Shown here piece by piece: positions 1-33,524 of a stretch of 33,524 nucleotides of DNA. Both the position numbers and the translations under genes were made by a program. Every line of letters begins with the position of its first letter. Positions within the stretch are counted from its first letter, which is position 1. Below the pieces are notes generated by a model. The model searched no databases. It was not told the origin of the DNA and worked only from the letters and a program-made list of their open reading frames with translations. Origin of the DNA: Fulvivirga sp. (lineage in GTDB: Bacteria; Bacteroidota; Bacteroidia; Cytophagales; Cyclobacteriaceae); assembly GCA_028280565.1 (NCBI GenBank), contig JANQLQ010000010.1, positions 1 through 33,524 on the forward strand, given 5' to 3'.

Positions 1-427
1 AGTGGAACTGTATCATCTTCAGTACAGCATGTTAAAGAACTTCGCTTTAACTTCATGGCACAAGCCGAGAGCCACAGAGATTACTCCGTGTCCTCTGCGT
101 ATTCGCTATGTCCTCTGCGGTTAAAGGCTAGTTTTGAATACTTTCACAGTCTTTAAACTGGGGAGTAGCTTCTGTTCTACGACAAAGCAGATCCCGGCGC
201 GCGCAATGAGCCTTCCCACAGCCACCAGCACGGAATGACGTTCATTTTTTAATCGAGTTGAGGTTACTTGCCATCAACGCTTTACAAGCTATCAACTACC
301 CCTCAACAAAATCACCTAATCATATAAACGTAACAATTACATAATACCAACATACCCCAGATGCACCCCCGGATTTGTGTCTTTATCAGTAGAAGCAAAG
401 TGATAAGACTTTAGAAAATTTTGTCTG
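1..427. other. Leading intergenic region, no gene seen
   Basis: I find no convincing coding region before the FecR gene. In particular there is no sign of the ECF sigma factor that normally sits just upstream of fecR. The region holds two degenerate dispersed-repeat-like stretches: one at 72-125, and one around 195-236 that contains a GGAATGACG core. The last 100 bases are AT-rich and probably contain the fecR promoter, but I could not pick out a clear one. Confidence 0.6.
72..125. repeat. Degenerate dispersed intergenic repeat (CCTCTGCG type)
   Basis: The 11-mer TGTCCTCTGCG occurs at 89-99 and again at 109-119, a period of 20, preceded by CCACAGAG and followed by GTTAAA. From memory, intergenic repeats built on GTGTCCTCTG(C/T)GGTTAA are common in several bacterial phyla including Bacteroidota. 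No function is known to me, and only one degenerate copy is present here. Confidence 0.45.
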
Positions 428-1489
428 ATGGAAGAGTTTGAAATTTGGGAATTGATCACTAAGTATTTGTCTGGCGAAACGGACAAAGAAGAAGACAGGC
501 GTCTTTTTGCTTGGATCAATGCGAATGAAGACAATTACCAGTTTTATCAAGAGGCCAAGCAGCTTTGGAACGAAGGCCACCTTACTTTTACTGGCTTTGA
601 AAAGGATAAGGCCTATGCAGGCCTGCAGCAAAAGCTTGAAAAAGGGGTGGCAGATGCCCCGCTAGTCGTAAAAAGGAGGCAAAATTTAGCCTTTAAAGAG
701 CAGTCTAGGGTCTATTGGCGTAACGTGGCGGCATCTATCGTGATTTTAGTTGTGTTGACTACCACGGGTTATCTAGTTTTTTCCCCTACCTCTTCACCCG
801 ATGATGGGCCTGTGACTTACGTAGAAAAGCACACTCCAAGGGGCAAAAAATTAAAAACCACCTTGCCTGACGGCACGACGGCCTGGTTAAATGCTAATAG
901 CTACCTAAGGTTTCCCGAGACCTTCCCTGGTGACGAGCGCGTGGTCTTTTTGGATGGCGAGGCTTACTTCGAGGTAGCGCATGACATGCATAGACCTTTT
1001 ACGGTAAAAAGTGATGTCATTCATACTACAGCTTTAGGCACTTCCTTTAATGTAAGGGCGTTCAAAGGTCAGCAATTCATTGATGTTACTTTACTCACAG
1101 GCAAAGTGAAGGTATCCTATGTCGCTGTTGATAATTCCGTACAGGACATCGGGACATTAGAGCCTCATGAACAGGTTTCTTATGATAAGGTTTGGAAAAA
1201 TGCTGTAAAGCATTCCTTAGGAGATGCTTCCAGTCAAATCGCGTGGAAGGAGGGGGTCATTATCTTAAAAGACATGGATTTCGAGCAGATCGCTCTAGAA
1301 TTAGAAAGATGGTATGATGTAAAAGTTTCTTTTGAAAATGATAATTTAAAAAACTGCCTGTTGGAAGGTAAGTTCAAGCAGGTATCGCTGCAAAAAGTTT
1401 TAAAAATGTTGAGCATGACGGCCAACTTCACCTACGAGATCACGGGAGACCATGTGTATATCAAGGGTGTGGGTTGTAATTATAATTAA
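428..1489 (+). CDS. FecR family anti-sigma factor
   Basis: Inner-membrane regulator that normally binds an ECF sigma factor on the cytoplasmic side and reads the state of a TonB-dependent receptor on the periplasmic side. The 353 residues show a cytoplasmic N-terminal anti-sigma region (about 1-90, with the LSGETDKEEDRRLFAWI stretch typical of the family), one transmembrane helix (about 99-118), a periplasmic FecR domain (about 133-230, with LPDGTTAWLNANS and LDGEAYFEV) and a C-terminal DUF4974-type domain (about 278-347). The latter resembles the STN domain of the receptor and is the expected contact. The receptor gene follows 147 bases downstream on the same strand. The oddity is the absence of a sigma-factor gene directly upstream; it may lie left of the window or elsewhere. 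Family assignment is secure; the partner is inferred. Confidence 0.93.
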   Translation: MEEFEIWELITKYLSGETDKEEDRRLFAWINANEDNYQFYQEAKQLWNEGHLTFTGFEKDKAYAGLQQKLEKGVADAPLVVKRRQNLAFKEQSRVYWRNVAASIVILVVLTTTGYLVFSPTSSPDDGPVTYVEKHTPRGKKLKTTLPDGTTAWLNANSYLRFPETFPGDERVVFLDGEAYFEVAHDMHRPFTVKSDVIHTTALGTSFNVRAFKGQQFIDVTLLTGKVKVSYVAVDNSVQDIGTLEPHEQVSYDKVWKNAVKHSLGDASSQIAWKEGVIILKDMDFEQIALELERWYDVKVSFENDNLKNCLLEGKFKQVSLQKVLKMLSMTANFTYEITGDHVYIKGVGCNYN

Positions 1490-1636
1490 AAAGTAAGATG
1501 GGTTTGATCTAAGTATACTGGCTACAGTAATTCTAAATAATAAAGTATAAGACAAAAGGAAGCCGAAATCGTGGGGACGATCTCGGCCCATGCCTCTGTC
1601 AAAGGCATTTATTATACTAACAAACATTCAAATATA

Positions 1637-4600
1637 ATGCAAAAAAGGTTATCTCCGGTGAAAACCGGGTTAAAAGCTATTTATTATGGCGCACTCACTT
1701 TTTCCCTTTTCCTTATTCATTTTTACGCACTGTCGGCCCGTAGTGTTGCGGAACAAGACATACACAAAGTCATTTTATCACTAGAATTCGAAAATGCGAC
1801 CCTGTATGAAGCCTTCGACCAACTTGAAAAAGCCAGTGGTTTCCATGTAGTCTACAACCGTGGCATGATCGATGCCAACAAACGGATCAATTACATTGCC
1901 TCTAATAAGACGTTAGCCGCTATCCTCTCGAAAATATTAGGAGAAGAATACCAATTCAACCAGATCGAGAACAACATCGTGATCTCTAATAAAAGTGTCC
2001 CCCATTTCAGGGAAGGCTGGGGGATCATCCAAGGGACCATAACAGACAAAGACACCGGCGATCCCCTGATCGGTGCTAATATTTGGATTGATGCCTTAAC
2101 TACGGGCACCACCACCAACATCAGTGGCGACTACCGGCTAGAGCAGGTTCCCGAAGGCACCTACGTGGTGATGATCAGCTACATCGGCTACATCACCCAA
2201 ACCATACGCGATGTACAAGTTAATCAAAAAGAGGTGACTAAGATGGACATCTCCCTCGCTCCTTCGGTGATGCGGCTTTCGGATGTGGTAGTGGAAGGCA
2301 CGATCGACGTAAAGAACGTAGACGTACAAAACACGACCGAATTGGAAATGATCGACCAGATCAAAACTTCCAACCTCATTGTGACAGGGATCTCTAACGA
2401 GCAGATCATCCGTTCGCTGGACTTCAACGCCTCAGAGGTCGTCCAGCGTGCTCCCGGCGTCACAGTGGTCAACGATTTCATCAACATCCGCGGCCTCAAC
2501 GAGCGCTACAACCTCGTCTTCCTCGACGATATGATCGCTCCTAGTTCCGAAAGTGACAAGCGGGCGTTTTCTTTTGATATGCTCCCCAGTAATGTGATTG
2601 ATCAAGTGCTGATCTACCGTAGCCCTGCACCGGAGCTGCCGGGGGATTTTGCTGGGGGGATTGTACGAGTAGAGACGAAGAAAAGTGTACCAGCGCGGCA
2701 GATACAGCTCAATGTTTCTTCCCAATACCGGCAAGGAACTACCTTTGATAACGTATATTCTTCGAATGGAGGGGATACGGACTGGTTAGGCTTTGATGAT
2801 GGAACACGAGAATTACCTAGTAGTTTTCCCGGACGTGGAGGTATTCCAAATGTTTTCTTGAGCGGAAGTGACCTTAGTGGAACATTGCCGCAAACCATTG
2901 CCGATAATGCCGGGGTAGCACGGCAGATCAATAACGATTGGAGCTTAATATCCGATGATTTCAGACCAGACCAGCGGGTTAACCTAAACTATTACGACTC
3001 CTGGAAAATGGGTAATACCCGCCTTAACAATTTAACGGCGGCCTTTTATTCGCGGGAACACAGGGCCTTTGAACGTCAAAGCCAAGTAGGACCGGATGGA
3101 GCCGGTTACGGTAATATTTATACAGACAGTTTAAGCCAAATCGACACCTGGGTAGGTGCCATGCAGAACTTAAACTTAATGATCAGCGATCACACCACGA
3201 TAGAATTCAACAACTTTTTTAATAATGTGGCAGAAGATAGAACCATTGTCCGAGATGGCGTTGATAAAGGGGGTCCGCGAAGCACCCAGGATACGGTACG
3301 AAATGTCCAGTTCTATTGGGAAGAACGTATGCTATACAGTGGCCAGCTTACCGCCACCCACGAATTCGGCCAGGATATTAAACATTGGATAAAAGGCGGT
3401 GGCGGCTATTCCTTTATCCAACAGAACATTCCCAACCAGCGTCAATTCCAAGTACGCCGTAACGCAAACCTAGCACCCGGTATAAACCAAGTATTCCTTA
3501 CCGCGGAGCAGGGAGCTGAAGGGTTCGAATATAATCTTCTGAACTTCCAAGAAACCAATGAATACACGCAGACCTATTTCCTGGATTACAAGCTTGAGCT
3601 GCCTAACAAAATGCACGTGAAAGTAGGAGGTTTCGCCGAATTAAAAGAACGTGATTTTGATAACCGTTTCATCACCATCCGTCCTACACCGGAAACAATT
3701 TATGGAGAGGCCATCCCTATCACGGGACCAAATAGAGAGTTCATCATGTCCGACCTCTTTGCCCCTGGGAATTTCCAACTCGACGGAAGTGGGCTTTTGA
3801 TCGGTGAAGAATCGCTGGAAGGAAGTTCCTATAATGCTACAAACGATATGTTCGCAGGTTACATAGGTATATTCCTGCCTTTCTTAAATGATAGACTGTC
3901 TGTATATGCCGGTACCCGCTACGAGTATAACGAACTGAAGCTTCGCACTGCCCTAGTGGGAATAATACAAGACGATTCTTCAAACGTAGACCAGCTTAAT
4001 CGCTTTTGGTTACCCTCGGTAAATCTCCAGTACAAATTGGCGGATGACATGGTTATCCGTGCTGCCTACGGAAAAACCTTGAACCGGCCCCAGTTCCGGG
4101 AGTTGTCCATATTCAATTATTTCGATTTCGACCTGAATGCCAACGTGCGAGGAAATCAAAATTTGATCCCCGCAGAGATACACAATTTTGACTTGCGATG
4201 GGAGTATTACCCGGGTCCGGGGGAGTGGATTAGCGCAGGTATCTTCTACAAGGATTTTAGTAATCCTATAGAATCCTACTCGCTCACTACTCGTAATTCT
4301 ATTCGTGAAAACCTCGTTCCCTTCAATAGCCAATCTGCAGAGTCTTACGGTGTGGAAGTAGAGGTAAGAAAAAACCTGTCCTTTCTGCCTATTCCACAAG
4401 CACGTCATTTCTCCCTATTGGCCAATTTCGCGTGGCTGGATAATGAGGCAGATGTCGATACCACCATTTTTGTTAACTTTTCTCCGGACCTTATTGAAAG
4501 TGGAAGGCCACTGCAAGGATCTTCCAATTTAGTAGTAAATGCCAGTTTGGTCTATGATAACAAGCTTACAGGTACTACGGCCAACTTACAGTATAATGTA

Positions 4601-4909
4601 TTTGGACAACGGCTATTCCTTTCTGCCAACGGCTTTGTATCTGATATCTATGAAATGCCACGTCACCTGCTTGATTTTAACGTCAAACAGAGGATAGGCA
4701 GGAATTTCGAGGTACAAGCAGGGGTAAAGAACATACTTAATCAATTGGTACGCTTCTACCGTGATTTTGTACGCGATGAAGAGTATGACCCGGATGAACC
4801 TTTGGATACTTCGGTCTATAACCTAAGAGAAAATGGAAGCGACTATTATTTCAGGAGGTTTGAAGAGGGGCGCTATTATTCGCTGGGTGTAAACTACATA
4901 TTCCGATGA
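1637..4909 (+). CDS. TonB-dependent outer-membrane receptor with STN domain
   Basis: TonB-powered outer-membrane transporter with a signalling N-terminus. I chose ATG 1637 over the upstream in-frame GTG (1571) because it is followed directly by a signal peptide (KR at 3-4, hydrophobic 11-33, ALSA before the mature part). Numbering from this Met (1090 residues): STN secretin/TonB short N-terminal domain about 41-118, carboxypeptidase-regulatory-like Ig domain about 129-208 (GTITDKDTGDPLIGANIWI), plug about 235-350 (VVQRAPGVTV, INIRGLNERYN, FAGGIVRVET), then a 22-strand-type barrel ending in the aromatic GRYYSLGVNYIFR. The plug style resembles the non-SusC receptor class, and no SusD gene follows. 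The STN domain together with FecR upstream implies surface signalling. The substrate is unknown; the lipoproteins downstream are candidate surface partners. Confidence 0.93.
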   Translation: MQKRLSPVKTGLKAIYYGALTFSLFLIHFYALSARSVAEQDIHKVILSLEFENATLYEAFDQLEKASGFHVVYNRGMIDANKRINYIASNKTLAAILSKILGEEYQFNQIENNIVISNKSVPHFREGWGIIQGTITDKDTGDPLIGANIWIDALTTGTTTNISGDYRLEQVPEGTYVVMISYIGYITQTIRDVQVNQKEVTKMDISLAPSVMRLSDVVVEGTIDVKNVDVQNTTELEMIDQIKTSNLIVTGISNEQIIRSLDFNASEVVQRAPGVTVVNDFINIRGLNERYNLVFLDDMIAPSSESDKRAFSFDMLPSNVIDQVLIYRSPAPELPGDFAGGIVRVETKKSVPARQIQLNVSSQYRQGTTFDNVYSSNGGDTDWLGFDDGTRELPSSFPGRGGIPNVFLSGSDLSGTLPQTIADNAGVARQINNDWSLISDDFRPDQRVNLNYYDSWKMGNTRLNNLTAAFYSREHRAFERQSQVGPDGAGYGNIYTDSLSQIDTWVGAMQNLNLMISDHTTIEFNNFFNNVAEDRTIVRDGVDKGGPRSTQDTVRNVQFYWEERMLYSGQLTATHEFGQDIKHWIKGGGGYSFIQQNIPNQRQFQVRRNANLAPGINQVFLTAEQGAEGFEYNLLNFQETNEYTQTYFLDYKLELPNKMHVKVGGFAELKERDFDNRFITIRPTPETIYGEAIPITGPNREFIMSDLFAPGNFQLDGSGLLIGEESLEGSSYNATNDMFAGYIGIFLPFLNDRLSVYAGTRYEYNELKLRTALVGIIQDDSSNVDQLNRFWLPSVNLQYKLADDMVIRAAYGKTLNRPQFRELSIFNYFDFDLNANVRGNQNLIPAEIHNFDLRWEYYPGPGEWISAGIFYKDFSNPIESYSLTTRNSIRENLVPFNSQSAESYGVEVEVRKNLSFLPIPQARHFSLLANFAWLDNEADVDTTIFVNFSPDLIESGRPLQGSSNLVVNASLVYDNKLTGTTANLQYNVFGQRLFLSANGFVSDIYEMPRHLLDFNVKQRIGRNFEVQAGVKNILNQLVRFYRDFVRDEEYDPDEPLDTSVYNLRENGSDYYFRRFEEGRYYSLGVNYIFR

Positions 4910-5259
4910 TCTTAAACTTAGAGCAACATTTAAATAACATGCACCCCTTCTACAGCAGGATAAAAGGGTATCGTTTGAATCACCGAAAACCGTATAGTGA
5001 TATGGCAGTAAGATCTCACCATTTTACTGCAAAACAAGAGCTTATGTGTTTTAGTTGGCCATTTCACACATACGTAAAACCCTCAAGATTTGAATGAATT
5101 ATTAGGAAGTGAGCAAAAAAATACGTTGAAAATACGAGGTATTTTAAGCGTAGGTCCCGTCTCAACCTTAAAAGAGGCAAGAACCTGTAGTAAACTCAAG
5201 AAATACAGGCCCTTACCTAAACAATTATTAATGAAAGTTTAAATTAAATTGAACCAGCA
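4910..5259 (+). other. Intergenic gap between receptor and first lipoprotein
   Basis: A 63-codon reading frame (4906-5097) overlaps the receptor stop but has no recognisable protein character, so I do not call it. The remainder is AT-rich and likely contains the promoter or leader of the lipoprotein gene at 5260. No clear terminator hairpin follows the receptor, so read-through from the receptor into the lipoprotein genes is possible. Confidence 0.4.
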
Positions 5260-6795
5260 ATGAAAAGCAAATTAAAAAGCATATTTATGGCGTTGGCAGC
5301 ATCAGTCTTTATGTTCACGGCTTGCCAAGAAACCGAAGTATTTGATGACGCCGCTAACCAAGGTACAGCAGCTAGCCCCTCCAAACCCACCCAAACCCTA
5401 GGGAATGGAAGCAGGGTATTCATTACTTCCGACAGAACGTTATTTAGCGATACTACCTATTTTATTAACGGTGAAGTGATCGTACGTGGCGCTGCTCTTA
5501 CTATACAGCCCGGTACATTGATAAGAGGCATCAAGGATACTACGCCTGGCGATGCTAACATCCTTAACTCTGTACTAGTGGTTGATGTGGATGCCCAGAT
5601 CTTCGCTGCAGGAGACCCAAACAATCCTATAGTATTTACCTCTGACCAGCCTGCCGGCTCAAGAGCTCCTGGCGACTGGGGTGGAGTCATTATCTTAGGG
5701 CCCGACGTAGTGAACCAAGGCACTGAGCAAATTGAAGGCCTGGAAAACCCGCTTACTTTCGGTGGTAGTGGTGACAGCCGTACTGCCGGTTCTGGTGTAA
5801 TCCAGTATGCTAGGATTGAATTCTCTGGTACGATCTTGCAAGATGGTAACGAGACTAACGGTCTTACCGTGGGTGGCGTAAGCGCTAACACTACTTTAGA
5901 CCACATCCAGGTATCATTTGGCAATGATGATGGTTTCGAATACTTCGGTGGATCAGTTAACTCTGAATTCTTGGTCTCCTGGAAAACTCGTGACGATGAT
6001 TTCGATACGGATTTCGGACATACTGGCTACATTCAGTATGCTGTTTCAAGACGCGATAACGACTTTGTAAGTACGGAAGCGAACGCTTTTGAAACAGACA
6101 ATGATGGCGCTGGTTCTAATGCTTCACCTGAAACCAATACATTGTTTGCCAATATTACTTGCTTGGGTCCTGGCGAATTAGAGGGAGATGGTTCAGAAAT
6201 CGACATTACAGTTCCTAATGTATTCAATGCTGGCTTATTAGTAAGAAGGAACAGCGCCACCAACCTATTGAATAGTATAGTTACTGCTTGGACTACAGGT
6301 ACAAACCTCCGTGATTTCGAAACTGCAGTAAACTATGTGGTAGCTCCTAATTCTTTGAGGTTGGAAGGTATTGCGGTTGGGTTACCTAGCAGTGGCGGCA
6401 CAGCCATCAGAACTGATAACTTAACTGCTGGTCAAAATGCTGCTGTTGTGAATCGATATACTACCGTTGGAAACAATACGGTAATTACAGCTTCACCAGC
6501 ACATGGGAATGTGGCAGAAATTGTTGGGCTGAGAGGCGCTGCTTTCGCAACAGGTAATGTGGCCAGTGGTTCTAACCCTGGAGGTACTCCTGACTTTACT
6601 TTGAATGCATTGTTACCTCAAGGGGCTGCCAATTTGATTAACGCTCAAACGCTACCTGCGAGTTACATTGCCAGAGGCCTAACTCAAGAAGATTTCCGTG
6701 GTGCTTTCAGCACTACAGGTACTGTATCAGGTGGCAACTGGAATTTCAGCAGTGGTTGGTTGGAGTTCGATCCTGAAAATGCAGTTTATCATTAA
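5260..6795 (+). CDS. Surface lipoprotein, Asp/Gly-rich right-handed beta-helix-like family
   Basis: The 511-residue protein begins with a lipoprotein signal peptide (MKSKLKSIF..., lipobox FTAC with Cys22) followed by acidic QETEVFDD. The mature part starts with a TSDRTL strand and an IQPGTLIRG turn. It then runs through short beta repeats rich in Gly, Asn and Asp, with a highly acidic core near 219-256 (FGNDDGFEYFGGS and TRDDDFDTDFGHTG). I know this family as abundant in Bacteroidota, often next to TonB-dependent receptors and often labelled hypothetical or, misleadingly, multidrug transporter. The repetitive pattern suggests a beta-helix and the acidic clusters suggest metal or calcium contacts; both are inferences. 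A strong terminator follows 12 bases after the stop. A decayed paralogue lies at 8463-9338. Confidence 0.85.
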   Translation: MKSKLKSIFMALAASVFMFTACQETEVFDDAANQGTAASPSKPTQTLGNGSRVFITSDRTLFSDTTYFINGEVIVRGAALTIQPGTLIRGIKDTTPGDANILNSVLVVDVDAQIFAAGDPNNPIVFTSDQPAGSRAPGDWGGVIILGPDVVNQGTEQIEGLENPLTFGGSGDSRTAGSGVIQYARIEFSGTILQDGNETNGLTVGGVSANTTLDHIQVSFGNDDGFEYFGGSVNSEFLVSWKTRDDDFDTDFGHTGYIQYAVSRRDNDFVSTEANAFETDNDGAGSNASPETNTLFANITCLGPGELEGDGSEIDITVPNVFNAGLLVRRNSATNLLNSIVTAWTTGTNLRDFETAVNYVVAPNSLRLEGIAVGLPSSGGTAIRTDNLTAGQNAAVVNRYTTVGNNTVITASPAHGNVAEIVGLRGAAFATGNVASGSNPGGTPDFTLNALLPQGAANLINAQTLPASYIARGLTQEDFRGAFSTTGTVSGGNWNFSSGWLEFDPENAVYH

Positions 6796-6806
6796 TCGAT
6801 TTAAGT

Positions 6807-6838
6807 AAAACAGGTGCCCTTAAAGGGCACCTGTTTTT
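6807..6838 (+). terminator. Strong Rho-independent terminator
   Basis: A perfect 13-bp stem (6807-6819 with 6825-6837; core CAGGTGCCC) with a 5-base TTAAA loop runs into a T tract. It lies 12 bases after the stop of the beta-helix lipoprotein gene, so it probably ends that transcript. The AT-rich 3' arm could also work in the opposite direction, but nothing needs it there. Confidence 0.9.
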
Positions 6839-6990
6839 ATCATATGCAGCTTATGGTTAATATATCTACTCAAGAAAACTTATTAGTAAATAGCTAATAG
6901 TAGCTGATTATCAATTAAAAAAAAACAAAATATATTTTATATCTCATAGAATACTAAAAGGAAAAAATTATCATCAATTTAACTGCAATC

Positions 6991-8325
6991 ATGCACAATA
7001 CAATAAAATTAAACATATTATTGAAGGAGTTTTCAATAATTAAAATTATAATTTTAATTAATTTATTTATATTTTTGCTAGCATGCAGTAATGATGATGA
7101 TCCAACCGGCAACAATGGCATACCTACTATAATTATTATAGAGCCTAACGAAGGTTCTCCTGGCGAAACTATCAGAGTAAAGGGTAGTAATTTTGCTATG
7201 TATCCCCCAGATAATCAATTTTTCTTTAATGGGATACCGGCAGAAATATATGTAGGTATACCAGATGAACTGTTGGTAAAAGTTCCCGTAGAGGCATCTA
7301 CAGGGCCTGTATCGCTGCTGGTCCCGGGGTTTGATACTTTGATGGGACCGGTATTCACAGTACGACGTATAGCAAGTGTAACTCGTACATCTGTCTATTA
7401 TTCGGGAGGTTTCTCAATCGACAGGGCTACATTCGATCAATCTGGCAACATCTCCATAGAAAACATCATTTCTAATGATACCAGTGGTTTGGCACTGGGG
7501 GCTTTAGAAGTTGACTTGATAGGGCAGAAAATATATATAGTAGATGAAAAGCCCGCTGAACCTGCTGTTTACCGTGTCAACTTTGATGGTTCTTCATTTG
7601 AGGTACTCTATGACACTTCAGATGTTGTTTTTGCGCCATCAAGCTCAGAGATCAAGCAATTGAGACGTATAACTCTTGACCTTGAAGAAAATCAATTATA
7701 CATGACAGATCGTGCAGGGAGAATAATTCGTGGAAATATGGATGGAAATGGACCTTTGGAGGTCTTGTATGATGATGGAGCTGGCAATAATACTAATCCC
7801 TTTGGTATGAGTTTAGCGATAGGAGATGAATATATATATTGGACTGAAATAGTAAGTCAAAGAATATTAAGGGTGCCCAGAGATGGTTCCTCATCAGCAG
7901 TGGTACTTTATGATGCCTCGAATGGTATATTATCACCTAGGGAGATTGTTATTAATGAGCAGGAAAATAGGCTTATCATTTCAGAAGACCCGTTTTTACA
8001 AAATGGAGAAAACATTGATCGCATTGTTACAGGTAGTTTAGATGGTAGTAGTGAGTTGGAAGTGATGTTGGAAGGTGATCAAGATATAGTAGTGAATCCT
8101 AGGTTTGGTTTGGCTTTAGATGTTACGAACAACTTATTGTACTGGGCAGGTCAAGCTTTTGCTGGCTCTAATGATAGAGTGCTAGTGAGAGCAGACTTAT
8201 CACAAGTTGAACCGAATGTAGACATTATTGCCGACCAGAACGATATTCCAGGCTTCAACCATTTTACTATAGTAGTTACTGAGCAAGGAGCCAACGGCCG
8301 TTTAAGAGCGCGGATAGGAAGGTGA
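6991..8325 (+). CDS. Lipoprotein with one IPT/TIG domain and a YWTD-like beta-propeller
   Basis: The 444-residue lipoprotein has a long hydrophobic signal (about 13-31), lipobox LLAC (Cys32) and then SNDDDPTG, which fits the acidic surface-export signal described for Bacteroidota lipoproteins. Residues about 43-125 form an IPT/TIG Ig-like domain (IIEPNEGSPGETIRVKGSNF ... NGIPAEI). The rest consists of five or more propeller blades with the pattern (L/I)Y(W/M/I)xD ... (R/G)xxxDGSS...VLYD, for example EYIYWTE followed by RVPRDGSS. This resembles LDL-receptor class B/NHL propellers, which usually bind proteins or glycans. The first 100 bases and the upstream spacer are notably AT-rich. It has two paralogues downstream (9458 and 10987). 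Function beyond surface binding is unknown. Confidence 0.85.
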   Translation: MHNTIKLNILLKEFSIIKIIILINLFIFLLACSNDDDPTGNNGIPTIIIIEPNEGSPGETIRVKGSNFAMYPPDNQFFFNGIPAEIYVGIPDELLVKVPVEASTGPVSLLVPGFDTLMGPVFTVRRIASVTRTSVYYSGGFSIDRATFDQSGNISIENIISNDTSGLALGALEVDLIGQKIYIVDEKPAEPAVYRVNFDGSSFEVLYDTSDVVFAPSSSEIKQLRRITLDLEENQLYMTDRAGRIIRGNMDGNGPLEVLYDDGAGNNTNPFGMSLAIGDEYIYWTEIVSQRILRVPRDGSSSAVVLYDASNGILSPREIVINEQENRLIISEDPFLQNGENIDRIVTGSLDGSSELEVMLEGDQDIVVNPRFGLALDVTNNLLYWAGQAFAGSNDRVLVRADLSQVEPNVDIIADQNDIPGFNHFTIVVTEQGANGRLRARIGR

Positions 8326-8462
8326 TGAAAGCCCTTCTGATCACCTCATCTAAATATGATCGCTTGTTTACCAATTTTCATAAACCTTATCAATAGCAAC
8401 TGCCACTTTGAACTGTGAGGCCTTAGAAGCATTTATTTATCATCATAACCCAATAACTCCCT

Positions 8463-9338
8463 ATGAAAACTAAGTTAAACCAACTCTTCGGTTCCGTCAG
8501 CGCCCGTTTCCTAGTCTCTTGGTTATGCAGGGATGATGATTTCGATACGGATATAGGTCATACCGGCGTGGTACAGTATGCCGTATCACGGCGTTCCACC
8601 GATTTTGTCAGTACAGAATCCAACGGGATTGAATCTGACAATGATGGTTTAGGCACCAATTCATTGCCGGAAACGAATACCTTGTTCGCCAATGTAACAT
8701 TCATAGGTCCCGGGGAATTGGAGGGTGATGGTTCCGAAATACCCAACAGGCCAGGTGAGCTTTTTAATGCTGGCGTTCTGGTACGGAGAAATAATGCATC
8801 AAATTTGATAAACAGCATTATTACCGCTTGGGTTACCGGCAATAACCTCCGTGACTTTTCAACGGGAGTGAATTATGTCGCATCTCCAAATAGCCTGAGG
8901 TTAGAGGGCATCTCTTTAAGTTTGATTCGTAGTGGTGGTACAGCTATAAGGAGGGATAACTTGACCCAAGGACAAAATGCTGCTGTAATTAATCGATATA
9001 CTTTAGTAGGCAATAATACTGTAGTCACAGCCTCGCTCGTAGAGAATATCGCGGCTATCGTAGGATTAAAAGATGCCGCCTTTACTACAGGGAAGAGTAG
9101 TAGAAGTGCTTTCGGAAATCCTCATGGAACTCCTGATTTCACATTAGATTCGTTACTAACTCAGAGAGCGGCCAATTTGACTAACGCTCAAACGCTACCC
9201 GTAAGTCACACTGTCTGGGGGCTTACACAAGAAGCCTTTCGCGGTGCATTCAGCACAACTGGTGCTGTAACAGGTGGCAATTGAGATTTCAACAGTAACT
9301 GGCTTGAATTCGACCCAGAAAATGCGGTGTATAATTAA
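8463..9338 (+). pseudogene. Decayed paralogue of the beta-helix lipoprotein (internal deletion and nonsense codon)
   Basis: The reading frame MKTKLNQLF matches the first nine residues of the protein at 5260. It then jumps to GSVSARFLVSW, which matches the intact protein from about residue 231, so roughly 221 codons (signal peptide core, lipobox and N-terminal half) are missing. The C-terminal half aligns almost throughout (DDDFDTD, STESNGIESDNDG, GPGELEGDGSEI, RDNLTQGQNAAV). Near the end the intact protein has a Trp codon after GGN; here it is TGA (9282-9284). The downstream frame still encodes the family ending (WLEFDPENAVYN) up to TAA at 9336-9338. No signal peptide remains, so even the shortened product of 273 residues would not be exported. 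Substitutions are scattered, so the copy is not recent. Confidence 0.9.
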
Positions 9339-9457
9339 ATTGAGCAGGCACAGACCTTGTAGGTTTTTAAAAACATAAAAGATCTTTAAACCAAGATGAA
9401 CTCCATAATATGAAACCCTTTTATTAATACATTTTATAACTAACAAACACACAAACA

Positions 9458-10777
9458 ATGAACAACAAAAATGAAAGAAAGTCGCTCGTGTTGGGGACAC
9501 GCAGCGTACTGAGCACCAAAATGTTATGCGGAATCGCATTGACATTAACCGTATTCTTTGCGGCTTGTAACACCGAAGAGGGAATTGCTCCTTCCACCCT
9601 TGGAGACGCCACCCTTAATGTATCCGAAGCAGCCCCCGGAGACTTGGTCACTATATCGTCTGCCAATGGTTTTGGGGACGATCCAGCACAAGTGAGTGTT
9701 TACTTCTCAGGAGAAAAAGCCCAAATCATAGAGTTTTCTACTTCGCAAATGGTAGTGGAAGTACCGGAAAACGCTACCACCGGCGAGGTGACTCTCGAAA
9801 CTGCGGGAACTTCTTCTATCATAACAGGCATATTCGAGATCATCATCAATAGGATAAGACCCACTTACTGGGTAGAATCCAGCTCTGGAACTCGCAAAAT
9901 CGTGAAGGGAGTGGCCGACCTCAAAGGTAATACAAGTAAATCCGTGATCTACACCACGGAGAATTTCATTACCACTTTGGCTTTAGAACCTGTTTCTGAG
10001 CAAATCTATTGGGCAGAAGAGGTATTCGATTTCACCACTTTCGAATCTACTACCAACATCTTATCGGGTGACGCCGATAATCTAGATTCTGCGTCCATCA
10101 CCACTGTGGTCTCCAACAGGGACAACGTAACTTCCATCGCCGTGAGTCTGCTACGCAACAAATTATTCTGGGGTGAGGTCAATAACACTGCCACTAATGG
10201 TTTGATCTTCCAAGCTGATCTGAACGGGAACAATATTTCAATATTGTATGATACTCCAGCAATAGAGAACCCAACTTCTTTTAAATTCGATGTTATTAAT
10301 AATAAACTCTATTTCGTTGATGATGCCAGCGAGGTACAGTTAGCATTGGCCGATGGTTCCGGGCTTTCTGTTTTGTATGACGACAGTAACTTCCGTGAAG
10401 TCGGCGGAATCGCCATTGATCGCGAAAGTGGGAAACTCTTTGTTTCTGACCTAGGTTTACCCGGTGATGAAAGTGATGTGATCTTTTCAGGTCAACTTGA
10501 CGGCTCTTCTATGTCATTGGATACCTTGGTCGCCGCTGTGCCTGGCCCTGGCAATCCAGTTTTTAACACCGTTGCCTTAGATGTAGACCGGATCGGTGAC
10601 TTTGTTTACTGGCTGAACAGTGGCGCCCCGGGAAGTAGTGATGGGAATGTCTATCGTATTAAAACGGACGGCGCCGGGGGGCCCCAGCTTATATTTACCG
10701 ATATCTCGGTATCTTCTTCCATAGACGTAAGGGGACGAAAAAAGGATGGTAATACACCTACCTTCTCCCTTCAATAG
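9458..10777 (+). CDS. Lipoprotein with IPT/TIG-like domain and beta-propeller (paralogue of 6991)
   Basis: The 439-residue protein has a basic n-region, a hydrophobic stretch (about 23-35) and lipobox FFAAC (Cys37). ATG 9458 follows an A-rich leader usual in this phylum; an internal Met22 (9521) would also leave a complete signal peptide. Residues about 45-130 form an IPT/TIG-type domain (LNVSEAAPGDLVTISSANGF). From about 135 on there is a propeller with blade motifs such as TYWVESSSG, QIYWAEEV, KLFWGEV and FVYWLNSG, each followed by a turn ending in DG(S/A)G or LDGSS. Architecture and order match the gene at 6991, so the pair (decayed helix protein plus this gene) mirrors the pair 5260/6991. 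A hairpin terminator follows. The role is inferred to be surface binding; the ligand is unknown. Confidence 0.85.
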   Translation: MNNKNERKSLVLGTRSVLSTKMLCGIALTLTVFFAACNTEEGIAPSTLGDATLNVSEAAPGDLVTISSANGFGDDPAQVSVYFSGEKAQIIEFSTSQMVVEVPENATTGEVTLETAGTSSIITGIFEIIINRIRPTYWVESSSGTRKIVKGVADLKGNTSKSVIYTTENFITTLALEPVSEQIYWAEEVFDFTTFESTTNILSGDADNLDSASITTVVSNRDNVTSIAVSLLRNKLFWGEVNNTATNGLIFQADLNGNNISILYDTPAIENPTSFKFDVINNKLYFVDDASEVQLALADGSGLSVLYDDSNFREVGGIAIDRESGKLFVSDLGLPGDESDVIFSGQLDGSSMSLDTLVAAVPGPGNPVFNTVALDVDRIGDFVYWLNSGAPGSSDGNVYRIKTDGAGGPQLIFTDISVSSSIDVRGRKKDGNTPTFSLQ

Positions 10778-10803
10778 TATCTTATAACCACAATACTTTA
10801 AGG

Positions 10804-10841
10804 TGAAAGCCCTTTCTCTTTTATATGAGAATGGGCTTTCA
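10804..10841 (+). terminator. Probable terminator hairpin after the second propeller gene
   Basis: TGAAAGCCC (10804-10812) pairs with GGGCTTTCA (10833-10841), extended by TTCTC/GAGAA after one mismatch. It has a long imperfect stem but no clear T tract, so termination strength is uncertain. Confidence 0.6.
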
Positions 10842-10986
10842 TCATGTTGACTTAACTAATCTAACGCCAAGAAGTAAACCTTCTTGAAACAGTTTAACAG
10901 GCGCTTTTAAATTGCTTTCACTTCAAGTATCTCAACATTACAATTTAATACCCTGAATAACGATAGCACTTATTAAACAAAAAAAC

Positions 10987-13113
10987 ATGAGACTATTTAA
11001 GAACGAGCTTTTAATATGGACCAAACTTACCTTTTGTTTAGCATTGGTCTTTTTTGTGGCCGCCGGGTGTGGGGATGACGATGATAATGGACCCCAGCCA
11101 CCTGTTATTACCAGCCTCAACCCGGACAGTGGCCTAGTAGGCACCACTGTAGAGATCACCGGGTTGAACTTTGGAATCGACGCTTCCAATGCCACGGTAA
11201 CATTTGGTTCTACAACTGCCACCATAAATTCCATCAATGCCACACTTATTAACGTTACCGTACCTAATGGCCTTTCTGCCGGTGACGCGGCCGTAACCGT
11301 TACTGTGGGGGGACAAAGTTCCAATGAAGCACAGTTTGAAGTTACAGAACTACCAGTGCCTACTATAGACAATATCAGTCCTGTGGAAGGTTTCCCAGGT
11401 ACAACCGTGACGATAAATGGGACAAATTTCAGCAATGAAGACAGCGAAAACCAAGTGCTTTTTGGGGATGAAGAAGCCACCATTACCAGCGCTACTACCA
11501 CCGAGATAGTGGTGATAGTACCCAGTGGACTAGAAGCCGGTGAAGTATCCGTAAGTGTTACGGTTAACGATCGTACTTCTAACCTAGCGACGTTCACAGT
11601 CCTCGCGCCTTCCATTACTGGCATAAGCCCAGGCATCGGTCCCATTGGCACAGTAGTGACCATTGAAGGAATAAATTTCAGTACAGAAGAATCAGGGAAT
11701 ATCGTGACTTTCGGAGATGTAGAAGCCACTGTCACCAGTGCCACCGCCACAACGATCCAAACCACGGTTCCGGCTGGCATCGTCGCAGGGGGGCTATTGA
11801 TCACTGTAACGGTGAACGGGATCGCTTCTAACACTTTTCAATTTACCGTAGTCGGCCCCCAGGTAAATAGCCTTAATCCCATGAGTGGAATTCCGGGCTC
11901 ACAAGTGATAATCAATGGATCCAACTTTAGTGCCGATATTGATCAGAACTCAGTAAGCTTCGGAGATGTAGAAGCTGAAGTCACATCCGCTGCTCCAAAT
12001 GCGCTGGAAGTCACAGTGCCGCTTCTGCCACAAGGAGAGGTTGATGTTTCTGTAACATCAAACGGCTTAATAGCAGCCGGTTCAGCAACCTTCGAAGTAA
12101 TAATACCTGTAAGGCCACTATATTGGATAGAACAAGCCGTTGGTGGAAATTTCGAAGTCATTAAAGGAGAAATAGACAACCAGCAGGTTCCAAATGTCAC
12201 TACCATTACAGTAGAAGAAAGTACAGCCAATCGAATCAATGCCATTGCACTTGATAGAGAAACTGGTGAAATCTACTGGGTAGAGGAGACGGGTGACCCA
12301 TTTTTTGGCACCACCAATACCATTCGTAATAGCAACGGGAATGTATACGCCGCCCCTACCGATGTTTTAATTACATCTTTTGCTATAGACACCCAAAACG
12401 ATAACATTTATTGGATACAAAACGATGCCGCCGGATCAGGCTGGGGAATATTCTCAATAGATATCCAGAGCAACAGCACTCCTCGGCAGCTTTTTGGAGG
12501 GGAGAGTTTCCAAACGCTAGTTGCCTTGGAACTCGATGTAAATAACAACCACCTCTATTTCATAGAAAACTTTGATGATGGGGTCAGTGCCCTCAATTCA
12601 AGGGTTTACCAAGGAGACTTTGCCGGCTCAACTGCATCTATTATCTATGAACAAGCAATCAATGTACAAGCTGGAAATAGCGTAGCGGGATTTATTGATC
12701 TGGCCATAAGTAACTCTTCGATATTCATAGCTGGAACCGGGGATACAAGTAATCCCCTCGCTGTCAGCAGAATATTTGAAGGTGCGCTAGATGGATCATC
12801 TGGTTCATTATCAACGGTGTATGAATCTAGCCCAGGCAGTGATAATAATCCCATGTTACGTATAATGGGATTAACTTTTGATCAAGAATTTAGCTATTTA
12901 TATTGGATAAATTATGGAGAAAGAGATCCTAATGTGACCCCATCAAACAGTCTCGATGGGTCTATATATCGCGGTCCAACAGCACCTTTTATTGATACTG
13001 ACCCACAATTACTCTTCTCGAACTTGGAGTTACCAGAGGCTACGTCTAACCCAATCAAAAATGGAAGACGAAAGGGTAGATCACAAAATGTTACCGTAGG
13101 GTTTACATTCTAG
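10987..13113 (+). CDS. Large lipoprotein with four IPT/TIG domains and a beta-propeller
   Basis: The 708-residue lipoprotein has a signal peptide with lipobox VAAGC (Cys28) followed by GDDDDNG, a strong match to the acidic surface-localisation signal of Bacteroidota lipoproteins. Four consecutive IPT/TIG Ig-like domains lie at about 38-120, 124-205, 207-288 and 290-372. Each begins with a (I)xxxxPxxGxxGTxVxIxGxNF pattern and contains a (V/L)(T/S)FG(D/S)xEA strand. A propeller of YWTD-like blades follows from about 375 to 690 (PLYWIEQ, EIYWVEE, NIYWIQN, YLYWINYGE). It looks like an expanded paralogue of 6991 and 9458: the Ig stalk is four domains instead of one, which would place the propeller further from the membrane. 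The gene is followed by a good terminator. The ligand is unknown. Confidence 0.88.
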   Translation: MRLFKNELLIWTKLTFCLALVFFVAAGCGDDDDNGPQPPVITSLNPDSGLVGTTVEITGLNFGIDASNATVTFGSTTATINSINATLINVTVPNGLSAGDAAVTVTVGGQSSNEAQFEVTELPVPTIDNISPVEGFPGTTVTINGTNFSNEDSENQVLFGDEEATITSATTTEIVVIVPSGLEAGEVSVSVTVNDRTSNLATFTVLAPSITGISPGIGPIGTVVTIEGINFSTEESGNIVTFGDVEATVTSATATTIQTTVPAGIVAGGLLITVTVNGIASNTFQFTVVGPQVNSLNPMSGIPGSQVIINGSNFSADIDQNSVSFGDVEAEVTSAAPNALEVTVPLLPQGEVDVSVTSNGLIAAGSATFEVIIPVRPLYWIEQAVGGNFEVIKGEIDNQQVPNVTTITVEESTANRINAIALDRETGEIYWVEETGDPFFGTTNTIRNSNGNVYAAPTDVLITSFAIDTQNDNIYWIQNDAAGSGWGIFSIDIQSNSTPRQLFGGESFQTLVALELDVNNNHLYFIENFDDGVSALNSRVYQGDFAGSTASIIYEQAINVQAGNSVAGFIDLAISNSSIFIAGTGDTSNPLAVSRIFEGALDGSSGSLSTVYESSPGSDNNPMLRIMGLTFDQEFSYLYWINYGERDPNVTPSNSLDGSIYRGPTAPFIDTDPQLLFSNLELPEATSNPIKNGRRKGRSQNVTVGFTF

Positions 13114-13137
13114 CTAAGTATCTCTAAAAATAAGATG

Positions 13138-13173
13138 AAATCGGCTGGGTTAAATGATCTAGCCGATTTTTTT
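13138..13173 (+). terminator. Rho-independent terminator
   Basis: AAATCGGCT (13138-13146) pairs with AGCCGATTT (13161-13169), with a 14-base loop, and runs into seven T residues. It lies 24 bases after the stop of the 4xIPT lipoprotein gene and closes the + strand surface locus. Confidence 0.88.
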
Positions 13174-13326
13174 GATTCCAATAATATATGTAACGACAAT
13201 TTCGACCTTTGAAATTATAATTCTCATTGGGTCATAGTCTTAAAATGGGTTATCATCATTGCAGATAATACCTTTTGGCTAGTAGGGATGAAAGCATTTT
13301 TATTTTGCATGAACCCAAAATGAAAG

Positions 13327-13358
13327 AAGGCACTCCATTTGAAGTACCTTACTTTTTT
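13327..13358. terminator. Possible bidirectional terminator between convergent genes
   Basis: AAGGCACT (13327-13334) and AGTACCTT (13343-13350) form an 8-bp stem with one wobble pair. On the + strand it is followed by ACTTTTTT; on the - strand by CTTTCATTTT. It lies between the + strand lipoprotein locus and the end of the - strand T9SS gene, so it could serve both. Confidence 0.5.
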
Positions 13359-13384
13359 CATTTTGAAGCTATCAGAGGTCAAAT

Positions 13385-14737
13385 CTATTCTTTAAAAATC
13401 CGGCGAATAGTAATCTCCTCACCTTGGATAATCTGTACATAGTATGTATCTCTACGAAAGCCTGTCATGCCTATCTCAACTCCTCCACTTCCTACTGGCA
13501 GTTCTACCGAATGCAAGCGTATCATCATTTTATCGATCACATTCAAGGTGGCTGGCTTATTTAATGGAGCTTTAAACGTTACTGCAAGTCGATCCTTTAC
13601 CGGGTTAGGGTAAAAATGAATGCTACTTTCTGCTTCTTCCGCAGGTAAAGGCGTTTTTTCCTCGATAGACAGACCAGCCGGCTGGATACTGGCCGCGCTC
13701 ACGCATTCTTGCAACACTGTACGGAAGGATACGTTAGGATTACTGCTACCTACAATAGTAGTATTAGGCTGGAATACGATCATACTTCCAGCTTCAAAGC
13801 GAAAGCTGGTACCTGTGGGTGCCAAGGAGAAACTGCCCCGCGTTTCTATGGAAGTCGACGCCCGAGTAACAGGTTCTAAGTCAGCCGAAGAGGTAAGTAC
13901 TACACTGGGTGGGCAGTCGTTTTCTGTTGTGGCACTCGCAACACTGGTAGAAGACGAATTCCCTGCACTATTAAAAGCCCTAACCCGGTAAAAATACTGG
14001 GTATTGGATAGTAATCCTGTATCGGTGAAAGTTTCTACATTAGCGACCACTGTGCTTATTTCGGAAAAGCCTGAACTGCTACTCAAAGAACGTTCGATCC
14101 TAAAGCCCGATTCAATCCCTGAATTGTCCTGCCAGTTGAGCCGAATACTTGAAGTAGAAAGCGCTGTGGCTACCAGATTCGAAGGGGCTCCAGGCGGAAG
14201 TGGATCGGGGTCAGGATCGGGGTCTGGTCCAGGGTCCATGGTGACCGACACAAAATAGGTGTTATCGTCAATATCAGGCTGCATACTTATCAAAGGTTCA
14301 ACTACCCGTAGCAATATCTCATCCCCATTAAAAACATCGGTTCCCGCTGTCAAACTCACTGAGAAGGTCTCTGTCAGAAACAGATCCGTATCGTTATCAA
14401 AGTTAGCCAAGGTTAATGTCTGCTGCGAGCCTATAGCCACCAGGTCATCCATGCTTGTCGACCCTTGGGGCAGCCGGAGCAGTTGTACATTCACCTGCAA
14501 AGGTTCATAAACCGTAGGAGGTTGGTCGAAGTCTATGAAACGTTGAATTTCCACGGCATATTCGACACTCCGGTTTTGCCCTTCGCCAAAGACTAATTGA
14601 CCACCAACCAGAAATTGAGAGGGGATCTCCCAGCTTTCAAAGCTGAAAAAAGACTGCGCATTAGACCCTAAAGGTAATAACACAATTTCAGCTAGGCCTA
14701 GCAATACTAAAAAGTGTATTTTAAGCTTAGTCATCAT
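13385..14737 (-). CDS. Secreted fibronectin type III protein with T9SS sorting domain
   Basis: The 450-residue protein has a signal peptide ending near SNAQ (28) and a beta-rich N-terminal domain (about 30-167). A Pro-Asp repeat linker follows (169-182), then a fibronectin type III domain (about 183-273, PSNLVATALSTSSIRLNW ... QYFYRVRAFNSAG). Next comes a segment (about 275-345) resembling the FEAGS/NTTI stretches common in Bacteroidota secreted proteins. The C-terminal sorting domain of type A is at about 373-450 (FYPNPVKDRLAVTF ... TYYVQIIQGE), which directs export across the outer membrane by the type IX system. The start codon lies 11 bases inside the upstream gene, so the two are probably translationally coupled and made together. 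Its function is unknown. Confidence 0.88.
   Translation of the reverse strand: MMTKLKIHFLVLLGLAEIVLLPLGSNAQSFFSFESWEIPSQFLVGGQLVFGEGQNRSVEYAVEIQRFIDFDQPPTVYEPLQVNVQLLRLPQGSTSMDDLVAIGSQQTLTLANFDNDTDLFLTETFSVSLTAGTDVFNGDEILLRVVEPLISMQPDIDDNTYFVSVTMDPGPDPDPDPDPLPPGAPSNLVATALSTSSIRLNWQDNSGIESGFRIERSLSSSSGFSEISTVVANVETFTDTGLLSNTQYFYRVRAFNSAGNSSSTSVASATTENDCPPSVVLTSSADLEPVTRASTSIETRGSFSLAPTGTSFRFEAGSMIVFQPNTTIVGSSNPNVSFRTVLQECVSAASIQPAGLSIEEKTPLPAEEAESSIHFYPNPVKDRLAVTFKAPLNKPATLNVIDKMMIRLHSVELPVGSGGVEIGMTGFRRDTYYVQIIQGEEITIRRIFKE
14202..14237 (-). repeat. Short tandem repeat coding for a Pro-Asp linker
   Basis: A 12-base unit (GGATCGGGGTCA on the + strand) at 14202-14213 is repeated at 14214-14225 with one change and then fades into GGTCCAGGGTCC. 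On the coding strand it gives alternating Asp-Pro residues between the N-terminal domain and the fibronectin domain. Such tracts may change length by slippage in multiples of two residues while keeping the frame. Confidence 0.7.
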
Positions 14738-15752
14738 GGTCTTGCATTATTAATGCTTCTTCCAAAACAGCTAGGCGTGCTGCCAGATCCTCTCTTGTAC
14801 GCTGCCATTGATCATTGGACTGTTGTAAGCGGTCATTTTCGGCTTTGAGTGAAATCATGTAAAGGGTCAATTCTTCAATTTTTCGTAACAAAGTGGCGCT
14901 GGTCTCACCTAGATATACTCCGTTCGTCTCTACTTCATCAGCCGAGGGCACATCCGGCAAATGGCCATGAGCGCTAATGTAAGCCTCTACTTCTTCTAAG
15001 CTGCGGAGCTTGTAATCAGCCTCAAACACGTAATCAGCCCAACCCGTAAATACTCTTACTTCCTCCGCTCTAAGCCTACCAGCCACTGAGAGCTTGAAAT
15101 CCCCGAAATTGGACGTGCCAATAGCTATACGATCTGCAACGAGTCCACCCACCAGCGCTTCTTCAAAACTGGCAGGAGGTACCGTTATACGTGCCGCCCT
15201 TACACGGCCTTGATAGATACTCGCTTTTGCCTTGAGTGGCCGATTTGGATCACAAGGAGCTGTGTATCGTACAATGCCGTCAGTAATAAAACGAATCTCA
15301 CTTCCTACCTTCTCTATACGAGTGCCATTACCAGCACCTTCAAATTCTGGGCTACCCGCATTGCCATTTAGCCGGAATACCTCTTCACCATTTACATATA
15401 TATACGTAAACCAGCCCCCAAAACGGTATGATTTGCGAAATGCAAAATCAATCAGATCTGGACTGGTACTGTTTGCAATACGGAAAAGATCATCAGCATA
15501 AGACAAGCCAAAAAAGGCATCTTCTGCGATGGAGAGACCCGCCTCCAACACTCCATCCTGTCCCGGGAGAATAGTATTTTCTGAAATAGCCCCAGCATCA
15601 AATTGAAAGCTGAGTGGAGTGTTTCGAACAAGGTCCGTCCCCTCAGTAAAGGCATTAGTAATATTGGTCCATTGCACATTGAATTCTTGTGCGTATACTG
15701 ATAAAATACTGCTTGCTAAAAGCAGTGAAGTTATTAAGCATAACTTTTTCAT
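14727..15752 (-). CDS. Exported protein with S74/tail-fibre-like C-terminus and coiled coil
   Basis: The 341-residue protein has a signal peptide (about 1-21, cleavage after VYA) and a beta-rich N-terminal half (Trp/Tyr-rich, with FTYIYVNGEEVFRLNG). The C-terminal region carries the Bacteroidota motif GWADYVFEADYKLRSLEEVE, followed by HGHLPDVPSADEVETNGVYLGE and a heptad-type coiled coil (about 275-335). This C-terminal module is common in exported Bacteroidota proteins and resembles the intramolecular-chaperone/trimerisation ends of phage tail fibres; I infer trimerisation rather than an enzyme. The stop overlaps the start of the T9SS protein gene by 11 bases. Its own C-terminus has no T9SS sorting domain. 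The pair may form one extracellular assembly. Confidence 0.8.
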   Translation of the reverse strand: MKKLCLITSLLLASSILSVYAQEFNVQWTNITNAFTEGTDLVRNTPLSFQFDAGAISENTILPGQDGVLEAGLSIAEDAFFGLSYADDLFRIANSTSPDLIDFAFRKSYRFGGWFTYIYVNGEEVFRLNGNAGSPEFEGAGNGTRIEKVGSEIRFITDGIVRYTAPCDPNRPLKAKASIYQGRVRAARITVPPASFEEALVGGLVADRIAIGTSNFGDFKLSVAGRLRAEEVRVFTGWADYVFEADYKLRSLEEVEAYISAHGHLPDVPSADEVETNGVYLGETSATLLRKIEELTLYMISLKAENDRLQQSNDQWQRTREDLAARLAVLEEALIMQDHDD

Positions 15753-16331
15753 TTTACAAAGATTTAAAGGGTTATGTAGTTGGTTAAGTAATTAATTTCT
15801 AATTCATCAGCTATTGCCTTTACCTGTACTATTTTGCTCAATTAACAGGTTACAGAGAGTATGGGTCTTTTATCGGCCTTTTCCATAAGCTACTTGAGAA
15901 TTGATCAAGTCTGTGTAATAAAAGTATGACTGACCTAAGAGTCTTTAACAAACCAAATAGTAAGCCTAATGAAGATAGGAGTAAGTATATAAACTTTTGA
16001 CATGAGTATAGAAATAGAATAATCCACCTCATTATACTGGATTGATACAGCAGCATGTTTTCTTTGAGTTAGGGGTTATGATTCTATTAGATGAATTTAC
16101 ATTTTCAAATATTAAAAATAAACTATATTTAACTTTTAAAATTTTCAAAATAACTAATTACTTAATTATTAATTAATTATATTAAATTATTATTTATTAA
16201 TAAAAATTTATTTATAATTTAACTAACAAGAAGAAACTAATTTGTTAGATCCTTAATGGCAGATCAGTTCGTCTACTAAATTATTTAGATAAGTCTGCTG
16301 ATATACGTTCTAGATTCAACACAGGAAACTA

Positions 16332-16515
16332 TCAATACTTCACAAACTCCCTCGGGCAAAGCCCTCGCATCGAAAAACCCTCCACCTGCAACACTGAATC
16401 GGTGGGAAGATCAAAAAAAGTCACAACAGCCCCCTGGTAATTGATCACCTCTATCACCACCGGTGAGGCTTCGGACGGGCGTACCCCAAGGTTAATTTCA
16501 GAGGTGCAGAATGGG
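16332..16515 (-). pseudogene. Remnant of a T9SS C-terminal sorting domain
   Basis: Read on the - strand, this frame gives about 60 residues ending at a TGA (16332-16334). It contains VVIEVINYQGAVVTFFDLP and then LQVEGFS, a strand-turn-strand pattern like the last part of a type A sorting domain (N..VIEIYNxxGxxV ... LxVxGLxxGxYxV). The expected ending G(V/I)Y is disturbed (MRGLCPREFVKY), consistent with a frameshift, and no start or upstream passenger domain remains. The call rests on pattern resemblance only. Confidence 0.45.
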
Positions 16516-16619
16516 GTAAGAGATCTACCTAGTCTCCCCCTGTTTTCGATGTAGGACGAAGATTTTAGTCTAACAATCTGAGTACGGGATAAGAAGGAAT
16601 AAAAAGATAGTTATCTATT

Positions 16620-16677
16620 GTCATGGCGAGGCTGGTGATGCCAGTGCTGCAGGGACTACGAAGCCATCTCCTCCGCG
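16620..16677. repeat. Degenerate dispersed repeat (GTCATGGCGAGG ... GAAGCCATCTCC)
   Basis: The flanks GTCATGGCGAGG and ACGAAGCCATCTCC closely resemble the widespread intergenic repeat GTCATTGCGAGG ... GAAGCAATCTCC known from many bacterial genomes. A second stretch with CCATTCCATGACGCCAG lies at about 16811-16827 in inverted sense. Both are single degenerate copies here. Confidence 0.5.
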
Positions 16678-17263
16678 GAATACACTGCTTGGAATTTACT
16701 ACCGCTTCTTGAGTAGTGGATGATCCACTGAATAAGAACAGTAGCAGATTCTCACTTTCCCGAACCAGCCTCATTTGCAAGGCTCGTTTTAACGACCAAC
16801 CAGTATTGGCCATTCCATGACGCCAGCGGTGTCAAAAAAGGGCATGCAGATGAGGAAAGATACACGGCCCTTTTAATATGCCTACTTTCAGCATTGAACG
16901 GGACTTTTTCGATCTCAAATACCAGGAGGAGAAAGTATATTCTCTTCAATACAATACGTCACAATGTATTTATAGGCAGTAGCATCTATGTAGTTTTGGC
17001 TCCCAGAACATCCCTAGTATACCATGGATGGGGAGGCTATTTTATAATTATAAAATCAATGTCAAAATGCTTGGATTCCGGGTATTGGTACAATTATTAA
17101 AAGGTGAAAGTTTTGGAAGAATAGCATTGAACTTTCAGTTTTATATATAGCAAATTTCCCCATCCACAAGGTTTTCACCGTACGCATATGGGCATAGCTA
17201 TAGGGAGGCACCATTCTGCTTTGCAAGTTCCTTAATAGCCGGTGGATGATAAAAAAAGGAAGA

Positions 17264-17800
17264 TTACAACTCCTCAATCACCAAATTACTATTCGTATAA
17301 ATACAAATATCCGCGGCTATATTCAAACTTTCTTCAACGATATCCTTTGCCGAAAGCTGGCTGGCGTGTTTTTTTAGGGCTAGGGCTGCCGATTGGGCGT
17401 ACATCGCTCCTGATCCGATGGCGGCGATGTGGTTATCGGGTTCTATGACGTCGCCGGTACCTGAGATCACCAGGATCTCGCTCTTGTCCGCGGCGATGAG
17501 CATGGCCTCGAGCCTACGCAAATAGCGATCCATTCTCCAGTCCTTTGCCAGTTCAATGGCTGCTCTTTTCATATTGCCGCCGTGGCTATTCAGCTTCTCA
17601 TCGAATCGTTCCAGCAAGGTAAAGGCATCGGCCGTGGAGCCCGCAAAACCGGTCACCACCTTACCGTCTTGGAACTTGCGTATCTTTCTTACGTTGCTCT
17701 TAGCTACGTAGTTACCCATAGTCGCTTGACCATCGGCCCCTATCGCTACCTTACCGTTATGTAATACTGCCAGTACGGTGGTCGATTTAATCTTTGTCAT
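17264..17800 (-). CDS. hslV: ATP-dependent protease peptidase subunit HslV
   Basis: Proteolytic subunit of the HslUV (ClpQY) protease: a threonine peptidase forming a double hexamer that degrades proteins unfolded by the ATPase HslU in the cytoplasm. The 178 residues from ATG 17800 show the family signature [42 protein letters not shown] and a C-terminal [14 protein letters not shown] prefer ATG 17800 to an upstream GTG (17833), which lies inside a perfect stem-loop and adds residues not seen in the family. The catalytic Thr aligns with Thr7, so a six-residue MTKIKS leader must be removed or tolerated, unlike E. coli where Thr follows Met directly. hslU is not adjacent; pdhC lies upstream on the same strand. 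Confidence 0.95.
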
Positions 17801-17816
17801 ACCGTTGTTAGGATGT

Positions 17817-17839
17817 GCCCTAGTGTTTTCCACTAGGGC
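17817..17839. repeat. Perfect 9-bp stem-loop before hslV
   Basis: GCCCTAGTG (17817-17825) and CACTAGGGC (17831-17839) are exact complements around a 5-base loop. It lies between pdhC and hslV, 17 bases upstream of the hslV ATG, and covers the alternative GTG start. There is no T tract on the - strand, so a 5'-leader structure is as likely as a terminator for pdhC. Confidence 0.6.
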
Positions 17840-17937
17840 GTTTAAATTTTATGCTTGGAATTGCCTAGAAGATAGTAAATACTGCTATACCGTAGCCAGC
17901 GGTACGGATAAATTTTACCGGCTAAATAGGCAACATC

Positions 17938-19608
17938 TTAAATGAGTATCCTGACAGGATCCTCTAGGATACCTTTTAACGTTTTCAGGAAGGCCGCACC
18001 TAAAGCCCCGTCCACTACCCTATGATCACAACTCAGGGTGACTTTCATGAGGTTGCCTGGCACAAACTGCCCGTCTTTCACAATAGGCGCCTGTTTGATG
18101 CCTCCTACAGCGAGAATACAAGCATCCGGCGGGTTAATGATGGCAGTAAATTCTTCTACCCCGAACATGCCCAGGTTAGATACGGTAAAGGTATTTCCTT
18201 CCCACTCGTTCGGCTGTAGCTTCTTACTATGGGCTTTTTCCGCCAATTGTTTGACTTCCGAGGAGATATGGGATAAGGATTTATTATCCGCAAACCTGAC
18301 CACGGGTACCAAAAGACCTTCATCCACCGCTACGGCTACTCCCACGTGAATATGCTTGTTATACCTGATCTTATCTCCTAGCCAAGAAGCATTTACCTTG
18401 GGATGTAATCTTAGCGCAGCAGCCACCGCTTTGATAACGATATCATTAAAGCTGATCTTCACCGGTGCCACTTCGTTAATAGATTTACGCGCTTCCACGG
18501 CTTTGTCCATGTTGATCTCCATGGTGACATAGAAATGTGGCGCCGTAAATTTGCTTTCAGAAAGGCGCTTGGCAATGGTCTTGCGCATCTGTGAAACGCT
18601 CACTTCTTCGAAGCTTTCCTCTCCTACCACCTGTGGTAAGGCCACTGGAGCAGTGGTTTCACCGCTAACGGAAGCCACGGCCGGTGCCGGCTGCGCCGAA
18701 GGTGTAAATTGCTCTACATCTCTCTTAATGATCCTGCCATGATCCCCAGTGCCTTGGATCTGGGAGATGTCATATCCCTTATCCTGTGCCATCTTTCGCG
18801 CCAGTGGTGATATTTTGATACGGCCATTATCTACGGAGACTGGGGTGGCACCATTCTCATTGGCACCCGCTGTAGGCACCCGGCTCCGGCTGGAGGCACT
18901 TATCTCCTCTTGCACCGTAGGCTGTTCTACAGCCACCGGGGCGGTTTCACTTGAGGACTTGGCTTTGTTCGCTTTTAAGAGCTTTTCATAGTCTGCGCCT
19001 TTCTCACCTATGATCGCTATGATACCGTCTACTTCAATGGAATCACCGTCTTTCACCCCAATGTACAATAATGTACCGTCTTCATAAGCTTCCAATTCCA
19101 TGGTAGCTTTATCCGTTTCTACCTCTGCCAGGATGTCACCGGATTTTACTTCGTCACCTTCTTTCTTCAGCCATGAGGAGATAGTACCTTCCGTCATGGT
19201 GTCACTCATTTTCGGCATCGTGATCACCGATGCTTTCACGTCCGAAGTATCTATTTCTTCAACAGTAGCGTCCGCAGTACCGTTGGAAGGTGTTTCTACG
19301 CTAGGTTCAGCGGGCTTTCCAGGGCTTCCCGTACTGTCGATATCCTTGAGTAAGCTGCTGATGTCTTCTCCCTTTTTACCGATCACGGCTATTACACCAT
19401 CGACAGGTACTGCATCCTTTTCTTTCACACCGATATGTAAAAGCACCCCATCCTCGTACGATTCGAGTTCCATAGTGGCTTTATCGGTTTCAACTTCCGC
19501 TAATATATCTCCTGATTTTACTTCATCACCTTCTTTAACTAACCAAGATGCGATCACCCCTTCTTCCATGGTATCGCTCATCTTAGGCATGCGAATAACT
19601 TCGGCCAT
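17938..19608 (-). CDS. pdhC: Dihydrolipoamide acetyltransferase (E2) of pyruvate dehydrogenase
   Basis: E2 core of the pyruvate dehydrogenase complex: it transfers the acetyl group from lipoyl-lysine to CoA to make acetyl-CoA in the cytoplasm. The 556 residues contain two lipoyl domains (about 2-80 and 127-205) with lipoylation motifs ETDKATME at Lys43 and Lys167. A Pro/Ala-rich linker leads to a peripheral-subunit binding domain (about 264-300, ISPLARKMAQDKGYD ... GRIIKRDV), a second linker and the catalytic acetyltransferase domain (about 333-556). The active site is SCDHRVVDG with His529 and Asp533. The two lipoyl domains are very similar to each other (SGDILAEVETDKATMELE in both). No E1 or E3 gene is adjacent, so this E2 gene stands alone, with a good promoter of its own 27 bases upstream. 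Also known as aceF. Confidence 0.95.
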   Translation of the reverse strand: MAEVIRMPKMSDTMEEGVIASWLVKEGDEVKSGDILAEVETDKATMELESYEDGVLLHIGVKEKDAVPVDGVIAVIGKKGEDISSLLKDIDSTGSPGKPAEPSVETPSNGTADATVEEIDTSDVKASVITMPKMSDTMTEGTISSWLKKEGDEVKSGDILAEVETDKATMELEAYEDGTLLYIGVKDGDSIEVDGIIAIIGEKGADYEKLLKANKAKSSSETAPVAVEQPTVQEEISASSRSRVPTAGANENGATPVSVDNGRIKISPLARKMAQDKGYDISQIQGTGDHGRIIKRDVEQFTPSAQPAPAVASVSGETTAPVALPQVVGEESFEEVSVSQMRKTIAKRLSESKFTAPHFYVTMEINMDKAVEARKSINEVAPVKISFNDIVIKAVAAALRLHPKVNASWLGDKIRYNKHIHVGVAVAVDEGLLVPVVRFADNKSLSHISSEVKQLAEKAHSKKLQPNEWEGNTFTVSNLGMFGVEEFTAIINPPDACILAVGGIKQAPIVKDGQFVPGNLMKVTLSCDHRVVDGALGAAFLKTLKGILEDPVRILI

Positions 19609-19634
19609 ATTCTGTATATTCTAAGTTCAGCGTT

Positions 19635-19664
19635 CAAAAATAGAGGTTAAATCACTTTATTCAA
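19635..19664 (-). promoter_or_regulatory. Bacteroidota-type promoter of pdhC
   Basis: On the - strand TTG (19662-19664), a 19-base spacer and TATTTTTG (19635-19642) match the phylum consensus TTTG/TTG, N19-20, TAnnTTTG. The start codon of pdhC is 26 bases downstream of the -7 box, leaving a leader of about 20 bases. Confidence 0.75.
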
Positions 19665-19683
19665 CATAAACCGTTGATAAAAA

Positions 19684-22683
19684 TTAAAAGTTGACCCCAC
19701 CTAAAATAAATTCCACAAAGGTACCCCCGGTATTCCAGTTATTGGCTTCCCGGTTCAATATCCGGGCCCCTATTTCCACCTCGGGTGTAAACCTCATGAT
19801 ATTGACGTCGAAGGTAAGTTCCAACCCGTACGAATTGTAATCACTGGTGATCGTGCGATCCCCAAAAAAAGAGCCTACGGGAGCATCCCGGAAAGGCTCT
19901 GCCAAGAAGAAATTCTGAACCACATTTTCACGGCCATAATCATAAAAGAAGTTGGCTTTCACCCTTCGAATATTCAAAAAAGGACCAAAATCCAGGTCAG
20001 CATTCCATAAAGGGAAAGCATAATTTACCTGTAGTGAAGTGAAGTCCCTCTCTTCGGGGAAGGAATAGCCCCTTGGTTTGAAAATGATGTTACGAAAACT
20101 GTAGGTATCCACATCAGGATCTACTTCTTTGTTTTGATATCCCCCACGAAGAAAGAAAGAGTGGGTGGTGAACAACCCGGGAAAAAACAAGCCTCCTCTT
20201 ACCCCCGTAGTGGCGCCGTTGAAATCCCCGCTTAGAGTATTCAACTGGTTGAAGACCAGGAACTGACCAAACCGACTGTTAATGTCCCTAGCGCTCTGCT
20301 TCATCACATTGGTAAAGCTGATCTCAAAATCATTGAATACCAAACTTCCATCATCAGCATCGTTGGTATCGACCAAAAAAACATCAACGGACGTACTGTC
20401 ATTGATAAACCCAAAGTCCTCGAGGATAATATCGCGACCCGTCTCGCGCGATGAAGCCCTAAAATTCGATACTGTGCTTATCCCGATGCTATTGCTGAAG
20501 CTTAACTCGGAGAAATATTTGCTACTGGTAAGTAACAGGGGCACTCGAAGCCCTCCTAAAAAGGTAGACTCTTCCCAGCGATAAGTCCCCGTACTTCGGT
20601 TGCCAAACTGGTATTCCATATCGATGATCGGGAACCAGGCCTGGTAGCTTACGGCTGCAGAAGCGAAACCCGACTCTTCTTCGATGTCATAAACGTAACC
20701 CAATGAAATATTGGTATTGCTCAGTACGTCACGTGAAAAAATGCCAGCTTCTGCCCGTACTAAGTCAGTAGAGGCAAAAGGACCCCAGCTATGAACATTG
20801 ATCATATGGCCTATCTTACTGTATTTTTTCACAGGATACTTTTCTTCCGGTACTCCTAGTAGCAGGTCCTCCTGGTTTTCTTGTTCTACCAGCGGTTGAA
20901 AATACCTCACATTTCGGTCCTCTACCTTGGTGATCGGCTTCCATTTACCCCGGTCATAGGGCATCTTGACCACATCCAAGCCGTTTACCGTATGATCATT
21001 GTAGTAGATAAACTCCTCACCAGGGTCAATGGCCGGGTTATAGGCTCCATACCGGCTGCTGGTGACTTGGAAGGTCTCTCCTGATTTTAAGTCCTTGGCA
21101 TAAATGTTATCAATACCATTATACGGGGAGTTGTAGAACAATATGCCTTTATGAAGGACCGGGTGCCCGATGTTTTCATGGCTAAAAGGGAGAAGCAAAG
21201 TTTCCTCACCCGATTCAAAGCTATAGGATACTACGGCTTTACCTTCTTCATTCGTTTTCAGTACTACGATCTCGCGGCCATCATCGGACCACCGCGGCAT
21301 ACCATATTGCATATTCCCCAGGTTATCAAACCGTAGCTTCTCCAGCCCATTATTAGCATCGATCACGACAAGGTTGTATTGATTATCTATGCTATTTAAA
21401 ATGGTGGCAATATGGAGGCCGTCCGGGGATAGGGCTGCCGCGGCATACCTGGATTTACGCGTAACCGTCCTTTTTTCACCCGTGGAAAAGTCGTACCATT
21501 TGATCACGGAATAGGTTTTAGCTCTCCACCGTGGGTCAAAATGAAATTCGGTCCAGGCCACTTTGTTTTTAGCAGAGGAAAGCATAGCGGCATCGTTAAT
21601 GATCCCGGGAACAAATTGGGTGGTGGTAGTACCGTCTGCATTGATCTTGACAAGCTCTTCGATATGTGCGATGCCTGATTTCATGGCGATCACACTACCA
21701 TCTTCCAGCACTTGGGGGAAGCTGTAATCTGTAAAGGTCTTATTTTTCCGGTTGATCATGGATTCGAACCCGGTGATCTCCAGCCCTTCCAACTGCTTCT
21801 GCCAAGTGGTTTCCAACTCATCCATCATAGTGTTGTAGTGAGGAACCAAATGCATGCCTGTGTGCCTTTTCATACTATTAGAGAAGGTAAAGGGAACAAA
21901 AGGCCAGCTCCACGCGCTGTTGGCAATGTCATGCATCACCTCGGCGTCTTGTTTTCTCCTGCGAATATGGGTGGTAAAAAGATAGCCCAGCACATAATGG
22001 TTGGGAACAAAATCTTTGTATGAACGTAGGTGCTGCTTGTTATAATTATATCGCTTGCCTTCCAGTAAATTGGTCCTGAAGATGCGGTCAAATGCAGGGA
22101 TACGACCACGTCCACTAGGAGTAAGGATCGTTTCCGTTACGGTAGCGTCGCCCTCCCAAAACCAGGGCGGGGCCGAGGTGAATGCCATGCCGGCCTGTGT
22201 ATTCTGACCGAAAATAAACGAGAATATCTTATTCCAGCCCGTACGACTCTGGCTGAATTGTACTACGTGACGATACTCGTGGATAGCAAGTAATTCTAAC
22301 CAGCGGTTAGTGCCAATGAAATTATAATCCTGTGGCGCGGTAGTCTGAAACTCCGATCGCCTGGGGCCGAGCGCCACGAAGCCATTGGATATGCTATTCT
22401 GATTTTGAAGGACAATAGAGATCTTTTTGGGCTTTTTATTGCCAAATGTGGTAGTTACTGGCTCACTGACATGCTCAAGAATATTAGCAACACGCTGGGC
22501 CTCCCGGTCAAATCCATTGGGGAAAATAACTTGGAATGACGGTGTAACTACTTGTTTCCAGCGGATCGAGGAGGGATTATTTTCCAATACCGGCGCCTGC
22601 GCCCAAGAATTTGAAACGGCCAGGCAGCGTAGACTCCACAGGATTAAACAGCACGCTAATTTCCTTCGCTTAAAATTGATCAT
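19684..22683 (-). CDS. Outer-membrane protein: HExxH peptidase-like domain, TolB-like propeller, C-terminal barrel
   Basis: The 999-residue protein has a signal peptide (about 1-29, cleavage near WAQA). Residues about 45-190 form a peptidase-like domain with HEYRH (His135, Glu136, His139) and, about 40 residues on, WFWEGDA (Glu177), the zinc-ligand spacing of gluzincin-type metallopeptidases. Residues about 310-600 carry TolB/WD40-like blades (ALSPDGLHIATI, PRWSDDGREIVVL, AIDPGEEFIYYNDH). The C-terminal 380 residues have alternating beta strands with FFPGLF and FLRGGYQN and end in an aromatic (GGVNF), typical of an outer-membrane barrel. The domain order resembles TolB-like proteins of about 1000 residues seen in Bacteroidota. 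The zinc motif is intact, so activity is plausible; the substrate is unknown. The gene has an inverted repeat just upstream. Confidence 0.83.
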   Translation of the reverse strand: MINFKRRKLACCLILWSLRCLAVSNSWAQAPVLENNPSSIRWKQVVTPSFQVIFPNGFDREAQRVANILEHVSEPVTTTFGNKKPKKISIVLQNQNSISNGFVALGPRRSEFQTTAPQDYNFIGTNRWLELLAIHEYRHVVQFSQSRTGWNKIFSFIFGQNTQAGMAFTSAPPWFWEGDATVTETILTPSGRGRIPAFDRIFRTNLLEGKRYNYNKQHLRSYKDFVPNHYVLGYLFTTHIRRRKQDAEVMHDIANSAWSWPFVPFTFSNSMKRHTGMHLVPHYNTMMDELETTWQKQLEGLEITGFESMINRKNKTFTDYSFPQVLEDGSVIAMKSGIAHIEELVKINADGTTTTQFVPGIINDAAMLSSAKNKVAWTEFHFDPRWRAKTYSVIKWYDFSTGEKRTVTRKSRYAAAALSPDGLHIATILNSIDNQYNLVVIDANNGLEKLRFDNLGNMQYGMPRWSDDGREIVVLKTNEEGKAVVSYSFESGEETLLLPFSHENIGHPVLHKGILFYNSPYNGIDNIYAKDLKSGETFQVTSSRYGAYNPAIDPGEEFIYYNDHTVNGLDVVKMPYDRGKWKPITKVEDRNVRYFQPLVEQENQEDLLLGVPEEKYPVKKYSKIGHMINVHSWGPFASTDLVRAEAGIFSRDVLSNTNISLGYVYDIEEESGFASAAVSYQAWFPIIDMEYQFGNRSTGTYRWEESTFLGGLRVPLLLTSSKYFSELSFSNSIGISTVSNFRASSRETGRDIILEDFGFINDSTSVDVFLVDTNDADDGSLVFNDFEISFTNVMKQSARDINSRFGQFLVFNQLNTLSGDFNGATTGVRGGLFFPGLFTTHSFFLRGGYQNKEVDPDVDTYSFRNIIFKPRGYSFPEERDFTSLQVNYAFPLWNADLDFGPFLNIRRVKANFFYDYGRENVVQNFFLAEPFRDAPVGSFFGDRTITSDYNSYGLELTFDVNIMRFTPEVEIGARILNREANNWNTGGTFVEFILGGVNF

Positions 22684-22695
22684 ACCCTCTAAAAT

Positions 22696-22724
22696 AACGC
22701 ATTACGATGTAATGTTGATGCGTT
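22696..22724. promoter_or_regulatory. Nested inverted repeat upstream of the peptidase/propeller gene
   Basis: AACGCAT (22696-22702) pairs with ATGCGTT (22718-22724); inside it ATTAC (22701-22705) pairs with GTAAT (22709-22713). It ends 12 bases before the start codon at 22683, on either side of which AGAGGG may serve as a ribosome binding site. It could be an operator or a leader hairpin; the sequence alone does not decide. Confidence 0.4.
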
Positions 22725-22870
22725 TTAAGGTAATAGAGAGGACATTTTTTCTTTTCGCGCGGAAAGTGGTTTAAAAGCGTTTGCTTAGCGTAATTTTCAT
22801 CTTTGGGGTGAGACAAGTGGACCTTACGTCTACGACTTTGAATAACCTATTAAAACAACGCTAAACACCA

Positions 22871-23947
22871 TCACTCCACCGCATGGGGGATAAACACCTC
22901 GAAGGCCGTACCTTCCCGGCTGGTCTTAAAGTTGACCTTTGCCCGGAGTTTGTTCGCCGCGATCCTGGCAATATATAGGCCCAAGCCTGAACCTTTAGAC
23001 TCCGAGGACCCCCTGAAAAACATCTCGAATACCTTATCCCTGATGATGGCATCTATCCCGGTGCCATTGTCTTTCACTACGATATGAGCGCCGTTCTGGT
23101 CCGTGTGGATCGCTATCCGGATCTTGGCTACACGATCAGGATGCCTTCCGAATTGCACAGCATTTTCGATGATCGGCGATAGTATTTTAGAGATCAAATA
23201 ATGATCACTAAAAAAAGGGACGTGCAGTTTGTACCGGTATGACCATTTCGTGTCTATTTCTTCCTTTTCAAGGGGTATACCTCCCACGATATCGTTGACA
23301 AGGTCAGGAAAATTAACGTCATCAGAATGGATAGGTGTGGTATGAATGGTGGATAAATGATGTACGTTCATCATCAGCCGGTTCTGTTTCTGCAGGGTGG
23401 CTTCGATAAGCTCCATATATTCATTCTGATCGCTGGTACAATCTTTCTTGGCCAAATTCACCAGGCCCAGTATGGTAGAAATGGGAGAACGCAGGTCGTG
23501 CGAAAGACGGTAGATCAATTTATCATACTCATAAAGTACCCTTTGAAATTGGTTTCGCTCCTCCTTTGATTTCTTGATATCTTTCACCACGGCGCAAATG
23601 AAAGAACTGCTGCCATTTTCGATGATATGCGTTTTTACAGAGACTGGAAGAAATTTGCCCGATTTTGTGGTCAGGGTTTGCTTAAAACTGGCTTTTCGTC
23701 GTTTCGACAGTTTATCGACATGCCCGTACCAGTTAGAAATGGTGAAATTAGGGGATAGCTCGAAGATCTCCATGCCGGGAAGCTCATTTTGGCTGTACCC
23801 TGTTTTCAAAACCGCGGCCTTATTTACTTTGATAATCCTTCCCGAAAAATCAACCCAAAAAACGCCCTCCTCCACCTGGTCGAGAATATCAATCAATGCA
23901 TCACGATTTTCTAAGGTGGTATACTCCTTTATGTTAAACGATCTCAT
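22871..23947 (-). CDS. PAS-domain sensor histidine kinase (soluble)
   Basis: The 358-residue kinase has no membrane segment. A PAS domain (about 18-125, EEGVFWVDFSGRIIKVNKAA) is followed by a HisKA dimerisation helix with RLSHDLRSPISTILG (phosphorylated His150) and an HATPase_c domain. That domain has N-box IIENAVQFG, G1 VKDNGTGID, F-box DKVFEMFFRG and G2 SKGSGLGLYIARIA, so it should be active. It lies about 200 bases downstream of a degenerate receiver gene on the same strand and near a NarL-type regulator, but neither is an obvious cognate; HisKA kinases usually pair with OmpR-type or hybrid receivers. The signal is probably sensed in the cytoplasm. Specific function unknown. Confidence 0.9.
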   Translation of the reverse strand: MRSFNIKEYTTLENRDALIDILDQVEEGVFWVDFSGRIIKVNKAAVLKTGYSQNELPGMEIFELSPNFTISNWYGHVDKLSKRRKASFKQTLTTKSGKFLPVSVKTHIIENGSSSFICAVVKDIKKSKEERNQFQRVLYEYDKLIYRLSHDLRSPISTILGLVNLAKKDCTSDQNEYMELIEATLQKQNRLMMNVHHLSTIHTTPIHSDDVNFPDLVNDIVGGIPLEKEEIDTKWSYRYKLHVPFFSDHYLISKILSPIIENAVQFGRHPDRVAKIRIAIHTDQNGAHIVVKDNGTGIDAIIRDKVFEMFFRGSSESKGSGLGLYIARIAANKLRAKVNFKTSREGTAFEVFIPHAVE

Positions 23948-24082
23948 GGTTAGATTAGCTAGTAATACTTAAATGCAAATTTTCGCTCAAATAATTATTT
24001 TTGCTTAAGGGTTAGATCTTAATTCCAACTATACGCGTATCGCTTAATTATTATCGCAGAAATCTGGTAGAACCCTTGTTTT

Positions 24083-24104
24083 CGTGACCGGCTGAAAGGT
24101 CACG
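24083..24104. repeat. 7-bp hairpin between receiver and kinase genes
   Basis: CGTGACC (24083-24089) and GGTCACG (24098-24104) are exact complements with an 8-base loop. It sits downstream of the degenerate receiver gene (- strand) and upstream of the PAS kinase. There is no T tract on either side, so it is at best a weak terminator. Confidence 0.4.
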
Positions 24105-24145
24105 CACTGAAGGAACTTTAAGATAGAATGGGGTTTAGGAGAAAG

Positions 24146-24538
24146 CTATAATAAAAGGAACGAAGAACTCGCCTTTGGTATCAGTTTGCTGATCTTATTC
24201 TCCAAGTCATCGGTGAAATCATCGATGTTGAGATAAGCCGTTGCACCTCTCTCCAGTATTTTGTCAATCAATATCTGCTGGTTGTACTCATCGATCACCA
24301 AAACAGGGCAATCATGTACGGATGGATTTTCCTTCACTTTGTCCAAAAAATCTACCCCTAGCCCGTAAGTATCGACCACGACAACATCAGGTCTATCCAA
24401 CCGCGTCAAAGTGACCTGCTCGGAATTGCTTTTTACCAGGTAAAAATTCCATTTTTGGAACAGTTCTTCCGGTATAGCATCAAATATGGAACTTGAGGCA
24501 CTTAAAAATAATATAGAATGCTTTTCTTCTCCTCTCAC
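24146..24538 (-). CDS. Degenerate stand-alone receiver (pseudo-receiver)
   Basis: The 130-residue protein follows the CheY fold pattern: strand SILFLSAS, strand DVVVVDTYG, strand PVLVIDEYN, then GATAYLNIDD. Asp56 sits where the phospho-acceptor is expected. The acidic pair of the first strand is replaced by Ser13-Ala14, the switch Thr/Ser by Asp83 and the conserved Lys by Asn/Ile104-105. It therefore probably does not bind magnesium or become phosphorylated normally and may act as a protein-interaction module. The start is a GTG; an AGAGGAG stretch directly after it raises the possibility of a later non-ATG start. A -7 box (TAACTTTG) lies 20 bases upstream, giving it its own transcript. It lies between two signalling genes, so an adaptor role is plausible but unproven. 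Confidence 0.7.
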   Translation of the reverse strand: MRGEEKHSILFLSASSSIFDAIPEELFQKWNFYLVKSNSEQVTLTRLDRPDVVVVDTYGLGVDFLDKVKENPSVHDCPVLVIDEYNQQILIDKILERGATAYLNIDDFTDDLENKISKLIPKASSSFLLL

Positions 24539-24557
24539 GACTTTACCTATTGCACTA

Positions 24558-24565
24558 CAAAGTTA
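24558..24565 (-). promoter_or_regulatory. Candidate -7 promoter box of the pseudo-receiver gene
   Basis: The - strand reads TAACTTTG, an exact match to TAnnTTTG, 19 bases before the GTG start. No TTTG is seen at the -33 position; instead the perfect palindrome at 24598-24639 lies just upstream, a location suited to an activator or repressor site. Confidence 0.5.
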
Positions 24566-24597
24566 AGGTCGGTAGGCTAGAAGGGTTTAAGCGATCA

Positions 24598-24639
24598 CCC
24601 TTATTCCCTCTAAGTGGTACCACTTAGAGGGAATAAGGG
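24598..24639. repeat. Perfect 42-base palindrome
   Basis: The left half CCCTTATTCCCTCTAAGTGG plus T is exactly complementary to the right half, with no spacer: 21 bp on each side of the centre at 24618/24619 (GGTACC). It begins 16 bases after the stop of the NarL-type regulator on the - strand and lies upstream of the next gene's -7 box. As RNA it would form a very stable hairpin, but no T tract follows; as DNA it can form a cruciform or bind a dimeric protein. Confidence 0.9.
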
Positions 24640-24654
24640 AAATAAATGTTTCGG

Positions 24655-25308
24655 TCATACTTGGTCAAAAAGCTCGTTTTTTACAGCATAAAGGACTAGG
24701 CCAGTGGTATTTTTGGCCCCGGTCTTTTCCAGCAGGTTCCGCTTATGGACCTCCACGGTCCTAATGCTTATAAATAACTTATCGGCGATTTCCTGGTTAG
24801 AGTATTCTTCCATGATCAGCTGGTAAACTTCCTTTTCCCTGGGCGTTAGCGGTGTGGCCAATGCCTCCGATCTGCTCCTGGCCTTTTTCTTGGCCAAGTT
24901 GTTCATAACCGTTTGGGCAACTTCTTTACTGTAATAGATATCGTCTTCCATGACCGACTTAAGAGCATATTTAAGTTCTGATTCATCGCAGCTTTTGAGC
25001 AGGTAGCCCCCAGCCCCGGCGTCCATCATAGCTTTGATATGTTGATAATCATTATGCATGGTAAGAGCAATTACCTTTATTTCCGGGTGCTCCTCTATCA
25101 CCTTTTTTGTAGTATCTATACCGTCCATCCCTTCCATATTTATGTCCATGAGTATGAGATCCACTTCTTTTTGCTGGGTCAAGTTGAGGGCATCATAACC
25201 GCTGCTGCCTTCGGCTACGATTTGGTATTCCGGGTCACCATCAAGGTAAAGTTTGATGCCGTCCCTAACGATCCTGTGATCGTCGATGATTAAGATGTTA
25301 ATACTCAT
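24655..25308 (-). CDS. NarL/FixJ-family response regulator
   Basis: The 217-residue DNA-binding response regulator has an intact receiver domain (about 1-125: Asp9-Asp10, phospho-acceptor Asp55 in LILMDINMEG, Thr83 in IALTMHND, Lys105 in GYLLKSCDE). A LuxR-type helix-turn-helix domain follows (about 152-217: LTPREKEVYQLI, NQEIADKLFISIRTVEVHKRN). Its ATG overlaps the stop of the large sensor kinase gene by 4 bases (ATGA), so the two are translationally coupled and almost certainly a cognate pair; NarL-type regulators are the usual partners of HisKA_3 kinases. A perfect palindrome lies directly after the stop. Target genes are not visible; the upstream divergent array at 29.9-31.3 kb is one possibility. 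Confidence 0.95.
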   Translation of the reverse strand: MSINILIIDDHRIVRDGIKLYLDGDPEYQIVAEGSSGYDALNLTQQKEVDLILMDINMEGMDGIDTTKKVIEEHPEIKVIALTMHNDYQHIKAMMDAGAGGYLLKSCDESELKYALKSVMEDDIYYSKEVAQTVMNNLAKKKARSRSEALATPLTPREKEVYQLIMEEYSNQEIADKLFISIRTVEVHKRNLLEKTGAKNTTGLVLYAVKNELFDQV

Positions 25309-28300
25309 GCTGGTTCCATTTTTTTATGTGGGAGCTCAATTGTGATCGATGTACCCCTGTTGGGGAAGCTATCAAGGTTGAAGTTGCCGGAGAGTGAATT
25401 TACCCGGTTACGCATGCTTTTTAGTCCAAAACAATTATTTCCTGCCAATACCTCTTCTACGATAAAGCCTATTCCGTCATCTTCCACGGTCAATACGAGG
25501 TCCTCTTCGTAACGCATCAATTGGATGGTGACATTCTTGGCCTGGCTATATTTTAGTATATTGTTAACGGCTTCTTGCACAATACGGTAGAGGTTCACTT
25601 CTAGTTTTTCATCAAACCGATCTCCCTCCAAATTATCATAAAATTCAAATTTTATATCACTCACCGAGTCAATTTCTGCGATCATACTTTCTACGGAAGG
25701 TACAAACCCAAAATTCTCGATACTCCTGGGCATCAGGTTATGAGCAATATCACGACTATCTTTAATAGCGGCATTGAGGCTATTTAGACCTGTAATGAGT
25801 TTTGAAAATCCTTTTTGGTCTATCTCCATGTCTTTTTTGAGAGAATTGAAGTTAAGGGAAGCAGTAGTTAATTTTTGTCCCAGGCTATCGTGCAGTTCCT
25901 TGGCAATACGCTTACGCTCATTATCTTCTGTTTCAATCACTGTTGATACGATCTTCTCTTCGGCTTCTACCCTATCCGTGATGTCCGTCATAAAGCCCTC
26001 CAGCAGGTCAGTTCCCTCGATCAGGCCACCTTGCTCCCAGACCCATTTGATCTTTTGTTCCTTGGTGCGGATGCGGTAGATCAGTGTAAACGGGCGCCCC
26101 TGCAGTACAGCGGTTTGCACTTCTTTCCATACACTTTCCTTGTCAGACCCTAAAATGATATCCCCGTACTTCGTGGTATTACTTTCCAGTTCATCGGCTG
26201 GATAGCCCGTCAGTTCCTTGGCGCCTTCGCTAACGAATACCATGGTCCAGTGCCGGTCATTATGACAGCGGTATACCATCCCGGGTAGGTTAGACATCAG
26301 CGCACTGAGCATCCTCTCATTTTCCGACAATGCAATCTCGGCCTTTTTACGCGCGTCAATATCAATGTGTACTCCCAGCACCCTCCTGGCCCGGCCATCC
26401 TGGTCCCTGTCTACCACCCGGCTCCTGTTCATCACCCACTTATACTCCCCTGATTTTACCCGTATCCTGTATTCCTGCTCGAAAAAAGTGGTTTTATCTT
26501 TGAGGTGGTCCTTAAATTTATTCCAAGTTTCCTCTTGCTGATCCGGGTGAAGCAGGTTAAAAAAAGATTCGGCCGTAAAGCCCATCTCTTCCTTTTCATA
26601 GCCGAGCATTTCCATCATGTAATCGTTGTAGGTCAACTCCCCGGTTTCAGCGTTCCAATCCCACATCCCCTGCCGGGTACCTTCTATGGCCAGTTGCAAC
26701 CTTTGCTCATTCTCAAGCTTTTCGGTGATGTCCAGCATGATACCGTCCAGCATGCAAAGGCCGTCTTCAAATTGAACAATGTTAAACCGGTCTAGCACCC
26801 ACTTAGTCTTACCACTATCGGTGATAATAGGAATGATATGCTCACCACCCGAACCGTCCTGGGTGTGTTCTTCGTAGTTCATCCGCACCTGGCCGTGGTA
26901 TTCCGGCGCTATACAATCCCATATCACGGCATGTCGCCTGGTGAACTCCTCATTGGATACTTCAAAAAGATCTTTACAGCCCTCACTGACGAATTCTATC
27001 GAATATCCAGCCCATGGATCGAGGCGATAAGACATTCCCGGCAGGTTAAACATCATACTGCTCAAAAGACGTTCTTTTTCTACCAGGGCAAACTCGGCCA
27101 CTTTCCTATCATTTATATCGATATGGGTACCAATAGCCCTTACGGGTTTCCCCTCGGCAGACCGCTGTACCACCCGTCCCCGTGTCTGTATCCATTTCCA
27201 GCCTTTATCAAGGGTCTTCAGCCGGTACTCTCGCTCATAATAATCCGTTTTGCCCTCAAGGTGATCGTCTAAAGCCTTTTGGGTAACCTCGCGATCGTCA
27301 GGGTGTAGCTGTGCAAAGAACCTTTCCGAAGCTACTTCGATACGCTTATCATTTATACCCAGCATTTCAATGGCGTATTGATTGAGCTCCAATACATCCT
27401 CTTCGATATTCCAATCCCACATGCCTTCGCGGGCACCTTCTATGGCCATTTGCAACTGTTGCTCGCTTTCCAGCTTGTCCGAGATATCGATCAGCATGCC
27501 ATCCAGTACTATCTCACCATCGGCGAGTTTTACGGGTTTGAACCTATCCAGTACCCATTTTATCTTACCATTTACATGCAGCGGGATCACTAGCTCTCCT
27601 GCCGACATTTCTTTAACGCTACGATAGGTTTCTGTCCTGACCAGTTCATGGTACTCTTCTAAGATGAAATCCCTTGGCTTATATCCTTTACTCAAAAACT
27701 CCGACGGCGTAAGCCCAAGCAGTTCTACGGAGCCTTCGCTAACAAAGATCATGGTAAAATTCTCGTCAATTTTAAGCCGCCAGGCCATCCCGGGCAGGTT
27801 AGACATCATACTGCTGAGCTGTTGTTCACTTTTTTCCAACGCCAACTTCGCTGCTCTTTGCTCGGTGACATCGATCCCTATCCCCCAATCGGCCCAACCC
27901 GGGATAGGATAGGTGGCCGATTGATGTATCCAAAGTATAGTGCGCTTACCCCCGTCCTTGCAGGTGATCACGGTCTCATCCGTAATATCATTCCCATGCT
28001 GCGCCCATCTTTTTTGCATTTTAAGGCGGTATTCTGTGTCAGGATAGAGCAGTTCAAAGGATTTTTCATTCCCGATCATTTCTTCGGAAGTATAGCCCGT
28101 AACCTCCTCGCACCGCTTATTCCACACCAGCAGCTTACCCCCATGGTCAAACGCATCGAGCATTACAGGAACATTCTGGACTGCCAGGCGCATACGCTCT
28201 TCGCTCTGGGTGATGGCCATACGCCAGGCACGCTCTTCGGTCACATCACGGGATACATATAAAACATGACTGGTCTTGCCGCTAAAGCGTATCGGTATTA

Positions 28301-29528
28301 AAACAGACTTGGCCACCCCTTCTATTCCTATGGCCGTGCTGATCTTTTCTTCAAAGTGTACGGGCTTACTGCTGGCGATGGCTTCTTTGATCTGCTCGTG
28401 CCGGGTCTTGGTCTCAACAGGGTCGAACTTTAGGACATCATTATAAAACACGGACAGCTCCATGCCTAAAAGCCGGTAAGCCGAGTACTGGGCATCATGT
28501 TTGGCAATTTTATCTAGGAACCAACCGGGAAGCTTCTTAATAATAAAAAAGTCCTCGCCTTGCACCTCTAACAGCCCAATGAAATCCCTTGTATTGTTAT
28601 AGATCAGTGAAAGAAGGTGCTCGCGCTCTTTAATCTCGTTCAGCGCTTCTTTTAAGCCTTCCGTCCTCTTTTCAACCTGTTTTCTCAATACCAGTACATG
28701 GACCAACAACTGCACGATCCCCAGGCCAAATGCAATGATGACACCCCATACCCAGAGAGGCACGATGACCGGGGTGTTTTTTTGGAAATACGTATCTAGC
28801 AGTTGGTAGTAGAAGGAATTATTGTCCTGCTTCAATAGTTTTATCTCTCGATCAATGGCGGCCCTCAGCTGCCCGGCTTGGCTTGATTTTTTTGAAAAAG
28901 CATAGCTCATTTTAAACGGGGAAAAAACGATAGGCGTAGGTTGTACACTAAATCGATCTTCATTAAGGTCACCATAAATGCGGCTTACCAACCCTGCATC
29001 TACTTCCCCCTCCTCGATAAGTGCAAATATTTTTTCATAATGATCTACCTCGATCAGTTGGCAAGAGATGTCCAACTGGGACAGCAAATGCAAGAAACCT
29101 TTGTTAGGTCCGATCACAAAATAACTTTGAGGAAGTATGGCTACCTTTTTTCCCGCCAGGTCCAGCAAGGAGGTAAGCTCAGCGTCAGAATGTGCATAGA
29201 TCCGCGCCCAGGTGGACAAAACCCCTTGTTCAGAAAGTATATATTTTTCCTGGTTCAGCTTAGAATTACCGGCTTGGCCAAGCATATCGATCTTCCCTTG
29301 CTCTACCCAGCGGCGACATTCTTCATTTGTGCCTCGTTCATACACTAACTCCCACCCCTCTTTCTCGGCTACGTGCTCTAGCACGTTAATGAACAGGCCA
29401 TCCATTTGTCCATGCTCATTTTCGAACATCAGCGGGTAAAAATCCCATACGCCTACAGTGACCCGTTGAGCAAGAGAGGGGCTGCCAGTGAGAATAATTA
29501 GACAAATTTGAATAATAAGCCTATTCAT
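25305..29528 (-). CDS. Large sensor kinase: periplasmic solute-binding domain, seven PAS domains, HisKA_3/HATPase
   Basis: The 1407-residue membrane sensor has a signal peptide (about 1-20) and a periplasmic type-3 solute-binding domain (about 22-250: VTVGVWDFYPLMFENEHGQ, KIDMLGQAG, LLDLAGKKVAILPQSYF, GEVDAGLVSRIYG). A membrane helix (about 255-282) is followed by a run of PAS/PAC modules starting near 305, 443, 570, 692, 822, 944 and 1074. The catalytic end has ERKRIAKELHDSLGQKL (His1213), a degenerate helix 2, and HATPase motifs YRIVQEAVNNILKYSQA, VEDDGIGF and CFGLKSMRNRV. HisKA_3 kinases pair with NarL-type regulators, and that gene overlaps the stop by 4 bases. PAS domains 3 to 7 arose by duplication of a 252-residue PAS pair. 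The ligand is probably a small molecule in the periplasm; identity unknown. Confidence 0.95.
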   Translation of the reverse strand: MNRLIIQICLIILTGSPSLAQRVTVGVWDFYPLMFENEHGQMDGLFINVLEHVAEKEGWELVYERGTNEECRRWVEQGKIDMLGQAGNSKLNQEKYILSEQGVLSTWARIYAHSDAELTSLLDLAGKKVAILPQSYFVIGPNKGFLHLLSQLDISCQLIEVDHYEKIFALIEEGEVDAGLVSRIYGDLNEDRFSVQPTPIVFSPFKMSYAFSKKSSQAGQLRAAIDREIKLLKQDNNSFYYQLLDTYFQKNTPVIVPLWVWGVIIAFGLGIVQLLVHVLVLRKQVEKRTEGLKEALNEIKEREHLLSLIYNNTRDFIGLLEVQGEDFFIIKKLPGWFLDKIAKHDAQYSAYRLLGMELSVFYNDVLKFDPVETKTRHEQIKEAIASSKPVHFEEKISTAIGIEGVAKSVLIPIRFSGKTSHVLYVSRDVTEERAWRMAITQSEERMRLAVQNVPVMLDAFDHGGKLLVWNKRCEEVTGYTSEEMIGNEKSFELLYPDTEYRLKMQKRWAQHGNDITDETVITCKDGGKRTILWIHQSATYPIPGWADWGIGIDVTEQRAAKLALEKSEQQLSSMMSNLPGMAWRLKIDENFTMIFVSEGSVELLGLTPSEFLSKGYKPRDFILEEYHELVRTETYRSVKEMSAGELVIPLHVNGKIKWVLDRFKPVKLADGEIVLDGMLIDISDKLESEQQLQMAIEGAREGMWDWNIEEDVLELNQYAIEMLGINDKRIEVASERFFAQLHPDDREVTQKALDDHLEGKTDYYEREYRLKTLDKGWKWIQTRGRVVQRSAEGKPVRAIGTHIDINDRKVAEFALVEKERLLSSMMFNLPGMSYRLDPWAGYSIEFVSEGCKDLFEVSNEEFTRRHAVIWDCIAPEYHGQVRMNYEEHTQDGSGGEHIIPIITDSGKTKWVLDRFNIVQFEDGLCMLDGIMLDITEKLENEQRLQLAIEGTRQGMWDWNAETGELTYNDYMMEMLGYEKEEMGFTAESFFNLLHPDQQEETWNKFKDHLKDKTTFFEQEYRIRVKSGEYKWVMNRSRVVDRDQDGRARRVLGVHIDIDARKKAEIALSENERMLSALMSNLPGMVYRCHNDRHWTMVFVSEGAKELTGYPADELESNTTKYGDIILGSDKESVWKEVQTAVLQGRPFTLIYRIRTKEQKIKWVWEQGGLIEGTDLLEGFMTDITDRVEAEEKIVSTVIETEDNERKRIAKELHDSLGQKLTTASLNFNSLKKDMEIDQKGFSKLITGLNSLNAAIKDSRDIAHNLMPRSIENFGFVPSVESMIAEIDSVSDIKFEFYDNLEGDRFDEKLEVNLYRIVQEAVNNILKYSQAKNVTIQLMRYEEDLVLTVEDDGIGFIVEEVLAGNNCFGLKSMRNRVNSLSGNFNLDSFPNRGTSITIELPHKKMEPA
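25959..27821 (-). repeat. Internal 252-residue (756-base) PAS-pair repeat in the sensor kinase
   Basis: The motif NLPGM appears at residues 577, 828 and 1080 and the motif AIEG.R.GMWDWN at residues 695 and 947, a spacing of 251-252 residues throughout. This gives two full PAS-pair units (about 570-821 and 822-1073) plus a final half unit. Between copies the sequences have diverged considerably, so the duplication is old. Confidence 0.9.
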
Positions 29529-29896
29529 CGGGGTTGATGGATGGTTAATATAGAAAAGATAGCAATTAATGAACGAGTATAAAAATTAACGAGTTCACTT
29601 ATTCGCAGTTTTAGGGGGTGAACCATTAATTCCCCAGGTCTTTTTTCTACAATCCTGTATCAAAGATCAAATACAAGGCTCGGTTCGTATGCAAAAGGTC
29701 AAATTTCATAAGGGCAAAACCTGGTGCTCCCTCAGTAATGTACACCGGTCATTTTTTATTGAAAATCCAATCCACTTATTAACCTCGCCAGGGTAACAGG
29801 AATATGGGCCGTTCTTAATCGTCTTTGCGAGTGATAACACTAAAAGTACGTCAAGGGGACCACAGGGCCGGGTAGAGTCATAGTCTCCCTGGGAAA
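29529..29896. other. Intergenic region between the sensor kinase and the RNA array
   Basis: This region must contain the promoter of the kinase operon (- strand), but I cannot fix it; TATCTTTT at about 29555-29562 on the - strand is an imperfect -7 box. GTTCAC and GTGAAC (about 29593-29626) form a weak inverted repeat. Around 29820-29837 a TCGTCTTTGCGAGTG stretch vaguely resembles the promoter boxes of the array that follows and may be an eroded unit. No protein gene seen. Confidence 0.4.
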
Positions 29897-29967
29897 TAAG
29901 GGATTCGCCTATTTCTCATTTTAAGAGTAGGCACTGAGCATAAGGCCTATGAGAAGCACCATCTTTG
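29897..29967 (+). promoter_or_regulatory. Conserved promoter-like block, RNA unit 1
   Basis: This block starts with AAGGGATTCGCCTATTT, continues through TTTTAAGAGTAGGCACTGA (CACTGA at 29932-29937), and after exactly 22 unconserved bases ends in CATCTTTG (29960-29967), close to the TAnnTTTG -7 box. The same arrangement, with the same 22-base spacing, recurs at 30304 and 30693. The conservation of boxes but not spacer is what a promoter or activator site plus promoter would show. Confidence 0.6.
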
Positions 29968-29972
29968 TCATG

Positions 29973-30092
29973 TAAATCAAACGAAAGGTTTGTAGCACGA
30001 GTGACGAAAGGCACAAGTGCCCTAAAGATAAGGTTGTTGGATTTGTGGGTTAGTTGAAGTGGGGGTTGAAGAAATGACACCTCCACTTTTTT
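29973..30092 (+). ncRNA. Predicted small RNA, array unit 1
   Basis: Predicted transcript of about 120 bases from just after CATCTTTG to the T tract. It has an early conserved stretch (ATCAAACGAAAGGTTTG), a short hairpin (GGCAC/GTGCC at 30010-30021) and the conserved linker GTTGTTGGATTTGTGGGTTA. A 10-bp terminator hairpin at 30057-30088 (AAGTGGGGGT with ACCTCCACTT, one G-U pair, 12-base loop TGAAGAAATGAC) is followed by TTTTTT. No open frame on the + strand looks coding. The - strand frame across it merely reads through the repeat. The transcription start is an estimate. Confidence 0.6.
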
Positions 30093-30217
30093 CCACCTTT
30101 TCAAATCAAGAGATAACGTTATTCTTTCTTTGAAATAATGGGAACGGTAAATATGCCAAGCCTTCAATGAGACTTGAATGATTTTCAACCTTGAAGCAAT
30201 GGATAGCCCGGCAAAAG

Positions 30218-30281
30218 ATAGCATGTGGTTATAGGTTAGTTAGGAGTGAGGGCCAGCGTCACGTTAGGCCTTCACTTATTT
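30218..30281 (+). repeat. Array unit without promoter block (copy B): linker plus terminator
   Basis: Linker GTGGTTATAGGTTAGTTAGG leads into a 10-bp hairpin at 30245-30276 (AGTGAGGGCC with GGCCTTCACT, one G-U pair, 12-base loop) and TTATTT. The loop differs completely from the other copies while stem length and loop size are kept. Upstream at about 30151-30196 a weak hairpin (CTTCAA/TTGAAG) stands where other units have theirs. No CACTGA/CATCTTTG block precedes it; TTCTTTG at about 30125 could be a diverged box. Confidence 0.55.
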
Positions 30282-30303
30282 CCAGTACCATCTGCACATG
30301 GTT

Positions 30304-30374
30304 TAAGGGATACACTTATTTACCGATTTAAGAGAATACACTGAAAGCAAGATACTGGCAATGTACCAACTTTG
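30304..30374 (+). promoter_or_regulatory. Conserved promoter-like block, RNA unit 2
   Basis: AAGGGATACACTTATTT, then ATTTAAGAGAATACACTGA (CACTGA at 30339-30344), 22 bases, then CAACTTTG (30367-30374). Same layout as at 29897 and 30693. The -7-like box here is CAACTTTG against CATCTTTG in the others. Confidence 0.6.
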
Positions 30375-30379
30375 TCATG

Positions 30380-30485
30380 TTGATAAAAGAGAAAGTGTTG
30401 ATCATTAAGCGCTGGAAGAATTTATAGTTTAATGAGTGGGGTTGATGGGAAGTGAAGGTTGAATTTTTTCGACCTTCACTTATTT
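30380..30485 (+). ncRNA. Predicted small RNA, array unit 2
   Basis: Predicted transcript of about 105 bases. It starts like units 1 and 3 (GTCATGTTGAT), has a possible hairpin CATTAA/TTAATG (30403-30434), a diverged linker (ATGAGTGGGGTTGATGGGAA) and the strongest terminator of the family. That hairpin has a 14-bp stem at 30450-30463 with 30468-30481 (AAGTGAAGGTTGAA pairing through one U-G) and a 4-base loop, followed by a T-rich tail. The hairpin is again exactly 32 bases long although its loop is replaced by additional stem. Confidence 0.6.
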
Positions 30486-30577
30486 CAAAGCCGAAAACCT
30501 CCCGGTCCAGCTAAGGTCATAATAGGATATTAAGCATTGCATAGATGTGGGCCCTGTTTTTTTAAATACTGGGGTAC

Positions 30578-30674
30578 GGCAGGCGAGAAGTCGCCCTGCC
30601 ATGAAAGGTAGTGTTGTGGTTATGTGGGTTAGTTGAAGTGGGGGCTGAAGAAATGAGGCCTTCACTTATTTTTT
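30578..30674 (+). repeat. Array unit without promoter block (copy D): hairpin, linker, terminator
   Basis: A first hairpin pairs GGCAGGCGA (30578-30586) with TCGCCCTGCC (30591-30600, one bulge). The linker GTGTTGTGGTTATGTGGGTT follows, then the terminator hairpin at 30636-30667 (AAGTGGGGGC with GCCTTCACTT, two G-U pairs, loop TGAAGAAATGAG) and TTATTTTTT. The full hairpin-linker-terminator layout is present, but upstream sequence shows no CACTGA/CATCTTTG block. It may be transcribed by read-through of unit 2 or from an unrecognised promoter. Confidence 0.55.
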
Positions 30675-30692
30675 CAACCCGGCCTTCGAAAA

Positions 30693-30764
30693 CTAAGGGA
30701 TTTGCTTATTTATCATTTTAAGAGTAGGCACTGAAATAAGGACCGGCACAGGTTAGCATCTTTG
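30693..30764 (+). promoter_or_regulatory. Conserved promoter-like block, RNA unit 3
   Basis: TAAGGGATTTGCTTATTT, then CATTTTAAGAGTAGGCACTGA (CACTGA at 30729-30734), 22 bases, then CATCTTTG (30757-30764). The first 40 bases are nearly identical to unit 1, 0.8 kb away, while the 22-base spacer is unrelated, so selection on the boxes is likely. Confidence 0.6.
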
Positions 30765-30769
30765 TAACG

Positions 30770-30885
30770 TTGATTGAGGGGAAGGTTTGAAACGCAAGTG
30801 AAAAGACTACTTGGCGGAAAAAGGAAGTGCTGTTGGAAGAGGGGTTTGTGAAGTGGAGGCCAAAGAAATGCGTCCTCCACTTTTT
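30770..30885 (+). ncRNA. Predicted small RNA, array unit 3
   Basis: Predicted transcript of about 116 bases. The 5' part (GTTGATTGAGGGGAAGGTTTG) aligns with unit 1. A hairpin pairs CGCAAGT (30793-30799) with ACTTGGCG (30809-30816, one bulge). The linker GTGCTGTTGGAAGAGGGGTT follows and the terminator hairpin spans 30851-30882 (AAGTGGAGG with CCTCCACTT, then one mismatch and a C-G pair), followed by TTTTT. The stem uses G-C/A-T pairs at positions where units B, D and F use A-T or G-U, supporting an RNA structure under selection. Confidence 0.6.
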
Positions 30886-30944
30886 CCTACTTCTTAGGTA
30901 AAGAAGGTCAACTACCTGTCGGAACGTCGACTAGTAGATAAAAT

Positions 30945-31012
30945 AGTGTTGTTGGAGAAGTGTGGGTTAGTTGAAGTGAGGGCTGAAGAAATGAAGCCTT
31001 CACTTATTTTTT
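30945..31012 (+). repeat. Array unit without promoter block (copy F)
   Basis: Linker GTGTTGTTGGAGAAGTGTGG, then GTTAGTTG, then a hairpin at 30974-31005 (AAGTGAGGGC with GCCTTCACTT, one G-U pair, loop TGAAGAAATGAA) and TTATTTTTT. Only about 60 bases separate it from the end of unit 3, so it has no room for a full promoter block and could only be reached by read-through. Confidence 0.55.
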
Positions 31013-31042
31013 CAACTACTCTCCTATGAGCTTTAAAAAGAA

Positions 31043-31103
31043 AGTGTTGTTGGATGTGGGGTATGTGGAGTGAAGGTCGAAGAAATGAGGCCTTCACTTT
31101 TTT
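31043..31103 (+). repeat. Array unit without promoter block (copy G)
   Basis: Linker GTGTTGTTGGATGTGGGGTA, then a hairpin at 31069-31098 (AGTGAAGGTC with GGCCTTCACT, one U-G pair, loop GAAGAAATGA) and six T residues. It follows copy F by about 30 bases. The 10-base loop is the core of the 12-base loop of the other copies. Confidence 0.55.
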
Positions 31104-31222
31104 CACTTCACCGCCCATTTGATAGAAATTTTACAGTACGAGGATAAGGATCATTTTCAAGAAATACACGATTGTGTGAAGATCCTAGAAGGAAGAAGAA
31201 ATTGATTTGAGTTAAGCATAGT

Positions 31223-31280
31223 TATGTTGTTGGTTGTTTAGGTTAAACTGAAGAAAGGGCCCGTTCGGGCCCTTTTCTTT
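31223..31280 (+). terminator. Diverged last array unit (copy H) with G+C-rich bidirectional terminator
   Basis: The family linker is still visible (TATGTTGTTGGTTGTTTAGG, then TTAAACTGAAG), but the terminator is a different hairpin: GAAAGGGCCC with GGGCCCTTTT around GTTC (about 31253-31276), followed by CTTT. Because the stem is flanked by A and T on both sides, it can also terminate the - strand lipoprotein gene that ends at 31347. It marks the right end of the array. Confidence 0.7.
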
Positions 31281-31346
31281 ACCACGTTCCCGTAAGTCTA
31301 CGGGAAAACCAACCCCACTATTATTATCCTTTTGCCCATTCCCGGT

Positions 31347-31472
31347 CTATGCCGGCGCCTCTTGTTTTTGCTCTTTTACTTCCTTGGTATAGGTAGGACA
31401 AGTGTATGTACTACATGAAGCGAAAAGTATGCTTACTGCCAGGGCTACTATCAATGTCTTAAATCCCTTCAT
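31347..31472 (-). CDS. Small lipoprotein of 41 residues
   Basis: A short - strand gene reads MKGFKTLIVALAVSILFASC (Cys20 as lipidation site) followed by STYTCPTYTKEVKEQK and a Pro-Ala end. The n-region, hydrophobic core and lipobox FASC are textbook, leaving a mature peptide of only 22 residues. Similar tiny lipoproteins with a CSTYTCPTY core are, as far as I recall, present in other Bacteroidota, with no known role. A possible -7 box (GATCTTTG, - strand, 31495-31502) lies 22 bases upstream, and the shared hairpin at 31253-31276 can end its transcript. It stands alone, convergent with the RNA array. Confidence 0.75.
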   Translation of the reverse strand: MKGFKTLIVALAVSILFASCSTYTCPTYTKEVKEQKQEAPA

Positions 31473-31906
31473 TTCATTTCCGATTAGTTACAAGACAAAG
31501 ATCACGATATGGGCAACACAAAAACATACCGAAAGAAACCTAAAATTACTCGGTGAAATCACGTATTATTCGGGGTAAAGGAGAAATATACCGACAAGTT
31601 ACCATTCACTTAAAGGCCCAACACCTCCACTCCCTGTTCAAAAACAATGTCGGCAGGAATGCCTTGATCCGCAAGCTTGGCCAGGTCATGCTGGCGTTCG
31701 GGTCGTATTTGGGCCATCGCCATAGGCCTCGTACCAAAACAGCTCGTCCATGATCTCCCCTACTTCGATCAGCCGGCGGCAGGCAAAAAATAGGGTTGCT
31801 GATTATTTATTGCAGACTGCCGACTTTAATATCAAGGATAAAGTTCTCCGGCAGATCATTCGTAAATCCATCCCGTTATTGTTAAACTAGCGATTAAAAT
31901 CACGAC
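31473..31906. other. Intergenic region before the FGE-like gene, possible coding remnant
   Basis: No intact gene seen. A + strand frame from about 31760 to the TAG at 31888-31890 reads VADYLLQTADFNIKDKVLRQ and ends IIRKSIPLLLN, with protein-like composition but no start; upstream the frame is broken by a stop. A - strand frame over 31680-31790 (GEIMDELFWYEAYGDG) also looks protein-like and ends early. I cannot name either; they may be remnants of a lost gene. Confidence 0.4.
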
Positions 31907-32962
31907 ATGAAGTTTTTTTTCACATTTACCGCCCTCTTAATTAGTATTCATTTTGGCTGTAACCGTAGTGCTACAGATGAAAACCGAGCGATGAAGGTGG
32001 AAAACCCGGTAAAGAATGGGGTAACTCCTCCCCAAGGCATGGTATATGTACCGGCAGGAACTTTTACCATGGGAGGCAAGAGCGACCAGGCTTACAGCGA
32101 CGAGTTTCCCAGGAGAAAAGTAAGCATATCCTCATTTTTCATGGATAAAACAGAGGTCACCAACCGACAGTTCAAAGCTTTTGTTGCTGCCACAGGGTAT
32201 GTGACCATCGCTGAAAGACCTATTGTTTGGGACGATATCAAGGCGCAGTTGCCCGAGGGCACCCCGAAACCGGCAGATTCTTTGCTGCTACCGGGGTCAT
32301 TGGTTTTCACGCCTACCGGGGGTCCCGTGGACCTGGCTAACTTCGCCCTGTGGTGGCAGTGGACCGTACATGCCAGTTGGAAACACCCGGAAGGGCCAGG
32401 AAGCGATTTAGCGGGAAGAATGGATCACCCCGTGGTACACATTGCCTTGGAAGATGCACAGGCCTATGCCCGCTGGGCAGGGAAAAGGTTACCCACCGAA
32501 GCCGAATGGGAGTGGGCCGCCATGGGCGGGCAAGAAGATGTCAAATACCCCTGGGGCAATGAACCTATAGAAAAGGCCTACGATAAGGCGAATTTCTGGC
32601 AAGGCTTCTTTCCCTATGAGAACCTCGAAGAGGATGGCTTTTACGGCAGTGCACCCGTTAAATCATTTCCTGCGAATGGATATGGGCTCTACGAGATGGC
32701 CGGTAATGTTTGGGAATGGTGCCAGGACAAATATCACTATAAAGCCTACGAGGAAAGCTCCCAGGACGTGATCAAAGACCCGGCAGGCCCGGGGCGGTCA
32801 TTGGATCCGGCCGAGCCATACGTTGAAAAATACGTGATACGCGGAGGATCATTTTTGTGTAATGACAGCTACTGCAGTGGCTACCGCGTTTCGCGACGAA
32901 TGAAGACCACGAAGGACTCAGGACATAATCATACGGGGTTCCGTTGTGTCAAAGATGTGTAA
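31907..32962 (+). CDS. Formylglycine-generating-enzyme (SUMF1/FGE) family lipoprotein
   Basis: The 351-residue protein has a lipoprotein signal peptide (lipobox HFGC, Cys18) and one FGE-sulfatase domain (about 42-350): MVYVPAGTFTMGG, MDKTEVTNRQF, HPVVHIALEDAQAYARWAGK, RLPTEAEWEWAAMGG, YGLYEMAGNVWEWC and GFRCVKD. The copper-site pair of true FGE is present: RGGSFLCNDSYCSGYR carries Cys318 and Cys323 with the C-x4-C spacing and the following Tyr-Arg. It could therefore oxidise a cysteine in a client such as a sulfatase to formylglycine, in the periplasm or at the membrane rather than the cytosol. Many family members lack the cysteines and bind ligands instead. No sulfatase gene is in the window. 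The gene stands alone. Confidence 0.9.
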   Translation: MKFFFTFTALLISIHFGCNRSATDENRAMKVENPVKNGVTPPQGMVYVPAGTFTMGGKSDQAYSDEFPRRKVSISSFFMDKTEVTNRQFKAFVAATGYVTIAERPIVWDDIKAQLPEGTPKPADSLLLPGSLVFTPTGGPVDLANFALWWQWTVHASWKHPEGPGSDLAGRMDHPVVHIALEDAQAYARWAGKRLPTEAEWEWAAMGGQEDVKYPWGNEPIEKAYDKANFWQGFFPYENLEEDGFYGSAPVKSFPANGYGLYEMAGNVWEWCQDKYHYKAYEESSQDVIKDPAGPGRSLDPAEPYVEKYVIRGGSFLCNDSYCSGYRVSRRMKTTKDSGHNHTGFRCVKDV

Positions 32963-33524
32963 GGCCGCTAGTTCCACTTACTACATCCAATCTTTTAGTG
33001 ATCAATCATTTAACTATAAAAAGTCAACTTGGAGTATGATTCAGTCTATAGTATTGAGTCGTGAGTATTGAGTAGCCTGTATAGAACTTAGCGTCTAAAT
33101 TTTACCGTGAAATAAAAACCTGTTATGCTGCCAGCTCCCTATTTCCGTCGTTTTTGAGATGAAAAAAGGCTCGTTTGGCCGGAAGCATGGCCTGCGGTTG
33201 TGGTGCAACCCATACCCTTCGGAAAGAAAACAAATCTCACTGCTAACTAGTAGTCCATTCAAGACTAAAGACTTACAACTCAATTCTAGGACTACTTTAT
33301 CATGTTTAAGTAATTGATAATAAGGTTTTTAGTTTCAAACCTAGTGCCAGCGAATTGCAAAGGATGGGTGATCCAAATCCTATTCTAAATCCATCCAACA
33401 CCCATACCTAAAAACCTCATTCCTCAACTTTCTAACATCGTCATTCCTTGCAGCCTGTGCGTTGGGCTAGGCGTGACAAGCCCCATTGGGATCACTACGT
33501 GGGAATCTGCGAAGTCGTGAAGCG
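32963..33524. other. Right-end region, no gene seen
   Basis: I see no convincing protein or RNA gene. A 10-base direct repeat AGTATTGAGT occurs at 33050-33059 and 33064-33073, separated by CGTG, typical of dispersed intergenic repeats in this phylum. The last 84 bases look like another dispersed repeat. A 62-codon - strand frame (33095-33283) has no protein signature. Confidence 0.5.
33441..33524. repeat. Degenerate dispersed repeat (CGTCATTCC ... GGAATCT)
   Basis: CGTCATTCCTTGCAG at the left and GGGAATCTGCGAAGTCGTG at the right match the general form of a widespread intergenic repeat (GTCATTCC ... GGAATCT) whose ends are complementary and can fold into a long hairpin. It runs into the window edge and may be incomplete. 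Confidence 0.45.

Follow-up and report, generated by a model that had tools for sequence, protein, structure and literature searches.

GacA belongs to the NarL/FixJ family of response regulators, and Qrr and PrrF are multicopy RNAs under a dedicated regulator, Qrr being sigma-54-dependent. To our knowledge, the RNA regulators of Bacteroidota have been studied mainly in Bacteroides. PMC7911923 names Qrr and PrrF as multicopy RNAs and describes rsmX-1 and rsmX-2 of Pseudomonas brassicacearum as tandem RNAs of ~110 nt, with an TATAGCGAAACGCTTACA site upstream of each gene. In Bacteroides thetaiotaomicron, the FopS and GibS RNAs have been described together with RbpB; they are paralogous, with a single-stranded stretch and a terminator (PMC11697453). 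According to that article, FopS comprises 14 members at multiple loci with sigma-ABfr promoters, its seed lies near the start codons of outer-membrane protein mRNAs, and its structure is deposited in Rfam (PMC11697453).

The locus analysed here lies in a 33,524-nt stretch of Fulvivirga DNA (the window) and appears, from its sequence, to be an array of genes for small regulatory RNAs, with eight linker-hairpin units, three of them with their own promoter. It resembles GacS/GacA-RsmX/Y/Z in the NarL/FixJ-type regulator, the site upstream of the genes and the tandem RNAs of ~110 nt. However, the array regulator scores 129.8 bits with the UvrY/SirA/GacA model (cut-off 280), and unlike the GacA-Rsm site the site in the Fulvivirga array promoters is a double dyad. 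Membership in the Csr/Rsm system was rejected, since CsrA/RsmA (PF02599) was found in none of the four genomes searched (G000, G010, G003, G013; the control matched 3 of 14 named genomes) and GGA motifs lie below expectation in the eight window units (19 vs 26.1). The layout of the GacA-Rsm circuit would, if our explanation is true, exist in genomes where CsrA was not found (four searched).

With FopS/GibS the locus has in common the Bacteroidota host, paralogous RNAs made of a single-stranded stretch and a terminator, and an RRM protein gene in the genome, whereas the Fulvivirga array is tandem and has a regulator site. Rfam 15, which may or may not include FopS, gave the array no match, and as to FopS-like leader pairing, an 8-mer enrichment was seen for sigma-54-type seeds of a wider Fulvivirga family but not for the window linkers. 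Qrr and PrrF are alike in being multicopy and under a dedicated regulator, and the sigma-54 dependence of Qrr parallels the wider Fulvivirga family; this is a likeness in layout and no sequence relation is claimed. If expressed, the locus would represent a tandem RNA array switched by a regulator outside the order of Bacteroides, and part of a family without match at Rfam thresholds whose predicted target class, the leaders of exported-protein mRNAs, is directly testable.

Layout of the array

A sequence-only reading had described eight hairpins with T tracts, and all eight were recovered on the + strand within 5 nt of its positions, each with a T-rich tract (starts at 30062, 30244, 30450, 30636, 30850, 30974, 31065 and 31253). 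The + strand scan of 29890-31290 gave 9 hits in 1.4 kb, the ninth of which (29891) is a promoter box and no terminator. Dinucleotide shuffles of the region (n = 40) gave a mean of 1.65 hits with a maximum of 5, the same scan counted 0-3 hits in each of 21 further 1.4-kb stretches from the window, and the minus strand of the array region gave 1. Under stricter settings (loops of 3-8, both strands, 29600-31500) the scan found 2 sites vs 2.0 by chance, one being the final hairpin in its minus-strand reading. The stems of 14 units, eight from the window and six from relatives, aligned with 92.9% paired and 13 double-change cells, and their covariation score was reached by 0 of 500 shuffles; two measures based on the number of pairs or of pair types were less exceptional (50 and 86 of 500 shuffles).

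The repeat is a super-unit of ~390-400 bp, consisting of one promoter and two linker-hairpins, which is present three times together with two extra hairpins, all on the + strand. The first promoter (29897..29967) has a double-dyad box and the -7 box CATCTTTG and would give RNA W1 (29972..30096, ~124 nt predicted, start inferred from the -7 box), with its linker at 30032-30058 and its terminator from ~30057. Wm1 (30222..30284) is a promoterless linker-terminator unit whose linker GGTTATAGGTTAGTTAGG closely resembles the seed found in sigma-54-type RNAs of this genome. Double-dyad blocks at 30304..30374 and 30694..30764 form the promoters of the predicted RNAs W2 (30379..30488, ~109 nt, terminator from 30450) and W3 (30769..30888, ~120 nt, terminator from 30850). 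The remaining promoterless units are Wm2 (30608..30674, terminator from 30636), Wm3 (30942..31012, terminator from 30974), Wm4 (31036..31106, terminator from 31065) and the last unit, Wm5 (31216..31281), with GTTTAGGTT in its linker and a strong two-way terminator from 31253.

The promoter-like blocks noticed earlier ahead of three units were confirmed at 29897, 30304 and 30694, and the block model at E<=1 found no site ahead of Wm1-Wm5; that five of eight units are promoterless was counted against our best explanation. For a start 5 nt past the -7 box, two of the predicted lengths (~109 and 120 nt) fall within the 105-120 nt proposed before and the third (~124 nt) is slightly longer, near that range. 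The sequence-only reading gave the linker one common basis, but the units differ: only three have GGTTAGTTGAAG exactly (30048, 30627 and 30965), Wm1 carries GGTTAGTTAGGAG, and in the remaining four the linker is related or degenerate.

The adjacent regulator and its proposed site

Divergent from the array lies a sensor kinase gene (25305..29528, minus strand) with Pfam matches to an SBP_bac_3 periplasmic domain, several PAS domains, HisKA_3 and HATPase, the N-terminal 300 aa of which are matched in 11 of 15 genus genomes, its own included. The NarL/FixJ-type response regulator next to it (24655..25308, minus strand; Pfam Response_reg and GerE) is the proposed array activator and is 87% identical to its counterpart in L005.

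The promoter block combines a double-dyad site with the Bacteroidota -7 box. Among 30 sites from Fulvivirga genomes, which were found with model R1 and are therefore no random sample (L069 was re-anchored by eye and a partial window site at 29582 left out), dyad 1 lies 67 bp from the -7 box in 25 and the dyads are spaced by 25 bp in 27. The first dyad occurs with 0-1 mismatch only at the three array promoters in the 9.05 Mb genome, and its one exact match in G003 adjoins the kinase there. The same box is found on the minus strand ahead of a gene for a receiver-like protein (24146..24538; weak Response_reg match of 16.6 bits vs cut-off 30.2) at 24558..24626 (65 bp from dyad 1 to -7, E 0.006), and ahead of a PAS-HisKA sensor kinase gene identified by Pfam (22871..23947) at 23976..24046 (67 bp, E 0.012). 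Both boxes have the geometry of the RNA promoters with a weaker score, both recur in L005, and we propose both genes as members of the same regulon.

The recurrence of the double-dyad site ahead of these two neighbouring genes makes the adjacent NarL-type regulator the probable driver of the array; control by the kinase/NarL pair, suggested earlier, agrees with this common box. The box also precedes a DUF4154 gene that occupies the place of the RNA in four relatives, and the promoter model gave matches, mostly weak, at E<=0.01 in 24 of 245 family genomes. Near the kinase start a partial box is present (29587..29630, + strand; 13.0 bits, E 0.011), at the place where the first RNA promoter sits in L005, and we propose that it is either a decayed promoter or a site of kinase autoregulation.

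On balance, we favour a small RNA array that is switched by the kinase/NarL pair and whose seed-derived linkers would pair with the leaders of exported-protein mRNAs. The divergent sensor kinase would phosphorylate its NarL-type regulator, which would bind the double-dyad site, the first dyad starting 67 bp upstream of the -7 box TTTG, and turn on three promoters to give RNAs of ~110-125 nt as well as the neighbouring receiver and PAS-kinase genes. These RNAs would end at the hairpins, and read-through could reach the five promoterless linker-hairpin units. Tandem duplication of one ancestral RNA gene, which is single in most relatives that have it, would have given rise to the array, whose many copies would provide a high RNA dose. 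Sequence comparison has shown the units, the terminators, the shared promoter site, the synteny and a summed relation to the seed of the wider family, of which the pre-hairpin linker would be a diverged form. We infer transcription of the array, binding by the adjacent regulator, and pairing with its sign; the most likely action would be pairing of the linker near the start codon of exported-protein mRNAs.

Relatives, seeds and mRNA leaders

Homologous arrays elsewhere had been named as support for such a family, and RNA-like units were found beside the kinase, at the syntenic position, in six further members of the genus. Syntenic units are present in G010, G003 and G013, the last two of which keep a promoter-bearing single unit of the array type, and the model, although built without G004, G006 and G007, has hits adjoining the kinase in all three. 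The remark that the family was not recognised also held: cmscan against Rfam 15 gave no match at the gathering threshold for the window and none at E<=1 for 29700-31500. The relatives' RNA units had no Rfam match at thresholds, and the sole listed overlap was BcKCsr2 on the sigma-54-type RNA of L107 (24 bits vs gathering 40, E 0.25). Among the literature matches listed (titles and abstract starts, many subscription journals lying outside the search) there was no account of the array or the wider family.

It seems that the array is a divergent branch within a larger, so far undescribed Fulvivirga RNA family, whose sigma-54-type members are often tandem and carry a 5' seed. Membership was judged by the relation of the linkers to this seed, which was found for the eight-unit sum: the eight window linkers score 70.1 against a seed matrix vs 46.0 +/- 6.9 for shuffles (best shuffle 69.4; 0 of 1000). 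This matrix was built from 5 of 7 seeds of genomes with a window-type array; the other two, L182 and L193, being without the GGTTAG form, were dropped. Unit by unit, four of eight fall below 3%, and an earlier matrix of G004-type seeds gave a weaker relation to the window (1 of 200). The divergent RNAs of G004, G006 and G007 resemble GAAGUUG repeats more than the family seed. The seed pattern was matched in 43 of 390 family genomes, outside Fulvivirga mostly by single one-mismatch matches with similar control scatter, and at 6 of 20 such loci an antisense ATG within 60-70 nt opens a frame of at least 60 codons. With the sigma-54 model, matches at E<=0.01 were obtained in 51 of 295 family genomes, those outside the genus being weak.

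Complements of sigma-54-type seed 8-mers are over-represented in the mRNA leaders of two genomes, mostly of exported-protein genes. For the sigma-54-type seed of the window's genome they occur in 22 of 457 leaders vs 4 upstream stretches and 0 gene bodies (4 of 500 shuffled seeds), with 15 of 168 signal-peptide-like genes vs 7 of 289 others (p 0.0022). In G000 this result rests on 8-mers (42 of 500 shuffles for 6-mers, 62 of 500 for 7-mers) and is uncorrected for the lengths tried. The G000 seed fits the leaders of G004 too (16 vs 2 and 2; 12 of 500), therefore seed and leader show no clear co-variation. The leader motif AACCTAAAC, of which GTTTAGGTT in the Wm5 linker is the exact complement, precedes ATGA 31 times in G000 vs 7 control matches. 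Seven genomes that have the exact 17-mer core give 144 vs 36 for this motif, and five that lack it give 47 vs 61, a grouping chosen after the seed-pattern survey had been seen; in G000, G010 and G005 it is enriched despite the lack of an exact core.

Ribosomes of this bacterial class do not use Shine-Dalgarno pairing. The RNA family of the array may tune the making of cell-surface proteins, and tentatively, with less confidence than we place in our favoured explanation, we consider a genus-wide envelope RNA layer: multicopy, often tandem RNAs, sigma-54-type or NarL-switched, whose seed would be antisense to a pre-start leader motif of exported-protein mRNAs and would shift together with it. 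The array would be its regulator-switched arm with a diverging seed. If expressed, the array would offer a way of studying control near the start codon without Shine-Dalgarno pairing, and in the proposed layer the shared leaders would allow a whole set of mRNAs to be switched together.

For the window linkers themselves, several tests gave leader pairing no support bar one weak result. Complements of these linkers show no leader enrichment (2 of 457 leaders vs 3 upstream and 1 body), CAACTAACC precedes ATGA 1 time vs 2 in G000 and 68 vs 66 across 15 genomes, and by duplex energy leaders could not be told apart from upstream or body stretches. The exception, uncorrected and one among many tests, concerns 6-mers in signal-peptide-like genes (26 of 168 vs 24 of 289, p 0.0145). 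Pairing of the W2 linker with the leader of the kinase itself is suggestive (-23.1 kcal/mol, rank 7 of 457 when the best linker per leader is taken), at a level not distinguished from chance. The window linkers may act by pairing or by protein titration.

Alternative readings of the units

Titration leads to the rival that survives best, which we nevertheless regard as rather unlikely: the RNAs would be protein decoys like the Rsm/Csr RNAs, binding for example a single RRM protein through GUUG-type motifs and so freeing its targets. Copy number would matter here because titration is stoichiometric. Across the eight window units GTTG occurs 20 times (9.7 expected), and five pooled single-copy relatives have it 16 times (6.8 expected) together with GAAGTTG 8 times (0.4 expected). 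A high motif number is attained via tandem genes or via repeats inside one RNA. One RRM_1 match per genome was found in 7 of 8 genomes searched, and GTTGGTT, which by eye stays where the 5' seed changes, lies within the loop of the hairpin in 12 of 16 aligned sigma-54-type RNAs. However, the other 4 lack this loop, G010 shows no GTTG enrichment (5 vs 4.2), G243 has no RRM_1 despite a similar tandem unit, and CsrA is absent from 4 of 4 genomes searched.

That the hairpins mainly insulate, as redundant terminators between the kinase and the small lipoprotein gene (31347..31472, minus strand) with no RNA function, is improbable. The final hairpin, a two-way terminator, faces that gene and five units are promoterless, but three strongly conserved promoters point into hairpins, both the linkers and the 5' stretches show conservation, and a promoter with one unit is retained in G003 and G013.

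Short protein genes instead of RNAs are very improbable, and the coding reading was rejected. Frames of 10-25 codons occur in 10 of 11 units examined and the sister species G006 and G007 have a common 20-codon frame, yet by eye no frame is conserved among the W1, W2, W3 and G010 units. The earlier statement that the region holds no convincing protein gene agrees with its one long minus-strand frame (102 aa), which has no Pfam match. The least probable reading, a mobile or REP-like repeat multiplied locally, was rejected in spite of the evident tandem duplication, as the array DNA has a single match in the 9.05 Mb genome, itself, with no dispersed copies and no Rfam match, and it occupies a syntenic place common to relatives with gene-like promoters. 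The reading as a family of small RNA genes is thus supported at the level of sequence by promoters, syntenic units, the lack of Rfam or Pfam matches and the lack of a second copy.

The small lipoprotein gene encodes 41 aa with no Pfam match. Similar frames adjoin the array in relatives, and the lipoprotein-like frame of L071 has, as judged by eye, both the box and a seed-bearing 3' UTR.

Layout of the hairpin array

The array (29897-31281) lies in a genome of 9.05 Mb, upstream of and on the opposite strand to the gene (25305-29528, - strand) of a sensor kinase whose periplasmic domain is of the SBP_bac_3 type, and precedes a 41-aa lipoprotein-like frame. The - strand also encodes a regulator of the NarL type (24655-25308), a protein resembling a receiver (24146-24538) and a second kinase, of the PAS-HisKA type (22871-23947). 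A hairpin scan recovered all eight + strand hairpins with T tracts that the sequence-only reading had placed here. The scan gave nine matches in the array, one of them a promoter box, compared with a mean of 1.65 and a maximum of 5 in shuffled sequences (n=40) and 0-3 matches in each of 21 other window stretches. When the eight window units were combined with six relative units, 92.9% of the stem cells were paired and 13 showed double changes, each value being reached by 0/500 shuffles; two further covariation measures were less exceptional (reached by 50/500 and 86/500 shuffles). The promoter-like block proposed before three units was found as well, as three repeated 5' blocks. The resulting super-unit of ~390-400 bp, i.e., promoter, RNA, hairpin and then a promoterless linker-hairpin, is present three times, and two extra hairpins complete the array. 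Judged from its sequence, the array very probably consists of small RNA genes switched by a regulator.

Beside the array, at 31600-31880, the window carries remnants that by eye resemble the end of a probable metallopeptidase gene of a related locus (L005 960-1952). The remnant looks incomplete, and the L005 gene occupies the same place.

The promoter box and the neighbouring genes

In each promoter block a first dyad, close to TAAGGGATNYRCTTATTT, is followed 25 bp further on by a second one and then by a -7 element, CATCTTTG or CAACTTTG, which resembles the -7 box with the consensus TAnnTTTG (PMC9723704). At 0-1 mismatch dyad 1 has three matches in the whole genome, all in the array, and one exact match in the related genome G003, adjoining the kinase of that genome; at 2 mismatches the number of matches is near the control level. 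A sequence model made from eight promoter blocks (R1) detected further boxes before the receiver gene (24626-24558, - strand, E 0.006 over 146 kb) and the PAS-kinase gene (24046-23976, - strand, E 0.012 over 146 kb), where the scores are weak, yet the geometry is the same as in the array boxes. In related genomes the box stands before a divergent RNA (G010, G003, G013, G004, G006, and G007) or a divergent DUF4154 gene (G001, G002, G009, and G014), and elsewhere in the genus also before a receiver, PAS-kinase or lipoprotein gene. The distance from dyad 1 to TTTG is 67 bp in 25/30 sites found with R1 (68 in three, 65 in one and 66 in one), a set that leaves out a partial window site at 29582 and includes one site (L069, 67 bp) re-anchored by eye. 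Since the box marks the regulator's own neighbours as well as the array RNAs, it would most simply be the binding site of the NarL-type regulator, in line with the earlier suggestion that the array may be controlled by the adjacent kinase/NarL pair.

In a different genus of the family, a similar box (L033, L035, and L044) lies ahead of a gene that by eye encodes a sigma factor like RpoD. L040 (1501-1830), likewise from a different genus of the family, shows two tandem GGTTGGTTTTTGGAAGTAAA units with hairpins behind a promoter that resembles the box; by eye, the gene downstream of these units codes for a PAS-type kinase.

Counterparts in relatives and a wider RNA family

With the array DNA as query 2/58 genomes were matched, the window's own and G010 (MAG BBD 1991-12), where three units have the box and a fourth hairpin is present. 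A single unit occurs in each of G003 and G013, and a single GAAGTTG-rich RNA-like unit in each of G004, G006, and G007. The kinase N-terminus was matched in 11/15 genus genomes, seven with a divergent RNA (window's genome included) and four with the DUF4154 gene.

F. imtechensis, F. marina, and F. sediminis carry more boxed units downstream of the regulator, with the core AGGTTTAGGTTGATTA preceding the terminator. Box and core also occur together in G004, G006, and G014; in G001 the core next to the box is a variant one and the sequence contains a masked run. The same core starts RNAs behind sigma-54-type promoters (TGGCAY N5 TTG, by eye). These undescribed, often tandem RNAs (L096 3414-4578, - strand; L097 10199-10936, - strand; L098 2491-8177, + strand; L179 1030-1650, + strand) have a conserved 5' seed and a terminator, and most of them show GTTGGTT in a hairpin loop. 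Their location in G006 and G007 is close to rpoN, with asnS on one side and rtcB on the other (names by eye) and, in G006, other genes intervening. AGGTTTAGGTTGATT is invariant across 16 such RNAs aligned from four genomes, and 12/16 carry the loop. The model built from this alignment (R2) matches 15/15 genus genomes at E<=0.1; four of these supplied its sequences and so match by construction, and the matches in G005 and G011 are only weak. The window's genome has one R2 match and, by eye, a second RNA just upstream (L179), with the seeds GGTTTAGGTTAGTTAATTAG and GATTTAGGTTAGTTATTAG. In Rfam the wider-family RNAs have no match at gathering scores, the lone sub-threshold overlap being BcKCsr2 (E 0.25) on the L107 RNA.

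For the window linkers a seed matrix was made from five seeds of the window's genome, G010, G003, and G013. The summed score of the eight units (70.1) exceeds all 1000 shuffles (highest 69.4); individually, W1, Wm1, Wm2, and Wm3 pass at 3% and the remaining four fail.

A small lipoprotein-like gene with a TCPTYSK motif (L071 9244-9540, L101 near 2435, and L106 near 2128) has the same seed and a terminator in the 3' UTR at its end, which may possibly yield a 3' UTR-derived RNA.

Leader complementarity and possible mode of action

Gene starts came from a mechanical prediction and signal-peptide calls from a crude hydropathy rule. Words of 8 nt complementary to the G004 core occur in 13 leaders vs 1 upstream and 2 body stretches (400 kb, 313 predicted starts; 6/300 shuffled cores); by eye, the products of 10/13 of the genes have a start resembling that of a signal peptide or lipoprotein. 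With 8-mers, the window genome's own sigma-54-type seed matched 22 leaders vs 4 upstream and 0 body stretches (about 716 kb, 457 starts, window included; 4/500 shuffles), with 15/168 signal-peptide-like genes vs 7/289 others (p 0.0022), and was weaker with 6-mers (42/500) and 7-mers (62/500). The G004 seed on leaders of the window's genome gave 6 vs 6 upstream and 1 body matches. The reciprocal combination also fits (16 vs 2 and 2; 12/500 shuffles), so that the seed-leader fit is species-specific only in part. The P value and shuffle counts are uncorrected for the number of words and seeds tried.

Across whole genomes, the leader motif AACCTAAAC lies 4-24 nt before ATGA 144 times vs 36 control matches in the seven genomes with an exact 17-mer core (G001, G002, G004, G006, G007, G009, and G014), and 31/7, 26/12 and 12/4 times in the window's genome, G010 and G005; it is not enriched in G003, G008, G011, G012, and G013 (47 vs 61), a grouping made after the fact, with a few matches being RNA genes read backwards. 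Its exact complement, GTTTAGGTT, is held by Wm5 alone among the window units, and the window linkers fail the same leader tests.

Action by pairing fits the wider RNA family, and the effect of the array RNAs is less certain than their identity as RNA genes. Bacteroidia ribosomes do not recognise Shine-Dalgarno sequences (PMC9976891), so control close to the start codon could plausibly work by other means. A less certain reading is that the array RNAs act as decoys titrating a protein, which fits their repeated GUUG motifs and copy number as well as the GTTGGTT loop of the aligned relatives; an RRM protein was found in 7/8 genomes. The closest known designs are GacA-Rsm (PMC7911923, PMC2375449) and FopS-RbpB, as described in PMC11697453. 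CsrA was found in 0/4 genomes, and membership in the GacA-Rsm system was rejected; FopS-RbpB serves as a likeness and not as an assignment.

The kinase leader (29530-29540) and the W2 linker (30438-30448) have GGGGTTGATGG in common on the + strand, so that base pairing between the W2 RNA and the kinase mRNA would be possible right next to the kinase start codon.
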